64,000 nt of DNA, from positions 2,305,001-2,369,000 of the forward strand of contig NZ_AP013294.1 of the NCBI RefSeq assembly GCF_000829195.1. The letters run 5' to 3'. Shown here in pieces: positions 1 through 64,000 of this stretch (positions are counted from its first letter, which is position 1; each line of letters starts with the position of its first letter). Under the pieces are notes generated by a model. The model made no database searches, was not told where the DNA came from, and worked only from the letters and a program-made list of their open reading frames with translations. This stretch comes from Bacillus sp. OxB-1. Its GTDB lineage: Bacteria > Bacillota > Bacilli > Bacillales_A > Planococcaceae. The position numbers and the translations under genes are program-made.

Positions 1-1
1 A

Positions 2-1498
<1,497 letters not shown>

Positions 1499-1524
1499 AA
1501 TTCCAATAGAGGGGAGGGGGTTTC

Positions 1525-1695
1525 ATGATGGACGCGGACCGACTGATCCATGAAATTGCCGAGGGGGAACAACAGCTGTTTTTATTGAAACAGCAATTGA
1601 AAGACGTCCAGCAAAATTGCGTGCATCATTATATAGAAGAAAACGCCCATCGGGTTTGCACTAAATGTAAACGGATGGAAAGCTTACACTATTAA
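1525..1695 (+). CDS. Small hypothetical protein (56 aa) downstream of thiC
   Basis: Not recognised. It has a strong purine-rich ribosome site (GGGGAGGGGG) just before tandem ATG codons at 1525 and 1528, ends at a TAA and is followed directly by a terminator, so it probably shares the thiC transcript. The protein is acidic and glutamine-rich in its first half, possibly helical, and carries an isolated Cys near residue 33 plus a CTKCK pair near the end, which could bind a metal. A role in thiamine metabolism would be guesswork. Confidence 0.6.
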   Translation: MMDADRLIHEIAEGEQQLFLLKQQLKDVQQNCVHHYIEENAHRVCTKCKRMESLHY

Positions 1696-1707
1696 ATATT
1701 TCTTCCG

Positions 1708-1741
1708 AATCTGTCAGTCCTAAACGGCTGGCAGATTTTTT
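1708..1741 (+). terminator. Intrinsic terminator after thiC and small ORF
   Basis: AATCTGTCAG pairs with CTGGCAGATT (one G-U pair) around a short loop, followed by a run of T. Confidence 0.85.
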
Positions 1742-1750
1742 ATTTGAAAA

Positions 1751-1780
1751 ACTTATTTCAACTTATTTCAACTTATTTCA
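1751..1780. repeat. Three perfect tandem copies of ACTTATTTCA
   Basis: Three identical 10-bp units sit between the thiC terminator and the bluB start, just upstream of two TATAAT hexamers (1809 and 1841). The 10-bp period matches one helical turn. Function unknown. Confidence 0.85.
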
Positions 1781-1872
1781 TAGAAAGATTTTTTAATATA
1801 AACTTGTTTATAATGCAGATGTAATCCTACCCTTTCTTGATATAATGAAGTGAGAAGAAAAGGAGGGGTTCC

Positions 1873-2523
1873 ATGTTCACGAATGAGGAAATGGAAGCTG
1901 TGTATAAAGCCATCTATCAAAGAAGGGATATCCGTACATTTTTGCCAACGCCTGTGCCGGAAGAGAAGATCCATCGTATCCTGCATGCGGCCCATCATGC
2001 GCCTTCGGTCGGATTCATGCAGCCATGGAATTTCATTTTGATCGATGATTCGGAGGTCAAGGAGAAATTGGCTTGGGCGGCGGACAAGGAAAGACGGGCT
2101 TTGGCCATCCATTACGAAGGAGAAAAGGAGACGAAATTCCTCGGACTCAAAGTCGAAGGATTGAAAGAAGCGCCGCTCACCATCTGCGTGACGTGTGATC
2201 CGACAAGGGGCGGCTCCCATGTACTTGGCCGCAATTCCATACCGGAAACCGATATTCTCTCCACCGCGTGCGCTATCCAAAATATGTGGCTCGCCGCTTG
2301 TGCGGAAGGGTTGGCGATGGGGTGGGTCAGTTTTTATAAGAAGAACGACATCCGGGATATATTGGACATCCCGCCGCATATCGATCCCGTCGCATTATTG
2401 TCGATCGGCTATACCGAGGAGTATCCCGAAAAGCCGATCCTTGAACTGGCGAACTGGAGAAGCCGCGAGTCGTTGGAGCATCTGCTCTTCGGCAACAAAT
2501 GGGGAAATGTGCAAAAAGCTTAA
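1873..2523 (+). CDS. bluB: 5,6-dimethylbenzimidazole synthase BluB
   Basis: BluB is a flavin-destroying nitroreductase-fold enzyme that fragments reduced FMN to make the lower ligand of cobalamin. The 216-residue protein carries the features that separate BluB from ordinary nitroreductases: RRDIRTFLP near the N terminus, HHAPSVGFMQPWNF around residue 40, TCDPTRGG and LGRNSIPETD in the middle, and GWVSFYKK later. The start follows AAGGAGGGGTTCC. TATAAT hexamers occur at 1809 and 1841 but neither has a good -35. No cobalamin riboswitch was seen upstream, and no other cobalamin genes are nearby. Confidence 0.92.
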   Translation: MFTNEEMEAVYKAIYQRRDIRTFLPTPVPEEKIHRILHAAHHAPSVGFMQPWNFILIDDSEVKEKLAWAADKERRALAIHYEGEKETKFLGLKVEGLKEAPLTICVTCDPTRGGSHVLGRNSIPETDILSTACAIQNMWLAACAEGLAMGWVSFYKKNDIRDILDIPPHIDPVALLSIGYTEEYPEKPILELANWRSRESLEHLLFGNKWGNVQKA

Positions 2524-2586
2524 GTATGTTTCATCCGTGAATGGCGAATAATGTAAGGGTAGCATTCATGAAGGAGCGGATGGAAC

Positions 2587-2991
2587 ATGTTGAAACTGCA
2601 AACCAGCTTGGAAGGCAAGGCGGCCCTTTTCGGGGACGTCCAAGATAAATTTAGCAAGGACGGCTATCGGCTTGGCGGCAATTGGGATTACGACAAAGGG
2701 TGCTTCGATTCTGTGCTGAATCGCGAGGAAGGCGAGACGATCTACTTGCGGATTCCGTTTACAGTAGAAGAAGGCCGGCTTGATGATTACGGAGCGACCA
2801 TCGCTTTTCAAACTCCTTATTTGATCAAGCATGTCGTCAACGTCGGGTTGGATCATGATGAAAGCTCGCTTCTGACTGCCTCTTTCAATCAATTCCAAGA
2901 GCCGGTCGAATCGGATGGCCACATCGAGGACAAAACCAAATGGGTTCACATCGGCGAACAAGCCGTCGAGCAGCTTTCCAATTATTTATGA
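2587..2991 (+). CDS. YugN-like family protein
   Basis: A 134-residue soluble protein resembling the YugN-like family of Bacillus, whose function is unknown. Visible features are an N-terminal LEGK segment, WDYDKGCFD around residue 40 and YLRIPFTVEEG around residue 58. The ATG at 2587 is chosen because it lies 8 bases after AAGGAGCGG; an ATG at 2580 is in another frame. It follows bluB by 63 bp and may be read from the same promoter. No catalytic motif is evident. The family call is from memory of the pattern, not a search. Confidence 0.65.
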   Translation: MLKLQTSLEGKAALFGDVQDKFSKDGYRLGGNWDYDKGCFDSVLNREEGETIYLRIPFTVEEGRLDDYGATIAFQTPYLIKHVVNVGLDHDESSLLTASFNQFQEPVESDGHIEDKTKWVHIGEQAVEQLSNYL

Positions 2992-2998
2992 TAGGCCG

Positions 2999-3023
2999 AC
3001 CACTCGCACTCTCTGCGAGTGGT
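2999..3023 (+). terminator. Stem-loop after yugN-like gene
   Basis: ACCACTCGCA and TGCGAGTGGT form a perfect 10-bp stem with a 5-base loop. It lacks a clear T-run, so it may be a weak terminator or an RNA-stabilising hairpin. Confidence 0.5.
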
Positions 3024-3116
3024 TCATAACCTGAAAAAAGTTGAAAATTATACACCGATTACCGAGTCCGGATGTGATAAACTGTAGAATGGACTGAGGT
3101 AAAGGAGTGTAGTTTA

Positions 3117-3668
3117 ATGATCAATTCCAGCATACATGAAAAACCGTTCAAGAAACGGAATTATAAACCGTTCATCGTCACGGTTTCGGTTCTTTTGATC
3201 GGTGCCATTGGAGTTCTATCCGGCATGCCGGGCGTGGAAGGGTTTGACGCGTTCGATGTCACCATCCTGCCGCTCATGAACGCCATTTTCAACAGTTTTA
3301 CGTTTATATTCCTCGTTGCCGCTTTGATTGCGATTAAAAAGCGGAATATAACGGCCCATCGCCGTTTCGTCTACGCAGCGTTCGTGACGACTTCGCTTTT
3401 CCTTGTCACCTATGTGGCATTCCATTATTTGGCCTCCTCAACTTCATACGGCGGGGAAGGGATTTTGGCAGCGATCTATTATTTTGTGTTGATCACCCAT
3501 ATTCTATTGGCCGCAGCCATCGTGCCATTGGCGTTGACAAGCGTCGCCCGTGCCTGGAACCGGGAGTATGAGCGGCACCGGAAAATCGTGCGCTGGACGA
3601 TGCCGATTTGGCTGTATGTCAGTTTTACCGGTGTTCTCGTCTATGTTTTAATCTCTCCTTATTATTGA
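3117..3668 (+). CDS. ctaM: DUF420 membrane protein (CtaM/YozB-like)
   Basis: A 183-residue membrane protein of the DUF420 family. The S. aureus member CtaM is needed for a working aa3-type menaquinol oxidase, and the B. subtilis relative is YozB (established knowledge). Five hydrophobic segments can be seen at about residues 19-36, 50-72, 84-105, 115-145 and 158-180. Histidines near or in the membrane (AHRRF, AFHYL, ITHIL, RHRKI) would fit haem handling. RBS AAAGGAGTGTAG lies before the ATG. It stands alone with its own terminator, with no oxidase genes in view. Confidence 0.8.
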   Translation: MINSSIHEKPFKKRNYKPFIVTVSVLLIGAIGVLSGMPGVEGFDAFDVTILPLMNAIFNSFTFIFLVAALIAIKKRNITAHRRFVYAAFVTTSLFLVTYVAFHYLASSTSYGGEGILAAIYYFVLITHILLAAAIVPLALTSVARAWNREYERHRKIVRWTMPIWLYVSFTGVLVYVLISPYY

Positions 3669-3676
3669 TGCCGAAT

Positions 3677-3704
3677 CAGCCGCTATCCAGTGGCTGGTTT
3701 TTTA
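3677..3704 (+). terminator. Intrinsic terminator after DUF420 gene
   Basis: CAGCCGCT pairs with AGTGGCTG around ATCC, followed by GTTTTTTATTT. Confidence 0.85.
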
Positions 3705-3752
3705 TTTCAATCGGATGACGTTTGTTACGACTGTTACGAATGGCCGAATGGT

Positions 3753-3776
3753 GTTTAGATCACGCGTTCCGGGATA
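3753..3776 (+). promoter_or_regulatory. Candidate SigB promoter for KGG-repeat stress protein
   Basis: GTTTAG, a 12-base spacer, then GGGATA resembles the SigB consensus GTTTAA-N12-14-GGGWAW. It lies about 45 bp before a GsiB-type gene, a class that is typically SigB-driven. The -10 is imperfect. Confidence 0.5.
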
Positions 3777-3822
3777 AACATAGAGTGTAAGAAATAACAT
3801 AAAAAAAGGAGAGATTCATACT

Positions 3823-4065
3823 ATGGCACGAAACAATGATAACGACCAAAACCGTGGGAAAATGTCTCTAGAAGAAGCAGGCCGCAAAGGTGGCGAAGCG
3901 ACTGCGAAAAACCATGACCGTGAATTTTACGAAGAAATCGGTCGTAAAGGCGGCGAAGCCCGGGCGCGCCAAAACGACAATGATAACAACAATGGCAAGA
4001 TGAGCCAAGAGGAGGCGGGCCGCAAAGGCGGCGAAGCCCGTGCCCGGCAAAGGGACGACAAATAA
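3823..4065 (+). CDS. KGG-repeat general stress protein (GsiB-like)
   Basis: An 80-residue, very hydrophilic and glycine/charge-rich protein with three copies of the KGG stress motif (AGRKGGEA, IGRKGGEA, AGRKGGEA) spaced about 22-30 residues apart, separated by N/D/Q-rich linkers. Such proteins (GsiB in B. subtilis, LEA-like) accumulate under SigB-controlled stress and are thought to protect against desiccation or osmotic shock. There are no membrane segments or catalytic residues. A SigB-like promoter upstream and a strong terminator downstream make it a single-gene unit. Confidence 0.88.
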   Translation: MARNNDNDQNRGKMSLEEAGRKGGEATAKNHDREFYEEIGRKGGEARARQNDNDNNNGKMSQEEAGRKGGEARARQRDDK

Positions 4066-4077
4066 ATGACATCGCCA

Positions 4078-4117
4078 AACAGCTGAAGCGAGTTCCCCCC
4101 GCTTCGGCTGTTTTTTT
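4078..4117 (+). terminator. Intrinsic terminator after KGG protein
   Basis: A 13-bp stem of AACAGCTGAAGCG with CGCTTCGGCTGTT (one G-U pair), then TTTTTT. Confidence 0.9.
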
Positions 4118-4205
4118 ACGCTCACCTTTCAATCTATTTCCAGGTTGCTAAACAGCTAATTAGGGGTAAAACAAGAGTAACTAGAAGTAGAGGAGGTAGG
4201 GTAGT

Positions 4206-4958
4206 GTGGAATATCTCACCAATGGAGCAAAATTGATCATCGGATTATTGGCATTCATCATCGTGCTCCGCTTGTTGGGGAAGAAGCATCTTGCTGAAAT
4301 GACCCCTTATGATATTATCTATCTTCTCATGTTTGGTGGAATCCTTGAGGAGACGTTATACGATCCGAAAATCACCATTCCGATGTTCTTATTCTCGCTG
4401 GCCGTCTGGGCGGTGGCGATTTATCTTGTCGAAAAACTCGTCGTCCGCTCCAATACATTACGAATCTGGATCAAAGGCTCGCCCGACAAACTCATTGCGG
4501 ACGGCAAAATCAATAAAAATCTGCTGGAGAAAAACCAGTTGGAAATGGAACAGCTGCGGACGATGCTTCGCCAGCAAGGCATCTTCTCGTTGCGCGAAGT
4601 CCGTGATTTATACATCGAGCCCGGAGGTGATATCTCCATCAATCCATACGCCGCCTACCAACCCGTCACTCTCCAAGATTTGAATATCGAAAAAGCGGAA
4701 GAGGAACCGTCCGTCCTGTTAGTGGATGAGGGGGAAATCAAGCCGGAAGTGCTCGAGTTCATCGGAAAAACGGAGGACTGGCTGCGGAGCGAATTGCAGA
4801 AATTAGGTCACAGGGCAGTGCGATTTTATATTGCGAATGGTCGTCCACCGAAGGCTTTTTCATCCGGACTTATGAACAAACGACAAATTTTGACTGATCC
4901 ACTACGCGAGGGAATGAAGCATCCGCTTTGTTCCCTCGTATTTGTGCTTCATTGCTAA
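4206..4958 (+). CDS. DUF421 (YetF-type) membrane protein, C terminus frameshifted
   Basis: GTG start behind GGAGGTAGGGTAGT. The N-terminal 75 residues hold about three membrane helices (residues 8-22, 38-52, 58-76), including LGKKHLAEMTPYD, followed by the soluble DUF421 domain with SPDKLIADGKI and FSLREVRDLYI. Members sit in the membrane of spore-formers; the molecular role is unclear. The uninterrupted frame ends at 4958, but from about 4820 the family-like tail (ILYCEWSSTEGFFIRTY) continues in a different frame and stops at 4897. The tail of the plain frame also runs through the terminator hairpin. I infer a one-base deletion, or a sequencing error, near 4815-4825. Confidence 0.8.
   Translation: MEYLTNGAKLIIGLLAFIIVLRLLGKKHLAEMTPYDIIYLLMFGGILEETLYDPKITIPMFLFSLAVWAVAIYLVEKLVVRSNTLRIWIKGSPDKLIADGKINKNLLEKNQLEMEQLRTMLRQQGIFSLREVRDLYIEPGGDISINPYAAYQPVTLQDLNIEKAEEEPSVLLVDEGEIKPEVLEFIGKTEDWLRSELQKLGHRAVRFYIANGRPPKAFSSGLMNKRQILTDPLREGMKHPLCSLVFVLHC
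4907..4945 (+). terminator. Terminator-like hairpin after DUF421 gene
   Basis: CGAGGGAA pairs with TTCCCTCG, followed by TATTTGTG. It overlaps the out-of-frame tail of the upstream gene, which supports the stop at 4897. Confidence 0.6.
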
Positions 4959-4986
4959 GATGGACGCTTTTTTGGACCTTTCGTCT

Positions 4987-5163
4987 TTACAGTTCCTGAT
5001 AAGCCTTCTGGTATTTGCCCCCGTCTTTCACTTCCGAATGATAAATTGCTTTCAAGGCGAAGCTCTTCTCCATCTCGAATTCTTTCATCACCTGTTTTAA
5101 CCGTTTCGTTAATTCGGGCTCATTTTTCACAAGCTGCTCCATTTTGACTTTGCTATACTGCAT
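4987..5163 (-). CDS. Small hypothetical protein (58 aa)
   Basis: Not recognised. The ATG at 5163 follows a very strong ribosome site (AGGAGGAGACCGGGG). The product is highly charged and helical in character (KNEPELTKRLKQVMKEFEME), then ends with HSEVKDGGKYQKAYQEL. There is no membrane segment, so it is probably a small cytosolic protein conserved in relatives. It lies convergent to the DUF421 gene and is too short for routine gene callers with a 60-codon cut-off. Confidence 0.6.
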   Translation of the reverse strand: MQYSKVKMEQLVKNEPELTKRLKQVMKEFEMEKSFALKAIYHSEVKDGGKYQKAYQEL

Positions 5164-5258
5164 CCCCGGTCTCCTCCTCGTATCAATAGTTCAATCAGTA
5201 TAACATGATTCCCAATCAATGAAAAAATTGAACAGCCTTCTATGGAATTCTTTCCATA

Positions 5259-5291
5259 ATAAAACCGCCCACCTGATGAGTGAGCGGTTCT
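5259..5291 (-). terminator. Terminator of general stress protein 17M gene
   Basis: Read on the minus strand, GAACCGCTCAC pairs with GTGGGCGGTT and is followed by TTATTAT. Confidence 0.75.
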
Positions 5292-5305
5292 GTAATAAGT
5301 TTTAT

Positions 5306-5776
5306 TCAGACAAGCGGTCGATCGATATCAGTCGGGCGGCGATAATCTCCATCAACTAGAACGAGAATCTTTCCTTCATTGAAATAATCATCATACCGAT
5401 GTGCTTCCTCTTCTGGAATACCCATTCCGATCAACGCTCCAGCCAATCCACCGACTCCGGCTCCGGCAGCTGCGCCGGTGATTCCGGCGACAATCGGCCC
5501 GGCTGCCACAATCGGCCCGATTCCCGGGATTGCCAAAGCGCCGAGTCCTGCCAGCACACCGCCTAGGCCGCCGAGAACACCGCCTGTTGCGGCACCCGTT
5601 GCCGCGCCGTCCGCAGCATGCGTTCCGGTCTCTTCTGCAATATGATCAACATTTTCGCTATGCTTGCTGACGACCGAGATTTCATCAGAAGTGTACCCTT
5701 GCCTTTTCAAATCTTCGATCGCTGCAATCGCTTCTGTTTCTGTATTATAGTAACCTACTACATGTCGTTGTACCAT
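5306..5776 (-). CDS. General stress protein 17M-like (YflT domain)
   Basis: A 156-residue protein with an N-terminal YflT-type domain (VVGYYNTETEAIAAIEDLK, then DEISVVSKH), a long central Ala/Gly-rich stretch (about residues 55-120) that could form a hydrophobic helical hairpin, and a C-terminal YFNEGKILVLVDGD strand segment. YflT/GS17M proteins are general stress proteins of unknown mechanism. A textbook SigB promoter lies 46 bp upstream. RBS AGGAGGCGATAGAA precedes the ATG. Function beyond a stress response cannot be read from the sequence. Confidence 0.85.
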   Translation of the reverse strand: MVQRHVVGYYNTETEAIAAIEDLKRQGYTSDEISVVSKHSENVDHIAEETGTHAADGAATGAATGGVLGGLGGVLAGLGALAIPGIGPIVAAGPIVAGITGAAAGAGVGGLAGALIGMGIPEEEAHRYDDYFNEGKILVLVDGDYRRPTDIDRPLV

Positions 5777-5821
5777 TTCTATCGCCTCCTGAAAATTTGT
5801 CTAGTGTAACTACTCTAGAAA

Positions 5822-5846
5822 ATACCCCACCCACTCAATCTGAAAC
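5822..5846 (-). promoter_or_regulatory. SigB promoter of GS17M-like gene
   Basis: On the minus strand: GTTTCA, a 13-base spacer, GGGTAT. It matches the SigB consensus closely and is correctly placed upstream of 5776. Confidence 0.8.
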
Positions 5847-5914
5847 ATTTACGCATTCCTATGCCGTCCACTATGAAGTGAACGGCACGAGTTATTTTAA
5901 TAGCGTGCCCGAAG

Positions 5915-6184
5915 GTGAATTTAACCGTACCCCGAAAGAAGTCTCCTTCTTCCGGTAAGGGGGGAGATGAATTTCGGTTGGCGGTAGCACGGGGCAAGTC
6001 ACTTGTCAAAATCGACATATGGTTCCCCTCATCCAAGACGTGTTCGGATTGCGGCCACATGAAAGACACATTGCCTCTTTCGGAACGGACCTTCTCCTGT
6101 GAATGCGGGTTTGTCCTGGATCGGGATTGGAATGCAGCCATCAACATCAAGCGGGAGGGCATCCCGCTGATTAGTCTTACCTGA
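5915..6184 (+). pseudogene. TnpB C-terminal remnant (IS200/IS605 family)
   Basis: Only the C-terminal part of a TnpB/IS1341-type protein remains. Visible are WFPSSKTCSDCGH, then CECGFVLDRDWNAAINI: the zinc ribbon (CxxC...CxC) followed by the DRDxNAAxNI block that carries the last RuvC aspartate. The RuvC-I and RuvC-II parts and the N terminus are missing, so it cannot be an active RNA-guided nuclease. The first ~45 residues of the open frame are not TnpB-like. It lies convergent to rpoN, between a stress gene and the rpoN terminator. Confidence 0.85.
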
Positions 6185-6303
6185 AACAAAAGAACTCTTG
6201 GGACAAGAGGGTTAGCCCGGTCTGTTTTCGTCGGCTGCAAAAGCGGCGATAAGTCGGGAAGCCCCCATTTCAAACGCAAAGCGTTAAGTGGTGGGTAGTT
6301 CAC
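6185..6303 (+). ncRNA. Probable omega-RNA / right-end remnant of the TnpB element
   Basis: Directly after the tnpB remnant lie structured sequences typical of IS605-type right ends: ACTCTTGGGACAAGAG, GGGAAGCCCCC, the hairpin AACGCAAAGCGTT, and a terminal GTGGTGGGTAGTTCAC ending at 6303. In known TnpB systems the guide RNA scaffold covers the tnpB 3' end and this right end, with the guide read from flanking DNA (here from 6304). Whether it is still transcribed is unknown. Confidence 0.45.
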
Positions 6304-6328
6304 TACGTATACATTACAGCGGTAACGA

Positions 6329-6367
6329 AAAAAATGTCCGGAGGCAATCGCCTTTTCGGACATTTTA
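6329..6367 (-). terminator. Terminator of rpoN
   Basis: AAAATGTCCG and CGGACATTTT form the outer stem, GGC/GCC the inner; T-run on the minus-strand side. Confidence 0.8.
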
Positions 6368-6375
6368 CATTCGGG

Positions 6376-7722
6376 TTAGTAACAATGCACTTCGGCAAAT
6401 CGTTTCCGCTTGGAGGAAGAAGGTATGTTCAGCTCGTTCCGATATTTGGCAATGACTCGCCGGGAAGGAGAGACCTTCTCCTGTTTTTCAATCAGGGAGA
6501 CGAGATCTTGGTCGGAATACGGTTTGGATTTGTCCTCTGCGTCAATGAGCTTCCGGATCAAATCCTTCAGATAGGAAGAGGAGACTTCCCCGCTAGTTGC
6601 ATCGTTTGCGCCGAGGCCTGCCGTGAAGAAGTATTTCAATTCAAACACCCCAAGCGGCGTATCCATGTATTTATTCGTCGTAATCCGGCTGATGGTCGAT
6701 TCATGGACTCCAATTTCATCCGCTACCTGCTTCAACGTCATCGGCTTCAATGCTTTCAGCCCTTCATAAAAGAAGTCTTTCTGATGCTCCACGATAGCCT
6801 TCGCCACTTTATACAAAGTGGAGTGCCGCTGGGCCAGGCTTTGCTGGATCCGTTTCACCTCTTCGTACTTTTCCTTGAGATAGGCATAGTCTATTGATTG
6901 CTTGTCTTGCAGCAGGGCCAGATAACCGCTGTTTAAATTTACTTTCGGGATACAATCGTCATTCAGGATGACCGATAGCCCGTTCGGCTCTTTCAGTACA
7001 TAGACTTCCGGCACAATATAGTTCGTAATGTCACTATTATATTTTGCGCCCGGACGCGGATCCAATGTCTGAATCAAATCATGTATATACTGAATGTCCT
7101 GCAACGTCACCTTCTGTTTCCTCGCAATGTCATTCCATCTGCGGGTTGAATACTCATCAAAATGTTCTGCTATGATACGCTCCGCCAGCGGGTTCCGCTC
7201 CGGTAACTTCCTTAATTGCAGTTGGATACATTCCTGGATCGATCGGGCACCGACCCCCGCCGGCTCCAATTCCTGGATGAGCCGAAGAATGTGTTCACCC
7301 TCCTCCGCTGAAATCTTCAATTCCATGCAAAGTTCATCCAATGGTGCCGCCAAATAGCCATTTTCATCAATAGAATATATGAAATTCCGAATCCCTGCCT
7401 TGACCGATTCGGGATATGGGGTCAATCCGGCTTGGTATAACAAGTAGTCTTGCAATGTTTTCCTCTCCAAATTTAGATGATCGATTGGAGAGAAATCATT
7501 CGTCTCCGAGCTGCTCTTGCTACTCGTACGCAATGTAGAACGCTCAATGATCGTATCTTTGGATGAGGTGGATTCCAAGTCGATCAGAGGATTGCTGATC
7601 GCTTGTTCATATATGTAATCGGATAGCTCCAACACGGAATGTTGCAAGAGCGAAATGGCGGTCCGTAATTCCGTCGTCATCACGAGTTGGGTCGTCTGTT
7701 TTTGCATTAAACCGACATTCAT
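6376..7722 (-). CDS. rpoN: RNA polymerase sigma-54 factor (SigL/RpoN)
   Basis: Sigma-54 directs RNA polymerase to -24/-12 promoters and needs an AAA+ activator to melt DNA. The frame is open to 7863, but the likely start is the ATG at 7722 (MNVGLMQKQ), giving 448 residues, close to SigL. Region I is visible at the N terminus (TTELRTAISLLQHSVLELS, then NPLID); the helix-turn-helix reads ADEIGVHESTISRI followed by DTPLGVFELKYFF; the C-terminal RpoN box is RRVIAKYRNELNIPSS. A perfect cre site 28 bases upstream of this start supports both the start and CcpA control, as known for B. subtilis sigL. No sigma-54 activator or clear -24/-12 target gene was seen in the window. Confidence 0.95.
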   Translation of the reverse strand: MNVGLMQKQTTQLVMTTELRTAISLLQHSVLELSDYIYEQAISNPLIDLESTSSKDTIIERSTLRTSSKSSSETNDFSPIDHLNLERKTLQDYLLYQAGLTPYPESVKAGIRNFIYSIDENGYLAAPLDELCMELKISAEEGEHILRLIQELEPAGVGARSIQECIQLQLRKLPERNPLAERIIAEHFDEYSTRRWNDIARKQKVTLQDIQYIHDLIQTLDPRPGAKYNSDITNYIVPEVYVLKEPNGLSVILNDDCIPKVNLNSGYLALLQDKQSIDYAYLKEKYEEVKRIQQSLAQRHSTLYKVAKAIVEHQKDFFYEGLKALKPMTLKQVADEIGVHESTISRITTNKYMDTPLGVFELKYFFTAGLGANDATSGEVSSSYLKDLIRKLIDAEDKSKPYSDQDLVSLIEKQEKVSPSRRVIAKYRNELNIPSSSKRKRFAEVHCY

Positions 7723-7749
7723 TTGCAAAGGTTTCTCCACCTTTCTAAT

Positions 7750-7763
7750 TGTAAACGTTTTCA
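7750..7763 (-). promoter_or_regulatory. CcpA cre site upstream of rpoN
   Basis: TGTAAACGTTTTCA matches the consensus TGWAANCGNTNWCA at every fixed position. It sits just upstream of the rpoN start, where bound CcpA would block transcription. B. subtilis sigL is known to be CcpA-repressed. Confidence 0.75.
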
Positions 7764-7898
7764 AATGTGGGCAAACAAGGAGTATGTATTTGAGTTCATC
7801 TATAGTTTGATTAGATAGTAAATTCTGACTACTAATGTAGCACACTATGAAATGGCTCGTCAATGCTCCTTTTTCATTACAAGAGAAAGCATCAGATT

Positions 7899-7952
7899 AA
7901 AAAACTGCTCCTCCGATTGTTAGAATGAATCTAACAATTGGAGATGCAGTTT
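7899..7952 (-). terminator. Terminator of pssA
   Basis: A long hairpin (AAACTGC...GCAGTTT outer, ATTGTTAGA/TCTAACAAT inner) with a T-run on the minus-strand side, between rpoN and the pssA stop. Confidence 0.85.
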
Positions 7953-7970
7953 AAGTGAGGCCCGCCTTTA

Positions 7971-8510
7971 TCACATTTTCGCAATCCGGACATTGCTGAT
8001 CATCAAAAAGGATAGTAGCAGCATGAAGAGTATGAGCACGCCGTCCTGGACGTACGGATAGATGAAATAGCTCAACGTCAGCAGGACACCTGCTGCGGTG
8101 ATGGGCAGTCCGCGGAACGCGCCATCGAATTCTTTCACATTGTAGCGGGCAAGGCGGACAGCCCCTGCCAAAATGTAAAAGATGGTCACTGCGATACCGA
8201 CCCAGAGCATGGCGGAAAAGGCCAGCTTGTAAATGAGCAAGGCTGGGGCAATCCCGAATGAGACGAGATCGCATAACGAGTCAAGCTCTTTGCCAAACTG
8301 GGATTCTGCATGGAAGTGCCTTGCTGCCATGCCATCGAAACGGTCGAACAACGCCGCCAGAAAGATGAAAACCAGGCTCTTGTGGCTAAGGTCGTTGATT
8401 ATTAGTATAATAGCTATGATTCCGAAACTGAGATTGGTGAGTGTAATGGCATTCGCTAACTGCATCTTCATTTTTGATAAATAAAGATCCCATGCTTTTT
8501 GTAAAAACAT
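7971..8510 (-). CDS. pssA: CDP-diacylglycerol-serine O-phosphatidyltransferase
   Basis: This membrane enzyme joins CDP-diacylglycerol and L-serine to make phosphatidylserine. The 179-residue protein carries the complete CDP-alcohol phosphotransferase motif DxxDGxxARx8GxxxDxxxD, starting at DRFDGMAAR near residue 57, with all four metal-binding aspartates. Around it lie about five or six hydrophobic segments. RBS AAGGAGGAAACTT precedes the ATG. It is divergent from psd, which acts next in the pathway; the 57-bp gap must hold both promoters. In B. subtilis these genes are co-directional, so the arrangement here differs. Confidence 0.95.
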   Translation of the reverse strand: MFLQKAWDLYLSKMKMQLANAITLTNLSFGIIAIILIINDLSHKSLVFIFLAALFDRFDGMAARHFHAESQFGKELDSLCDLVSFGIAPALLIYKLAFSAMLWVGIAVTIFYILAGAVRLARYNVKEFDGAFRGLPITAAGVLLTLSYFIYPYVQDGVLILFMLLLSFLMISNVRIAKM

Positions 8511-8567
8511 AAGTTTCCTCCTTAAAGTGTAGTTCCATTATATTCCATAGAAAGCGAGGCACTGAAC

Positions 8568-9356
8568 ATGGTCCAACGAAAACTGTTCAAAGCATTTGTG
8601 GAGCTGACCGGACGTCCGCTCTCCTCTTCCATATTGAAAACTTTCACCCGTTCAAGTATAAGCCGCCCGCTCATCCAGCCGTTCTCCCGCTATTTTGAAG
8701 TTAACGAGAAAGAAATGGAACGGCCTCTCAATACGTACGATTCGCTGAATTCTTTCTTTACGCGAAATTTGAAAGAGGGCAGTAGGGTGATCGATCCTTC
8801 GCCGGATACGTTAGTTTCCCCTGTCGACGGCATCGTAAATGGAATGGGCACTGTCAATGAAGATCAGGAGTTCTATATTAAAGGTCAGCCGTATCAGCTA
8901 GCCGATATTTTCGGAAGCCGGCAAAAGGCGGGTCGCTATGCTGGCGGGTTTTTCTACATCCTTTATTTGTCGCCCAGCCATTATCATCATTTCCATTACC
9001 CGGTCGATGGCGACATCATTTCCCGCTATGCACTCGGCAATGTGTCCTATCCGGTGAATGAGCTCGGTCTTCAGTTGGGAGATCGACCGTTTGCGACGAA
9101 CTACCGGCTCATTTCCGAAATGGAAACGAATTACGGCAATCTGGCAATCGTGAAAGTCGGCGCATTGAATGTCAACAGCGTCCAAATTCGGAATGCTTCC
9201 AAAGTTGCCGTGAAAGGGGAAGAGTTCGGCCATTTCTCTTTCGGTTCGACGGTCATTTTATTTCTGGAACCGCGTTCTGATTTCCAACCGCTCATCGAGG
9301 ATAGGGCGGATGTAAAAGTAGGCCAACCGATTGGCCGTTGGATGCCAAAGGCTTAA
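8568..9356 (+). CDS. psd: Phosphatidylserine decarboxylase proenzyme
   Basis: Psd decarboxylates phosphatidylserine to phosphatidylethanolamine. The proenzyme cleaves itself at a Gly-Ser pair to make a pyruvoyl cofactor; here the site is FGST in HFSFGSTVILFLEP near residue 225. The other triad members are the Asp of SPVDGIVNG (near residue 88) and the His of LSPSHYHHFHYP (near residue 145). The 262-residue length fits the short Bacillus-type form. It has its own start region shared with pssA and ends 180 bp before a terminator hairpin later split by an insertion sequence. Confidence 0.95.
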   Translation: MVQRKLFKAFVELTGRPLSSSILKTFTRSSISRPLIQPFSRYFEVNEKEMERPLNTYDSLNSFFTRNLKEGSRVIDPSPDTLVSPVDGIVNGMGTVNEDQEFYIKGQPYQLADIFGSRQKAGRYAGGFFYILYLSPSHYHHFHYPVDGDIISRYALGNVSYPVNELGLQLGDRPFATNYRLISEMETNYGNLAIVKVGALNVNSVQIRNASKVAVKGEEFGHFSFGSTVILFLEPRSDFQPLIEDRADVKVGQPIGRWMPKA

Positions 9357-9535
9357 TCATGAAATCGGAGCCAACAAGAAAAGGAGTTGCATTCGGAAGG
9401 CTGAACTTGACTGCCCGATAGAACTCCTCGACCATTATATCTATGTTATTATACCACGATATTAATGATATCCGCAATTTGGAAATGTATCTTAAGCAAT
9501 GGGGCAGATGCTTGTCTTTCCCTCTGTAAATATAG
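9357..9535. other. Noncoding gap between psd and interrupted terminator
   Basis: About 180 bp with no convincing gene. It contains AT-rich stretches, including a TATAAT-like hexamer on the minus strand near 9450. Confidence 0.5.
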
Positions 9536-9548
9536 AAGAAACCCACTT

Positions 9549-9556
9549 GCATCGAC
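9549..9556. repeat. Target site duplication, left copy (GCATCGAC)
   Basis: Identical to 11409-11416 on the other side of the IS. Confidence 0.9.
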
Positions 9557-9600
9557 GAGGCCACTGAAAAAGTCCACTTAAGAGGTCTTATGCTATAACT

Positions 9601-9727
9601 GTTGATTTCCGTTCCGAGCGGACGCTTTCCGTGGGGCGGGCGGTGAGCCTCCTCGTCGCTTCGCTCCTGCGGGGTCTCACCTGTCCCGCTAATCCCACAG
9701 GAGTCGCCGCTCTGCACTCCAATCAAC
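9601..9727 (+). repeat. Family A intergenic repeat, copy 1 (inside the IS)
   Basis: 127 bp with ends GTTGATT/AATCAAC and inner inverted pair GAGCGG/CCGCTC. It shares the core CTCCTGCGGGGTCT and GGAGTCGCCG with copies at 11951, 16660, 28024 and 28287. Confidence 0.85.
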
Positions 9728-9750
9728 GGGACTCACCCGCATATAAAGTA

Positions 9751-9798
9751 AAAAAACAGCGATCCAATTCCTTTCATCGAGGAATGGATCGCCGTTTT
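9751..9798 (+). terminator. Terminator within the IS, upstream of transposase
   Basis: AAAACAGCGATCCAATTCC pairs with GGAATGGATCGCCGTTTT (one bulge), with a T-run. It probably shields the transposase from outside transcription. Confidence 0.75.
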
Positions 9799-9838
9799 TA
9801 TTGTATAATCAACCTATTAAATCCAGGTGGTGTCCCTG

Positions 9839-11299
9839 ATGATCTCCAATCAAGAATCTCTGAACCTCAGTCCATATATGGCAATTTACGATATCGTCGT
9901 CCCAAAGGATAATATGCTTCGTCAAATAAACGAACTTGTTGATTTCACCTTCATTCTAGAAGAGTTGAGAAGTAAATATTGCTTGGATAATGGCCGCAAC
10001 GCGGTGCCTCCGATTCGCATGTTTAAATATCTGCTGCTGAAGTCAATCTTCGACTTATCAGATGTTGATGTAGTTGAACGTTCGAAATATGACATGTCCT
10101 TTAAGTATTTCTTGGACATGGCTCCGGAAGATCCCGTCATCAATCCAAGTTCATTAACGAAATGCCGTAAATTGCGTCTTCAAGATGCAGGTTTAGTAGA
10201 CATGCTTATTGATAAAACAGTTGAGATCGCACTGGAAGAAAATCTGATCAAAAGTAAAACCATCATCGTGGACGCGACGCATACAAAATCTCGATACAAC
10301 CAAAAGTCACCCAAGGAATTTTTAATGGAGAAATCCAAAAATGTACGAAAAGCGGTCTATCAAATCGATGAGTCCATGAAAGAGAAATTCCCGCCTAAAA
10401 CCACTTCTAACGAAGTGACAGATGAAATTGCCTACTGTCGGAAGGTCATCTCCGTCGTTGAAGGCGAAGTTCACATTGCCCGAATTCCAGCTGTCCAGGA
10501 AAAATTAAATGTGTTAAAAGAAGTAGTCGAAGATTATACAGAACAGCTTAATTACTCAACAGATCCAGACGCACGTGTCGGTCATAAAACGGCTGACTCC
10601 TCTTTCTTCGGCTATAAAACACATATCGCAATGAGCGATGAGCGACTCATTACCGCCGCAATTGTGACGACTGGTGAAAAAAGCGACGGTAAATATCTAC
10701 AAGAATTGATTGAAAAAAGCCAAAAAACGGGTATGGAGATTGAAACGGTAATCGGAGATACCGCTTATTCGGAAAAAGATAATATCCTCTACACAAAAGA
10801 AAATGAGCTTGAATTGATATCGAAATTAAATCCCCAAATTACACATGGTGGCCGCACGAAAGAAGATGAATTTGAATTTAATAAGGATGCCGGAATGTAT
10901 GTGTGTAAAGCTGGTCATTTGGCTATTCGCAAAGCGCGGACAGGCAAGAAAAACCAAGGAAAGAACCAAAAGCACACTTACTATTTTGACATTGAAAAAT
11001 GTAAGGTATGTCCCCTCCGCGAGGGCTGTTATAAAGAGGGTGCCAAGAGTAAAACGTATTCCATCTCGATAAAATCGACAGAACACAAGGAGCAGGAAGC
11101 GTTTCAAAATAGCGATGGGTTTAAGATGAAAGCCAAATCCCGCTATAAGATCGAAGCGAAGAATAGTGAATTAAAACAAAGACACGGGTACGATGTAGCC
11201 ACATCCACGGGTCTATTTGGCATGCAGATGCAGGGAGCCATGACCATTTTCGCTGTTAATCTCAAACGAATCATAACCTTAATGAAAGAAGCAAAGTAA
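9839..11299 (+). CDS. IS1182-family transposase
   Basis: A 486-residue DDE transposase. The ATG at 9839 is preferred over the GTG at 9827 because AGGTGG lies 8 bases before it. The N-terminal DUF772-type region (PPIRMFKYLLLKSIFDLSD) is followed by the catalytic part with IIVDATHTKS (first Asp, near residue 145), VIGDTAYSEKDN (second Asp) and the C-terminal SRYKIEAKNSELKQRHG (Glu). A zinc-like CKVCPLREGC lies between. The gene is intact, without stops or frameshifts, so the element may be active. Confidence 0.95.
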   Translation: MISNQESLNLSPYMAIYDIVVPKDNMLRQINELVDFTFILEELRSKYCLDNGRNAVPPIRMFKYLLLKSIFDLSDVDVVERSKYDMSFKYFLDMAPEDPVINPSSLTKCRKLRLQDAGLVDMLIDKTVEIALEENLIKSKTIIVDATHTKSRYNQKSPKEFLMEKSKNVRKAVYQIDESMKEKFPPKTTSNEVTDEIAYCRKVISVVEGEVHIARIPAVQEKLNVLKEVVEDYTEQLNYSTDPDARVGHKTADSSFFGYKTHIAMSDERLITAAIVTTGEKSDGKYLQELIEKSQKTGMEIETVIGDTAYSEKDNILYTKENELELISKLNPQITHGGRTKEDEFEFNKDAGMYVCKAGHLAIRKARTGKKNQGKNQKHTYYFDIEKCKVCPLREGCYKEGAKSKTYSISIKSTEHKEQEAFQNSDGFKMKAKSRYKIEAKNSELKQRHGYDVATSTGLFGMQMQGAMTIFAVNLKRIITLMKEAK

Positions 11300-11311
11300 G
11301 AAAAACCAAAG

Positions 11312-11358
11312 AAAAAGACACCATTTCGTTCGAAAAAATGAACGAGATGGTGTCTTTT
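11312..11358 (+). terminator. Terminator within the IS, downstream of transposase
   Basis: AAAAAGACACCAT pairs with ATGGTGTCTTTTT, with a further TCGTTC/GAACGA stem inside. Confidence 0.9.
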
Positions 11359-11408
11359 TAGATTTCGGGGTACCTTGCAAATTAAAAAGTGAGTTTTTCA
11401 GTGGCCTC

Positions 11409-11416
11409 GCATCGAC
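11409..11416. repeat. Target site duplication, right copy (GCATCGAC)
   Basis: Identical to 9549-9556; contains the original hairpin loop plus one base of each arm. Confidence 0.9.
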
Positions 11417-11429
11417 AAGTGGGTTTCTT

Positions 11430-11834
11430 TTATTTCATAACAACGGCTTCTCCTTCGAGGACGAGTTCATCCCGTTGGTTTTTGACAATGGTCCGGAGCC
11501 GGATGATCCGCTTGGAATCTTTCTTTTCCAGAACTTCCACTTCTGCCGTAACCGTATCGCCGATTTTCACCGGAGCCAGAAACGCCAGATTTTGGGATAG
11601 GTAGATCGTATCCTTGCCCGGAAGCTGCATCGCCAACACATTGGAAATGAATCCGGCTGTCAGGATTCCATGGGCGATGCGCTCTTTGAACACTGATTTC
11701 TTGGCGTATTCGGCATCGACATGGATCGGGTTGAAATCGCCAGTCACCCCGGCAAACTGATAGACGTCATACTCTGAAACGGTTTTTGTGAAACTGGCTC
11801 GATCGCCAATTCTGATTTCATCATACGTAGGCAA
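11430..11834 (-). CDS. phaJ: MaoC-like (R)-specific enoyl-CoA hydratase (PhaJ)
   Basis: PhaJ hydrates trans-2-enoyl-CoA to (R)-3-hydroxyacyl-CoA and so links beta-oxidation to PHA synthesis. The 134-residue single hot-dog-fold protein has the active-site block TGDFNPIHVD near residue 31, holding the catalytic Asp and His, followed by RIAHGILTAG. The neighbouring pha genes on both strands favour the PhaJ role over other MaoC hydratases. Its stop codon abuts the terminator hairpin that an IS has split, so its transcripts may now be ended by IS sequence instead. The assignment of substrate is inference. Confidence 0.88.
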   Translation of the reverse strand: MPTYDEIRIGDRASFTKTVSEYDVYQFAGVTGDFNPIHVDAEYAKKSVFKERIAHGILTAGFISNVLAMQLPGKDTIYLSQNLAFLAPVKIGDTVTAEVEVLEKKDSKRIIRLRTIVKNQRDELVLEGEAVVMK

Positions 11835-11950
11835 TGATAAATGTCCTTTCGGTTGAGTAACGGTATTTTGGTTGGTTGACAGAGCAGCGAGAGCTATTCA
11901 GATTTCTGCTATATAAAACGAACTTAAGAAATGGACGCAAGCAACAACCC

Positions 11951-12076
11951 GTTGCTTTCCGTTCCAGGCGGACGCTTTCCGCGGGCATGGCTTCAGCCTC
12001 CTCGTCGCTTACGCTCCTGCGGGGTCTTCAGCTCATGCTCTTCCCGCTGGAGTCGCCGCCTTCCACTCCAAGCAAC
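11951..12076 (+). repeat. Family A intergenic repeat, copy 2
   Basis: 126 bp with ends GTTGCTT/AAGCAAC and inner pair AGGCGG/CCGCCT. Compared with copy 1 the variable base differs at both ends together. Confidence 0.85.
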
Positions 12077-12095
12077 TAGAGTTAACAAGGAAAAA

Positions 12096-12605
12096 TCATT
12101 TGTTCGTTCTATATAGTAGTTTCTTATGCGTCTCTTTCAATTGATCTGTCAGTTTTTCAACGGATTTCAACAGCTCCGCATTGCCCTTCTGTTGTTGGTC
12201 CAGCACATTTTTCACATTGGATTCGAGCTGTACTTGAGATTGGGAGAACAGGTCCAACATCACTTTGCTCGGAGTCCAGGATAGGGCCTGCACAGTGCTA
12301 TTGATTTCATCGAGCTGGTTCAGCCAAGTCGAAGCGAGGGGGAGGTATCGCTCTTTATCCGATTCTTTCATCGTCTTTTGCAAACTGAATTTCCATTCTT
12401 CTGAAATCTTATTCGATTCCGCTTCCAATTGAGTCAGCGTGGCCCGTGTCGAATTCAGAAGTTCCTTTTGATTTTCAAACGCTTGGAGAGATTTTTTCGA
12501 AATGTCCTGTTGAAGGTTTTGGATCGTCTTGAAACCGTTCAACCACCCCTCCCAGATCAAATCCACTTCATTCACCGGCTGTTTCACTTCTTTTGCTTTC
12601 GTCAT
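12096..12605 (-). CDS. phaP: PHA granule-associated phasin PhaP
   Basis: Phasins coat polyhydroxyalkanoate granules and control their number and size. The 169-residue protein is almost wholly polar and helical, rich in Gln, Lys, Glu and Leu, with no membrane segment and little sequence motif, as usual for Bacillus PhaP. An upstream ATG exists at 12635, but AAGGAGG lies 8 bases before the ATG at 12605, which I take as the start. It is followed in the divergent direction by phaQ and phaR-phaB-phaC, as in B. megaterium except for inserted genes. A perfect 14-bp palindrome lies just upstream. Confidence 0.85.
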   Translation of the reverse strand: MTKAKEVKQPVNEVDLIWEGWLNGFKTIQNLQQDISKKSLQAFENQKELLNSTRATLTQLEAESNKISEEWKFSLQKTMKESDKERYLPLASTWLNQLDEINSTVQALSWTPSKVMLDLFSQSQVQLESNVKNVLDQQQKGNAELLKSVEKLTDQLKETHKKLLYRTNK

Positions 12606-12631
12606 CAGCAATTCCTCCTTGTACGTAATAT

Positions 12632-12645
12632 CCATCCGCGGATGG
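12632..12645. promoter_or_regulatory. Palindrome CCATCCGCGGATGG upstream of phaP
   Basis: A perfect 14-bp palindrome 27 bases before the phaP start. It may be an operator or an mRNA hairpin near the RBS. It does not resemble the palindrome at the phaQ promoter. Confidence 0.4.
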
Positions 12646-12684
12646 AACTTTATATGAATGCAACGTGCTGCATTGTTGCCGTGC

Positions 12685-13098
12685 TCACTCGTTGTCCGGT
12701 TCCTCGTCTTTTTCCTGCCGGGAATAAGTCGGGAAAAAAGGATTGTACAGGCTGAAGAATTGGTCCAGCATCTTCTGGTAATGGCCCAAGGAACTGGCCC
12801 ACAGTTCCAAGTACTGTTCTCCGGCTTTCGTGATCGAATAAATCCGCTTCGCCGGGCCCCCGGATTCCGTATCCCATTCGGAAGTAACCATCGCGTCCTT
12901 TTCCAGTTGACGAAGAATTCTATAAAAATTGCCCTGGTCCAATGAATCGACCCCGAATTGGGAAATTTTCTGCATCAATTCATAGCCATGTGAATTCCAA
13001 TCACGTAAATGTAGAAGCATTAAAGGAATGAGGAAATTTTTTGGCGTCCCCAAATTCACGCTTTTTTCGTTTTTGTTCGAGTCGGGTGATTTTTCCAT
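12685..13098 (-). CDS. phaQ: PadR-family PHB-responsive repressor PhaQ
   Basis: PhaQ binds upstream of phaQ-phaP and is released when polyhydroxybutyrate accumulates (established in B. megaterium). The 137-residue protein has the PadR winged helix: FLIPLMLLHLRDWNSHGYEL, QGNFYRILRQLEKDAMV and SGGPAKRIYSITKAGEQYL, then a short C-terminal helix. The ATG at 13098 is chosen since the GTG at 13110 sits almost on top of its ribosome site. It precedes phaP by about 80 bp on the same strand, so phaQ-phaP probably form an operon. A palindrome overlaps its -10 box. Confidence 0.88.
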   Translation of the reverse strand: MEKSPDSNKNEKSVNLGTPKNFLIPLMLLHLRDWNSHGYELMQKISQFGVDSLDQGNFYRILRQLEKDAMVTSEWDTESGGPAKRIYSITKAGEQYLELWASSLGHYQKMLDQFFSLYNPFFPTYSRQEKDEEPDNE

Positions 13099-13132
13099 AG
13101 CGCACTCCACTCTCCTTGCAATATATCTATAT

Positions 13133-13165
13133 GTGTAATTTACACCTAAGTGTTCAGAAAGTCAA
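13133..13165 (-). promoter_or_regulatory. phaQ promoter with overlapping operator palindrome
   Basis: On the minus strand TTGACT, a 17-base spacer and TAAATT. The perfect palindrome GTGTAATTTACAC (13133-13145) covers the -10, a good site for PhaQ autorepression. Confidence 0.65.
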
Positions 13166-13208
13166 GAAAAAGAAAAAATCTTCCAAATAACAAGGGTGCA
13201 AACAGAAA

Positions 13209-13406
13209 GGGGCTGTCCAGAAAGTGGATTTCCGGTTAAACACGCAAAAAGCAAGGGCTCTGGTCGCTTTCCGCGGGCCAGCCGACGAGCCTCCCCCGGC
13301 ATACAGCCGTGCGGGGTCTCGTCGGCCGGCCTTCCCGAAGGAGTCTCCCGGCGCCCTTGCTTTTTGCTAGTATCCAACTCTGTGCCTGGACTTTTCGGAC
13401 AGCCCC
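13209..13406 (+). repeat. Family B repeat (MITE-like), copy 1
   Basis: 198 bp with terminal inverted repeats GGGGCTGTCCAGAAAGT and ACTTTTCGGACAGCCCC. The core includes GCAAGGGCTCTGGTCGCTTT and TGCGGGGTCTCGTCGGCCGG. It has no coding capacity. Flanks TGCAAAC and GTTTGCA are themselves inverted. Confidence 0.88.
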
Positions 13407-13421
13407 GTTTGCAATAAAACA

Positions 13422-14372
13422 TTAGGGTTCGATGATTTCCCAGGACAGGACAGTCTGTAAATTGCCAGGTCCGTTAGGTTCTGTGTTGATGACAGGATAG
13501 GAGAGGGGGTCATAGGTCAATTTGATGGTCTGCAATGGTTCAATCCGCGAAGCATCTCGGCCGATCGTGAACCAGGCGGAATCATAACCCGTTGCAATCA
13601 CTTCTTCCATCGGCTTCTCTTCGATCTCTTCTTTATCCAGACCTTGCACGATGAGGATCTTTTCCCCTTGAATATCGGCGACGAGTCCCTCGATCTCTGT
13701 ATACAAGAGCGCCGGGTCGATGGAATGCGGAATTTGCTTGTCCTCCATGAATGCCCGGATCGTCTTCTTGTGTTTTTCCATAAAGGCATCTAAAACTTCA
13801 CGGTTCGTCTTTATTTCAGCCGGTGGATTTTCTTTCAGCCATTCGAGCGCCTCATTATATTCGATAGTTAGGTGGTTGATATTTTGGAAGTATTCATCAT
13901 AGCTGATGCCGAAATTCTCCAATTGCTGCCGTTCCATCTCTTCTATTTCTTCGGGTGTCATGCTTTCATAAAAGGCATGTTTCGCCTCCTGAGCCTTTTC
14001 ACTTAATTCTTCAGCGTTCGCATTGAAGCCGAGCGAACGGGCATAATCGATCACAGCATCCGCCTGCAAAGTGGTCATGAGGATGAGATAGCGTGCCTCG
14101 TCCCCTGAAATGCCAAGAGATTCCGTCTTCAGCATGAGGTTATAGTACGTTTCATTGACCTCGTATCGGTCCTTATCCGAATTGACCGGATTGCCTTCAT
14201 AAACATTAAACGCAAAGAACAGGATGGCTGCGGTGACAACGAAGGAAGCAACGTATGGAAACAGGTTTTTCTTTTTCGGTTTTCCTGGCGGCCGGATGTT
14301 CCGTTTCAACTCCTCCTTATCCTTGGACACGTCTCCGACGATGGCATGCAGACTTTTTTTCACTTCATTCAA
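13422..14372 (-). CDS. Predicted membrane anti-sigma factor partner of ECF sigma
   Basis: A 316-residue protein with a short cytoplasmic N terminus, one membrane helix at about residues 38-58 (LFPYVASFVVTAAILFFAF) and a large outside domain. It overlaps the ECF sigma gene by 8 bp, the standard layout for a sigma and its anti-sigma factor. The N-terminal ~37 residues would be the sigma-binding part. I do not recognise the outer domain, which is rich in Glu and helical through the middle (AEELSEKAQEAKHAFYESM). The role is inferred from position and topology only. Confidence 0.7.
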   Translation of the reverse strand: MNEVKKSLHAIVGDVSKDKEELKRNIRPPGKPKKKNLFPYVASFVVTAAILFFAFNVYEGNPVNSDKDRYEVNETYYNLMLKTESLGISGDEARYLILMTTLQADAVIDYARSLGFNANAEELSEKAQEAKHAFYESMTPEEIEEMERQQLENFGISYDEYFQNINHLTIEYNEALEWLKENPPAEIKTNREVLDAFMEKHKKTIRAFMEDKQIPHSIDPALLYTEIEGLVADIQGEKILIVQGLDKEEIEEKPMEEVIATGYDSAWFTIGRDASRIEPLQTIKLTYDPLSYPVINTEPNGPGNLQTVLSWEIIEP

Positions 14373-14874
14373 TGGAAAGCACCTCCCAATAATCGGATTG
14401 CAGTTCTTTCTTCAGTAATTTCCGCGCCTTCGTCATTCTCGTTTTCACCGTATTTTCCGAAATGCCGAGGAGTTGGGCGATTTCTTTCATCGTGCACTCC
14501 TCGTAGTAGTAGTACAGGATGATTTCCCGGTATTTGATGGGCAGCTTCAAAATGGCAATCGCGATATCCGCTTTCTCCTCTTGTAAAATCAGCGGGTCTC
14601 GCTGGATATGTATTTGTTCCATCCAATCCTTATTGAAATGTAAGTTACGGAATGACCAGCTGCGTAAATGATCTTTGCAGCGATTTGCGGTCAACGTTGT
14701 CAAATAGGCACGCAATTTTCCCCGCTCTTCGTAATCCGCTTTTTCATATAACGTGATGAACACTTCCTGGACGATGTCCTTCGCGGTTTCCCGGTTTCGG
14801 ACGTAGAAATACGCCAGCCGAATCAAGTGTTCCCCATGCTCATCGATGATTTTCTCTATCTGCATTTGCTCCAT
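14365..14874 (-). CDS. ECF-type RNA polymerase sigma factor
   Basis: A 169-residue sigma-70 family protein of the extracytoplasmic-function group. Region 2 is visible (HLIRLAYFYVRNRETAKDIVQEVFITLY) and region 4 as a helix-turn-helix (YEECTMKEIAQLLGISENTVKTRMTKAR). The track of acidic and Tyr residues before it (IILYYYYEE) is usual. GTG at 14883 is possible but sits next to its ribosome site, so I prefer the ATG at 14874. I found no matching AAC/CGTC-type promoter close upstream, so autoregulation is not shown. It splits phaP/phaQ from phaR/phaB/phaC. Confidence 0.88.
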   Translation of the reverse strand: MEQMQIEKIIDEHGEHLIRLAYFYVRNRETAKDIVQEVFITLYEKADYEERGKLRAYLTTLTANRCKDHLRSWSFRNLHFNKDWMEQIHIQRDPLILQEEKADIAIAILKLPIKYREIILYYYYEECTMKEIAQLLGISENTVKTRMTKARKLLKKELQSDYWEVLSIE

Positions 14875-14883
14875 CTCACTCAC

Positions 14884-15185
14884 CGCCTTCCATAATCTAA
14901 ACGGAACAGAAGCAGCAATAGTTTTAAATAAGAATAACGAATTTAACCGAAAAGGATATTGACAAATTTATGAACTTCACAGAATAGACATAGTATTTTG
15001 TCGAATTAATAAAGGAAATAAAGTTTTTAATTTATCGGAATTATATATAGAATAGTATTCATTTACCAATAACGGATGCGTTTTGAACATTTCTTCTAGG
15101 CGAATTTGGAAAAAAAAGTACTCTTCTAGTGAGATGACTTCTTACATTTTGTAGAAATATGGGGTTTTTTGTCCATTATCGTTCG
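14884..15185. other. AT-rich noncoding gap between ECF sigma gene and phaR
   Basis: About 300 bp of distinctly AT-rich DNA with no credible gene. It must hold the ECF sigma promoter on the minus strand and leads into the phaR promoter. Confidence 0.6.
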
Positions 15186-15215
15186 TTGACTTAAATTGGA
15201 ACGTCCCCCTATACT
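15186..15215 (+). promoter_or_regulatory. SigA-type promoter of phaR-phaB-phaC
   Basis: TTGACT, 18-base spacer, TATACT, about 60 bases before phaR. Confidence 0.7.
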
Positions 15216-15274
15216 TAACACAGGAGATGCCCCACTGCTCTCTGAAACTGTGAATTTTAAAGGAGATGAGATGT

Positions 15275-15730
15275 TTGTCGCAGACTTTACAATTTGACCC
15301 TTTCGCCATGTGGAAAACGATTTACGAACAAACAGAAGCCAATTGGAATGATGCCATCCAGCAATCGATGAAAAAAGAAACTTTCTCGGAAGGGATGGGT
15401 GAAACTCTAAATTACTATTTACAATTTCAAGAATTGGCTAAAAAAATGACGGAATCTTATTTAAAACAGGCCAATATGCCAACGCGCGGGGAACTCGCGG
15501 ATGTAGCATCGCTGATCATCAATCTGGAAGAGAAAGTCGATAGCTTGGATGATCGTTTCGACGAGGAACTCTCCAAATTGGATGCAGCGAAAGAAATTGC
15601 GCAATTGCGGAGAGTCGTATCCAACCTTGATAAGAAACTTGATCTTATCATGGAAGCGGTGGAAAAGATGAATCAACATAAGGCTGCGCCATCGACTCCG
15701 GCTTCTGCAGAAGCGCAACCGAAGAAGTAA
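15275..15730 (+). CDS. phaR: Class IV PHA synthase subunit PhaR
   Basis: PhaR pairs with PhaC to form the class IV polyhydroxyalkanoate synthase of Bacillus. The protein begins MSQTLQFDPFAMWKTIYEQ when read from the TTG at 15275; AAGGAG lies 8 bases before this TTG, whereas the in-frame ATG at 15266 is 1 base from the ribosome site. The middle is helical, with a coiled-coil-like LEEKVDSLDDRFDEELSKLD near residues 85-105, and the tail is Ala/Pro/Lys rich (PSTPASAEAQPKK). The length of 151 residues fits a PhaR slightly shorter than that of B. megaterium. It opens the phaR-phaB-phaC cluster. Confidence 0.88.
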   Translation: MSQTLQFDPFAMWKTIYEQTEANWNDAIQQSMKKETFSEGMGETLNYYLQFQELAKKMTESYLKQANMPTRGELADVASLIINLEEKVDSLDDRFDEELSKLDAAKEIAQLRRVVSNLDKKLDLIMEAVEKMNQHKAAPSTPASAEAQPKK

Positions 15731-15821
15731 GGGGTCCCGATTGTCGGCAACCGGCAACCGGGAAGACAGATGGTCCACTGACATCCTTATTAAGACTAAA
15801 TAAAGAGAATGGAAGTGTTAG

Positions 15822-16607
15822 ATGATGACATTGAACGCATTGGAAATTACACAGACAGTTGAAACTGGGAAGCCGCTAGCAGGCCAAGTTGCTATCGTGA
15901 CGGGGGGATCGCGTGGCATCGGCGCTGCGATTGCGAAGGAGTTGGCCCGCAATGGCGCCATCGTGGCCATCAATTTCGTATCCGGCTTTGAAAAGGCGGA
16001 GAGCGTTGTAAGAGAGATTGAGGAACAAGGTGGTGCGTCATTTGCTTTCCAATCCGATGTTTCAAAAGCAGAGGATGTTCAAGAGTTCATCAAAGAAGTA
16101 AAAGACCGTTTTGGCAAAATCGATATTCTGGTCAATAATGCCGGCATCACTCGGGACCGGACATTCCGCAAACTGTCCCAGGAAGAGTGGAATGAAGTGA
16201 TCAACGTCAACCTGAGCAGCGTGTATCATACGACGTCAGCCGTCATCAACCATATGCTGGCACAGAAATACGGCCGGATCATCAACATCAGCTCCATCAT
16301 CGGCCAGGCCGGCGGTTTCGGGCAGACGAACTATTCTGCGGCGAAAGCGGGGATGCTCGGTTTCACCAAGTCGCTTGCCTTGGAGACGGCACGGAACGGT
16401 ATTACGGTCAATGCCATTTGCCCAGGATTCATCGCAACAGAAATGGTGGCGGCCATGCCGGAAAACGTCCTCGATTCGATCGTATCGAAAGTGCCGATGC
16501 AACGTTTAGGGAAAACGGAGGAAGTCGCGGAAGCTGTTCTGTTCCTCGCACAAGCCGACTATATCACAGGCCAGCAAATCAATGTGAATGGCGGGCTTTA
16601 TATGTAA
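15822..16607 (+). CDS. phaB: Acetoacetyl-CoA reductase PhaB
   Basis: An NADPH-dependent short-chain dehydrogenase that reduces acetoacetyl-CoA to (R)-3-hydroxybutyryl-CoA, the monomer for PHB. The 261-residue protein has the cofactor loop TGGSRGIG near residue 27, NNAG near residue 108, the catalytic Ser in INISSIIG and the YSAAK pair (Tyr and Lys) near residue 172, and the usual C-terminal ITGQQINVNGG. An N-terminal extension of about 20 residues precedes the Rossmann fold. Two adjacent ATGs (15822, 15825) are both possible starts. It lies between phaR and phaC, fixing its role as PhaB rather than FabG. Confidence 0.93.
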   Translation: MMTLNALEITQTVETGKPLAGQVAIVTGGSRGIGAAIAKELARNGAIVAINFVSGFEKAESVVREIEEQGGASFAFQSDVSKAEDVQEFIKEVKDRFGKIDILVNNAGITRDRTFRKLSQEEWNEVINVNLSSVYHTTSAVINHMLAQKYGRIINISSIIGQAGGFGQTNYSAAKAGMLGFTKSLALETARNGITVNAICPGFIATEMVAAMPENVLDSIVSKVPMQRLGKTEEVAEAVLFLAQADYITGQQINVNGGLYM

Positions 16608-16659
16608 GTTAAAGTAATTCATATCGTAAGTTGAATTTATTATATTACCTATTCACTTA

Positions 16660-16816
16660 GTTGATTGGAGTGCAGAGCGGCGACTCCGGCGAAGGCCGTC
16701 ACGTAGAACGGCCTTTGTGCCAAAAAGCGTAGCGTTTGGCAACAAATCGAACCCTTCGCTGTTCGATTGGCTGAAGCCGTGCCCGCGGAAAGCGTCCGCT
16801 CGGAACGGAAATCAAC
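16660..16816 (-). repeat. Family A intergenic repeat, copy 3
   Basis: 157 bp in the reverse orientation, ends GTTGATT/AATCAAC, inner pair GAGCGG/CCGCTC. The middle carries two extra hairpins (GCCAAAAAGCGTAGCGTTTGGC region and AATCGAACC...GTTCGATT) also present in copy 4. Confidence 0.85.
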
Positions 16817-16912
16817 GGTTAGAAGAAGTTATGTATTTCAACTTATATAGAAACAGAGAAGGGTAGACTTCCCATGCAGGGGAGGTCAGTGGAATTGTGG
16901 AGGAGGAGAACA

Positions 16913-18001
16913 ATGATTTATTCCAATGTAAAAGAAGTGGAAAACTGGATGGATGCCATGCCGGAAGATGTACGGAAGAGCTACACGCGTTTTAAACGGA
17001 TGACGGAGGTTCTGACGAAAGAGCCGGAACCGCAAGTGGGGCAAACGCCGAAAGAGGTCATCTGGACGAAAAACAAAGCGAAGCTCTACCGCTATCAACC
17101 GGCTGTCAAAAAGACGAATAAAATACCGGTCCTGATGGTATACGCGCTGATCAACAAGCCGTATATCCTCGACTTATATCCGGGAAATAGCCTGATCGAA
17201 CATCTGACAAACCAAGGGCATGATGTATACCTGTTGGACTGGGGGACACCGGGATACGAAGACCGCCATATGAAGTTGGATGATTTCATCTTGGACTACA
17301 TTCCAAGAGCCGTCAAAAAAGTGCTGCATACATCGGATGCAAAAGAGATTACAATGTTCGGCTACTGCATGGGCGGCACGATGACGGCGATCTTCACAGC
17401 GCTGCATCCGGAGTTGCCGATCCGCAATCTGGTGCTGATGACAAGTCCATTCGACTTCGCTGACGCGGGCCTGTATACGAACTTCTTGGATAAACGATAT
17501 TTCAATCTGGATAAAGTGGTCGATACGCTTGGAATGGTGCCGCATGATATGATCGATTTCGGGAACAAAATGCTGAATCCGATTGCGAATTTCTACGGTC
17601 CGTATGTCAGTTTGGCAGACCGTGCGGATAATGAAGACTTCGTCAACAACTGGATGCTCATGCAGAAGTGGTTGAATGACGGAATCCCGTTCCCGGGCGA
17701 AGCGTACCGCCAATGGATCGGCGAATTTTATCAGGAAAATAAACTGATCCGGGGTGAATTGTACATCCGGGGCCGTCAAGTCGAGTTATCCCAGATCAAG
17801 GCGAACCTATTGAATATCGCAGGTGAATTCGACAATATCGTCTCGCCGAACCAATCGGAACCGATCAATGGCAAAGTGTCGAGCAAAAACAAGGAATACC
17901 ATGTCATGAAAACGGGCCATGTCTCCGTCGTCACAGGACGCCGTGCAATCAACGGAACGTACCCGTTGATCGATGAATGGCTTGTGAAACATTCACAGTA
18001 A
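16913..18001 (+). CDS. phaC: Class IV PHA synthase catalytic subunit PhaC
   Basis: PhaC polymerises (R)-3-hydroxyacyl-CoA into polyester at the granule surface. Reading from the ATG at 16913 (after GTGGAGGAGGAGAACA) gives 362 residues, the length of B. megaterium PhaC; the in-frame ATG at 16874 lacks such a site. The lipase-like box GYCMGG holds the nucleophile Cys152; the other triad members are the Asp in GEFDNIVSP and the His in KTGHVSVV. The conserved LLDWGTPGYED stretch is present. A family A repeat lies between phaB and phaC, which may weaken coupling of the two genes. A strong terminator follows. Confidence 0.95.
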   Translation: MIYSNVKEVENWMDAMPEDVRKSYTRFKRMTEVLTKEPEPQVGQTPKEVIWTKNKAKLYRYQPAVKKTNKIPVLMVYALINKPYILDLYPGNSLIEHLTNQGHDVYLLDWGTPGYEDRHMKLDDFILDYIPRAVKKVLHTSDAKEITMFGYCMGGTMTAIFTALHPELPIRNLVLMTSPFDFADAGLYTNFLDKRYFNLDKVVDTLGMVPHDMIDFGNKMLNPIANFYGPYVSLADRADNEDFVNNWMLMQKWLNDGIPFPGEAYRQWIGEFYQENKLIRGELYIRGRQVELSQIKANLLNIAGEFDNIVSPNQSEPINGKVSSKNKEYHVMKTGHVSVVTGRRAINGTYPLIDEWLVKHSQ

Positions 18002-18035
18002 CAGAGCGCAACCTGCCGCCTCGGGCAAGGTGGCA

Positions 18036-18081
18036 GACCATAGTCGAACTTCCAATTCGGAAGTTTGCCTATGGTTTTTTT
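18036..18081 (+). terminator. Terminator after phaC
   Basis: ACCATAG...CTATGGT outer stem and AACTTCC/GGAAGTT inner stem, followed by TTTTTT. Confidence 0.88.
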
Positions 18082-18199
18082 AAATGAAGGAAAATATTAC
18101 GGGAAATGAAAAGGAGAACGGCCAAACTGGACGAAATGGTATACATGCAGTCTATTCGAAAGATTGCAAACGAGGGGAAGAGAATGGGAGAGGGTACAT

Positions 18200-19384
18200 A
18201 TGAGTTTGTTGGCGGGATTGAAGATTTTGGATTTTTCTACGTTGTTGCCGGGACCGTATGCAACGATGATGCTGGCCGATCTGGGGGCGGATGTGATCCG
18301 AATCGAATCAGCGACGCGGCAGGATTTGGTCCGCAGCATGCCCCCGGTTGACGGGGAGGGCACTTCCGCGACACATGGCCATTTGAATCGGTCGAAGAAG
18401 TCGATGACGTTGAATTTGAAACTGGATGAGTCGAAGGAAATCATCCATGCTTTGCTGCAAGAGTATGATATTATCATAGAGCAATTCCGTCCGGGTGTGA
18501 TGGAGCGCCTCGGTTTGGATTACGAATCGCTGCGGCAGATCAATCCCCGATTGATCTATTGTTCGTTGACGGGGTTCGGGCAGACGGGACCTTACCGCAA
18601 TCGACCGGGGCATGACAATAACTTCCTAGCGCTATCCGGTATCATGGATTATTCGCGAAGGAAAGAGGGAGTACCCCCGACGATGGGCATTCAAATCGCG
18701 GATGTTGCAGGCGGATCGCTCCATTCCGTGATCGGCATTCTGGCAGCCGCCCTGCACCGGGAGAAAACGGGCGAAGGGCAGTATGTCGATGTCAGCATGA
18801 CGGACACTGCGTTTTCATTGAACGCGATGTATGGTCCGGGGTATTTGGTGGGAAAGGTGGAGCCGAAACCGGAAGAACTGATGCTGAATGGCGGCATCTT
18901 CTATGATTATTACGAGACGGCGGATGGTCGATTTTTTGCGGTAGGAAGTTTGGAACCCCAATTTCTGAAGCTGTTTTGCGAGGCGCTGGAAATTTCGGAT
19001 TCATTCGAAATGGCGCTCAGTGGGAAAGTGGCGGACCAGCAGTCGTTCAAGCAAAAGGTCCAAGATATATTCGTTTCGAAAACCTATGAGGAGTGGCTTG
19101 GCATTTTCAATGAGGATTTCGAAGGGTGCGTAGAACCTGTCCTTTCATTCGCGGAAGCGACCGAACATCCACAGATCCAAGCGCGCCAAATGGTCGTCGA
19201 AGTGCCGAAAGGGGACGGGACGACCCAGCGGCAAATCGCCTCGCCGATCAAATTCTCAACTGCACAGCCCGTATACTCCCATATAGGCGCGGGATTGGGG
19301 GAGCATACGGAATCGATTTTGCTTGCCCGTGGGTTCACCGCCGAGCAGATCGGGGAATGGAAAGAAAAAGGGGTCTTCAGTTAA
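18200..19384 (+). CDS. CaiB/BaiF family CoA-transferase (alpha-methylacyl-CoA racemase-like)
   Basis: A class III CoA-transferase family enzyme of 394 residues. The N-terminal block LAGLKILDFSTLLPGPYAT MLA-type region, followed by ADVIRIE, is typical. The AMACR-like stretch NRPGHDNNFLALSGIMDY near residue 142, with the His-Asp pair, points to the racemase branch more than to formyl- or crotonobetainyl-CoA transferases. TGEGQYVDVSMTD and GGIFYDYYETADGRF are further family marks. The ATG at 18200 is chosen over 18164 because it starts the conserved domain. Neighbouring phaC and glpK suggest a lipid or acyl-CoA role; the substrate cannot be read. Confidence 0.82.
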   Translation: MSLLAGLKILDFSTLLPGPYATMMLADLGADVIRIESATRQDLVRSMPPVDGEGTSATHGHLNRSKKSMTLNLKLDESKEIIHALLQEYDIIIEQFRPGVMERLGLDYESLRQINPRLIYCSLTGFGQTGPYRNRPGHDNNFLALSGIMDYSRRKEGVPPTMGIQIADVAGGSLHSVIGILAAALHREKTGEGQYVDVSMTDTAFSLNAMYGPGYLVGKVEPKPEELMLNGGIFYDYYETADGRFFAVGSLEPQFLKLFCEALEISDSFEMALSGKVADQQSFKQKVQDIFVSKTYEEWLGIFNEDFEGCVEPVLSFAEATEHPQIQARQMVVEVPKGDGTTQRQIASPIKFSTAQPVYSHIGAGLGEHTESILLARGFTAEQIGEWKEKGVFS

Positions 19385-19405
19385 TGTTGGAAAGAGGGGT
19401 GCTGA

Positions 19406-20896
<1,491 letters not shown>

Positions 20897-20904
20897 AAGA
20901 ACTA

Positions 20905-21080
20905 GGGGCTGTTTAGAAAGTAGGTTTTTCCAGTAAACATGCAAAAAGCAAGGGCTCTGGTCGCTTTCCGCGGGCCAGCCGTCGAGCCTCCTCCGGCTTA
21001 CAGCCGTGCGGGGTCTCGCCGGCCGGCTTTCCCGCAGTAGTCTCCCGCCGCCCTTGCTTTTTGCTGGTATCCGTCCTGGT
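20905..21080 (+). repeat. Family B repeat, copy 2 (decayed right end)
   Basis: Starts GGGGCTGTTTAGAAAGT and keeps the core GCAAGGGCTCTGGTCGCTTT and GTGCGGGGTCTCGCCGGCCG, but the right terminal repeat has lost its GGACAGCCCC end. Confidence 0.8.
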
Positions 21081-21117
21081 ATCCGGATTTTTCCTCGTGT
21101 CCCTAACATTACGTCCC

Positions 21118-21253
21118 GCGCTCATAACTTCGGGCTGCACGCCCATAACACGATCACGCGCGGCTAAAACTTTATGTAGTACGCTTATAAGTCTTCGCAT
21201 CGCGCTTATAGTACCGGGCTTCGCGCTCATAAATCATATCGCCGCGCTCAGGA
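21118..21253 (+). repeat. Seven-unit array with exact 21-bp period
   Basis: Units start at 21118, 21139, 21160, 21181, 21202, 21223 and 21244. The conserved 10-mer is GCGCTCATAA with variants ACGCCCATAA, ACGCTTATAA, GCGCTTATAG; unit 3 (GCGGCTAAAA) is weakest and unit 7 is cut short (GCGCTCAGGA). The other 11 bases vary freely. It lies between the family B copy and the 3' end of the NRDE gene. Confidence 0.85.
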
Positions 21254-21270
21254 CCCCCCATCAGCCACAA

Positions 21271-22035
21271 TCACTCAACCTGAAAAGTGAATGTGCGGTC
21301 TCCAGCAAACTCGCCGTCCCGATACGTCCGTTCCACGAAGGTGATGTTGTTTTCATGATCGACGAGCAGGACGGTGGAGGAACGGGTGCCGTATCCTTCC
21401 GACCGGATGAAAAGGGGGGACAGGACCCGTTCCAACTCTCCGCCGACTCCGGTATCGGGGAGTTGTTCGTCCGGGAATGGCTCGGCGTCGGCCAGCACGT
21501 CGAACAATTGATCCGGATGGATGGCGCAGTTTTGTTCAGCCAGCGCTCGGACCCTCGCTTTGCCCTTCACGACTTTAGGCCACGGCGTATCGAGGAAATG
21601 GTTGCTCAACCCGTGGGTCCCCGGGGTGATTACCGTCACTTCATTTTGGATATTCGAGTAATACATCAATTCCTCCGACGTACCGACAATCACATTGAAC
21701 CCCGCATACTGCTCCCGCTTCTCCTGCAACGAACCTAGGAATTCCGCGGCCGGGACATCGGAATTGAGGAAGCCTGTCACAATTTCACCGCGCGACCGGA
21801 CGTCGTTCCTTTGATGCTGCACATCCCGGTAATTGGTCAAAGCAGCGAAGCGCCCGTTCTTCGCGATGCCGAGCCATGTCCCTTTTTGGGATAGATCCCT
21901 GCCTGCCAACAGATGGGGATGATCTTCCCAAAACTGGGCCGGGGCAGTCGGCCTTTCGTAAAACTCATCCCGATTCGCTGCCACGATCAACCGATAGATC
22001 GGATGGTCCTGGAAATGAAAATTGATCAAACACAT
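21271..22035 (-). CDS. NRDE-family (TANGO2-like) protein
   Basis: A 254-residue member of the NRDE family, named for the motif seen here as AANRDEFYERPT near residue 20. The family, which includes human TANGO2, starts with Met-Cys and may be an N-terminal-nucleophile hydrolase fold; its substrate is not settled. Start ATG 22035 (MCLINFHFQ) is chosen because Cys2 is conserved and the upstream in-frame region is not family-like. Other marks are GRDLSQKGTWLGI, FAALTNYRD and LSNHFLDTPWPKV. The gene is alone, convergent to glpK, with a 21-bp repeat array near its 3' end. Confidence 0.85.
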   Translation of the reverse strand: MCLINFHFQDHPIYRLIVAANRDEFYERPTAPAQFWEDHPHLLAGRDLSQKGTWLGIAKNGRFAALTNYRDVQHQRNDVRSRGEIVTGFLNSDVPAAEFLGSLQEKREQYAGFNVIVGTSEELMYYSNIQNEVTVITPGTHGLSNHFLDTPWPKVVKGKARVRALAEQNCAIHPDQLFDVLADAEPFPDEQLPDTGVGGELERVLSPLFIRSEGYGTRSSTVLLVDHENNITFVERTYRDGEFAGDRTFTFQVE

Positions 22036-22177
22036 GACAACGTCACCTCTCCTTACCCAAAGTATACAATGTCCCCCTACCCAAGGAAAGGGACCCAACC
22101 TCGATCCGTAGGCCGCTACGTATAAACAGAGCCGAATACGGTGAAAATAATCATGCTAGAAAGAGAGGATGATTCAT

Positions 22178-22624
22178 TTGCACCGGAAAGGCTTTTTCAT
22201 CGTTTCGCTCATCGTGATCCTATGTATGCTTGCTGCTTGTCAGAATAAAAACATCGTGACGAAAGGGCCGGAGGGCGAAGATATTTCAGATGAACCGAAC
22301 GGCAGTTTGTACGGATTCACCGAGTTCACTTTCTCTGTGGATACAAAAGATAAGAAGGAGGCCATCCAGGCGATGTATAAGGAAGGCCGTGTTCATACCG
22401 AGGCGAATTATTTGAATAAAATTGAAAATATCTATGTACGTGGGAACAAAGCGTTAAAAAAATTGAATGAGATTTTCCCCAACATGTCCATCGATCCGGA
22501 AACCGATGACCTGGATATAATCAAACAGGTGACGGAGGCGTTTGAGATATCGGATTTCGAGAAAGCGAGCGTCAAGGTCAAGTTCAAAGGCCATGATCCG
22601 AAAGAGTTGATGTTCACCAAATGA
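22178..22624 (+). CDS. YusW-like lipoprotein
   Basis: A lipoprotein of about 148 residues resembling B. subtilis YusW. Signal peptide FFIVSLIVILCMLAAC ends in the lipobox LAAC with the lipidated Cys near residue 21. The C-terminal half contains NKALKKLNEIFP and DFEKASVKVKFKGHDPKEL, similar to the YusW domain. The TTG at 22178 is preferred: GAGAGG lies 9 bases before it, while the ATG at 22169 directly follows that site. Function unknown. Confidence 0.7.
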   Translation: MHRKGFFIVSLIVILCMLAACQNKNIVTKGPEGEDISDEPNGSLYGFTEFTFSVDTKDKKEAIQAMYKEGRVHTEANYLNKIENIYVRGNKALKKLNEIFPNMSIDPETDDLDIIKQVTEAFEISDFEKASVKVKFKGHDPKELMFTK

Positions 22625-22721
22625 CAGCATTCTATTCCCGAAAAGTTCAGAAATCATTACCTATTCACAAAGTATTTTGATAGGATGAAAGAGAGCCTAG
22701 TACAATAGGGAGGGAATGGAA

Positions 22722-24260
22722 ATGTTGACAGTAGGGAATATGGTCAGACAGAACGCATTGAAACTTGGGGATAAACCGGCTGTGATCTTTCAAGGCAAAA
22801 CAACCTCGTACAAGCAACTGAACGAGAGGGCGAACCGGCTGGCGAATGCGTTCCGGTCACGCGGCTATGAAAAAGGGGATAAAGTGGCTATATGGATGAA
22901 AAACAATGCCGCTTATGTCGACATAATTGCCGGCCTTTCCAAAATCGGGGTCATCATTGTCCCGATGAATTACCGGTTGGTCGGACGGGAAATTGAGTAT
23001 ATCCTTCAAAACTCCGATAGCCGGGGCCTCATTGTGACAGCGGAATATGAAAGCGAACTGGATTCCATCCAAGCGGTCGGGGAGTTGGACACTATTCTTG
23101 TCGTCGGTGGCACGTCCGCCGAGGGGCGACTGGATTATGAAACAACGATTCAGTCGGCGTCTGCCGAGGAACCGGAAACGGAAGTGGATGAGAAAGATAC
23201 ATTCTATATCGGCTATACGTCCGGCACGACCGGAAAGCCGAAAGGGGTCGTCATTTCCCAACGGTCCCGGGTTTTGACCGGAATGGCGGCTGCCTATGAA
23301 TATAAAATCGACGAGTCGGATGTCCATCTCGTCGCGGGTCCGATCTACCATGCCGCCCCATGGATTTTCCTCGTCATGCAGCTCATCGTCGGAGGGACGC
23401 TCGTCATCCATGAAACGTTCGAGGCGGAACAAGTCCTTGCGGATATTGAAAAATATCACATAACGAACACATTCCTGGCCCCGACGATGTACAGTTTCAT
23501 CACCAACGTCAAGGAGGAAGTGAAGGCGAAATACGACCTATCTTCCATCCGTGTCCTCATTTCGGCGGGCTCGCCGCTTGCGACGAAATCGAAAGAAGAT
23601 ATTTTGGCATTTTTCCCGGACGCCGATCTCCACGAATTTTACGGGTCCACGGAGTCCGCCATCACATTGAATATTAAACCGAAAGACATCGAAAACAAAG
23701 AACGCAGTGTCGGGCATCCGTTCCCGTTAGTCGACTGCCTCATTCTCGATGAGAATAAAGAACCGGTGAAACCTGGGGAAATCGGCGAACTTTATTTCAA
23801 AGGGCCGTATTTGCTCGACGAATATTATAGGAATCCGGAAGACACGAAAGCGTCCTTCTACCAAGGGTATTTTTCCGTCGGAGATATGGCGATGCAGGAT
23901 GAGGAAGGTTTCTATTATATTGTAGACCGGAAGAAGGACATGCTCATCAGCGGCGGGGTCAATATTTATCCGAGGGATATCGAAGAGGTGCTCTATACGC
24001 ATCCGGATATCATTGAAGCGGCGGTCATCGGAGTTCCCCATCCGGTTTGGGGAGAGGCCGTCAAAGCAATCGTCGTCCTTCGCGAGGGAACGGCATTGAC
24101 GGAACGGGACGTCATCGATTTCTGTGAAGGGCAAATGGCGGACTATAAAAAACCGAAGTCGGTCAGCTTCCTGCCAGAATTGCCGCGCAATCCATCCGGC
24201 AAAATATTGAAAACGAGCTTGCGCGACCAATATTGGGAAAAGGAACAGAGCAAAATCTGA
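22722..24260 (+). CDS. Acyl-CoA synthetase (AMP-forming, ANL superfamily)
   Basis: Activates a carboxylic acid to its acyl-CoA through an acyl-AMP. The 512-residue protein shows the P-loop YTSGTTGKPKG near residue 170, EFYGSTES near residue 310, the hinge region VGDMAMQDEEGFYYIVDRKKDM and the C-terminal catalytic Lys in NPSGKILKTSLRD. The ATG at 22722 is chosen, 8 bases after GGGAGG; the ATG at 22716 is too close. Substrate could be a medium- or long-chain fatty acid; with PHA genes, a CoA-transferase and PhaJ in the same 15 kb a role in feeding acyl-CoA pools is plausible but not shown. Confidence 0.9.
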   Translation: MLTVGNMVRQNALKLGDKPAVIFQGKTTSYKQLNERANRLANAFRSRGYEKGDKVAIWMKNNAAYVDIIAGLSKIGVIIVPMNYRLVGREIEYILQNSDSRGLIVTAEYESELDSIQAVGELDTILVVGGTSAEGRLDYETTIQSASAEEPETEVDEKDTFYIGYTSGTTGKPKGVVISQRSRVLTGMAAAYEYKIDESDVHLVAGPIYHAAPWIFLVMQLIVGGTLVIHETFEAEQVLADIEKYHITNTFLAPTMYSFITNVKEEVKAKYDLSSIRVLISAGSPLATKSKEDILAFFPDADLHEFYGSTESAITLNIKPKDIENKERSVGHPFPLVDCLILDENKEPVKPGEIGELYFKGPYLLDEYYRNPEDTKASFYQGYFSVGDMAMQDEEGFYYIVDRKKDMLISGGVNIYPRDIEEVLYTHPDIIEAAVIGVPHPVWGEAVKAIVVLREGTALTERDVIDFCEGQMADYKKPKSVSFLPELPRNPSGKILKTSLRDQYWEKEQSKI

Positions 24261-24265
24261 AAACG

Positions 24266-24463
24266 GGGGCTGTCCAGAAAGTGGATTTCCGGTTAAACAC
24301 GCAAAAAGCAAGGGCTCTGGTCGCTTTCCGCGGGCCAGCTGACGAGCCTCCTCCGGCTTACAGCCGTGCGGGGTCTCGTCGGCCGGCTTTCCCGCAGGAG
24401 TCTCCCGGCGCCCTTGCTTTTCGCTAGTATCCAACTCTGTGCCTGGACTTTTCGGACAGCCCT
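24266..24463 (+). repeat. Family B repeat, copy 3
   Basis: 198 bp, nearly identical to copy 1, with GGGGCTGTCCAGAAAGT at the left and ACTTTTCGGACAGCCC at the right. It begins 5 bp after the acyl-CoA synthetase stop. Confidence 0.88.
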
Positions 24464-24471
24464 TTTCGTGC

Positions 24472-25431
24472 TTATACTAGATAGGTGGTTCTTTCTTCCG
24501 TCTTATCCAATTCCGCGTCGTTGATGGCTTCGATGATGGGAATCATCTGGAGCAGTTGATCATTGATCGGTGTCGGTACGCCATACTTCTTGCCAAGTTC
24601 GCATACTTTTCCGGCGAAATATTCCACTTCTGTCTTCCGTCCGGCGTCGACATCTTGCAACATGGAGGTTTTCCCGTCCGGCGCCAATTTTGCCAATATC
24701 GGGCGGAAGGAATGGACATCCTCTTCCGTCAAATGGACTCCCGCTTTTTTGGACAATGCCACCACTTCATACATGGCGGCTTGCATCCACTGATGGGCGG
24801 CCGGCACGTTTTGGAACACTTTATACGGCGCGCGCAGGACAGCGGAAGTTTGATTGATCCCGACATTGAACATGAATTTCCACCAGAGCGTCCTCCAAAT
24901 ATCTTCCGGAACATCGTACGGGATTTCGGAACGGTCAAACAATTCCATGACCGCTTTCACATGATCCGATACCGTCTTGTCCTTTTCACCGAAGCAAATT
25001 TTCCCGATGCTGGAAAACCGCACTTCATTTCCCGAGCGGATGGCATCAATTCCGACGCACATGCTATAAAGGATCGGGTTGTCGGGATATACTGCAGCAA
25101 GCTCCTCTTCACTCGAAATTCCGTTCAGCAATGGGAGAAGAATCGTTTCGGGCCCGACATGGTGCTTCATATCGCGAATCGCTTCTTGCATTTCCGCGTT
25201 TTTCACTGCAATGATGATCAGGTCTGCAGGAGCCGCTTCTGCATCTGGCGTCGTAAAATGGAAGTGGACCAGTTCTCCTTCGACGTCGATGCCTGTTTTG
25301 GAATAGCGTCCGATCCGTTCTTCATTGGCAATGACGGTGTGCCGTTCGCCAAGCGTTTTATGTAGTCTGCTGCCATACGCAGCTCCGATTGCCCCGAGTC
25401 CGATCAGCGCTACCGATTGAATGGTCTTCAT
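24472..25431 (-). CDS. 2-dehydropantoate 2-reductase family protein (PanE/ApbA)
   Basis: NADPH-dependent reductase of the ketopantoate reductase family, used in pantothenate (CoA) synthesis. The 319-residue protein has the Rossmann loop IGLGAIGAAYGSRL near residue 12, the AVKNAEMQEAI segment with the conserved Lys near residue 77, LLNGISSEEEL, and the C-terminal domain KFMFNVGINQTSAVL with the Asn of the active site. The ATG at 25431 is 9 bases after GGAG. B. subtilis has two members (PanE and a paralogue), so which one this is cannot be told. No panBCD genes are near. Confidence 0.85.
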   Translation of the reverse strand: MKTIQSVALIGLGAIGAAYGSRLHKTLGERHTVIANEERIGRYSKTGIDVEGELVHFHFTTPDAEAAPADLIIIAVKNAEMQEAIRDMKHHVGPETILLPLLNGISSEEELAAVYPDNPILYSMCVGIDAIRSGNEVRFSSIGKICFGEKDKTVSDHVKAVMELFDRSEIPYDVPEDIWRTLWWKFMFNVGINQTSAVLRAPYKVFQNVPAAHQWMQAAMYEVVALSKKAGVHLTEEDVHSFRPILAKLAPDGKTSMLQDVDAGRKTEVEYFAGKVCELGKKYGVPTPINDQLLQMIPIIEAINDAELDKTEERTTYLV

Positions 25432-25574
25432 AGGATCCATCTCCTGTCATTAGAAAGTTTCCTATCAAGGATAGCATAATCATCAGTCAATTTGTAAAAC
25501 TCAAAACCTATTTCACGAGTTGGCAAACCGTGGTAGACTAGTAGCTACATTGAATTTATGAAGGAGGACCAAGT

Positions 25575-27041
25575 GTGACCCGACGTAAACTCACCATTGC
25601 AATCTTGTCTCTATTCCTACTCGCTTCGTCGCAAGTATTCCCGCCGGCTGCTGAGGCAGCCGCCCCGTATGGAGATTTGGAGAAATCGATGAATCAGCTC
25701 CTGTCGGATTCGCGTCTGAAAAATTCAACGAGCAGCATCGTTGTCCGTAAAGCATCCACCGGGGAAATCGTATATCAATACCAGGCCGACCGGGGCATCC
25801 CACCGGCGTCAAACCAAAAGCTCCTAGTTGCGGCTGCCGCACTGGAGGCACTGGGGGAAAACTATCGCTTCCGGACCGATGTGTTGACCGACGGGACTGT
25901 TTCGAACGGAACTCTCCGCGGAAACGTCTATTTACGAGGCATGGGCGACCCGACTTTGATGAAAAAGGATCTTGATTTATTCGCTTCCCGACTTGCCAAA
26001 CAAGGCATCAAGCGGATCGAAGGGAATCTAGTAGGGGATGACAGTTTTTTCGATACGGTCCGGCTGTCGCCAAGTGTCACGAAAAGTCAGGAGACGTACT
26101 CCTTTGCAGCACAAGTGTCTGCCCTGACTCTATCGCCCGACCGCGATTATGATGCCGGCTCCATCATCATCGAGGCCAAGCCTACGCGGCGCGGGCAGAA
26201 AGCGAAAGTCACCTTGACGCCGGCGACCAAATTCGTCAATATCGTCAATCAATCGAAGACGGTGGCAAAAGGAAACGCCAATACACTGCGGATTTATCGC
26301 AAACATGGCACGAACACGATCTACATCACGGGCAATGCCCCGACCGGTTCGAGCGGCAGGAAAGCGTGGGTCGCGGTATCCAATCCGACGGCTTATGCCT
26401 TGCATGAATTCAAACAATCATTGACTGCAAGAGGGATCCGCCTCGTCAACTCATCCAACGTGCGCGGAAAAGTTCCCGCATCAGCGCAGTTGCTGACCCA
26501 CCGGGATTCCATGGCGCTTAATGATCTGCTAGTGCCTTTCATGAAGTTGAGCAATAATACACATGCCGAAATGCTGGCCAAAACAATGGGCAGGGAAGTG
26601 TATGGCGAAGGGAGTTGGGAAGCGGGCCTGAAAGTGATGCACGAATTTGTGGAAGCGAGCGGCCTGGACCGCGCGCAATGGAAGTTCGAGGATGCCTCCG
26701 GACTCTCCCCGTCGAATAAGGTATCCGCCGCCCAAATTTCCGGTCTGCTCTACGCCGTCCGTTCGAAACCTTGGTACCGCACATTCGTCCAGTCATTGCC
26801 CGTTGCAGGGGCCAATGAACGCTTCGTCGGCGGCACATTGCGCAACCGGATGAAAACGGCACCCGCAAAAGGGAATATCATTGCCAAAACAGGCAGCCTG
26901 ACAAATGTCAACGCGCTATCCGGCTATGCGGAAACGAGGGGCGGGGAAACATTGGTCTTCAGCATCCTGACACAAGGCCAGAAAACGAGCACCGTCCCGG
27001 TCATCGATCGAATGGCCGCCGCCATTGCGAATACGAAATGA
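25575..27041 (+). CDS. dacB: D-alanyl-D-alanine carboxypeptidase/endopeptidase (PBP4-type, S13)
   Basis: A secreted penicillin-binding protein of peptidase family S13 that trims peptidoglycan peptides. GTG start after GGAGGACCAAGT. A signal peptide (LTIAILSLFLLASSQVFPPA) ends near AEAAA, residue 30. The three active-site motifs are all present: SNQK (SxxK) near residue 80, SNN in KLSNNTHAE near residue 325, and KTG in IIAKTGSLTN near residue 438. An intervening ~200-residue insert after the first motif is typical of PBP4. The enzyme class is firm; the exact paralogue name is by similarity to S13 members such as B. subtilis DacC. Confidence 0.9.
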   Translation: MTRRKLTIAILSLFLLASSQVFPPAAEAAAPYGDLEKSMNQLLSDSRLKNSTSSIVVRKASTGEIVYQYQADRGIPPASNQKLLVAAAALEALGENYRFRTDVLTDGTVSNGTLRGNVYLRGMGDPTLMKKDLDLFASRLAKQGIKRIEGNLVGDDSFFDTVRLSPSVTKSQETYSFAAQVSALTLSPDRDYDAGSIIIEAKPTRRGQKAKVTLTPATKFVNIVNQSKTVAKGNANTLRIYRKHGTNTIYITGNAPTGSSGRKAWVAVSNPTAYALHEFKQSLTARGIRLVNSSNVRGKVPASAQLLTHRDSMALNDLLVPFMKLSNNTHAEMLAKTMGREVYGEGSWEAGLKVMHEFVEASGLDRAQWKFEDASGLSPSNKVSAAQISGLLYAVRSKPWYRTFVQSLPVAGANERFVGGTLRNRMKTAPAKGNIIAKTGSLTNVNALSGYAETRGGETLVFSILTQGQKTSTVPVIDRMAAAIANTK

Positions 27042-27053
27042 GCAGTTAAACAA

Positions 27054-27100
27054 AAAGGGATGGAGGAGCATACTTCAATCTGCTCGTCCATCCCTTACTT
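27054..27100. terminator. Terminator after dacB
   Basis: AAGGGATGGA pairs with TCCATCCCTT, inner GAGCA/TGCTC, followed by a modest T-rich tail. Confidence 0.7.
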
Positions 27101-27153
27101 TAATGCGTCCTCGATTTTTAACCAAACCAAGGAAGGCGACTTTTTAATATGTA

Positions 27154-27244
27154 TGGCGGAGACGAGAGGATTTGAACCCCCGCGGCGCTTGCACGCCCTA
27201 GCTGATTTCGAGTCAGCCCCCTTCAGCCTCTTGGGTACGTCTCC
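27154..27244 (-). tRNA. tRNA-Ser (anticodon CGA)
   Basis: Read on the minus strand: acceptor GGAGACG/CGTCTCC with G discriminator and encoded CCA; anticodon stem GCTGA/TCAGC with loop CTCGAAA, anticodon CGA at 27210-27208; long variable arm as in serine tRNAs; TTCAAAT in the T loop. It reads UCG codons. Confidence 0.95.
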
Positions 27245-27413
27245 ATTTTCACAAAAAATAGTATATCACCTGGAAATCGGGTACGTCAACGGAAAAGTTC
27301 AGCAGAAATAAGCCGCTTCGAGCAATGAAGCAATATCCCATAATAGGTGAAATTCTGTTAAACTAGATGAGAACGCTTCTGATGCCATTATGAATAAGGG
27401 GAGTGGAGACAAC

Positions 27414-27881
27414 ATGGTTGAAAAAATGAACGTAGAAAGTTTCAATTTGGACCATACGAAAGTCAAGGCGCCTTATGTGCGACTTGCCGGCGTCATTAAA
27501 GGGAAAAATGGCGATGAGATCCATAAATACGATATCCGCTTAAAGCAGCCGAACAAAGAGCATATGCAAATGCCTGCGCTTCATTCATTGGAGCATCTGA
27601 TGGCGGAAAAACTCCGGAACCATCATGACCAGGTCGTCGACTTGAGTCCGATGGGCTGCCAAACGGGCTTCTATCTGTCCGTTATCAATGACGACAATTA
27701 CGACAATATCCTGGACGCATTGGAAAAGACTTTGCGCGACGTACTGCAAGCGGAAGAAGTTCCCGCGTGCAATGAAATCCAATGCGGCTGGGCTGCGAGC
27801 CATAGCCTGGAAGGCGCCAAAGAATTGGCGGAAGACTTGTTGGCCAAACGCGAAGAATGGAAAGAAGTATTTGCCGAATAA
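27414..27881 (+). CDS. luxS: S-ribosylhomocysteine lyase LuxS
   Basis: LuxS cleaves S-ribosylhomocysteine to homocysteine and DPD, the precursor of autoinducer-2. The 155-residue protein carries the metal motif HSLEH near residue 51, [10 protein letters not shown] with the catalytic Cys near residue 81, and the third metal ligand Cys in [12 protein letters not shown]. The ATG at 27414 ([14 protein letters not shown]) follows GTGGAGACAAC; the ATG at 27390 lacks a site. A strong terminator follows. No mtnN or cysteine genes are adjacent. Confidence 0.95.
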
Positions 27882-27894
27882 GGGAAGCGGGGGG

Positions 27895-27940
27895 AGCCGT
27901 CGCAGATCCGGAACAACCGGACTTGCGACGGCTTTCTTTT
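27895..27940 (+). terminator. Terminator after luxS
   Basis: AGCCGTCGCA pairs with TGCGACGGCT, inner CCGG/CCGG, then TTCTTTT. Confidence 0.92.
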
Positions 27941-28023
27941 CCATAGCTCCCGCTTCCCTTGTACGGTACAATCAATGTAGATGACAGAATATGATGAACA
28001 AAAGATTGGATTTGTTAACTTTA

Positions 28024-28556
28024 GTTACTTGGAGTGGAAGGCGGCGACTCCTGCTGGGTGAAGCGCGAATGGTGAGACCCCGCAGGAAAAGCGGTTACGG
28101 AGAACGGCTTTTGCGCCAAAAAGCAAAGCGTTTGGCAGCAGCCTTCGTTCCCGTAAAACATGTAGTTGGGAAATGTAGGATGCCTTAATTTCTGCAAAGT
28201 GCGCAGAAATACGGCAAATCGAACCCTTCGCTGTTCGATTGGCTCACCCGCGCCCCGCGGAAACTTTTAGTGAAATAGTAGCACCTGTTGCTTGGAGTGC
28301 AGGCGCCGACTCCTGCGGGAATAGCATGAGCCTTGAGACCCCGCAGGGCGCATGCCTTTCGCGACCGAGGAGGCTCAAGCCATGCCCGCGGAAAGAGAGC
28401 GCCGGAACGGAAAGCAACAGATTGACAGCAGTCATCTCTTTATTTCATTCTGAACTGAAAATAATGTAGATTAACACTTGACTACAGGTAAGAAAGCGTC
28501 CGCCTGCTCCTGTCGCTACGCTTTCGTCGCAAACGAAATTTGGAACGGAAAGTAAC
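28024..28556 (-). repeat. Family A repeat, copy 4 (interrupted)
   Basis: Ends GTTACTT (28024) and AAGTAAC (28550-28556) match each other uniquely among the copies. The repeat is interrupted after GCCCCGCGGAAA near 28262 and resumes at AAAGCGTCCGCCT near 28492; a complete copy (28287-28418) lies inside the interruption. Confidence 0.75.
28287..28418 (-). repeat. Family A repeat, copy 5 (nested)
   Basis: 132 bp with ends GTTGCTT/AAGCAAC and inner pair GGCGCC/GGCGCC-like, complete and lying within copy 4. Confidence 0.85.
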
Positions 28557-28611
28557 GGTTGGATGAATTCATTTTTTGGTCTTTATACATATGTAAAGGC
28601 AGGAGTTTCTA

Positions 28612-29292
28612 TTGGATATACGCATCTTATATGAAGACAATCATTTATTGATCGTGGAAAAGCCACCGAACATCCCGGTACAGGAAGATCGGACAGGCGA
28701 TAAGGATTTACTGACATTGTTGAAAGAAGATATCAAAGTGCGGTTTTCCAAACCGGGCAATGTCTATCTCGGCCTAGTCCATCGGCTAGATCGCCCCGTC
28801 GGCGGTGTCATGGTATTCGCCAAGACATCCAAGGCGGCGTCCCGGTTAGCGGACGAATTGCGGAGGCAAGCGATCGGCCGCACCTATGTCGCCGTCGTGC
28901 GCGGGACGCCTGCGAAAAAGAAGGGGAAACTCGTACACTATCTCGTCAAGGATGCCCGGGAAAACAAAGTCCATGTCGTCGACGCGAAACAAAAAGACGC
29001 CAAACAAGCTGTGCTGGACTATGAAGTCATCGCCAGTTCGGACCAGTTAAGTCTGCTGTCCGTCAACCTCCATACCGGCAGGCCACATCAGATCCGGGTT
29101 CAGCTCGCGGCAATCGGCTGTCCGCTCTATGGCGATCAAAAATACGGGGTGGGCGTCAACCGCCCCGGCCAGCAAATTGCGCTCTGGGCGCAATCGCTCA
29201 AATTGACCCATCCGACGAAGAAAGAGGAAGTGTCGATCCAATCGTCACCGCCTTTGGAATATCCATGGAATTTATTCAATAAGCTCCGGTGA
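28612..29292 (+). CDS. RluA-family pseudouridine synthase
   Basis: Converts uridine to pseudouridine in ribosomal or transfer RNA. The 226-residue protein is the short single-domain form without an S4 domain. It shows LYEDNHLLIVEKPPNIPVQ at the N terminus, the catalytic motif HRLDRPVGG with the active Asp near residue 60, GRTYVAVVRG and the C-terminal LHTGRPHQIRVQLA. Start codon TTG follows GGAGTTTCTA. The exact target uridine cannot be told; B. subtilis YhcT-like members are similar in size. It follows a tract of family A repeats. Confidence 0.88.
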   Translation: MDIRILYEDNHLLIVEKPPNIPVQEDRTGDKDLLTLLKEDIKVRFSKPGNVYLGLVHRLDRPVGGVMVFAKTSKAASRLADELRRQAIGRTYVAVVRGTPAKKKGKLVHYLVKDARENKVHVVDAKQKDAKQAVLDYEVIASSDQLSLLSVNLHTGRPHQIRVQLAAIGCPLYGDQKYGVGVNRPGQQIALWAQSLKLTHPTKKEEVSIQSSPPLEYPWNLFNKLR

Positions 29293-29371
29293 ATCTCTTG
29301 CGTCGTTTAAGAACCATTCCACACGGGAAATGTATATGTAGTACAGTTCTCTATTGGAAAGGAAGAACGTG

Positions 29372-29491
29372 ATGGCAAATAAACCTACTTGGGATAGCAG
29401 ACCCGAGCAGCCCGATAAGACCGAATGGGCGTTGCTCTTCGGAGTCCTGGTCCTTATCGCAATTCAAATCATCTGGGGTCTGATGTCATAA
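29372..29491 (+). CDS. Small single-pass membrane protein (39 aa)
   Basis: Not recognised. ATG follows AAAGGAAGAACGTG. The hydrophilic N-terminal 18 residues (MANKPTWDSRPEQPDKTE) are followed by one membrane helix (WALLFGVLVLIAIQIIWGL) running to the end. A terminator hairpin follows directly, so it looks like a complete one-gene unit. Such small membrane proteins are often sporulation- or stress-related in Bacillus, but nothing here shows that. Confidence 0.6.
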   Translation: MANKPTWDSRPEQPDKTEWALLFGVLVLIAIQIIWGLMS

Positions 29492-29495
29492 GGAA

Positions 29496-29537
29496 GCAGC
29501 TCGCACACTGAAAAAAGTTGTGCGGGCTGTTTTCAAT
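29496..29537 (+). terminator. Terminator after small membrane protein
   Basis: AGCTCGCACA pairs with TGTGCGGGCT around an A-rich loop, followed by GTTTTC. Confidence 0.7.
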
Positions 29538-29597
29538 ATGCAGCTATAAAAAACGGTTTTGATGGGCACCCTAGGATGGAAAGCGAGGAGGAATAAC

Positions 29598-30128
29598 ATG
29601 AAAAAATGGTTGCAAGTAACAATTCTTTTACTGGCAGCCTTGTCATTGATGGCTTGTGGGAATAAAAATAACAACAATGCGTCCAATGACCAAGCTGCCG
29701 ACACAACACAAAACCAAGAGGAGAAAGGAGTCGGAACGGGAGAACATGCCCAGGGCGATTCTGCGAATACAAATGATGGGCACGACAACCAGTCCCGTTT
29801 GGAAGTGGCGGATGAAGCGGCAGACCACGTAGCTGATTTGGAGGAAGTCGACAACGCGACCGTCCTTGTCACAGATCGGAACGCCTATGTAGCCGCCGTA
29901 TTGTCGAATCAATCCGGAACGGAACTGACATCTGACCTGGAGAACCGAATTGCTTCCGCCGTCCGGGACGCAGACCAGGACATCGAGAATGTCTACGTCT
30001 CCGTCAATCCGGATTTTGTCGAACGGATGAATGAGTATGGAACTAAAATTGATGAAGGGAAGCCAGTGGAAGGGCTTTTTGAGGAATTTACGGAAGCCGT
30101 GCGCCGGGTCTTCCCGGATGCCCGGTAA
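29598..30128 (+). CDS. YhcN/YlaJ-family sporulation lipoprotein
   Basis: A 176-residue lipoprotein: signal peptide with lipobox SLMAC (Cys near residue 20), a long Asn/Gln/Asp-rich linker to about residue 75, then the YhcN/YlaJ domain (ADHVADLEEVDNATVLVTDRNAYVAAV broken in motifs such as VTDRNAYVA and IENVYVSVNPDF). Such proteins sit in the forespore or spore membrane and help germination or outgrowth. RBS GAGGAGGAATAAC sets the ATG at 29598. Next gene downstream is a Spo0E-like regulator, matching a sporulation context. Confidence 0.85.
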   Translation: MKKWLQVTILLLAALSLMACGNKNNNNASNDQAADTTQNQEEKGVGTGEHAQGDSANTNDGHDNQSRLEVADEAADHVADLEEVDNATVLVTDRNAYVAAVLSNQSGTELTSDLENRIASAVRDADQDIENVYVSVNPDFVERMNEYGTKIDEGKPVEGLFEEFTEAVRRVFPDAR

Positions 30129-30343
30129 TTCGATAAAAATTTCAATGAAAACTTTTGGTTTTATCGATGGAAAAAAGGGGATCTGTTCAAAGAGCCCCTC
30201 TATCGCACGTAATAGAACAAAAATGGATGCATATTTGTGACAAACTGATGACAATTTAGAGTTGTGGCAAAATCCGACATTTATTTTAAACGTTCTGTTA
30301 TAAGATGGGGAAGTGTTTGAGTATATCAAATGGAGGAAGAGTC

Positions 30344-30511
30344 GTGGACAAGATGTTATGCGAAAAACTGGATCTATCTCTTATGATTAACAGGCAACGG
30401 AAAGTGATGTACAAAAAAGCGAAAGATTTCGGATTCACCCATCCATCCGTTGTGCAATGCAGTCAGGAGTTAGATGCCATGCTTAACCGTTATCAACATA
30501 TTCGTATGTGA
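30344..30511 (+). CDS. Spo0E-like sporulation phosphatase
   Basis: A 55-residue protein of the Spo0E family, small helical hairpin phosphatases that take phosphate from Spo0A~P and delay sporulation. The signature SQELDAMLNRYQ near residue 42 is clear, preceded by a helix with KVMYKKAKDFGF. The GTG at 30344 is the best start, 9 bases after TGGAGGAAGA. Family members differ in targets (Spo0A or other regulators), so specificity is open. A bidirectional terminator separates it from convergent ilvE. Confidence 0.85.
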   Translation: MDKMLCEKLDLSLMINRQRKVMYKKAKDFGFTHPSVVQCSQELDAMLNRYQHIRM

Positions 30512-30546
30512 CAACTCCAGAATTCACTTATAGAGAAACGAATACC

Positions 30547-30592
30547 AAAAGACATCACCGGATCGGCCATGGGCCGGGTGATGTCTTTTTTA
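30547..30592. terminator. Bidirectional terminator between Spo0E-like gene and ilvE
   Basis: AAAAGACATCACC pairs with GGTGATGTCTTTT with inner CGGCC/GGCCG; A-run on the left and T-run on the right serve both strands. Confidence 0.9.
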
Positions 30593-30598
30593 CGGATA

Positions 30599-31693
30599 TC
30601 AAGCTTGTGCGATTGCGGATTTTTCCAATGTGACGACCCAGTCGAAAGGATCTTCGATTTTTCCGGTCTGGATGCCTGTTAATGTATCATAGAGCTTTCT
30701 GGAAAGTGCACCGGTTTCTCCGTCGCCGACGACCATTTTTTTGCCATCCCAGTTCAGTTCACCGACGGGCGAGATGACGGCTGCGGTTCCCGTGCCGAAC
30801 ACTTCTTCCAAATGGCCATTCGCATGAGCCTCTTGGATTTCCGCGATGGAGATTCTCCGTTCCGTGACAGGCAACTCCCAGTGGCGGAGCAATTCCAAAA
30901 TGGACTTCCGGGTGATCCCTTCTAAAATGCTGCCATTCAATGCGGGTGTGATGATTTCACCGTTGATTTTGAAGAAGATGTTCATGCTGCCCACTTCTTC
31001 GATATATTTCTTCTCCACACCGTCGAGCCAGAGCACTTGGGAATAACCTTCGCGGTCAGCCACTTCCTGTGCTTTCAAGGCGGAAGCATAGTTGCCCGCC
31101 GTCTTGGCGTTCCCCGTCCCGCCTGCAACCGCACGGACGAAATTGTTCTCAACGAGGATCTTGACCGGGTGGATGCCCTCTTTATAGTAGGAACCTACCG
31201 GCGAAAGGATGATCATGAATTTATATTCTTTGGCGCTCGAAACGCCTAGATGGGGTTCGGTCGCGATGATAAACGGACGTATATAGAGGGAGGTCCCTTC
31301 TGCTGTCGGTATCCACTCTTTATCTATCTCAAGCAATTGATTCAGCGCATCAAGTGCCAGCTCTTCGCTGATTTGTGGAATGCACATCCGGTCATTCGAA
31401 CGGTTCAACCGTTTCATATTCTCTTCCGGGCGGAATAGGCGGATCGTTCCGTCTTCCGAGGCAAAAGCCTTCAATCCTTCGAAAACCGTCTGTCCGTAAT
31501 GGAAAACAATTGCAGCCGGATCCAGCGTGATCGGCTCATACGGGACGATTCTATGATCGTGCCACCCCAATCCCTCGGTATAGTCTGCTATGAACATATG
31601 ATCCGTGAACACCCGGCCGAATAATAGATTATTTGGATCCGGCTTCTGTTTCAACGTCTCACTTTTTCTGATCAGAATTGGTAGTCTACTCAT
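30599..31693 (-). CDS. ilvE: Branched-chain amino acid aminotransferase
   Basis: A PLP enzyme of fold class IV that makes or breaks down leucine, isoleucine and valine. The 364-residue protein belongs to the longer (type II) form. Visible marks: GWHDHRIVPYEPITLDPAA near residue 45, VFHYGQTVFEGLKAF near residue 65, LYIRPFIIATEPHLGV, GGTGNAKTAGNYA containing the PLP-binding Lys near residue 200, and EVFGTGTAAVISPVG. A TATAAT hexamer lies about 52 bp upstream (31745-31750 on the plus strand) with a poor -35. A cre site lies further upstream, but closer to the divergent transporter. Confidence 0.95.
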   Translation of the reverse strand: MSRLPILIRKSETLKQKPDPNNLLFGRVFTDHMFIADYTEGLGWHDHRIVPYEPITLDPAAIVFHYGQTVFEGLKAFASEDGTIRLFRPEENMKRLNRSNDRMCIPQISEELALDALNQLLEIDKEWIPTAEGTSLYIRPFIIATEPHLGVSSAKEYKFMIILSPVGSYYKEGIHPVKILVENNFVRAVAGGTGNAKTAGNYASALKAQEVADREGYSQVLWLDGVEKKYIEEVGSMNIFFKINGEIITPALNGSILEGITRKSILELLRHWELPVTERRISIAEIQEAHANGHLEEVFGTGTAAVISPVGELNWDGKKMVVGDGETGALSRKLYDTLTGIQTGKIEDPFDWVVTLEKSAIAQA

Positions 31694-31889
31694 CGTGATC
31701 GAAACCTCTTTCCTCGTCTTAATAAAAAAATATCGCTTGGAACGATTATACTGCTTTTTTCAAAATAATGAAAGAAAAAAATATTAAAACCTTGCCAAAA
31801 TGAAGACTTACGACCTAGCATTTTTCAAAATGAAAAAATGAAGGAAAATTTGTTGTTTTACTTTTCATAAAGAAATATTAACATATAAA

Positions 31890-31903
31890 TGAAACCGCTT
31901 ACA
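31890..31903. promoter_or_regulatory. CcpA cre site between ilvE and ABC operon
   Basis: TGAAACCGCTTACA fits TGWAANCGNTNWCA at all fixed positions. It is 62 bp upstream of the transporter -35, a position more suited to activation than roadblock. Confidence 0.65.
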
Positions 31904-31964
31904 TGAAAGTGGTAAAATGTTTGAAAGAAAAAGAGTTTTTTGCAATTAAACTGTCAGAATCCTA

Positions 31965-31993
31965 TTGACTTCCGTTCTTTCGCGGTGTAGCAT
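31965..31993 (+). promoter_or_regulatory. SigA-type promoter of TrpX-like operon
   Basis: TTGACT, 17-base spacer, TAGCAT, about 70 bases before the gene. Confidence 0.6.
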
Positions 31994-32064
31994 AACGATA
32001 AACTTGTAAGAAAAGTTTCACAAGTCGCGGTACATTTTATTTTATAAAAGGGGGAAGGTTTTTT

Positions 32065-33096
32065 ATGAGAAAAGGTTGGAAAAAGTACGCATTCATTCTA
32101 TTCGCGTTGATGCTAGTTTTGGCGGCTTGCGGCAATGGGGGAGACACAACTGATGCGCCAGCACCAACTGATGGCGATAATAAAGAGCCAGAAACAGCAG
32201 CACAACCAGAAGAGTCGACTAAGTATAAAGTCGGAGTCACACAAATTGTCGAACACCCGTCTTTGAATGCAGCTTTTGATGGTTTCAAGAAAGCTTTGGA
32301 AGATGCAGGTTTGGATGTTGAGTATGATATCCAGAACGCGCAGAACGACAATAGTGCGAATACGACAATTGCCAACAACTTGGTCAGTTCCGGAGTCGAC
32401 CTGATCTTTGCGAACTCCACGCCAAGTGCACAAGCAGTGGCTGGAGCAACATCTGATATTCCAATTGTCTTCACTTCCGTTACAGACGCGGTCAGCGCGG
32501 AATTGGTCGCTTCCATGGAAAGCCCGGGAGGCAACGTGACGGGAACGATTGATAATCACCCGGAAGCGATTCCAACAACTATGAAATTCCTAAAAGAAGA
32601 ACTCGGTGCTAAAAATGTAGGAATGGTTTTCAACTCCGGAGAGCAAAACTCTCGTTCTCAAGTGGATGCGGTAAAAGAGATTTTGGCAGACATGGATATG
32701 ACAGTCGTGGAAGCATCCGTTGCCACATCGGCTGACGTCAAGCAAGCGACAGAATCATTGCTGGGGAAAGTGGACTCGCTTTACATCATTACGGATAACA
32801 CGGTCGTTTCCGCTTTGGAATCCGTAGTATCCGTCGCAAACGATAACAAACTTCCGATGATGGTCGGAGAATTCGACTCGGTTAGCCGTGGCGGCTTAGG
32901 TGCTTACGGTTTTGAATACTATGATATCGGATACGAAGCAGGCCAAATGGCTGTGAAAATCCTGAAAGGCGAGAGCACGCCAGCAGAAATGCCGGTTCAA
33001 ATCCCGCAAAACTTGAAGCTGATCATGAATAAACAGACGGCTGAAACAATCGGCGTGGACATCAAAGACGAGTGGAACGCTGAATTTGCCGAATAA
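32065..33096 (+). CDS. ABC transporter substrate-binding lipoprotein (TrpX-like)
   Basis: A 343-residue lipoprotein: signal peptide with lipobox VLAAC (Cys near residue 24), an acidic linker, then the ABC_sub_bind domain with VGVTQIVEHPSLNAAFDGF, FANSTPSAQAVAGAT, DIPIVFTSVTDAV and MVGEFDSVSRGGLGAYG. This family binds tryptophan or other aromatic amino acids in streptococci (TrpX); the substrate here is inferred. RBS GGGGGAAGGTTTTTT. First gene of a three-gene operon with permease and ATPase. Confidence 0.85.
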   Translation: MRKGWKKYAFILFALMLVLAACGNGGDTTDAPAPTDGDNKEPETAAQPEESTKYKVGVTQIVEHPSLNAAFDGFKKALEDAGLDVEYDIQNAQNDNSANTTIANNLVSSGVDLIFANSTPSAQAVAGATSDIPIVFTSVTDAVSAELVASMESPGGNVTGTIDNHPEAIPTTMKFLKEELGAKNVGMVFNSGEQNSRSQVDAVKEILADMDMTVVEASVATSADVKQATESLLGKVDSLYIITDNTVVSALESVVSVANDNKLPMMVGEFDSVSRGGLGAYGFEYYDIGYEAGQMAVKILKGESTPAEMPVQIPQNLKLIMNKQTAETIGVDIKDEWNAEFAE

Positions 33097-33118
33097 ATTA
33101 GTAAGGAGATGACATTGC

Positions 33119-34171
33119 ATGTTTTCAGCTGTATTTGGCTCAGTTGAGCAAGGAATCATCTATGCGATCATGGCATTAGGAGTCTATTTGTCTTTTCGTG
33201 TACTTGACTTTCCAGATTTGACGGTTGACGGTAGTTTTGTGACTGGAGCGGCTGTTGCAGCGACGATGATATTCTTCGGATATCATCCGTTGCTCGCAAC
33301 GGGTGTGGCAATGGTCATCGGATTCGTTGCAGGATGCATCACGGGATTGTTACACACTAAAGGGAAGATCAATGCGCTCCTATCGGGGATCCTGATGATG
33401 ATTGCATTGTATTCCATCAATCTGCGAATTATGGGGATGACTTCGGATACGTCGGTCGGACGCCCGAATATCCCACTGTTCAATGCCGAAACCATGTTCA
33501 GTAAATTCCAGGTTTTCTGGAGTTCCCTAGGCATTGACCAGGCTATCAATGGTTTCTTCGGGATGCTTGGCGTGAAATTCCTTCCATCTACATGGGGTAC
33601 TTTGTTCGTCATGATCTTCATCACATTGATCATCAAGTTCTGTGTCGACTGGTTCTTGAAAACAGAGGTCGGCCTTGCCATCCGTGCAACAGGGGACAAT
33701 AAGAAGATGATCCGCAGCTTTTCCGCCAACACGGATACTCTTGTGATCATCGGACTTGGCTTCTCCAACGCATTGGTAGCGTTTTCCGGCGCTTTGATCG
33801 CCCAATATTCCAAATTCTCGGATATCGGAATGGGAATCGGGATGATTATCATCGGTCTAGCTTCCGTCATTATCGGGGAAGCGATTTTCGGAACAAAAAC
33901 AATCGTGCGGACGACGTTGGCGGTTATCGCGGGTGCGATCATCTACCGGATCGTCCTTGGGCTTGCACTCCGCATCGACTTGCTCGATACAGGGGATATG
34001 AAGCTCATTACGGCGGTCATCGTTATCGGTGCACTCGTCCTTCCGCAATATTTCGAGAAGCGCCGCGAGCGGAGCCGGAAATCGAAACGACGCGCGGAAC
34101 GTATGCTTGAAAAGGAAAACGGTTTGAAAATGGAGGCGAATGGCGTTGCTGAAATTAAAACACATCAATAA
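33119..34171 (+). CDS. ABC transporter permease (TrpY-like)
   Basis: A 350-residue integral membrane protein of the branched-chain/ribose-type permease superfamily. About eight or nine hydrophobic segments run from residue 10 to 315. Marks are YLSFRVLDFPDLTVDGSF near the N terminus, FLKTEVGLAIRATGDNKKM (cytoplasmic coupling loop) and GLASVIIGEAIFGT. A charged tail (EKRRERSRKSKRRAERM) follows the last helix and overlaps the ATPase gene start by 32 bp. It works with the genes on either side. Confidence 0.88.
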   Translation: MFSAVFGSVEQGIIYAIMALGVYLSFRVLDFPDLTVDGSFVTGAAVAATMIFFGYHPLLATGVAMVIGFVAGCITGLLHTKGKINALLSGILMMIALYSINLRIMGMTSDTSVGRPNIPLFNAETMFSKFQVFWSSLGIDQAINGFFGMLGVKFLPSTWGTLFVMIFITLIIKFCVDWFLKTEVGLAIRATGDNKKMIRSFSANTDTLVIIGLGFSNALVAFSGALIAQYSKFSDIGMGIGMIIIGLASVIIGEAIFGTKTIVRTTLAVIAGAIIYRIVLGLALRIDLLDTGDMKLITAVIVIGALVLPQYFEKRRERSRKSKRRAERMLEKENGLKMEANGVAEIKTHQ

Positions 34172-34943
34172 GATATTCAACGAGTCGACGCCGGATGAAA
34201 AAATCGCCTTGGATGAAATCAACCTTCATATGAAACCGGGCGATTTCGTGACAGTCATCGGAAGTAACGGGGCCGGGAAATCGACGATGATGAACATGGT
34301 ATCCGGAGCACTGACGCCTGATTTCGGAACGATTGAAATTGGGGGTAAAGATGTAACCAAATTGCCGGAATATAGGCGTTCCACGATGATTGGACGCGTT
34401 TTCCAAGATCCGATGGCCGGAACGGCGCCCACTATGACGATCGAAGAGAATCTGGCGATGGCGTATTCGCGCAATAAGAAAAGAAAATTGCGCAATGGCG
34501 TGGATCGGAAGCGCCGTGATTTTTTCAGGGAATCTTTGGAAACGCTTGGCTTGAATCTGGAGAACCGCTTAAATGCGAAAGTCGGCCTATTATCGGGCGG
34601 GGAGCGGCAAGCGCTATCATTGCTCATGGCCACTTTCACGCAACCGTCCATCCTGCTGCTGGATGAGCACACGGCTGCGCTCGACCCGGCACGTGCCGCG
34701 TTGATCACCGACCTGACGAAGCGCCTCGTCGATAAGGATAATTTGACGACGCTCATGGTCACCCATAATATGCAGCAAGCGCTTGACCTTGGAAACCGTC
34801 TTATCATGATGGATAAGGGGCAAATCATCCTGCAAGTCGGGGATGAAGAGAAGAAACAGCTCACGATCGAAAAACTGATGGCTGAATTCCAACGCATCCG
34901 CGGCGAAAAACTGACTAGCGATGCGGCCCTTCTATCGGTCTGA
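34140..34943 (+). CDS. ABC transporter ATP-binding protein (TrpZ-like)
   Basis: A 267-residue ATPase energising the TrpXY-type importer. Walker A is GSNGAGKST near residue 40; the signature motif is LSGGE; Walker B with the catalytic Glu position reads ILLLDEHTAALD, where His follows Glu in place of the common Pro; the switch His is in VTHNM. The start is within the permease gene at the same transcript (RBS GGAGGCGA). Confidence 0.92.
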   Translation: MALLKLKHINKIFNESTPDEKIALDEINLHMKPGDFVTVIGSNGAGKSTMMNMVSGALTPDFGTIEIGGKDVTKLPEYRRSTMIGRVFQDPMAGTAPTMTIEENLAMAYSRNKKRKLRNGVDRKRRDFFRESLETLGLNLENRLNAKVGLLSGGERQALSLLMATFTQPSILLLDEHTAALDPARAALITDLTKRLVDKDNLTTLMVTHNMQQALDLGNRLIMMDKGQIILQVGDEEKKQLTIEKLMAEFQRIRGEKLTSDAALLSV

Positions 34944-35076
34944 TCGGGGACAATCCGAAAGCGCAATTCCGACTTTCCAAAACAACCAGGAAATAGTACA
35001 ATTAGGGTAGATTACCACGGTCAATCAAACCGGCAGCACCCTTGTTGGACTATGATCGGTTGAGAATGAAATAAGC

Positions 35077-35106
35077 AACCGACCAATTGTCATTGGTCGG
35101 TTTTAT
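35077..35106 (+). terminator. Terminator of the TrpXYZ-like operon
   Basis: AACCGACCAAT pairs with ATTGGTCGGTT, followed by TTATT. Confidence 0.8.
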
Positions 35107-35249
35107 TCATTTAAAGCATTATACATAACAGTTTTCAGCTTGAATGAATCCCTGTCAGGAACTTGCCCAGACGGGAGCCTCCATGTAATGGCATTGCTAC
35201 ATACTCACCGGGGTGCCAAGCGCCGCCGGATGAACAAATCGGGAGCTGA

Positions 35250-35774
35250 TACGAGATCCACTGGATTTCTGTCAATGTCTCGGTGAAGCAATTGTTCCAA
35301 CTCCATTTTGCCCAAATGGTCGAGGTAATATTGAACGAAACCGGATTGGCGCCGGACTTGCTGGTAATCGAAGTGACCGAAAGCGCGTTCATGGACGTGC
35401 TCAATGCTTCGGCGATCTTGGAGAAGGTGCGGGCACTTGGAGTCCATATTACAATAGACGACTTCGGCAAAGGGTACAGCTCATTCAGCTATTTGAAGGA
35501 ATTGCCGGTGGATACGTTGAAAATCGATAAATTATTCATCGATGAAATCGACGAAGATAAAGATAGCAAAGCGATCGTCAAGGCGATCTTGACGATTGCG
35601 GAGACTATGGATATGCGAGTGGTCGCGGAGGGGATCGAAACGGTGGGGCAAGCGGCCGAACTGTTGACGATCGGCTGTGATTGCGGCCAGGGGTTTTTAT
35701 TCAGCAAACCGCTGTCCGAGCCTCATTTGCGAAAGTTTTTGGAAGACGGATTTAAACCGGAGGGGTGGCATTGA
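35250..35774 (+). pseudogene. EAL-domain phosphodiesterase remnant
   Basis: The C-terminal two thirds of a cyclic-di-GMP phosphodiesterase EAL domain. From 35250 the frame reads YEIHWISVNVSVKQLF, then ITIDDFGKGYSSFSYLKEL (metal-binding DDFG), LKIDKLFID, VVAEGIET and CGQGFLFSKPLS, all family blocks. The frame has a stop immediately upstream (35247-35249), and the EAL motif with the N-terminal sensor or GGDEF parts is missing. A few EAL-like residues (RRMNKSGA) occur upstream in another frame, which indicates decay by frameshift. It should not be active. Its last codons overlap the next gene's ribosome site. Confidence 0.8.
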
Positions 35775-36892
35775 AACGATTCATCGTAGTCGGGGGAGGG
35801 ATCCTTGGAGCTTCCACCGCGTATCATTTAGCGAGGGCGGGGGAGGATGTGCTCCTCGTGGACCGGCAGGATGCCGGCCAGGGAACGGATGCCGCAGCAG
35901 GGATCATTTGCCCCTGGCTCTCCCAGCGACGCAACAAAGCATGGTATGCCCTCGCCAAAAATGGGGCGGCCTATTATGCGTCGTTAATCGCTCGATTGGA
36001 AGAAGATGGCGAAACGGATACCGGTTATAAGCGGGTTGGGGCCGTCAGCCTCCACACGGATGAAGCGAAATTGGCGAAAATGGAGGAGCGGGCCCGCTTG
36101 AGGCGGGAGGATGCGCCCGAAGTGGGGGATATCCGTCAGCTGTCGGCCGAATCCACAGCAGAGCTTTTTCCACCTATTGCATCAGATTACAGCTCTGTCC
36201 ATATAAGCGGTGCGGCCCGGGTGAATGGCCGTGAATTGCGGAATGCCCTCGTCCGTGCAGCGAAGAAGCACGGGGCTCGCGTCCTGGCAGGGGACGCCCG
36301 GCTGCTGGCGGATGGCAAGCGGATTACCGGCGTCGGAGTCGGGCAGGAAGAAATTCCGGCTGATACGGTTATCATCACGGCTGGTGCATGGGCTGCGGAA
36401 CTGTTGGAGCCGATCGGCGTCCGCCTGCAAGTGAAGGGGCAGAAAGCGCAGATCGTCCATTTGCAACTGGAGGATTCCGGGACAGCCAGATGGCCGGTCG
36501 TCATGCCGCCCAACGATCAATACATTGTGGCGTTTGACGGGGGGCGGATTGTCATGGGGGCGACGCATGAAGATGACCGGGAATTCGATTTGCGGGTGAC
36601 CGCGGGCGGAGTAGCGGAAGTCTTGCAGAAAGCGTTGTCGGTTGCCCCGGGCCTCGCCGACGGGGAATTTGCGGAAGTGCGCGTCGGATACCGCCCGTTC
36701 ACGCCTGATTTCCTCCCTGTCATCGGTGAAGTGCCTGGGATCATGGGCCTGTTTTTGGCGAATGGCCTCGGGGCTTCCGGATTGACGGTCGGCCCGTTTT
36801 TGGGCGGGCAGCTGGCCAAACTCGCAACGGAAGGATCGGGATCATTGGATATCGATCTTGATTTATATGCGGTGACAAAGGCGATTTTATGA
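35771..36892 (+). CDS. FAD-dependent oxidoreductase (DAO family)
   Basis: A 373-residue D-amino-acid oxidase/dehydrogenase-type flavoprotein. The FAD loop FIVVGGGILGASTAYHLA lies at residues 4-21, followed by DVLLVDRQDAGQGTDAAAG near residue 30. The C-terminal part has VGYRPFTPDFLPVIGEVPG and LANGLGASGLTVGP, family marks for DadA/SoxA-like enzymes. TTG at 35771 follows GGAGG by 7 bases; the GTG at 35765 is too near. The amine substrate is not readable. It sits behind an EAL remnant and may have lost its original promoter. Confidence 0.85.
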   Translation: MKRFIVVGGGILGASTAYHLARAGEDVLLVDRQDAGQGTDAAAGIICPWLSQRRNKAWYALAKNGAAYYASLIARLEEDGETDTGYKRVGAVSLHTDEAKLAKMEERARLRREDAPEVGDIRQLSAESTAELFPPIASDYSSVHISGAARVNGRELRNALVRAAKKHGARVLAGDARLLADGKRITGVGVGQEEIPADTVIITAGAWAAELLEPIGVRLQVKGQKAQIVHLQLEDSGTARWPVVMPPNDQYIVAFDGGRIVMGATHEDDREFDLRVTAGGVAEVLQKALSVAPGLADGEFAEVRVGYRPFTPDFLPVIGEVPGIMGLFLANGLGASGLTVGPFLGGQLAKLATEGSGSLDIDLDLYAVTKAIL

Positions 36893-36988
36893 TGAGCTGC
36901 CGGGGATGGGCCGTGTGGATAAACTTCCGCTTCCTCGGTGGATGCGATAGAATCATTGTATGTTTGCATGGAAAGAGGTCAAGAGGAA

Positions 36989-37801
36989 ATGAAGTTCGTA
37001 TCATGGAATGTCAATGGCCTGCGGGCGTGTGTGCGCAAAGGGTTCCTCGAATACTTTGAAGCGATGGACGCCGATATTTTCTGCGTGCAGGAGACGAAAT
37101 TGCAGGAAGGCCAGATCGATTTGCAACTTGATGGCTACCATCAATATTGGAACTACGCGGAGAAAAAAGGATACTCGGGAACGGCGGTCTTTACAAAAGA
37201 GAAGCCCCTTTCCGTTCGATATGGGGTCGGGGAGTTGGAGGAGGAGCCGGAAGGCCGGATATTGACGCTTGAATTCCCTCGATTTTATTTGGTGAACATT
37301 TATGCACCAAATGCGCAGCGTGATTTGGCGCGCCTTCCTTTCCGGTTGGAGTGGGAAGAGCGGATGCGGCTGCATTTGACGGAGTTGGATCGCCGCAAGC
37401 CGGTCATCCTCTGTGGCGATTTGAATGTCGCCCACGAAGAAATCGATATCCGGAATGTCAAATCGAATATCGGCAACTCCGGTTTCACTTTCGAAGAACG
37501 GGAAAAGATGACGATGCTGCTGGGGGAAGGATTCATCGACACATTCCGGCATTTCAATCCCGGGCGGACGGAGGCTTATACGTGGTGGTCCTATATGTCG
37601 AAAGTGCGGGAGCGCAATATCGGATGGCGGATCGATTATTTCCTTGCATCGGAAAGACTCGCACCTTATTTGCTGGCTGCGGATATCCATTCGCATGTCA
37701 TGGGCAGCGACCATTGTCCGATCGTGTTGGAGATGGATCTGTCCAAGCAAGAGACGACAGGTGATGAAAAACCGGAAACTTGCGATATTTCCCATGTTTG
37801 A
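36989..37801 (+). CDS. exoA: Exodeoxyribonuclease III (ExoA/Xth)
   Basis: AP endonuclease and 3'-5' exonuclease of base excision repair. The 270-residue protein has the family marks MKFVSWNVNGLRACV, FCVQETKLQEGQ with the metal-binding Glu near residue 34, NIYAPNAQ with the catalytic Tyr, ILCGDLNVAHEEID, GWRIDYFL and the terminal GSDHCPIVLE with the catalytic Asp-His. The ATG at 36989 starts the conserved domain, after AAGAGGAA. It is followed by a bidirectional terminator. Confidence 0.95.
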   Translation: MKFVSWNVNGLRACVRKGFLEYFEAMDADIFCVQETKLQEGQIDLQLDGYHQYWNYAEKKGYSGTAVFTKEKPLSVRYGVGELEEEPEGRILTLEFPRFYLVNIYAPNAQRDLARLPFRLEWEERMRLHLTELDRRKPVILCGDLNVAHEEIDIRNVKSNIGNSGFTFEEREKMTMLLGEGFIDTFRHFNPGRTEAYTWWSYMSKVRERNIGWRIDYFLASERLAPYLLAADIHSHVMGSDHCPIVLEMDLSKQETTGDEKPETCDISHV

Positions 37802-37887
37802 GGGGGCGGCAACTCGGAGCGTGTAGCCTGACTCCGGTTTGACCCGGGCCAAGACAACTACAGAACCACCCGGCAATAAATCAAATA

Positions 37888-37934
37888 AGAAACAGCTTCC
37901 GTTCCAGAGAAGGGGCGGAAGCTGTTTCATTTTA
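37888..37934. terminator. Bidirectional terminator between exoA and cynX-like gene
   Basis: GAAACAGCTTCCG pairs with CGGAAGCTGTTTC, followed by ATTTT; A-rich flank serves the opposite strand. Confidence 0.85.
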
Positions 37935-37938
37935 CAGG

Positions 37939-39168
37939 TTACACGCTATCTTTAGGGAAAGCGTAGGCATTTTTTCCGGCTTGCAATCCGCTGACGAGCA
38001 GCAAAGCAATCGCGACAAATAAAATGGTCATCGGAACTGTCCAATTTCCCGATACATCATGCAAGGACCCGAATAGGACGGGGCCGACCGCTGCCAATGC
38101 ATAGCCGAATGCTTGCGCCATCCCCGACAGCTCGGCCGCTTGCTGCGGTGTATGGGTGCGCAACGTGAAGAACATCATCGCCAGCCCGAATGCAGCTCCG
38201 CCGGCGATCCCGATCAGGATCATCCATAAGGGGGTGAACGCTGCCCCTCCGACCACTACTCCGCCATAACCGAGTACAAACAAAAGGACGACGCCCAGCA
38301 CGATCGTTCTCTGGCTTTTCACTTTATCCGCCAAAATCGGGATGATGAATGTCATCGGCAACTGGGAGAATTGCAGAAGGGACAACATCCATCCCGCGCG
38401 ATTTGCCGACATGCCATCCGACTTCAGCACTTCCGGTATCCAGGCGGATGTCGTGTAAAATAACAATGATTGCAAGCCCATGAAAAAAGTGACGCTCCAG
38501 GCAATCGGAGAACGCCAGAGGGGCGTGTCTTTGCCGATTGTCTTATTCGTTGCCGGAACGGCCACACGGTTTTTGCTCCGTAACTGCGGAAGCCAGACGA
38601 TAACGGCGATGAACGCTAAAACGCCCCACACCCCCAACGCCCCTTGCCACCCGAATGATGTCCCGGTCGCGATCGGGACGGCTACACCGGAAGCGAGAGT
38701 TGCTGAAATGTTCATGGACATCGAGTAGATCCCGGTCATCAACCCGACATGCAGCGGAAAGCTCAGTTTCAACAAGCTTGGCAGCAACACGTTCCCGAAT
38801 GCGATGGCGATCCCGATGAGGAACGTCCCGATCAGCAAGGGGGGAGTAGCCCCGAGAGAACGGATGATAGTGCCGGCTAATAAGAGGCAAAGCGAAAAGA
38901 ACAATGCCTTCTCCAAACCGAACCGTCTGGAAAGTTTCGGGACAAACGGGGAGATGATGGCAAAAGCGAGAAGCGGGATGGTCGTCAGGAAACCTGCCAA
39001 AAGGTTGGAAATCCCGGTGCCTTCCCGGATTTGTTCAATGATGGGCCCGACTGAGGTCAACGGCGACCGCAATGTGGATGCAATGCAGACGATGCCGATG
39101 ATCAACAGCCATAGATGGCCCGGAAATTGTAATTTTCGAGTGGTATGCTGTGCAGTGTTCTGTTTCAA
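37939..39168 (-). CDS. MFS transporter, CynX/NimT family
   Basis: A 409-residue twelve-helix major facilitator. It resembles CynX/NimT proteins (cyanate or nitroimidazole transport genes): LRSPLTSVGPIIEQI near residue 35, then hydrophobic segments throughout, with a central loop at about residue 195-215 (RSKNRVAVPATNKTIGKD). The TTG at 39168 is the best start, with GGAGGGTCCAGA before it; an upstream ATG at 39210 has no site. The transported compound is unknown; no cynase gene is near. It is divergent from the xpt-pbuX operon. Confidence 0.82.
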   Translation of the reverse strand: MKQNTAQHTTRKLQFPGHLWLLIIGIVCIASTLRSPLTSVGPIIEQIREGTGISNLLAGFLTTIPLLAFAIISPFVPKLSRRFGLEKALFFSLCLLLAGTIIRSLGATPPLLIGTFLIGIAIAFGNVLLPSLLKLSFPLHVGLMTGIYSMSMNISATLASGVAVPIATGTSFGWQGALGVWGVLAFIAVIVWLPQLRSKNRVAVPATNKTIGKDTPLWRSPIAWSVTFFMGLQSLLFYTTSAWIPEVLKSDGMSANRAGWMLSLLQFSQLPMTFIIPILADKVKSQRTIVLGVVLLFVLGYGGVVVGGAAFTPLWMILIGIAGGAAFGLAMMFFTLRTHTPQQAAELSGMAQAFGYALAAVGPVLFGSLHDVSGNWTVPMTILFVAIALLLVSGLQAGKNAYAFPKDSV

Positions 39169-39288
39169 TCTGGACCCTCCGTTAGAGACTATGTTTCTTA
39201 AAGATAGCATACTAGGGCCGGTTAGGCATCCGTTTCACTCCAACTCGCCTTTTGGAATAAACCGAATCTTTTTATATTTTCGGAGCGG

Positions 39289-39316
39289 TTGAAAAATGGA
39301 ACCCACATGATATACT
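39289..39316 (+). promoter_or_regulatory. SigA promoter of xpt-pbuX
   Basis: TTGAAA, 16-base spacer, TATACT, 25 bases before the riboswitch aptamer. Confidence 0.75.
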
Positions 39317-39340
39317 AAACTCATTCTTGAATAGCTTGAC

Positions 39341-39407
39341 CTCATATAATCGCGGGAATAAGGCCCGCCAGTTTCTACCGATCCGCCGTAAACGGATTGA
39401 CTATGAG
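39341..39407 (+). promoter_or_regulatory. Guanine-type purine riboswitch aptamer
   Basis: CTCATATAATCGCGGG, GTTTCTACCGATCCG and GACTATGAG give the three-way junction of purine riboswitches: P1 CTCAT/ATGAG, P2 GCGGG/CCCGC, P3 ATCCG/CGGAT. The specificity base in GACTAT is C (as in xpt), not U, so guanine/hypoxanthine rather than adenine. The Xpt and PbuX genes follow. Confidence 0.93.
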
Positions 39408-39477
39408 AAGCAACAATTAGGAAGATCGTCCTTCGATATGCGGGAACGTTCTTTTCTTTTTCATCTGACGATTCGGC

Positions 39478-39540
39478 TCGGATGATGTTGTTCCACTCAT
39501 GGGTATGGCTGGAGCAATATCGCCCGGGCTTTTTTATTTA
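39478..39540 (+). terminator. Riboswitch expression-platform terminator
   Basis: CGGCTCGG near 39473 can pair with CCGGGC just before TTTTTTATTT at 39530-39539. The exact antiterminator is not resolved; about 70 bases separate aptamer and this structure, longer than in B. subtilis xpt. Confidence 0.5.
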
Positions 39541-39555
39541 TTTTCATTTTCATAG

Positions 39556-41462
<1,907 letters not shown>

Positions 41463-41470
41463 CAAGGTTG

Positions 41471-41508
41471 GCACCAAGACCGGGGACTTTCCGGCCTTGG
41501 TGTTTTTT
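41471..41508 (+). terminator. Terminator after pbuX
   Basis: CACCAAGACCGG pairs with CCGGCCTTGGTG (one mismatch), followed by TTTTTT. Confidence 0.9.
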
Positions 41509-41598
41509 GATGCTAATTTCCGTTATGAATCTGTGGGGCGCATGCTATACTAATGAGATACGTCACCATATGGATTTTCGAATGAAAGAGGGTGGGCC

Positions 41599-42534
41599 TT
41601 GGTGATTACATTGACAGTGGCCGATATCGTCCGCCGGTTCCCGGTGGAAGTGCTGGTCGGCGAAGACCATCTGCACCGTGTCCTGAAAAAAACGAAGGTG
41701 AGACGGCCAGGCTTGGAGTTCTTGGACAAATTCGATTTTATTGCGAAAGATCACGTCCAAATACTCGGAAAGAATGAAATCAATTACTTGCATACGCTTT
41801 CCGATGAGGAGTGCAAACTGCGCATTCAAAATATCGTCTATTATGATCCGCCATGCATCATTATCACATCACAGCAGGAGGAGCCGCTCGGGCTTCGCCA
41901 GTTTTGTACGGAGGAGAATATCCCGGTTCTCCGGACGCCGGATTCGACAACCGAAATGAGCGCGAAATTGGATGCTTACGCCGTGAAGGCGATGGCACCC
42001 GAGATTGCCATCCATGGGGTCTGTGTCAACGTTGCGGGGATCGGTGTTTTATTGCGCGGCAAGTCGGGCGTCGGCAAGAGCGAGACAGCCCATATCCTGA
42101 TCGGGCGGGGGCATCGGCTCGTAGCCGATGATATCGTCGTGTTGAAGAAGCTGAGCCCGCAAACATTGCTCGGTACCCATGATGAAAAAAACAAGGAATT
42201 TCTTGCCCTGCGCAGCATCGGTCTGCTGAATGTCGTGCGGCTTTACGGGCGTGCCGCTTTCCAGGAGGAGACCCGCATCGCGCTCGATATCGAGTTGACG
42301 GAGTGGCAGGAGAACAGCTTGAACAACGAGCTGGAAGTCGATACGAAATACAAGACGTACTTGGATGTGCCCGTTCCGCATATCCAGATCCAGTTGCAGC
42401 CGGGGCGGGATGTCGCCGGTCTGATCGAGGCGGCCGCAAATAACTGGTATTTGCAGCAGCAAGGCTACAGCGCGGCGGAGGAGTTCATGAAACGGCTGGA
42501 GTCGGAATTTGCGAAAGACGAACACAAGCAATGA
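41599..42534 (+). CDS. Divergent HPr kinase/phosphorylase-like protein
   Basis: The 311-residue length and layout match HprK, which phosphorylates HPr on Ser46 and so drives CcpA control. The P-loop GKSGVGKS near residue 153 and HRLVADDIV near residue 174 (catalytic Asp pair) are present, as is the C-terminal PGRDVAGLIEAAANNWYLQQQGY. But the HprK signature (usually EIRGLGIxNVxxLFGAGAV) reads ALRSIGLLNVVRLYGRAAF: the Glu, the Gly and the GAGAV are changed. It is not next to lgt as the standard hprK is. It may be a paralogue with altered or lost activity. TTG 41599 and GTG 41602 are both possible starts. Confidence 0.8.
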   Translation: MVITLTVADIVRRFPVEVLVGEDHLHRVLKKTKVRRPGLEFLDKFDFIAKDHVQILGKNEINYLHTLSDEECKLRIQNIVYYDPPCIIITSQQEEPLGLRQFCTEENIPVLRTPDSTTEMSAKLDAYAVKAMAPEIAIHGVCVNVAGIGVLLRGKSGVGKSETAHILIGRGHRLVADDIVVLKKLSPQTLLGTHDEKNKEFLALRSIGLLNVVRLYGRAAFQEETRIALDIELTEWQENSLNNELEVDTKYKTYLDVPVPHIQIQLQPGRDVAGLIEAAANNWYLQQQGYSAAEEFMKRLESEFAKDEHKQ

Positions 42535-42603
42535 AAAAGAGAGGGCCTCTGGGAAGGAAAGGGTGCTCTTTTCGCGAGCAAAACAGTAATAGGAAAACAA
42601 ATA

Positions 42604-42802
42604 GGGGCTGTCCGAAAAGTCCAGGCACAGAGTTGGATACCAGCAAAAAGCAAGGGCGCCGGGAGACTCCTGCGGGAAAGCCGGCCGACGAGACCCCGCA
42701 CGGCTGTAAGCCGGAGGAGGCTCGTCGGCTGGCCCGCGGAAAGCGACCAGAGCCCTTGCTATTTGCGTGTTTAACCGGAAAATCCACTTTCTGGACAGCC
42801 CC
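42604..42802 (-). repeat. Family B repeat, copy 4 (reverse orientation)
   Basis: 199 bp, inverted relative to copies 1-3, ends GGGGCTGTCCGAAAAGT and ACTTTCTGGACAGCCCC, full core present. Confidence 0.88.
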
Positions 42803-42877
42803 TTGTTTTTTAATATATAACTCAACTTTCGCACCGACAAAATTAGTACCAGCAATAGAAAGTAGGGAGTAATTAAA

Positions 42878-43477
42878 ATGATTGAAGATACCCGTACATT
42901 TCCCGTACTTGAGACTAAAAGGTTACTATTAAGAAAAGTTACAGAAGAGGATGCGAACAGCATTTTGAACTATCTGTCTGATGAAGAGGTGATGAAATAT
43001 TATGGGCTGGAACCTTTTAAATCGATTAACGATGCGTTAGATGAGATCTCATGGTATCAGTCAATACAAAACGACAAAACGGGTATTAGATGGGGAATCA
43101 CTTTAAAAGAGCAAGGAATTGTTATTGGCAGTTGCGGTTTTCATAACTATGTTTCGCAGCATTTCCGTGCAGAAATAGGCTTTGAATTGAGTAAAGCACA
43201 GTGGAGGAAAGGCATAGCAACTGAAGCGGTTGAAGCTATAATAAGTTACGGATATGAACATATGAATTTTCAACGACTAGAAGCATTAATCGAGCCGCCT
43301 AATCTCTCATCACAAAAGTTAGTAGAAAAATTAGGTTTTATTAGAGAAGGATTATTAAGGAATTATGAGTTTACAAATGGGAAATTCGATGATTTATACA
43401 TGTATTCTTTGTTGAAGCAAGACTTTGATAAAATCAAGCCTGCTTTAATGCAAAATTCATCAATCAAAAACAAATGA
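42878..43477 (+). CDS. GNAT-family N-acetyltransferase (RimJ/RimL-like)
   Basis: A 199-residue acetyltransferase that uses acetyl-CoA, probably on a protein N terminus or a small amine. Family marks: ETKRLLLRKVTEEDA near residue 12, AEIGFELSKAQWRKGIATEA with the acetyl-CoA loop (RKGIATEA) near residue 105, and SQKLVEKLGFIREGLLRNYE. The gene is clearly more AT-rich than its neighbours and lies right next to a family B repeat, which suggests recent transfer. RBS GTAGGGAGTAATTAAA. Confidence 0.85.
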   Translation: MIEDTRTFPVLETKRLLLRKVTEEDANSILNYLSDEEVMKYYGLEPFKSINDALDEISWYQSIQNDKTGIRWGITLKEQGIVIGSCGFHNYVSQHFRAEIGFELSKAQWRKGIATEAVEAIISYGYEHMNFQRLEALIEPPNLSSQKLVEKLGFIREGLLRNYEFTNGKFDDLYMYSLLKQDFDKIKPALMQNSSIKNK

Positions 43478-43498
43478 CGAGCACCTAAGGCCAGACAA

Positions 43499-43543
43499 TA
43501 AAAAGCAGGGCGAATTCATAAAAGAATTCCCCTGCTTTTTTAT
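43499..43543 (+). terminator. Terminator between acetyltransferase and LCP gene
   Basis: AAAAGCAGG...CCTGCTTTT outer stem with inner GAATTC/GAATTC, T-run following. Confidence 0.88.
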
Positions 43544-43595
43544 AAGATTTCATCAGTTCTGCTCTCCAATAGAAAGGGTGCGGAACCTCTCTTTT

Positions 43596-44576
43596 CTATT
43601 GTTCATCCAAAGTCGACGTATTTTCCGCAGTTTCAGTGGACCCTTTCAAGAACGCGTTCAACGCATCGATGTTTTGTTGGAAATCGATGTCCAGTACATC
43701 CCCGACATTTGTTTCGAGATCCCGGTAGGAATGGTCCACAGGGATGCGGAGCGTCTCGATGCCGTTCGACTTCTTGTCAAGCAGCCCTTTTGCGATGGAC
43801 AGCATCGTCATCTTATCGACATTTGTATCGATATACGCTTCCGCGGCTCCGAGCAGTTTCGGCAAGTTCATGATATTGTGCATGCCGACCGCTTCCTCTT
43901 TGAGCTTGGAGAGGGCTTCCTGTTGCCGTTCGACGCGGCCGAAATCGCTCATCCGATCATGTCGGAAGCGGACATACCCTAATAATTCATCCCCGTGCAG
44001 CGTTTGCTGCCCCGGCTGTAACGTCATTCCGATTCCATGCTGCATTTTATATGGAATGTCGACCTCGATGCCATCGGGCGCCAAAATGTCGACCAGCTTC
44101 GGGAAGCCGTTAAAATCGACGATCGTATAATAATGGACATCGAGACCGAAGTTTTCCTTGATCGTCTGGCGGACGAGCTCCGGACCTCCCAAGGAGAAGG
44201 CGGCGTTCATCTTCTGCTTGCCGTAGCCCGGAATGTCGACATATGTATCCCGCATGATCGAAATCAGCTTGAGCGCCCCCGTTTTTTGGGCATAATGGGC
44301 AACCATCAAGGTGTCGGACCGCCCTCCGTTCTCATTGGCCCGGGCATCCGACCCGAGAAGGAGGACATTGATTTCCCCATATTGCGGCTCCGGCCCTTCG
44401 AATAAATCAAATTCGGAAGATTGCTCCTTCAACGTGCTGTCGCCCGCCAATGACTGTCCCTGCTTAAATTGGTCGACCCAATAGAAAGCGCCGATCCCTA
44501 TCAATAAAGCGAGCAGCAGGAAACTGATACCGAGCCATTTCCTTTTCTTCCGCTTTTTATATTGTTGTCTTTTCAT
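43596..44576 (-). CDS. LytR-CpsA-Psr family protein (wall teichoic acid ligase type)
   Basis: LCP proteins attach teichoic acids or other polymers to peptidoglycan outside the cell. The 326-residue protein has a very basic N terminus (KRQQYKKRKKRKW), one membrane helix at about residues 14-33, and the LCP domain with INVLLLGSDAR near residue 70, SDTLMVAHY, ISIMRDTYVDIPGYG near residue 105 and GYVRFRHDRMSDFGRVERQQ near residue 205 (polyprenyl-phosphate Arg residues). The ATG at 44576 is taken as start. B. subtilis has three paralogues (TagT/U/V); the exact match is not decided. Confidence 0.88.
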   Translation of the reverse strand: MKRQQYKKRKKRKWLGISFLLLALLIGIGAFYWVDQFKQGQSLAGDSTLKEQSSEFDLFEGPEPQYGEINVLLLGSDARANENGGRSDTLMVAHYAQKTGALKLISIMRDTYVDIPGYGKQKMNAAFSLGGPELVRQTIKENFGLDVHYYTIVDFNGFPKLVDILAPDGIEVDIPYKMQHGIGMTLQPGQQTLHGDELLGYVRFRHDRMSDFGRVERQQEALSKLKEEAVGMHNIMNLPKLLGAAEAYIDTNVDKMTMLSIAKGLLDKKSNGIETLRIPVDHSYRDLETNVGDVLDIDFQQNIDALNAFLKGSTETAENTSTLDEQ

Positions 44577-44804
44577 TCTTACAACCACCATTCTCACTAA
44601 ATGTCATCCAATCCCCTTGTATAGGACGCGGACAGGGGGAAAAAGTTTTAAATGATTGATATGCGAAACACTTTTCTTTACAACCCTATCAAGAAATGTA
44701 ATCGAATACAATCTAATTTTATTTGCAATCCTTGGTACTTATGTTTATCGGCAGCGCCGGAACGGGGAAACAGACAAGGAGAGATGGGAAAGGGAGGAAT
44801 CAGT

Positions 44805-45137
44805 TTGAGACAAGCAGCGACTTTGGAGGAACTGTTGGAATTTGCGGAGCAGGAGTCCGCGGACGAGCGGGAAGGCCATACGTTTATCAACCAAGCCGAT
44901 TGGGTCGAGGAGGAGACGGTCCTGACCGACGAAGATACAGGGGGCGCCCTGCCGCTCCAACTGATCCGGCTCATCGTCCAAAGTGCCAAGCACGCAATCT
45001 ATTATGAATATCCTTTCAGTGAACCGGCGGAATTGGAAGACATGAACTACCAACTGGACCCCGTTTTTACAAGGTTCCCAAGGGTAGTGCTCAATCGGGA
45101 GGAGATGGACCGGAAGAAGGAAGAATGCCAGGAATGA
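44805..45137 (+). CDS. Hypothetical protein (110 aa)
   Basis: Not recognised. TTG start at 44805 behind AGGGAGGAATCAG. The product is acidic and soluble: helix-like LRQAATLEELLEFAEQES, then WVEEETVLTDEDTGGALP, LPLQLIRLIVQSAKHAIYY and a charged tail (NREEMDRKKEECQE). It could be a small cytosolic regulator, but no motif supports a call. It is followed 7 bp later by a terminator-like short relative of the family B repeats. Confidence 0.6.
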   Translation: MRQAATLEELLEFAEQESADEREGHTFINQADWVEEETVLTDEDTGGALPLQLIRLIVQSAKHAIYYEYPFSEPAELEDMNYQLDPVFTRFPRVVLNREEMDRKKEECQE

Positions 45138-45144
45138 AAAGCAG

Positions 45145-45198
45145 GGGGCTGTCCGATAAGTCAGTGAGAAACTGGCTTAATCGGATAGCCCCGTTTTT
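45145..45198 (+). terminator. Hairpin built from family B-like ends
   Basis: GGGGCTGTCCGATAAG pairs with CTTAATCGGATAGCCCC (partly) around a small CAGTGAGAAACTGG loop, then GTTTTTT. It looks like two family B-type ends joined, and serves as terminator of the upstream gene. Confidence 0.7.
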
Positions 45199-45210
45199 TA
45201 GGTTATGGTA

Positions 45211-45269
45211 GGAAAATCGTTCAGGAACGGCGACGCCCACGGAAAGGGAGCCTTCCTGAACGATTTTCC
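45211..45269. repeat. 17-bp perfect inverted repeat
   Basis: GGAAAATCGTTCAGGAA and TTCCTGAACGATTTTCC flank 25 bases. It lies beyond the 3' end of the minus-strand ABC operon, followed by TTTCAGGACAGC, a possible decayed family B end. Confidence 0.75.
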
Positions 45270-45300
45270 GGGTTTCAGGACAGCTTTATATTTCAACTTA

Positions 45301-46092
45301 TCATTTCCAAGGCAAGAGCTTGTTTTCCAACCATTGTAAGAGCCGGTTGAATGTCAGGCCGAGGATGGATAGGACGAGAACGCCTACCATCAATTTGGAA
45401 GTGATCATGAGATTTCCGTAATGCAGTACCATGGAACCGATCCCGCTTTGCGCCGCGATCATTTCCGCTGCGACCAACAGGAGCAGGGAAGTCCCCGCTG
45501 CCAGCTTCAAACCGGCGAAGATCATCGGCAAGGCACCGGGCAGGATCACTTTCCGGATGACATTGAAATGGTTCGATCCAAAGGTGATCGCTGCTTTGAT
45601 CAAAATCTGATCGACGTTCCGCACCCCGGAATAGGTGTTGATGACGACCGGGAAAAATACGCCCAGCGCGATGATGGTCACTTTGGACAGCTCGCCGATG
45701 CCAAGCCACAGAACGAACAATGGCAGTAAGGCGATTTTAGGAATCGGATACAAAGAGTAGACGATGGGCGTCCCGATAGCATCCACCCATTTGGAAAATC
45801 CGAGCAGAAGGCCGACGATGATGCCGACCGTGGAACCGATCAGATAGCCGACTCCGATCCGGTACAGACTCGGACCCAGGTTTCTCGTGATTTCCCCGCT
45901 GACGAGCATATCCCAGCCCGTCGTGACAATTGCCGACGGAGCGGGGAGGAACAGCGGGGAAACGATTTTCAGGCTGCACACGATTTCCCAAAGGATGATC
46001 AAGCCGACGAGCCCGAGTACGGAAGCGTAGATCGGGACCTTTTTTTCCAAAAAGGCGACTCGGTTGGTGATTGTTTTTTTCTGATGTGCCAT
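45301..46092 (-). CDS. ABC transporter permease (nitrate/sulfonate/taurine type)
   Basis: A 263-residue permease of the SsuC/TauC type with about six membrane segments (residues 18-40, 75-95, 105-125, 135-155, 190-215, 225-250). The cytoplasmic coupling EAA-like loop reads AAITFGSNHFNVIRKVILPGALPMIFAG near residue 160 (shown by FNVIRKVILPGALP). Last gene of a three-gene operon, 7 bp after the ATPase. Substrate is not readable: sulfonates, thiamine precursors and others are all known. Confidence 0.88.
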   Translation of the reverse strand: MAHQKKTITNRVAFLEKKVPIYASVLGLVGLIILWEIVCSLKIVSPLFLPAPSAIVTTGWDMLVSGEITRNLGPSLYRIGVGYLIGSTVGIIVGLLLGFSKWVDAIGTPIVYSLYPIPKIALLPLFVLWLGIGELSKVTIIALGVFFPVVINTYSGVRNVDQILIKAAITFGSNHFNVIRKVILPGALPMIFAGLKLAAGTSLLLLVAAEMIAAQSGIGSMVLHYGNLMITSKLMVGVLVLSILGLTFNRLLQWLENKLLPWK

Positions 46093-46099
46093 CGATTTT

Positions 46100-46867
46100 T
46101 CACTCCTTCAAGGCTTCGACGGCATCATGGCGGATCATTTGCCAGATTTCTTCCGAATACCGTTCAAATTGTTCCCGATGTTGTTCTTCGCCTCTGCCCA
46201 TCTTAGGCAAATCGATGGGGATGATGCTTTTGATGCGTCCCGGATGCCTCGACAGCACGATGACGCGGTCGGCCAAATAGACCGCCTCCTGGATGTTATG
46301 CGTGACATACAGCGTGCTCAGCTGGGTCCGGTTCCAGATCGTCAGCAATTCCTCCTGCATCAGCGTCCGTGTTTGGGCATCCAGAGCGGAGAAAGGCTCG
46401 TCCATGAGCAGCAAGTCCGGCTCGACCGCCAACGCCCGGCCGATTCCGACCCGCTGCTTCATGCCCCCGGAGAGCTGCTTCGGATAAGCATCCTTGAAAT
46501 CCGTCAAGCCGACCATGTCGATGTAATAGTCCGCTTTTTCCTTGATTTCCTGTTTGCTGACCTTCCGTTCCTCCAGACCGTAAATGACGTTTTGATAAAC
46601 GGTCCGCCATGGAAAGAGCGCTATTTCCTGGAAGACGATCGCCAAATTCGGATCCTTCTCGATCCCTTCAAAATAGACCGACCCGGTAGTAGGGGATAAT
46701 AATCCCCCTACAATGTTGAGCAAGGTCGATTTCCCGCATCCGCTTGGTCCGACCAGGACGACAAACTCCTTCTCGTGGATGGTGAAATTAATATTCTCCA
46801 AGGCTGTTGTAACTTCTTTCTTGGTGTTGGTGAATGTCTTTCCGACATCATCAATGACAATCTTCAT
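46100..46867 (-). CDS. ABC transporter ATP-binding protein (SsuB type)
   Basis: A 255-residue ATPase. Walker [10 protein letters not shown] near residue 40, Q-loop [10 protein letters not shown], signature LSGGMKQR near residue 140, Walker [13 protein letters not shown] near residue 160 and switch His in VTHNIQEAV. It pairs with the permease downstream and the binding lipoprotein upstream. Confidence 0.93.
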
Positions 46868-46872
46868 CTACA

Positions 46873-47958
46873 TCACTTCCCTAAGTCTTGCAAAGCTTCT
46901 TCCAACAGCTCCGTATTGACGATTTCGCTCGGATCAATGGAATCGACCAATTTTTCCTTCACATACCAATCGACCTGCGTCTGGATATCGGTGTCGAGCA
47001 GCTTTCCGTCCCGGTCCATATATGGAAGTCCCAATTTGATGAGTTCCGGCTCTTGGTCGGTATATTTCGCGATGATTTCGATCACTTCCTCATAATTTTC
47101 CCCCGGAACGATTTCATCGCCTTCTTTTGTCAAGACGGCATCATAATAATAGCGCGTCGCTTTCGCATAAGCTTTCAGGAACTTGACAGCTGTCTCTTTG
47201 TCGTCGGCGAATGCTTGGGAGAAGAAGATCCCGGAAGTCTGATAATCCATTTCATCCCCGACTTGGGCGATGACTTTTCCATAGCCTTCCTTCACGACAC
47301 GCGATACGTTCGGCTCATTCAAAAGGACGGCATCCACCTGTTTGCTTTGCAACGTCTCCATCAAGCCCGGAATGCTGTTCACCGGCACCAATTCAACGTC
47401 CGCTGTTGTCAAACCATGCAATTCAAGCAATTGGCCCGCCATGTAGTGGTACGTCGAACCCGTTTGCGTGATTCCAATTTTCTTGCCTTTCAAATCTTCG
47501 ATCGAAGCTGCATCCGAATCGCTTGGGACCAATACCGCAGTGGATGAATAGCCTGCCTGCTCCCGGCCCTTATCCGCGACAATCAATAACTTCTCTCCGC
47601 CGGCCACCATATTATAGAGGCTCGCTGTGATTCCGGTCGCACCGACATCGATATCTCCGCTCGTCGTGGCAACTGAAATAGGCTGGGCCGCTTCAAACCA
47701 CTTCTCTTGCGCATCGATGCCTTCCTCCTCGAAGAAGCCTTTCTCCAATGCGATGAATAATGGAGCGGAGCTCGTCAGTTTGAGCATTCCGATATCCACC
47801 TTTTTGTTTTCGGCGGATGGGCTTTCCTCCGGAGTGCCTTCCGATTTTTGGACATCCCCTGTCGAAGCGGAATCCGATCCTGCATCTTTACCGCACGCTG
47901 CTAAGGCGAATGCCAACAGGATGACGGAAAAAAGTGCATACCAAAACTTTCTTCTCAT
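46873..47958 (-). CDS. ABC transporter substrate-binding lipoprotein (SsuA/NMT1 type)
   Basis: A 361-residue lipoprotein: signal peptide with lipobox ALAAC (Cys near residue 22), a Ser/Glu-rich linker to about residue 52, then an NMT1/SsuA-type domain: LTSSAPLFIALEKGFFEEEGI, IDVGATGITASLYNMVAGG, LKGKKIGITQTGSTYHYMA and VDAVLLNEPNVSRVVKEGYG. The domain family covers sulfonates, nitrate, thiamine pyrimidines and riboflavin precursors. RBS GGGGGGAAACAAAA. First gene of the operon; an imperfect GTGAG/CTCAC hairpin lies in its upstream region. Confidence 0.88.
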   Translation of the reverse strand: MRRKFWYALFSVILLAFALAACGKDAGSDSASTGDVQKSEGTPEESPSAENKKVDIGMLKLTSSAPLFIALEKGFFEEEGIDAQEKWFEAAQPISVATTSGDIDVGATGITASLYNMVAGGEKLLIVADKGREQAGYSSTAVLVPSDSDAASIEDLKGKKIGITQTGSTYHYMAGQLLELHGLTTADVELVPVNSIPGLMETLQSKQVDAVLLNEPNVSRVVKEGYGKVIAQVGDEMDYQTSGIFFSQAFADDKETAVKFLKAYAKATRYYYDAVLTKEGDEIVPGENYEEVIEIIAKYTDQEPELIKLGLPYMDRDGKLLDTDIQTQVDWYVKEKLVDSIDPSEIVNTELLEEALQDLGK

Positions 47959-48092
47959 TTTTGTTTCCCCCCATCTATGTAGTCAGTGAGATCTTCTTGT
48001 ATGTACAACTAGGAGCTCACCTTATTAGGATACCATAAAACGTTGTGAAAATTGTTGGATAGTTTGAATTGATTGTCGAATAAAGGGATAGG

Positions 48093-48129
48093 AAAAAGGC
48101 CGGAGAGCATTCCGCATCTCCGACCTTTT
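48093..48129 (-). terminator. Terminator of Asp-rich lipoprotein gene
   Basis: AAAAGGCCGGAGA pairs with TCTCCGACCTTTT (one mismatch), T-run on the minus-strand side. Confidence 0.82.
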
Positions 48130-48139
48130 GCTAGTTTGA

Positions 48140-48403
48140 TCATGGAGTTGTCTCTGTTGTCGTGCCTTCATCAGGCGTGGCGTCCGGAGTCGTTGTAGCG
48201 CCTCCATCCGGCGTCGTTTCATTCACGTCCATGTCGATATTCGTATCGGTGCCGTCATCCACATCGGCTGGCGGGTTATCGACATTTACGTCGACGTCAT
48301 CAGGATCGTTATCGTCCGCACAAGCGGCAAGCATGCTGACTGATAATATAGTGGCGGCTCCGAGTTTCAGCCATCTCTTATTTTCCGGTTTTGCTAGTTT
48401 CAA
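48140..48403 (-). CDS. Small Asp/Thr-rich lipoprotein
   Basis: An 87-residue lipoprotein read from a TTG at 48403, 9 bases after GGAGGAGATT. The signal segment LKLGAATILSVSMLAAC ends in lipobox MLAAC (Cys near residue 27). The mature part is low-complexity and strongly acidic, with repeated D/N/V (DDNDPDDVDVNVDN) then Thr/Pro/Asp repeats (TTTPDATPDEGTTTETTP), so it is probably disordered and may bind cations at the membrane surface. Family not recognised. Confidence 0.65.
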   Translation of the reverse strand: MKLAKPENKRWLKLGAATILSVSMLAACADDNDPDDVDVNVDNPPADVDDGTDTNIDMDVNETTPDGGATTTPDATPDEGTTTETTP

Positions 48404-48517
48404 TGAAATCTCCTCCAAAAGTAAAATGATTTTCAAGGTGCTACTTACTGGTTACCCCGGATTTCACCCTTTCAATCACTACACTTACATGACAGGAGTG
48501 TTTCAATTTAATCGGAA

Positions 48518-49420
48518 CTAGAGACGATGCTCAGAATACTTGTTTGCATGGACATGTTGCGTGGCAGCTTCCATCATTTGTGGATCGACCGGTTTCTGGT
48601 AGGCTCTGATGGAGTCTTGGAGCTGTTCCTCTGTCCGTGCGCCGATCAGGGCGGTGGCCACGGTTTCGTCTTGCAGCGCGAATGCGATGGCGATCGCATG
48701 CAGATCGGCGCGGTCTGTAGACAAAGAGGCGATGGTCTGTTGCAAGCCCGCAGCATCATAGTCTAGGAACCCGTCCAGCTTCCGGGCTCTCGCCAATCCT
48801 TCATCCGTCAACAAGCCTTTTGCGAGCGTCCCGCGGGCAATGACGGAAGCGCCCCGGTCCCGGATCATCGGCAGCCATTCTTCCGGCCTGCGATCGAGCA
48901 GGCTATATTGCATCATGACCGAAACGGCCGAACTGCCATCGAGGAAGCGTTTGATGACGGTCGGGCGTATGGAAGAAATCCCATAGTGACGAATCAAGCC
49001 CTCTTTTTTCAAACTTTCAAACGCCTCGATCGTTTCCTCGGCATCGTCCTCCATCGTTCCGCCATGCAATTGATACAGATCGATATAGTCGGTACCGAGC
49101 CGCCGTAGACTGTCTTTCACCGCACTGACGATATGCCGTTTCGTCGGATTCCAAGACCAGCCGTTGCCGTCCGGGTTCAGCCGGTTTCCGACTTTCGTCG
49201 CCAGGATGATATCTTCCCGCCTGTTTTTCAGCGCATAGCCGACGAGTTCTTCATTTTTCCCGCCATCGTATAGATCGGCCGTGTCGAAAAAGGTAATGCC
49301 CGCATCGAGAGCGGCATCGATGATCCGTTTGGATTCCTGGAAGTCGTCAGGCAACGACATGCAGCCGAGCCCCAATTCCGAAACGGTCAACCCGCTCTGG
49401 CCCAATTCTCTTTGATTCAC
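48518..49420 (-). CDS. Aldo/keto reductase
   Basis: A 300-residue NADPH-dependent reductase of the AKR superfamily. Marks: LGQSGLTVSELGLGCMSLP at the N terminus, DAGITFFDTADLYDGGKNEELVG with catalytic Asp and Tyr near residue 50, ILATKVGN with the catalytic Lys near residue 80, YIDLYQLHGG with the His near residue 117, and IPYS-type region seen as MMQYSLLDRR. GTG at 49420 behind GGGAGGTGC is the start; the frame extends to 49867 but that stretch overlaps nudF on the opposite strand and is not protein-like. Substrate unknown. Confidence 0.9.
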   Translation of the reverse strand: MNQRELGQSGLTVSELGLGCMSLPDDFQESKRIIDAALDAGITFFDTADLYDGGKNEELVGYALKNRREDIILATKVGNRLNPDGNGWSWNPTKRHIVSAVKDSLRRLGTDYIDLYQLHGGTMEDDAEETIEAFESLKKEGLIRHYGISSIRPTVIKRFLDGSSAVSVMMQYSLLDRRPEEWLPMIRDRGASVIARGTLAKGLLTDEGLARARKLDGFLDYDAAGLQQTIASLSTDRADLHAIAIAFALQDETVATALIGARTEEQLQDSIRAYQKPVDPQMMEAATQHVHANKYSEHRL

Positions 49421-49492
49421 ATAAATGCACCTCCCGTTTCCTCCATGGTACAATGTGCATATGGCAAATGAAAGAAGTTCGCAGTCGAAAGG

Positions 49493-50047
49493 ATGAAGGA
49501 TTTGGAGGCATATGAGGAAAAGACGGTAACGGGGGAGACGTTGTATGAAGGGAAGGTCATTTCGCTCCGGGTGGAAGAAGTGGAGTTGCCGGATGGCAAG
49601 CGGGCTACCCGAGAATTGGTCCGTCATCCGGGCGCGGTGGCGATCCTGGCAATCACTTCTGAAGGTAAGCTGGTGTTCGTCGAACAATACCGCAAGGCAC
49701 TGGAGCGGTCGCTTATTGAAATCCCCGCAGGAAAAATCGACCCTGGGGAAGCCCCTGAAGTGACGGCTGTCCGTGAATTGGAGGAAGAGACGGGCTACGG
49801 TGCCCGTGAGTTCACTTTCATCCAGTCCTTTGCCACCTCTCCGGGATTTGCGGATGAGGTGATTCATCTTTACTTGGCGAGGGATTTGTATCCGATTGAA
49901 AATCCGGCAGCGGGGGATGAGGATGAATTTATCAATCTAATGGAAGTATCGCTTGCCGAAGCGGAGGAAATGATGGCCGACGGTGCCATCTTTGACGCCA
50001 AAACGGCATTCGCCGTCCTGTATGCAAAAAATCTATTGAATACATGA
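49493..50047 (+). CDS. nudF: ADP-ribose pyrophosphatase NudF (Nudix hydrolase)
   Basis: Hydrolyses ADP-ribose to AMP and ribose-5-phosphate. The 184-residue protein has a perfect Nudix box: GKIDPGEAPEVTAVRELEEETGY in pieces GKIDPGE and RELEEETGY near residues 81-103. Its N-terminal domain-swapped strands (YEGKVISLRVEEVELPDGK) and FATSPGFADEVIHLYLA are typical of NudF. It starts the nudF-(membrane)-fur-xerD-deoB stretch, similar in order to B. subtilis. Confidence 0.94.
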   Translation: MKDLEAYEEKTVTGETLYEGKVISLRVEEVELPDGKRATRELVRHPGAVAILAITSEGKLVFVEQYRKALERSLIEIPAGKIDPGEAPEVTAVRELEEETGYGAREFTFIQSFATSPGFADEVIHLYLARDLYPIENPAAGDEDEFINLMEVSLAEAEEMMADGAIFDAKTAFAVLYAKNLLNT

Positions 50048-50102
50048 CCTATTTTCGGCCGGACAAGCATATGTTGTACAAACTATGCGGAGGTGCAGGC
50101 CT

Positions 50103-50618
50103 ATGGTCCGTTCATTGTCATTCATCCATTTGTTCGTCATACTAGCGGTCGGGTATATCGGAGGGGCGCTGTTGTTCCGCGAGGTATCTTCCGAGGCCGC
50201 GGAGAGATGGATCTCCTTTTACGATTTGCGGGTCGTCGGGGGGCAGGATGCGGGTGCGATCAGGCCGATTGGGGTTTTTGTGTTCTTTTATACACTGGCG
50301 TATATTTTTTCGAGAATCCGGCAAACCCGCCCCTTGGTTTTATTCACAGGGGCTTTGAAAAGTGTTTTTTTCGGGCTGGCGTCGTCCTATTTGCTCGGGT
50401 CGGGGATGAAGATGCTTGACTATACGGTGTGGTGGTTCCCGTTCCAGTTCATCTCCTGTTTCCTGTTCCTATTGTATTGCACGGTGCTTTGTCCTCCTTA
50501 TTTTATGCGCCCGACGATCGGAAAAAGACGCAATCCGCGTGCTTTGCCGATCCTGCTCCTATTGTCCGCTGTCGTCCTGGCATCTGAAATGCTCGTCTTC
50601 TATTGGATTATCCGATAG
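50103..50618 (+). CDS. Membrane protein at the spoIIM position
   Basis: A 171-residue integral membrane protein with four or five helices (residues 7-25, 55-72, 80-102, 112-130, 148-168). It lies between nudF and fur, where B. subtilis keeps spoIIM. I see no clear SpoIIM similarity apart from size, topology and a GGALLF stretch in the first helix, so it is either a very divergent form or an unrelated replacement. ATG at 50103 follows GGAGGTGCAGGCCT. Confidence 0.65.
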   Translation: MVRSLSFIHLFVILAVGYIGGALLFREVSSEAAERWISFYDLRVVGGQDAGAIRPIGVFVFFYTLAYIFSRIRQTRPLVLFTGALKSVFFGLASSYLLGSGMKMLDYTVWWFPFQFISCFLFLLYCTVLCPPYFMRPTIGKRRNPRALPILLLLSAVVLASEMLVFYWIIR

Positions 50619-50646
50619 GTCCGAAGAGGAGGTGGTTTCCTTTCGG

Positions 50647-50676
50647 TTGTCATACGGAAAGCCCTTTTGATATAAT
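50647..50676 (+). promoter_or_regulatory. SigA-type promoter of fur
   Basis: TTGTCA, 18-base spacer, TATAAT, 25 bases before the fur ATG. Confidence 0.7.
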
Positions 50677-50701
50677 GAAGTCAGTTTGAGGGGGGCGTCG
50701 T

Positions 50702-51169
50702 ATGGAGAGCCGGATCGATCGTATAAAGAAACAACTGCATGGGGCCAGCTATAAGTTGACGCCTCAGCGGGAAGCGACAGTGAGAGTGCTCCTGGAGTAT
50801 GAGGAGGACCATCTTAGCGCGGAAGACGTTTTCCTGCTAGTGAAGGAGAAAGCGCCGGAGATCGGTCTTGCGACTGTGTATCGTACATTGGAATTGCTGA
50901 CAGATCTTAAAATAGTCGATAAAATCAATTTCGGGGACGGGGTTTCCCGTTATGACCTTCGGCAAGAAGGGGCTGACCACTTCCATCACCACCTGATCTG
51001 CATCGAATGCGGAACAGTGGATGAAATCCAGGAAGACCTCCTGGGAGAAGTGGAAAAAGTCGTGGAAAGCCGTTTTGAATTTGCCGTAAAAGACCATTGG
51101 CTGACATTCCATGGCATCTGCAAAAGATGCCGGTCCGATAAGGATGAACAGGAAGATAAGGAAGAGTGA
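50702..51169 (+). CDS. fur: Ferric uptake regulator family repressor Fur
   Basis: A 155-residue metal-dependent repressor. The winged helix is visible (YKLTPQREATVRVLLE and IGLATVYRTLELLTDLKIV), then the metal site DHFHHHLICIECG and the structural zinc CxxC pairs (CIEC and CKRC near residues 100 and 140). Position before xerD as in B. subtilis supports Fur rather than PerR or Zur. RBS GAGGGGGGCGTCGT. Confidence 0.93.
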   Translation: MESRIDRIKKQLHGASYKLTPQREATVRVLLEYEEDHLSAEDVFLLVKEKAPEIGLATVYRTLELLTDLKIVDKINFGDGVSRYDLRQEGADHFHHHLICIECGTVDEIQEDLLGEVEKVVESRFEFAVKDHWLTFHGICKRCRSDKDEQEDKEE

Positions 51170-51225
51170 GGAAAAGGGATGGCGTGCGCTGTCCCTTTTG
51201 TCATTTGATGAAAGGGGGAAGGGGC

Positions 51226-51267
51226 ATGAGTACATACTATAGAGCGGAACATCCCCGACTGCGATGA
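51226..51267 (+). CDS. 13-residue ORF coupled to xerD
   Basis: ATG at 51226 follows AAGGGGGAAGGGGC, a strong ribosome site. The reading MSTYYRAEHPRLR ends in TGA overlapping the xerD ATG (ATGA at 51264-51267). xerD has no ribosome site of its own, so this short ORF could deliver ribosomes to it. In B. subtilis the small gene yqzK lies at this place; this may be its relic. Confidence 0.5.
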   Translation: MSTYYRAEHPRLR

Positions 51268-52163
51268 AAGACGCCCGCTTTGCACTGGAAGATTACATCC
51301 ATTTCCTGCAGGTGGAACGTCAGCTTTCATCCAATACGATCAGCTCGTATCGACGGGATTTGACCGAGTACATCCAGTCGATGGAGGAAGCGGGACATCC
51401 GTCCATCAATAAGGTGGACCGTACGGCGATCATCGGCCATCTGCAACGGTTGAAAGCGGAAGGAAAGTCGGCGAGGACGATATCCCGGCATATTTCGTCG
51501 ATCCGTTCCTTTCACCAATTCCTATTGCGGGATCAGGTGACGGACCAGGATCCGACGGTCCATCTTGAGTTGCCGAAGATTGAACAGAAGTTGCCGCGGG
51601 TCCTATCGATAGATGAGATCGACCGGCTGATCCAAGCGCCGGATGCTGCCACATTGCAAGGGAAACGGGATGTGGCGCTGTTGGAGTTATTATACGGAAC
51701 CGGCATGCGGGTCAGCGAGCTGATCGGGCTCGATATGCAGGACATCCATTTATCGATGGGGTTTGTCCGTGTGTTCGGCAAGGGGGGGAAAGAGCGGATC
51801 ATCCCGCTCGGCCGGAGTGCCATCCAGGCGGTGCAATGCTATGTGGAGGAAGTGCGTCCGCAATTCACGGAGAAGCAGAGGAATGTGGAGGCGTTATTCG
51901 TCAATATGCAAGGTTCGCGGCTGACCCGGCAAGGCTGTTGGAAGATTTTGAAGGGGCATGCCTTGAAAGCGGGTATACAAAAAGAACTGACGCCCCATAT
52001 ATTGCGGCATTCCTTCGCAACGCATCTCATCGAGAACGGGGCCGATCTGCGGGCGGTCCAGGAAATGCTCGGCCATGCGGATATTTCCACGACACAAATC
52101 TATACGCATGTCAGCAAATCCCGCTTGAAGGAAGTGTATGTGAAATTTCACCCGCGTGCATGA
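51264..52163 (+). CDS. xerD: Site-specific tyrosine recombinase XerD
   Basis: Resolves chromosome dimers at dif together with XerC. The 299-residue protein has an N-terminal SAM-like core-binding domain (FLQVERQLSSNTISSYRRDL) and the catalytic domain with Arg in GTGMRVSELIGLD near residue 150, Lys in GKGGKER, HxxR in HILRHSFATHL near residue 245, His in LGHADISTTQ and the nucleophile Tyr in IYTHV near residue 280. Order fur-xerD-deoB fixes it as XerD. Confidence 0.95.
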   Translation: MKDARFALEDYIHFLQVERQLSSNTISSYRRDLTEYIQSMEEAGHPSINKVDRTAIIGHLQRLKAEGKSARTISRHISSIRSFHQFLLRDQVTDQDPTVHLELPKIEQKLPRVLSIDEIDRLIQAPDAATLQGKRDVALLELLYGTGMRVSELIGLDMQDIHLSMGFVRVFGKGGKERIIPLGRSAIQAVQCYVEEVRPQFTEKQRNVEALFVNMQGSRLTRQGCWKILKGHALKAGIQKELTPHILRHSFATHLIENGADLRAVQEMLGHADISTTQIYTHVSKSRLKEVYVKFHPRA

Positions 52164-52200
52164 CGCAATTGGGGTGCAATGAAAATGGGAGGGACAACAA

Positions 52201-53394
52201 ATGGGTAAACATCGGTTTCAGCGGATCCATCTGATCGTGTTGGATTCAGTAGGCATCGGGGAAGCGCCCGACGCGCATCTTTTCGGCGATGAGGGGGCGC
52301 ATACGCTAGGCCATATCGCAGAAGCGATGGGCGGATTGGATATGCCGAATATGGCGCAGCTCGGCCTGGGGAACATCGCGGACATCCAAGGGATTGCCCC
52401 CGAAGCGGATCCCCGCGGCTTTTACACGAAGATGCAGGAAGCTTCTGTCGGGAAAGACACGATGACCGGCCATTGGGAGATCATGGGGCTCCGGATCGAC
52501 CAACCGTTCAAAGTGTATCCGGACGGGTTCCCGCCAGAGCTGATAGCAGAGCTGGAGCAGCGGACGGGCCGGAAAGTGATCGGCAATAAACCCGCAAGCG
52601 GGACCGCCATCATCGAGGAGCTCGGGCAAGAGCATATGGAAACGGGAGCGCTCATCGTCTATACGTCCGCCGATCCGGTCCTTCAGATCGCGGCGCACGA
52701 AGACATCATCCCGATCGAGGAACAGTACCGGATCTGTGAAATCGCCCGGGAATTGACATTGCAGCCTGAATTTTTGGTCGGGCGCGTCATCGCAAGGCCT
52801 TTTATCGGGGAACCGGGGCATTTCATCCGGACGACCAATCGCCATGACTATGCGTTGAAGCCGTTTGGGCGGATCGTCATGGAGGAGCTGGAAGATGCGG
52901 GCTACGATGTCATTGCAATCGGAAAGATTTCGGATATTTACAATGGCGCCGGGGTGACGGAAGCGGTGCGGACGGTCAGCAATATGGACGGTGTCGATAA
53001 ATTGCTCGATGTCATGAAAAGAGATTTCAACGGCATCAGTTTCGTCAATTTGGTGGATTTCGATGCGTTGTTCGGCCACCGGCGCGATCCGGTCGGATAT
53101 GGAAAGGCGCTGCAGGAATTCGATCGCCGGTTGCCTGAAATCGTCGCAGGGATGCGGAGCGGTGATCTGCTCATCATTACGGCGGATCACGGCAATGACC
53201 CGGTGCACGCCGGAACGGACCATACCCGGGAATACGTGCCGCTGCTCGTTTATTCGCCTTCGATTTCCAAGGGCGGTGCCTTGCCATTGCGGGAAACCTT
53301 CTCGGATATCGGCGCCACGATTGCGGAAAACTTCGGTGTGGAAATGCCGGAAAACGGGACCAGTTTTTTACGTTTGATTGAAGAAAAGGTGTGA
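52201..53394 (+). CDS. deoB: Phosphopentomutase
   Basis: Interconverts ribose- or deoxyribose-1-phosphate and the 5-phosphate in nucleoside breakdown. The 397-residue alkaline-phosphatase-fold enzyme has [17 protein letters not shown] with a metal Asp near residue 16, [10 protein letters not shown] with the phosphorylated Thr near residue 90, and the metal sites TADHGNDP and [11 protein letters not shown] near residue 330-345. RBS GGGAGGGACAACAA. Its stop shares one base with the pdp ATG (TGATG), so the two are coupled. Confidence 0.96.
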
Positions 53395-54707
53395 TGGATT
53401 TGGTCAGAATGGTGGATTTGATTGCGAAAAAGAGGGATGGGGCACCGCTTTCCGAGCAGGAGATCCGGTTTTTCATCGATGGCTATACAGCGGGGACGAT
53501 TCCGGATTACCAGGCAAGCGCGTTGCTGATGGCGATTTATTTCAAGGGGATGACGGCCAAGGAGCAAGGGGATTTGACGAAAGCGATGGCGGAGTCCGGG
53601 GATCAGATCGACTTGAGTCCGATCGAGGGGATCAAAGTCGATAAGCATTCCACGGGCGGTGTGGGGGACACCACGAGCCTTATTTTGATTCCCCTGGTGG
53701 CGGCATGCGGTGTCCCGGTCGCGAAGATGAGCGGGCGGGGACTCGGCCATACCGGCGGGACGATCGATAAGCTGGAAGCCATCGCCGGGTTCCATACGGA
53801 GTTGACCGAGGCGCAGTTTGCCCGCCAAGTGAATGACATCCGGCTCGCTGTCATGGGGCAGAGCGGCAATTTGACTCCGGCGGATAAGAAGCTGTATGCG
53901 CTGCGCGATGTGACGGCGACAGTGGACAGCATCCCGTTGATCGCGAGCTCGATCATGAGCAAGAAGATCGCGGCGGGAGCGGATGCCATCGTCCTGGACG
54001 TGAAAACGGGAAACGGCGCTTTCATGAAGACGGAGGAAGACTCTGTCGCCTTGGCGGAAGCGATGGTTGCAATCGGCCATCAAACCGGCAGACAGACGAT
54101 GGCGGTCATTTCGGATATGAGCCAGCCGCTCGGATTTGCGATCGGCAATGCGCTCGAAGTGGCGGAAGCGATTGAAACGCTGAGAGGGGAAGGGCCGGCG
54201 GACTTGACGGAATTATGCCTCGTCCTCGGCAGCCGGATGGTCGTGGCCGGCGGGAAGGCGGCCTCGATCGAGGAGGCGCGTGCCAAATTGGAGCAGGTGA
54301 TGCGGGACGGTTCCGCTTTGGAACGGTTCGAAAGACTGATCGAGGCGCAAGGGGGAGACCCGGCAATTGTCGCGGATCCTGCGCTGTTGCCTTCCGCTGC
54401 CTATCAGATCGAAGTGCCTTCGCCCGCTTCCGGATTCGTTGTACATATGGATGCGGACAGCCTCGGAGTGGCCGCCATGCTGCTCGGTGCCGGCCGGGCG
54501 ACAAAAGAGGATGCCATCGATCTGGCAGTCGGCGTCGTCTTGAAGAAAAAGATCGGGGATCCGGTGGAGCAAGGGGAACCCCTCGCCATCATCCATTCCA
54601 ATAAACAGGATGTGGCTCCATCTATGACGATGATACAGCAGCACATCCAGATCGGTCCTTCGAAAGTGGAGGCCCCGCCATTGATCGGGAAACTGATTGG
54701 GGGATAG
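53394..54707 (+). CDS. pdp: Pyrimidine-nucleoside phosphorylase
   Basis: Phosphorolyses uridine, thymidine and deoxyuridine to base and pentose-1-phosphate, the substrate of DeoB. The 437-residue protein has the family signature [16 protein letters not shown] near residue 110, [13 protein letters not shown] near residue 82 (phosphate site), [11 protein letters not shown] and the C-terminal domain with SPASGFV and a [14 protein letters not shown] hammerhead-like strand. ATG at 53394 overlaps the deoB stop. In B. subtilis deoB is followed by pupG instead, and no purine phosphorylase gene is in view here. Confidence 0.95.
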
Positions 54708-54727
54708 AGGTAAGCTTTGAATGAAAT

Positions 54728-54770
54728 AAAAAAGGGAACGGGGGTATGTCACTACACCCGTTCCCTTTTT
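54728..54770 (+). terminator. Terminator after pdp
   Basis: AAAAAGGGAACGGG pairs with CCCGTTCCCTTTTT. Confidence 0.92.
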
Positions 54771-54843
54771 GGCACTCTATTTTTCAAGGCAATTATCATT
54801 AATTCGCAGTATAATCGCCGTCCACAAGAAGGGGTGTACCATA

Positions 54844-55060
54844 GTGAAGGAAAGACCGTCAAGTGCAGGGCTTTATCAACTAAAACCTCCCTTTTCTGAC
54901 TAATCTGATTTCGTTCAATGAATTAACAGAGGACCATTTACTCAAAATCGTCAAGGCGATGCTCGACGATTTGGAAGAAGCGATTGAAAAAAGTGATATC
55001 ACGATAATTGTGTCGGTGACAGTCACCGAATTTTTTATGTCATGTATCCTTTTCCCCTGT
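54844..55060 (+). pseudogene. Clp-type AAA+ ATPase C-terminal fragment
   Basis: Between 54895 and 55020 the frame reads TNLISFNELTEDHLLKIVKAML and DDLEEAIEKSDITIIV (shown in parts), resembling the C-terminal D2-small domain of ClpC/ClpE/ClpB, where it would follow FRPEFLNRID. A 19-codon ORF from a GTG at 54844 ends just before, in another frame. No other part of a Clp gene is present, so this is a decayed relic, with a hairpin and T-run at 55013-55036. Confidence 0.5.
55013..55036 (+). terminator. Terminator-like hairpin
   Basis: TCGGTGAC and GTCACCGA are complementary with one base between, followed by ATTTTTT. Confidence 0.55.
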
Positions 55061-55112
55061 TCATTTCTATATAACTGATGAATCGACTGATCACAGACGA
55101 GGGGGAATCGAA

Positions 55113-55622
55113 ATGGAAATGGATAGAGGTTGGTTGAAATTGCATCGGATATTGAAGGACAAGCCGATCTGGAAAACCTCGAGGCCGGAGCAGCAATCCG
55201 TCTTGATAACGTTGCTCATGATGGTGAATTACGAGGAAAAAGAATGGGAGTGGAAAGGGGAGAAGTATTTGGTAAAACCGGGGCAAGTTGTGACATCGCT
55301 CGCCAGTCTTGCGAAAGAATGCGGCGATCATGTATCCGTGCAGAACGTCCGGACGGCCTTGAAGCGATTTGAGAAATACGGATTTCTAACAAATGAATCC
55401 ACAATGAGAAACCGGCTCATCACCATTACGAACTGGCAGTTTTATCAGCAAAATGGCAGCGGTCCGGCAAAGGGACTAACAAAGAGCGAACAAAGTCCTC
55501 GCAAAGAGCTAACAACTACTAAAGAAAGCAAGAAAGAAAAGAAAGCAAGAAGAAATGATTTCCTGCCGAACCGGCAAGTGACGGAATTCAAATTGGATCT
55601 GACGAAGGGGGAATCGTGGTGA
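55113..55622 (+). CDS. Phage-type replication protein (DnaD-like N-terminal domain)
   Basis: A 169-residue protein like those found in replication modules of Bacillus phages. The N-terminal ~115 residues start MDRGWLKLHRILKDKPIWK and include KPGQVVTSLASLAKECG and VRTALKRFEKYGFL, a winged-helix arrangement used by replisome organisers; ITNWQFYQ follows. The tail is charged and probably disordered (TTTKESKKEKKARRN). It overlaps the DnaB-like helicase gene by 7 bp, so the pair is one transcription unit. No integrase, repressor or structural phage gene is nearby. Confidence 0.75.
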   Translation: MEMDRGWLKLHRILKDKPIWKTSRPEQQSVLITLLMMVNYEEKEWEWKGEKYLVKPGQVVTSLASLAKECGDHVSVQNVRTALKRFEKYGFLTNESTMRNRLITITNWQFYQQNGSGPAKGLTKSEQSPRKELTTTKESKKEKKARRNDFLPNRQVTEFKLDLTKGESW

Positions 55623-56878
55623 TTGCAGAAAGAGCGGTCCTTGGCTCGATGCTGAAAGAGAATTATTTGATCGACGATTCGGGTTTGGCTGTCTCCCAGT
55701 TTACAAATCCGGTCCACAAAATGATTTTCCAAACAATGAAGGAGCTGTCGGCAAACGGGAAATCCGTCGACTACATCACCTTGCTCATGTCCTGCAACCC
55801 GCAAGATGTCGGAGGGGCAAATTATGTACAAAGTTTGACGAACTTTGCGCAGATCGATAAATTCGACGACCATCTCGAAGTCATGCTCGACGTATGGAGG
55901 GAGCGCGAGAAGCAAAATGTGCTGCATATCGCGACGCAGGAAAATTGGTCGATTGACCGCATCATGAGCGAACTGGAGGCGCTGACCGGCAATCGGGCAA
56001 GCGACCATTCGTCGATTTCCGATTTGCTCGTCAGCGTCTACGATGACCCGTACATCAAAAAGGAGAGGGCGGAAGGCGCAACGACAGGGATCGATGCTTT
56101 GGATAATATGACAAACGGTTTCCAGGACGGCGAATTGACCATCGTCGCGGCACGGCCCAGCATGGGGAAGTCGGACATCATGCTCCATATCGCGAAGCAT
56201 GCCGGATGGAAGAACCGCTTGCCGATCATCTTCTCGCTTGAAATGTCCGCTTCGAGCTTGCGGGACCGCCTGCTCGCCTCGACCGGAAGCTTCTCGAGAG
56301 CCCGAATGCGCGACCCCTATACGTTGTTGAATGAACCCCAAAAAGCCGCTTGGCCGAAAACGGTCGGCATCTTGGCGGAAACGAACATCCAATTCTTCGA
56401 CCGCAGCAAACAGACCGTCGCGGAAATGCGGATGAAAGTGCGGAAGATGATCCACGAATACCCGCGCCTGAAGCCCGTCATCTTCATCGACTACTTGACG
56501 CTTATCCATTCCGAGGACAACAGCAGCAACATGCACCTGCAAATCTCGCAAATCACGAAGGACTTAAAAGCGATGGCGCGTGAATTCAATTGCCCGGTCA
56601 TCACACTCGCCCAGCTAAGCCGTGCCGTCGAACAGCGGAACGACAAGCGGCCGCTCATGTCCGACCTGCGCGAATCCGGCTCGATCGAGGAAGATGCCGA
56701 CGTCATCCTTTTCCTCTACCGCAACGCGTACTACACGAATGACGACACCGACAGCACGATGGAGCTGATCGTCTCGAAAAACAGGAACGGCCCGGTCGGA
56801 ACAGCCGTTGCAGCGTACAACAAATATACGGGGGAGGTAGTGGGAGTCGGAACAAACCGTGAAGGGATTGCTTTATGA
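55616..56878 (+). CDS. DnaB-like replicative helicase (phage type)
   Basis: A 420-residue RecA-fold hexameric helicase. The N-terminal domain begins IAERAVLGSMLKENYLID; the C-terminal helicase domain has GATTGIDALDNMTNGFQDGELTIV (parts), Walker A ARPSMGKSD near residue 185 where the usual Thr after Lys is Ser, FSLEMSASSLRDRLLAS, Walker B-like VIFIDYLTLI near residue 285, and QLSRAVEQRNDKRPLMSDLRESG with the arginine finger region. Chromosomal DnaB is normally elsewhere and longer (~450), so this is most likely a phage or mobile-element copy. GTG start at 55616 or 55619. Confidence 0.88.
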   Translation: MVIAERAVLGSMLKENYLIDDSGLAVSQFTNPVHKMIFQTMKELSANGKSVDYITLLMSCNPQDVGGANYVQSLTNFAQIDKFDDHLEVMLDVWREREKQNVLHIATQENWSIDRIMSELEALTGNRASDHSSISDLLVSVYDDPYIKKERAEGATTGIDALDNMTNGFQDGELTIVAARPSMGKSDIMLHIAKHAGWKNRLPIIFSLEMSASSLRDRLLASTGSFSRARMRDPYTLLNEPQKAAWPKTVGILAETNIQFFDRSKQTVAEMRMKVRKMIHEYPRLKPVIFIDYLTLIHSEDNSSNMHLQISQITKDLKAMAREFNCPVITLAQLSRAVEQRNDKRPLMSDLRESGSIEEDADVILFLYRNAYYTNDDTDSTMELIVSKNRNGPVGTAVAAYNKYTGEVVGVGTNREGIAL

Positions 56879-56923
56879 TGCCGCCATCCATCATTTCGAG
56901 AGCTGAAACGGCGGGCGGTGAAG

Positions 56924-56952
56924 TTTCGACCTATCCTTCAATAAGGTATAAT
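56924..56952 (+). promoter_or_regulatory. Promoter of the antitoxin-toxin pair
   Basis: TTTCGA, 17-base spacer, TATAAT, about 35 bases before the antitoxin. Confidence 0.5.
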
Positions 56953-56986
56953 GAAGGGAAATGAATGAAGAGAGTGGGTGGGTTTA

Positions 56987-57223
56987 GTGGAACCAATTAG
57001 GATTGAAAATCATGAAGTGAAAAAGGCGATTCAATCCGGGCATCCTTATATTCAGGTAGATGCGAAAACGTATCTGTTGATGGAAGTGGAAGAAGTAAAT
57101 GAGTATGTGCCTTATATAGTTACGGACCTCGAGGAGGAAAAGCGGCTAAGGGCGGCGCTGGATAAAACAAATCCAATTTTATCGGAAGACGAAATCAAAA
57201 CAATGTTAGGAATGGATTCATGA
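56987..57223 (+). CDS. Antitoxin-like protein of a RelE/ParE-type pair
   Basis: A 78-residue acidic protein (IENHEVKKAIQSGHPYIQVDAKTYLLMEVEE, in parts, then DLEEEKRLRAALDKTNPILSEDEIKTML). Its size, acidity and 4-bp overlap (ATGA) with a RelE/ParE-like gene mark it as the antitoxin. No clear ribbon-helix-helix or HTH motif was recognised. GTG at 56987 follows GAGTGGGTGGG; GTG at 56978 is an alternative. The gene is intact, while its toxin is broken. Confidence 0.7.
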   Translation: MEPIRIENHEVKKAIQSGHPYIQVDAKTYLLMEVEEVNEYVPYIVTDLEEEKRLRAALDKTNPILSEDEIKTMLGMDS

Positions 57224-57536
57224 AGGTAAGCTGGCGAAGATCGGCCATCGAATCATTGTTAGAATTGGATCAATGGCGGGAAGCGATAGAGTTACCGGGC
57301 ATTGCACCTCTTCTAAAAAACACTATACAAACGTATTTCCAAGAACAAGATTTAGCTTTCTAAATTCCAGGCCGACCGGTTTACCTTCAACAAGAGCAAA
57401 TTGATTTGCGAATGGTATTACTAGCAATTGGCAAGTCGGTCCGTATAAGGTTTTCTATCAGGTGAAAGACAAAACTATAGAAATATACTTGGTTCGGCAT
57501 TCTAGGCAGAGGCGGGTGGAAGAATGCGTGAACTAG
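57220..57536 (+). pseudogene. RelE/ParE-family toxin, disrupted
   Basis: The frame starts MKVSWRRSAIESLLELDQWR, typical for RelE/ParE toxins, but a TAA at 57361-57363 stops it after 47 codons. Homology continues in the same frame (IPGRPVYLQQEQIDLRMVLL and AIGKS), then shifts frame near 57430 into VGPYKVFYQVKDKTIEI and VRHSRQRRVEE, the conserved C-terminal strands, ending at 57536. So two lesions, a nonsense codon and a frameshift, have inactivated the toxin. Confidence 0.85.
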
Positions 57537-57572
57537 GAGTAGACGTTCATGATTACGAATAACATTCAGCAT

Positions 57573-57618
57573 TGAAACACTTTTAAAGTTCGTAATGGGC
57601 TTTGAAGGTGTTTTTTGT
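57573..57618 (+). terminator. Terminator after the toxin pseudogene
   Basis: AACACTTTTAAAG pairs with CTTTGAAGGTGTT (G-U pairs), followed by TTTTTT. Confidence 0.75.
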
Positions 57619-57697
57619 TGCTTAGGAAATTATAAAATTTTGACCTGTGGATAACTGTTCGATAAAATGTTCGTATACTCGAAGGGACTGAGACGCG

Positions 57698-58936
57698 ATG
57701 AGAGGGACTAGTGGAGTCATCAAAAGAATACTGAAAGACCATTTCGATGGGTTTTGGCAAATGCACTCTACCTTGTTTCCAGAAGCTTATCGAGAGGATA
57801 TAAAAGAAACCGTCCTGAAAACAATCCGTTGTGGATCCTCGGATGTCGGATATGCGAGATATGAATGTCTGGGTTGTGAAGGGAATCCATCTCCTGTCAT
57901 TGTCTGTTTCACATGCAAGAGCCGCTTTTGTAATAAGTGTGGAAAGAAATATACGGATGACTGGTCCACCAAACAGCAGGACTTAATCTTTAATGTGCCG
58001 CATCGCCACATGGTATTCACCATTCCCGAGGAACTTCGGAATATCTTTTTCCACGACCGCAAAAAATTGAATGAGTTGAGTAGACAGGTAGCCGGGGTCT
58101 TCCAATTCTATTATCGTCGTAAAAGCAGGAAGCGCAACCTACAAGCCGGGGTGATCACGGTCATCCATACGTTCGGAAGGGATCTGAAGTTCAATCCACA
58201 TATACATGCCCTAGTGACGGAAGGGGCGATTGATAATCGGAATGAATGGTGTTCAAGTGATTTCATTCCCTATGAATTCTTACGGAAATCCTGGCAAAAG
58301 GTGCTACTCGATTTAATGAAGAAGTGGTTTCCCGATCACCCAAAGGCCCAGGAATTAATCAATGATTTATATAGGCGATATCCGAAAGGATTCTATGTGA
58401 ACGCAGAACAGAAAATGAAGGATGCCAAAGGGGCAGCCAAATACATAGGCAGATACTTGGCGAGACCGGCCATCGCCGAATATCGCATTGTCGGATACGA
58501 TGGGAAGGAAGTCGAGTTCTGGTATGAAGATCATAAAACAGGGAAACGGGTGGACGTGAAGCAGTCGGTCTATCGATTCCTGTTCAATATTTTACAGCAC
58601 ATCCCACCAAAACACTTCAGAATGGTGGGCCGTTTTGGGTTGTATAGCAGAAGATCGTATCAGAAGGCAAATCAAATTCTAAGCCTTTATGCCTTCATGC
58701 GGACAAAACAACTTTCCATGCTTTTGGAAAGAAGGAAAAAGAGAAAAACATATCGGGAACGGATGAGAGAGGCTTTTGATCAGGATCCGTTTATTTGCCC
58801 GTGTTGCCATCGGGAGATGGACTTGGTGGAGATTTGGCATGCTGATTATGGAATCCTGTATCATTATATGGAGGGCATGAAAATTATTAAAAGATGGGAG
58901 AAGTCGGAGGATGCCAACAGACGAAGAGCTGGATGA
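57698..58936 (+). CDS. IS91-family transposase
   Basis: A 412-residue rolling-circle transposase of the IS91/IS801 type. The N-terminal zinc-binding domain has CGSSDVGYARYECLGC and CFTCKSRFCNKCG; the HUH motif is FNPHIHALV near residue 165; KYIGRYLARP near residue 250 and YRFLFNILQHIPPKHFRMVG follow. Another zinc pair CPCC lies near residue 370. The frame is intact. The last 26 bases overlap the next small gene. Confidence 0.92.
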   Translation: MRGTSGVIKRILKDHFDGFWQMHSTLFPEAYREDIKETVLKTIRCGSSDVGYARYECLGCEGNPSPVIVCFTCKSRFCNKCGKKYTDDWSTKQQDLIFNVPHRHMVFTIPEELRNIFFHDRKKLNELSRQVAGVFQFYYRRKSRKRNLQAGVITVIHTFGRDLKFNPHIHALVTEGAIDNRNEWCSSDFIPYEFLRKSWQKVLLDLMKKWFPDHPKAQELINDLYRRYPKGFYVNAEQKMKDAKGAAKYIGRYLARPAIAEYRIVGYDGKEVEFWYEDHKTGKRVDVKQSVYRFLFNILQHIPPKHFRMVGRFGLYSRRSYQKANQILSLYAFMRTKQLSMLLERRKKRKTYRERMREAFDQDPFICPCCHREMDLVEIWHADYGILYHYMEGMKIIKRWEKSEDANRRRAG

Positions 58937-59198
58937 ACTGAATCGGGCATTTTTACAATCATTAGAAGAGGATGACCCGTTCGGATTGAACGAAAAAATA
59001 AGTACGATTGAATTTAAGTGTCGGGATTGTCAGGAATTAGATGACGTTCCCGATTTTGTAGTGGCAGACTTTCAGGTCGACTTAAAACAGAACGAAGAAG
59101 TCGAGATTGAATGTCCTTTTTGTGGTGGGACCATGCATAGAGCGAAAAAAATCCCAAGTGAATCGATTTCACCTGGGACGGGGACAGAGGCGCTTTAG
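58911..59198 (+). CDS. Small zinc-ribbon protein accompanying the IS91 transposase
   Basis: A 95-residue protein that starts inside the transposase gene end and stops before the element's terminal hairpins. The N-terminal part is acidic (DEELDELNRAFLQSLEEDD), followed by a zinc ribbon FKCRDCQEL ... IECPFCGG. The overlap suggests co-translation with the transposase and a role in its activity, but I know of no tested function. It could help DNA or replication-factor binding. Confidence 0.7.
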   Translation: MPTDEELDELNRAFLQSLEEDDPFGLNEKISTIEFKCRDCQELDDVPDFVVADFQVDLKQNEEVEIECPFCGGTMHRAKKIPSESISPGTGTEAL

Positions 59199-59323
59199 CG
59201 CTTTTGTTCTTGCAAATAAATACCAACATCATCACAGATTCCATTGAGGCCCCAAGCGTTCATTGATATGATAAGCATAGGACAAACTATATGCCTGAAT
59301 TTGTGAGGAAAGTAGGAGTCGAT

Positions 59324-60844
59324 ATGTCAACAGCAAACATCGGATTTGAAGAAAATCTGTGGTTAATGGCGGACAAGCTTCGTGGGAGCATGGATGCTTC
59401 TGAATATAAAAATGTTGTACTTGGATTGCTGTTTTTGAAATATGTCTCGGATTCGTTTGAGGAGAAATTTGCCGAGCTCCAAGAGGACGAGTGGGCAGAT
59501 CCGGAAGATAAAGATGAATATCTTGCTGAGAATATCTTCTGGGTGCCGAAAGAAGCACGTTGGACATTCATCAACGAAAATGCGAAAAAGCCGGAAATCG
59601 GGCAAATCATCGATAACGCGATGATCGCCATTGAAAAAGAGAACGAATCGCTGCGAGGCGTATTGCCGAAAGATTACGCACGCCCTGCGCTTGATAAAAC
59701 AAGACTTGGAGAAACGATTGACTTGTTTTCATTCAAAATTGGCGACAGGGAAAGCCGCGCGAAGGATGTGTTGGGGCGTGTTTACGAATACTTCCTATCC
59801 AAATTCGCAAGCGCAGAAGGAAAAGGCGGCGGAGAATTTTATACGCCGATGTCAGTCGTTAAGCTGCTGGTCGAAATGCTCGAACCGTATAAAGGACGTG
59901 TCTATGACCCTTGCTGCGGATCCGGGGGCATGTTCGTCCAAAGTGAGAAATTCGTCGAAGAACATCAAGGAAGGCTCGGCGATATCGCGATTTACGGTCA
60001 GGAATCCAACCCGACGACATGGCGATTGGCGAAAATGAACTTGGCGATCCGCGGGATAGATGGGAATATCGGCGAGCAAAACGCGGATACGTTCCATAAT
60101 GACCTTCACAAAGGGTTGAAAGCGGATTACATCTTAGCGAATCCACCTTTCAATATCAGCGACTGGGGCGGGGAGAAATTAAAAGAGGACGTCCGTTGGC
60201 AATACGGCACGCCGCCTGTCGGGAACGCCAACTATGCTTGGATCCAGCACATCATTTCCAAATTGGCCCCTTCAGGAACGGCGGGCTTTGTCTTGGCGAA
60301 TGGGTCGATGTCAACGAGCACGACGTCAGAATTGGAAATCCGGAAGAACTTGATCGAGCAGGACATGGTGGAGTGCATCGTCACATTACCTGGCCAGTTG
60401 TTTTATTCGACGCAAATCCCTGTCTGCCTATGGTTCGTGACGAACAACAAAGGGCGCAACGGCAAGCGGGAACGAAAAGGGGAAATCCTCTTCATCGACG
60501 CACGGAAAATCGGCCATATGGCGACCCGTACATTGAAAGAGTTCTCCAACGAAGATATCAAGAAAATCGCGGATGTCTTCCATGCATGGCGCGGGACGAA
60601 TGAACAGGCATATGAAGACGTTGCCGGATTCTGCAAAGCCGCCACATTGGATGAAGTGCGGGATCATGAATACATCCTGACACCTGGACGCTATGTTGGT
60701 TTAGAAGAAGCCGAAGAAGATGACGAACCGTTTGAAGAGAAAATGGAACGGCTGACAGGGGAATTGGCCGAGCAATTCGCGAAATCGAAGGAATTGGAAG
60801 ACCAGATCCGCAAGGCGTTGGAGGGGATTGGGTATGGAGTTTGA
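59324..60844 (+). CDS. hsdM: Type I restriction-modification system, methyltransferase subunit HsdM
   Basis: Methylates adenine in the recognised site and is needed for restriction. The 506-residue protein has the N-terminal HsdM domain ([19 protein letters not shown]), the SAM site [12 protein letters not shown] near residue 200, and the catalytic NPPFNISDW near residue 280. The C-terminal part ends in a coiled-coil-like [20 protein letters not shown]. The ATG at 59324 follows GTAGGAGTCGAT; the ATG at 59291 has no site. It overlaps hsdS by 11 bp. Confidence 0.95.
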
Positions 60845-62096
60845 GGTAACTTTGGCGGAAGATTATTGTTTAAAAGTTGCAGACGGAACACATGATTCTC
60901 CCAAAAACACGGAGTCTGGATATAAATTAATTACTTCAAGACACCTACAAGAATTTAATTTAGACTTCGCTAATGCAAATTTAATATCTAATGATGATTA
61001 CGAGGAAATTAATAAGAGAAGTAGGGTAGATCAGTTTGATATCCTTTTCAGTATGATAGGAACTGTTGGAAGGATTTATTTTGAAAAAAGCTCTGATATT
61101 GATTATGCAATAAAAAATGTTGGCCTTTTTAAAAATAAAAGTGAACTGGAAGCAAAGTGGCTTTACTACTATTTACATAGCCCCTTAGCACATGAATATA
61201 TCCATCAAAATCTTAGGGGTTCTACCCAACAATATATACCACTTGGATCTCTGAGAAAATTCCCTATCAAACATCCAAAGTTAAAAAAAGACATGAAAAA
61301 AATCGTGAACATGTTGGATAGTATTGATAAGAAGAGAGAGTCTAACATTTTGATTATATCGCACCTAGAAGATCTCGCTCAAACCCTTTTCAAACACTGG
61401 TTTGTCGATTTTGAGTTCCCGAATGAGAACGGGGAGCCGTACAAATCGAGTGGTGGGGAGATGGTGGAGAGTGAACTGGGGATGATACCAAAGGATTGGG
61501 CATTAAGTGAGATAGGAAAGATAGCCAAACAGAACGGTAAGTCAGTCATTATCGAAGAGTTAAAGCAGCATGTTCCTTATATTGGGTTAGAACACATGCC
61601 AAGAGGTAGCATTGGACTTGGTGAATGGGAATCCAGTGAAAAAATAACTAGCAACAAAACTCAGTTCAAAAAAGGAGATATTCTCTTTGGTAAATTACGG
61701 CCATATTTTAAAAAGGTTGGAATAGCACCAATTGAAGGTGTTTGTTCTACAGACATTCTAGTTCTTAATACTAAAAAGGAAACATACTACTCATATTTTA
61801 CAAGCCTTGTAAGCCAAGATGTTTTTATAGAATACTGTACTGCGACTGCTACAGGAACAAGAATGCCGAGAACAGGCTGGAAGCAAATTTCAAAGTATGA
61901 AATTGTGTTACCAACAGAGGATGTAGCAGAACAATTTAATAAGTTATTAAAACCTTTCTACGAGAAAATAACTGAGGCAATATTTGAAACAAAATCATTG
62001 AGGTCAATGAGAGACACCCTCCTCCCAAAACTCCTATCCGGAGAAATCGAATTACCTGACGAAACCGAGGTGACAGAGAATGTACCAGTTTCATGA
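60834..62096 (+). CDS. hsdS: Type I restriction-modification system, specificity subunit HsdS
   Basis: Determines the DNA target through two recognition domains. In the 420-residue protein the first domain covers about residues 1-155, the central conserved spacer reads [20 protein letters not shown] near residue 185, the second domain covers 215-365, and the end [20 protein letters not shown] is the distal conserved helix. Both recognition domains are markedly AT-rich relative to the spacer and to hsdM/hsdR. ATG at 60834 follows GGAGGGG. It overlaps hsdR by 17 bp. Confidence 0.93.
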
Positions 62097-64000
62097 GGAT
62101 GACCTGGAGCAAGCCGCCCTGGAGTGGCTTGCGAATTTAGAATATGAAATAAAAGATGGGCCGACGATTGCGGCGGATGGGGAATATCCCGAACGTGACT
62201 CTTACATGGACGTTGTATTGAACGGCCGGCTGGAAGCGGCCTTGCAGAAGATCAATCCGCAAGCTTCCTTGGAAACGATCGAACGTGCGGTGAAACTCAT
62301 TACGATGGTGCAGTCGCCGAATCTTGTCGTCAATAACCGTGCATTCCAAAAGTTCGTGACGGACGGGGTGGATGTGGAAGTGCGCACATCTGACGGCAGG
62401 AATACGGTGGAAAAGCTATGGCTGTTCGATTTCAAAAACCCTTCGAACAACGATTTTCTGGCGGTCAACCAGTTTACTGTCATCGAAGGCAGTCATAACA
62501 AGCGGCCGGACGTTGTTGTCTTTGTGAACGGGTTGCCTCTCGTCGTCATGGAGTTGAAAAGCTCCACGGATGAAAAAGTGGGGATCACGGAAGCCTACCA
62601 TCAGCTCCAAACGTACAAGCAGGCAATTCCGTCTTTATTCCAATTCAATGCTTTCCTTGTCACGAGCGATGGGGTGAATGCGCGGGCGGGGTCGCTCACC
62701 GCCAACGAGGAGCGGTTCATGATGTGGCGCACGGTGGACGGGGAGACGATTGCCCCTTCCACGATGCCGCAGCTTGAGGTGCTCATTCGAGGCATGTTCC
62801 CACCGGCTGTGTTGCTTGATTTGCTTCGTCATTTCATCGTTTTCCAATCAGATGGGGAGAAGACGTTCAAGATCTTGGCGGCTTACCATCAATACTATGC
62901 CGTGAATAAAGCGGTGGAGGAAGCGAAGCGGGCGGCGTCCGAATCGGGGGACCGGAAAATCGGGGTTATTTGGCATACGCAAGGGTCCGGGAAAAGCCTG
63001 TCGATGGTGTTCTATACAGGGAAACTTGTGTTGGAAATGAATAACCCGACGATCGTTGTCTTGACGGATCGCAATGATTTGGATGACCAGCTCTTTAATA
63101 CCTTCTCGATCTCCAGTGACTTATTGCGCCAGACGCCGAAACAGGCGGAAAGCCGCGATGATTTGAAGAAGCTGTTGTCGGTCGAATCGGGCGGCATCAT
63201 CTTTACGACGATGCAGAAGTTTGCACCTGAAGAAGGCTCGACTGAAATGGATGCGTTGACGACGCGCCGGAATGTCATTGTCATGGCGGATGAAGCGCAT
63301 CGGACACAATATGGATTTGGAGCGCAAGTGACGAAGTCGGCAAATGATCTATTCACGAAATACGGCTATGCGAAATATATGCGGGATGCATTACCGAACG
63401 CTTCGTTTGTCGGATTCACAGGTACGCCTGTCGAGTCGGCGGACAAAAATACGCCAGCTGTATTCGGTGATTATATTGATATCTATGACATGACACAAGC
63501 CGTTGAAGATGGAGCAACGGTGAAAATCTATTATGAAAGCCGGATCATCAAGTTGGATTTGCCGGAAGGGATGGACTTGGATGCGGAGTATGATGAAATA
63601 ACCGAGTACCAAGAGCAAACCGACCGGGAACGGTTGAAATCAAAATGGTCACGTTTGGAAGCGCTTGCCGGGGCTGAACAACGTGTGAACCGGTTGGCGG
63701 AAGATATTGTGAATCACTTCGAAGCAAGGCAAGAAGCGATGTTCGGAAAAGCGATGATTGTGGTGATGAGCAGAAGGATTGCGATTGAATTGTATCAGGC
63801 GATCATCAACCTGCGTCCCGACTGGCATGCCGATGATGACAATAAAGGGGTTATAAAGATCGTCATGACAGGCTCGTCCAGCGATCCGGAGCATTGGCAG
63901 CCATTCATCGGCAATAAGAAACGTCGGGATCATCTGGCACGACGGATGAAAGATATTGAGGATGAACTGAAAATCGTCATCGTCCGCGATATGTGGCTCA
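62080..64000 (+). CDS. hsdR: Type I restriction-modification system, restriction subunit HsdR (3' end cut by window)
   Basis: Motor and nuclease subunit that translocates DNA and cleaves unmethylated phage DNA. The frame is open from the ATG at 62080 ([26 protein letters not shown] 7 bases upstream) to the window end, 640 codons of a usual ~1000. The PD-(D/E)xK nuclease site is seen as RPDVVVFVNGLPLVVMELK near residue 145-165; Walker A is TQGSGKSLS near residue 305; the DEAH-box reads MADEAHRTQYG near residue 403. Domain III (FTGTPVES) follows. No lesions in the visible part. Confidence 0.94.
   Translation, partial: MYQFHEDDLEQAALEWLANLEYEIKDGPTIAADGEYPERDSYMDVVLNGRLEAALQKINPQASLETIERAVKLITMVQSPNLVVNNRAFQKFVTDGVDVEVRTSDGRNTVEKLWLFDFKNPSNNDFLAVNQFTVIEGSHNKRPDVVVFVNGLPLVVMELKSSTDEKVGITEAYHQLQTYKQAIPSLFQFNAFLVTSDGVNARAGSLTANEERFMMWRTVDGETIAPSTMPQLEVLIRGMFPPAVLLDLLRHFIVFQSDGEKTFKILAAYHQYYAVNKAVEEAKRAASESGDRKIGVIWHTQGSGKSLSMVFYTGKLVLEMNNPTIVVLTDRNDLDDQLFNTFSISSDLLRQTPKQAESRDDLKKLLSVESGGIIFTTMQKFAPEEGSTEMDALTTRRNVIVMADEAHRTQYGFGAQVTKSANDLFTKYGYAKYMRDALPNASFVGFTGTPVESADKNTPAVFGDYIDIYDMTQAVEDGATVKIYYESRIIKLDLPEGMDLDAEYDEITEYQEQTDRERLKSKWSRLEALAGAEQRVNRLAEDIVNHFEARQEAMFGKAMIVVMSRRIAIELYQAIINLRPDWHADDDNKGVIKIVMTGSSSDPEHWQPFIGNKKRRDHLARRMKDIEDELKIVIVRDMWL

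Follow-up and report, generated by a model that had tools for sequence, protein, structure and literature searches.

Introduction

The insertion sequences (IS) most closely comparable with the element described here are IS1272 and TnSha1/TnSha2 of staphylococci, members of the IS1182 family that use hairpins without a common sequence as targets (PMC4923244, PMC5678879). The accessible parts of these reports indicate that the target hairpins A to E are terminators according to RNA-seq (PMC4923244), that gene-proximal IS1272 copies are located just downstream of genes (PMC5678879), and that the stem-loop is removed wholly or partly upon IS1272 insertion, with no duplication being formed (PMC5678879, PMC4923244). 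In Figure 13 of PMC5678879, this deletion corresponds to pathway a, which is IS1272's own, and pathways b and c are drawn as alternative routes. In pathway c, which is hypothetical, the joins would lie on the 5′ sides of two loops and only the loops would be duplicated; we found no example for it in the accessible text of that paper. For the IS1182 family as a whole, ISfinder lists direct repeats with lengths between 2 and 60 bp (quoted in PMC7335449), and some family members target palindromic sequences (Siguier et al., cited in PMC5678879 and PMC4923244).

The present study deals with a stretch of 64,000 nucleotides from Bacillus sp. OxB-1 (hereafter the window), in which an IS1182-family element splits a terminator-like hairpin. 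Extragenic palindromes are also the insertion sites of IS1397, ISKpn1, and IS621, which are REP or palindromic-unit elements. These elements carry transposases of other families and depend on particular repeat sequences, not on any hairpin. The window element resembles them in its palindrome targeting and differs from them in its transposase family and in that their targets are sequence-bound.

Structure of the insertion site and of the element

The IS (1852 bp, positions 9557..11408, plus strand) is located between two convergent genes, psd, which encodes a phosphatidylserine decarboxylase (8568..9356, plus strand), and a phaJ-like gene for a MaoC-like dehydratase (11430..11834, minus strand). 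It is bordered by two copies of the 8-bp duplication GCATCGAC (9549..9556 and 11409..11416). Overlapping these copies by one base are the left arm AAGAAACCCACTTG (9536..9549) and the right arm CAAGTGGGTTTCTT (11416..11429) of the split hairpin, which belongs to the phaJ-like gene. When the flanks were rejoined in silico, we obtained AAGAAACCCACTTG-CATCGA-CAAGTGGGTTTCTT, which forms 14 perfect pairs around a 6-nt loop. Thus, excision of the IS restores the perfect hairpin exactly as claimed in the initial annotation. The statement made there that the duplication comprises the loop and a single base of either arm was also borne out by the rejoined flanks, since GCATCGAC consists of CATCGA and one base from each arm. 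In the IS-free window, the rejoined hairpin was the only perfect one with a 14-bp arm and a loop of 3-8 nt, and a chance insertion at its exact centre would have odds of roughly one in the number of window positions. T-rich tails lie beyond the split hairpin on both strands. On one side the hairpin adjoins the stop codon of the phaJ-like gene, and on the opposite side psd ends at 9356. In its form, it corresponds to a two-way terminator for the convergent genes.

The terminal inverted repeats of the IS, GAGGCCACTGAAAAA at the left end (15 bp, 9557..9571, plus strand) and its counterpart at the right end (11394..11408, minus strand), match at 15 of 15 bp. The transposase gene (9827..11299, plus strand) encodes 490 aa. 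Its product scored 374.4 bits against the IS1182-family model NF033551 (curated cut-off 270, residues 12-485), which places it in this family. Seven residues (D149, D246, D287, D311, R439, E443, K450) were invariant across all 20 aligned transposases and represent a candidate catalytic set. The last three form the motif R439-x3-E443-x6-K450, in line with the R-x3-E-x6-K pattern around the last E that accompanies the DDE catalytic residues in IS1182-family transposases. Among solved structures, none was related to the transposase by sequence, and an Rfam search gave three matches, none of them close to the gathering score.

The IS itself is predicted to carry two hairpins with A and T tracts, one upstream of the transposase gene (9752..9799, -24.6 kcal/mol) and one downstream of it (11312..11359, -29.9 kcal/mol). 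Both are terminator-like on either strand. A terminator consensus scan flagged neither of them, perhaps because it counted as stem the T runs, which pair with the A runs. In the related copies analyzed below, the stretch behind the transposase gene contained a fold of -15 kcal/mol or lower together with a T run in 109 of 117 cases, a figure that stands without a null. IS lengths cluster in two classes of about 1.69 and 1.86 kb.

The left end of the IS also contains a copy of a dispersed repeat (9601..9727, plus strand). Further copies of this repeat are found in the window at 11951-12076, 16660-16821, 28029-28420 and elsewhere, and 38 of the 51 genome matches fall on the repeat part. Some IS copies in other genomes are placed, by eye, within hairpins of this dispersed repeat.

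Empty sites and further copies

In a relative of the same genus (G051), the window site is unoccupied, and 654 of 684 aligned positions (96%) are identical. There, a single GCATCGAC is present and the hairpin is intact, and these data indicate that the insertion added the IS plus 8 bp and removed nothing. The initial annotation had predicted that an IS-free relative should carry the hairpin, and G051 agrees with this prediction.

Besides the window copy, the genome harbours two full copies, one copy truncated at an end, and one with an internal deletion. For L031 (repeat CCTAATTA), G051 has an empty site that is identical through a hairpin with T tail. L034 sits between the arms of a hairpin that is intact in G051 and has no exact repeat. 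At L032 (repeat ATCCAACA), the hairpin is imperfect and the counterpart in G051 has diverged. The internally deleted copy is L034 (C1:1119437-1122350); it measures about 0.9 kb, has kept both ends, and is possibly MITE-like. L033 (C1:1632328-1635598) is a copy without second end. A phage search with the 257-bp left flank gave no match, and plasmid searches yielded nothing bearing on the argument.

Related copies were collected by a scan of named genomes (the best 80 of 296 loci), to which genus and family searches and further fetched copies were added. All named sources were Bacillota, except for one record titled Pseudomonas (L048). Only the terminal repeats were used for placing the IS ends, and the end motif was well conserved. 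Of 180 loci with a transposase, 31 were left out (20 in which the two ends were not both present and 11 located at contig ends). From the remaining 149 loci with both ends and flanks, 32 rows repeating insertions already counted were dropped, which gave 117 non-redundant copies. Here, we found an exact repeat of at least 6 bp in 100 copies, and its length was 8 bp in 52, 9 bp in 43, and 10 bp in three cases, with single repeats of 7 and 6 bp. No exact repeat was present in 17 of the 117 copies. Among 13 repeat-less copies inspected, seven have a repeat within one mismatch if a one-base shift is allowed. For one pair of copies (L224 and L227 of G203), the left-side repeat of one was found on the right of the other and vice versa, so that the flanks look swapped, which probably reflects recombination between two copies. 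Three copies of a related element (L204, L205, and L206 of G118) have 10-bp repeats instead of 8-9 bp and are located, by eye, inside the dispersed repeat.

Hairpins at the insertion sites

At the 100 sites with an exact repeat, a hairpin score of at least 8 at the repeat centre was reached in 44 cases. The same score was attained by 2.1% of 29702 sites with mispaired flanks, by 0.3% of 96292 flank positions, and by 0.8% of 13327 positions located 5-120 bp past gene ends. Even over the mispaired flanks, which are the strictest of these nulls, the excess is about twentyfold. With half-base precision, the best dyad axis coincided with the repeat centre at 41 of the 100 sites and at 34 of 57 sites with a strong hairpin. 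These data support the proposal of the initial annotation that a hairpin-forming palindrome rather than a fixed sequence is the target. For the set as a whole, they also run counter to a random placement of other copies in non-palindromic sites, which had been named there as a refutation. The preference for hairpins is strong and not absolute, as 24 of the 100 sites have no good hairpin, with all scores below 5 up to a distance of 3 bp from the repeat centre. Three of these 24 (L061, L062, and L226) fold as imperfect hairpins around the repeat, and others look plain.

RNAfold, used as a second view, gave a similar but weaker separation. A hairpin of at least nine pairs at the centre was predicted for 73 of 100 sites, compared with 46.5% of mispaired and 25.8% of random flanks. 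With at least 10 pairs and an energy of -10 kcal/mol or lower, these values were 65 of 100, 21.7%, and 7.0%. We assigned these predictions second rank because left flanks, being A-rich, and right flanks, being T-rich, also fold with each other in mispaired combinations (the 46.5%).

Genes were largely avoided, as had also been suggested initially: 14 of 97 insertions in the long-flank set were inside an ORF of at least 100 aa, compared with 71% of random positions. Purifying selection would fit this distribution if the element inserted at random and only the insertions after genes survived. However, a centred strong hairpin at 0.8% of the post-gene positions stands against 44 of the 100 sites, and the centring of the repeat speaks against random insertion as well. 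We therefore give chance combined with selection practically no credence.

The mean composition of the sites follows the order A tract, C-rich arm, repeat, G-rich arm, and T tract, which is the outline of a two-way intrinsic terminator. Strong hairpins were flanked by A/T tracts on both sides in 36 of 51 cases and on at least one side in 50 of 51. The 74 sites that are located outside ORFs and have a gene end in reach lie at a median of 61.5 bp beyond the stop codon. Both observations would be expected if paused polymerase, R-loops, or local supercoiling at terminators opened the DNA for the element. By itself, such an opening does not account for a repeat that is centred on the dyad with half-base precision. 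Moreover, four copies (L061, L062, L070, and L226) are located in hairpins without A and T tracts, which by eye are copies of the dispersed repeat. We regard an attraction of the element by transcription ending as improbable.

Geometry of target cleavage

For 34 strong and exactly centred hairpins, the effective loops varied between 3 and 13 nt, and the repeat remained constant at 8 or 9 bp (one case of 6 bp). Correspondingly, the repeat included three stem pairs at a 3-nt loop, two at 4 nt (one in the 6-bp case), two at 5 nt, one at 6 or 7 nt, and none at 8 or 9 nt. The cut positions thus lie 4-4.5 nt to each side of the dyad independently of the loop size, so that it is the distance from the dyad that sets the cut. 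In the window, where the loop has 6 nt, the repeat consequently comprises the loop and one base of each arm. The initial annotation had placed both nicks at the border between arm and loop. This description suits loops of about 6-9 nt, including that in the window, and fails as a general rule. We rejected the border as the cutting rule, since repeats of 8-9 bp accompany loops of 3-13 nt.

The repeat is symmetric about the dyad: among 44 strong sites whose axis deviates by no more than half a base, 34 showed exact centring (p = 0.0002). The choice between 8 and 9 bp maintains this symmetry, and a version of the test based on RNAfold loops was weaker (36 of 58, p = 0.04). A table relating even loops to 8 bp and odd loops to 9 bp is true by construction, as its sites were selected at offset 0, and was not counted as evidence.

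Centring and the switch between 8 and 9 bp could also be explained on duplex DNA. Two transposase subunits would each bind a half-site made up of an A tract and a C-rich arm and would cut at a fixed distance without any extrusion. Indeed, the sites show a clear average half-site, in which A prevails between -13 and -8 and C between -7 and -2, and G and T form the mirror image on the right side. However, mispaired flanks of the same composition rarely reached a score of 8 (the 2.1% given above), which argues that complementarity of the arms matters, although such complementarity could come along with natural terminators. In addition, the arm sequences vary widely, and L061, L062, L070, and L226 use hairpins that lack the A and T tracts.

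A sister branch that duplicates whole hairpins

A survey of multi-copy IS1182-family elements in other genomes of the same phylum covered 15 groups with 55 copies. Four groups had repeats of hairpin length, one (G493) had a 4-bp repeat, and 10 had no consistent repeat. Of the 14 copies in the four groups, 13 had the stem-loop as their repeat (17-35 bp), a count to be read in the light of the survey's choice of boundaries, which favoured long repeats, and of a post hoc fixing of the ends at bases common to the copies. A protein search with one sister element gave 46 loci, of which 17 were non-redundant copies; the remainder were repeated insertions, had no end pair, or were located at contig ends. 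Repeats of 20-35 bp were present in 14 of the 17, and in 12 of these 14 a strong hairpin axis coincided with the repeat centre. When both sources were combined and each insertion was counted once, 20 of 23 copies had repeats of 17-35 bp, and in 18 of the 20 the hairpin axis on the repeat centre scored at least 8. A sister element is also present in the genome of Bacillus sp. OxB-1 (L329/L248, C1:3162100-3166200), and a complete stem-loop makes up its 24-bp repeat. Direct repeats in the IS1182 family vary in length, and some members have palindromic targets; both traits were found here, with repeats of mostly 8-9 bp in the window branch and of 17-35 bp in the sister branch.

In a tree of 38 transposases, one branch separated the 18 loop-type rows (support 85/91, not starred) and was present in 80% of the bootstrap trees. 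The loop-type label refers to the branch and the length of the repeat, and a good hairpin is missing from the sampled sites of L139, L204, L221, and L228. Another branch separated the eight whole-hairpin rows (support 98/93), and the tree program warned of long branches. With this reserve, transposase branch and place of the cut go together.

The sister-branch repeats, which track the length of the hairpin, provide the best evidence at the sequence level for a role of folding. Since repeats of 17-35 bp are hard to reconcile with a fixed spacing, recognition of duplex half-sites appears rather unlikely to us as an explanation.

Other branches of the family (18 copies) showed neither a consistent repeat nor a hairpin signal; on average, 4.2 of 10 flank positions were paired, compared with 4.5 in mispaired flanks. 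Deletion of the stem-loop was considered for repeat-less elements (G410, G463, G536, G415, and L330) and was rejected: residual feet were sought in 19 copies, 18 of which were placed, and no signal was obtained. L330 (C1:1803100-1807400), which is found in the genome of Bacillus sp. OxB-1, represents a third IS1182-family type without repeat and is bordered by AAAA and TTTT; its flank gave no match in G051.

Discussion

The feature seen in the window is real and exact, and it holds for most of its branch. Comparison of sequences has established the site, its empty counterpart, the centring of the repeat, the lack of a fixed target sequence, and the 8-9 bp rule. Taken together, the data make it highly probable that this DDE transposase of the IS1182 family selects hairpin-forming palindromes, mostly of the terminator type, by their self-complementarity and cuts about 4-4.5 nt off the dyad.

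Mechanistically, we suggest that the transposase would bind an extruded hairpin or cruciform and that each strand would be cut according to its place in its own hairpin. Joining of the IS would then take place on both strands at a distance of about 4-4.5 nt from the dyad, which corresponds to the loop or the uppermost few stem pairs, and gap repair would create a direct repeat of 8 or 9 bp centred on the loop. The joining point would be fixed for each branch, near the loop for that of the window element and at the stem foot for the sister. Hence, we infer from the sequence patterns that the target was folded when cut. On balance, we lean towards the more general idea that the folded hairpin and not a fixed stagger dictates the target cut, and that each branch has its own landmark, which would be the loop, the stem foot, or, for IS1272, the opposite foot. 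As for the consequences at the locus, the two terminator-like hairpins of the IS would replace the split one and render the insertion nearly harmless, and it is plausible that they stand in for the lost terminator.

Hairpin targeting as such is already known in the IS1182 family from IS1272, and the loop-duplicating branch is a new form of it as far as the accessible reports go. The window element shares with IS1272 its family and the use of hairpins without a common sequence. Unlike IS1272, its branch loses nothing and duplicates the loop, as documented by the empty site in G051. The prediction of pathway c, as drawn in the accessible part of PMC5678879, fits this branch, with 100 exact-repeat sites of which 44 have a strong centred hairpin. 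Pathway b, in which the whole stem-loop is duplicated, corresponds to the sister branch. Accessible descriptions of the IS1182 family also mention variable repeats and palindromes; in them we found no link between repeat length and position in the hairpin, which here is the loop or the whole hairpin, depending on the branch. In the literature accessible to us, we came across neither a rule of loop-only duplication nor a repeat type that follows the transposase branch, and prior notice of either may exist in ISfinder/TnPedia or in subscription papers.

With these data, a single hairpin insertion has become a rule tested on 100 natural cases, which fits an undemonstrated arm of a published model. 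Branch-specific cutting offers an explanation for the wide spread of direct-repeat lengths in the IS1182 family. If the target is indeed cut as a folded hairpin, the length of the direct repeat would be a read-out of target structure, terminators would constitute a structural safe harbour, and two cutting modes would coexist in one genome. Moreover, if the transposase takes the cut positions from extruded hairpins, maps of fresh insertions would reveal where DNA is folded in the living cell, and insertion directed to terminators would offer a natural means of adding DNA behind genes that remain unbroken.
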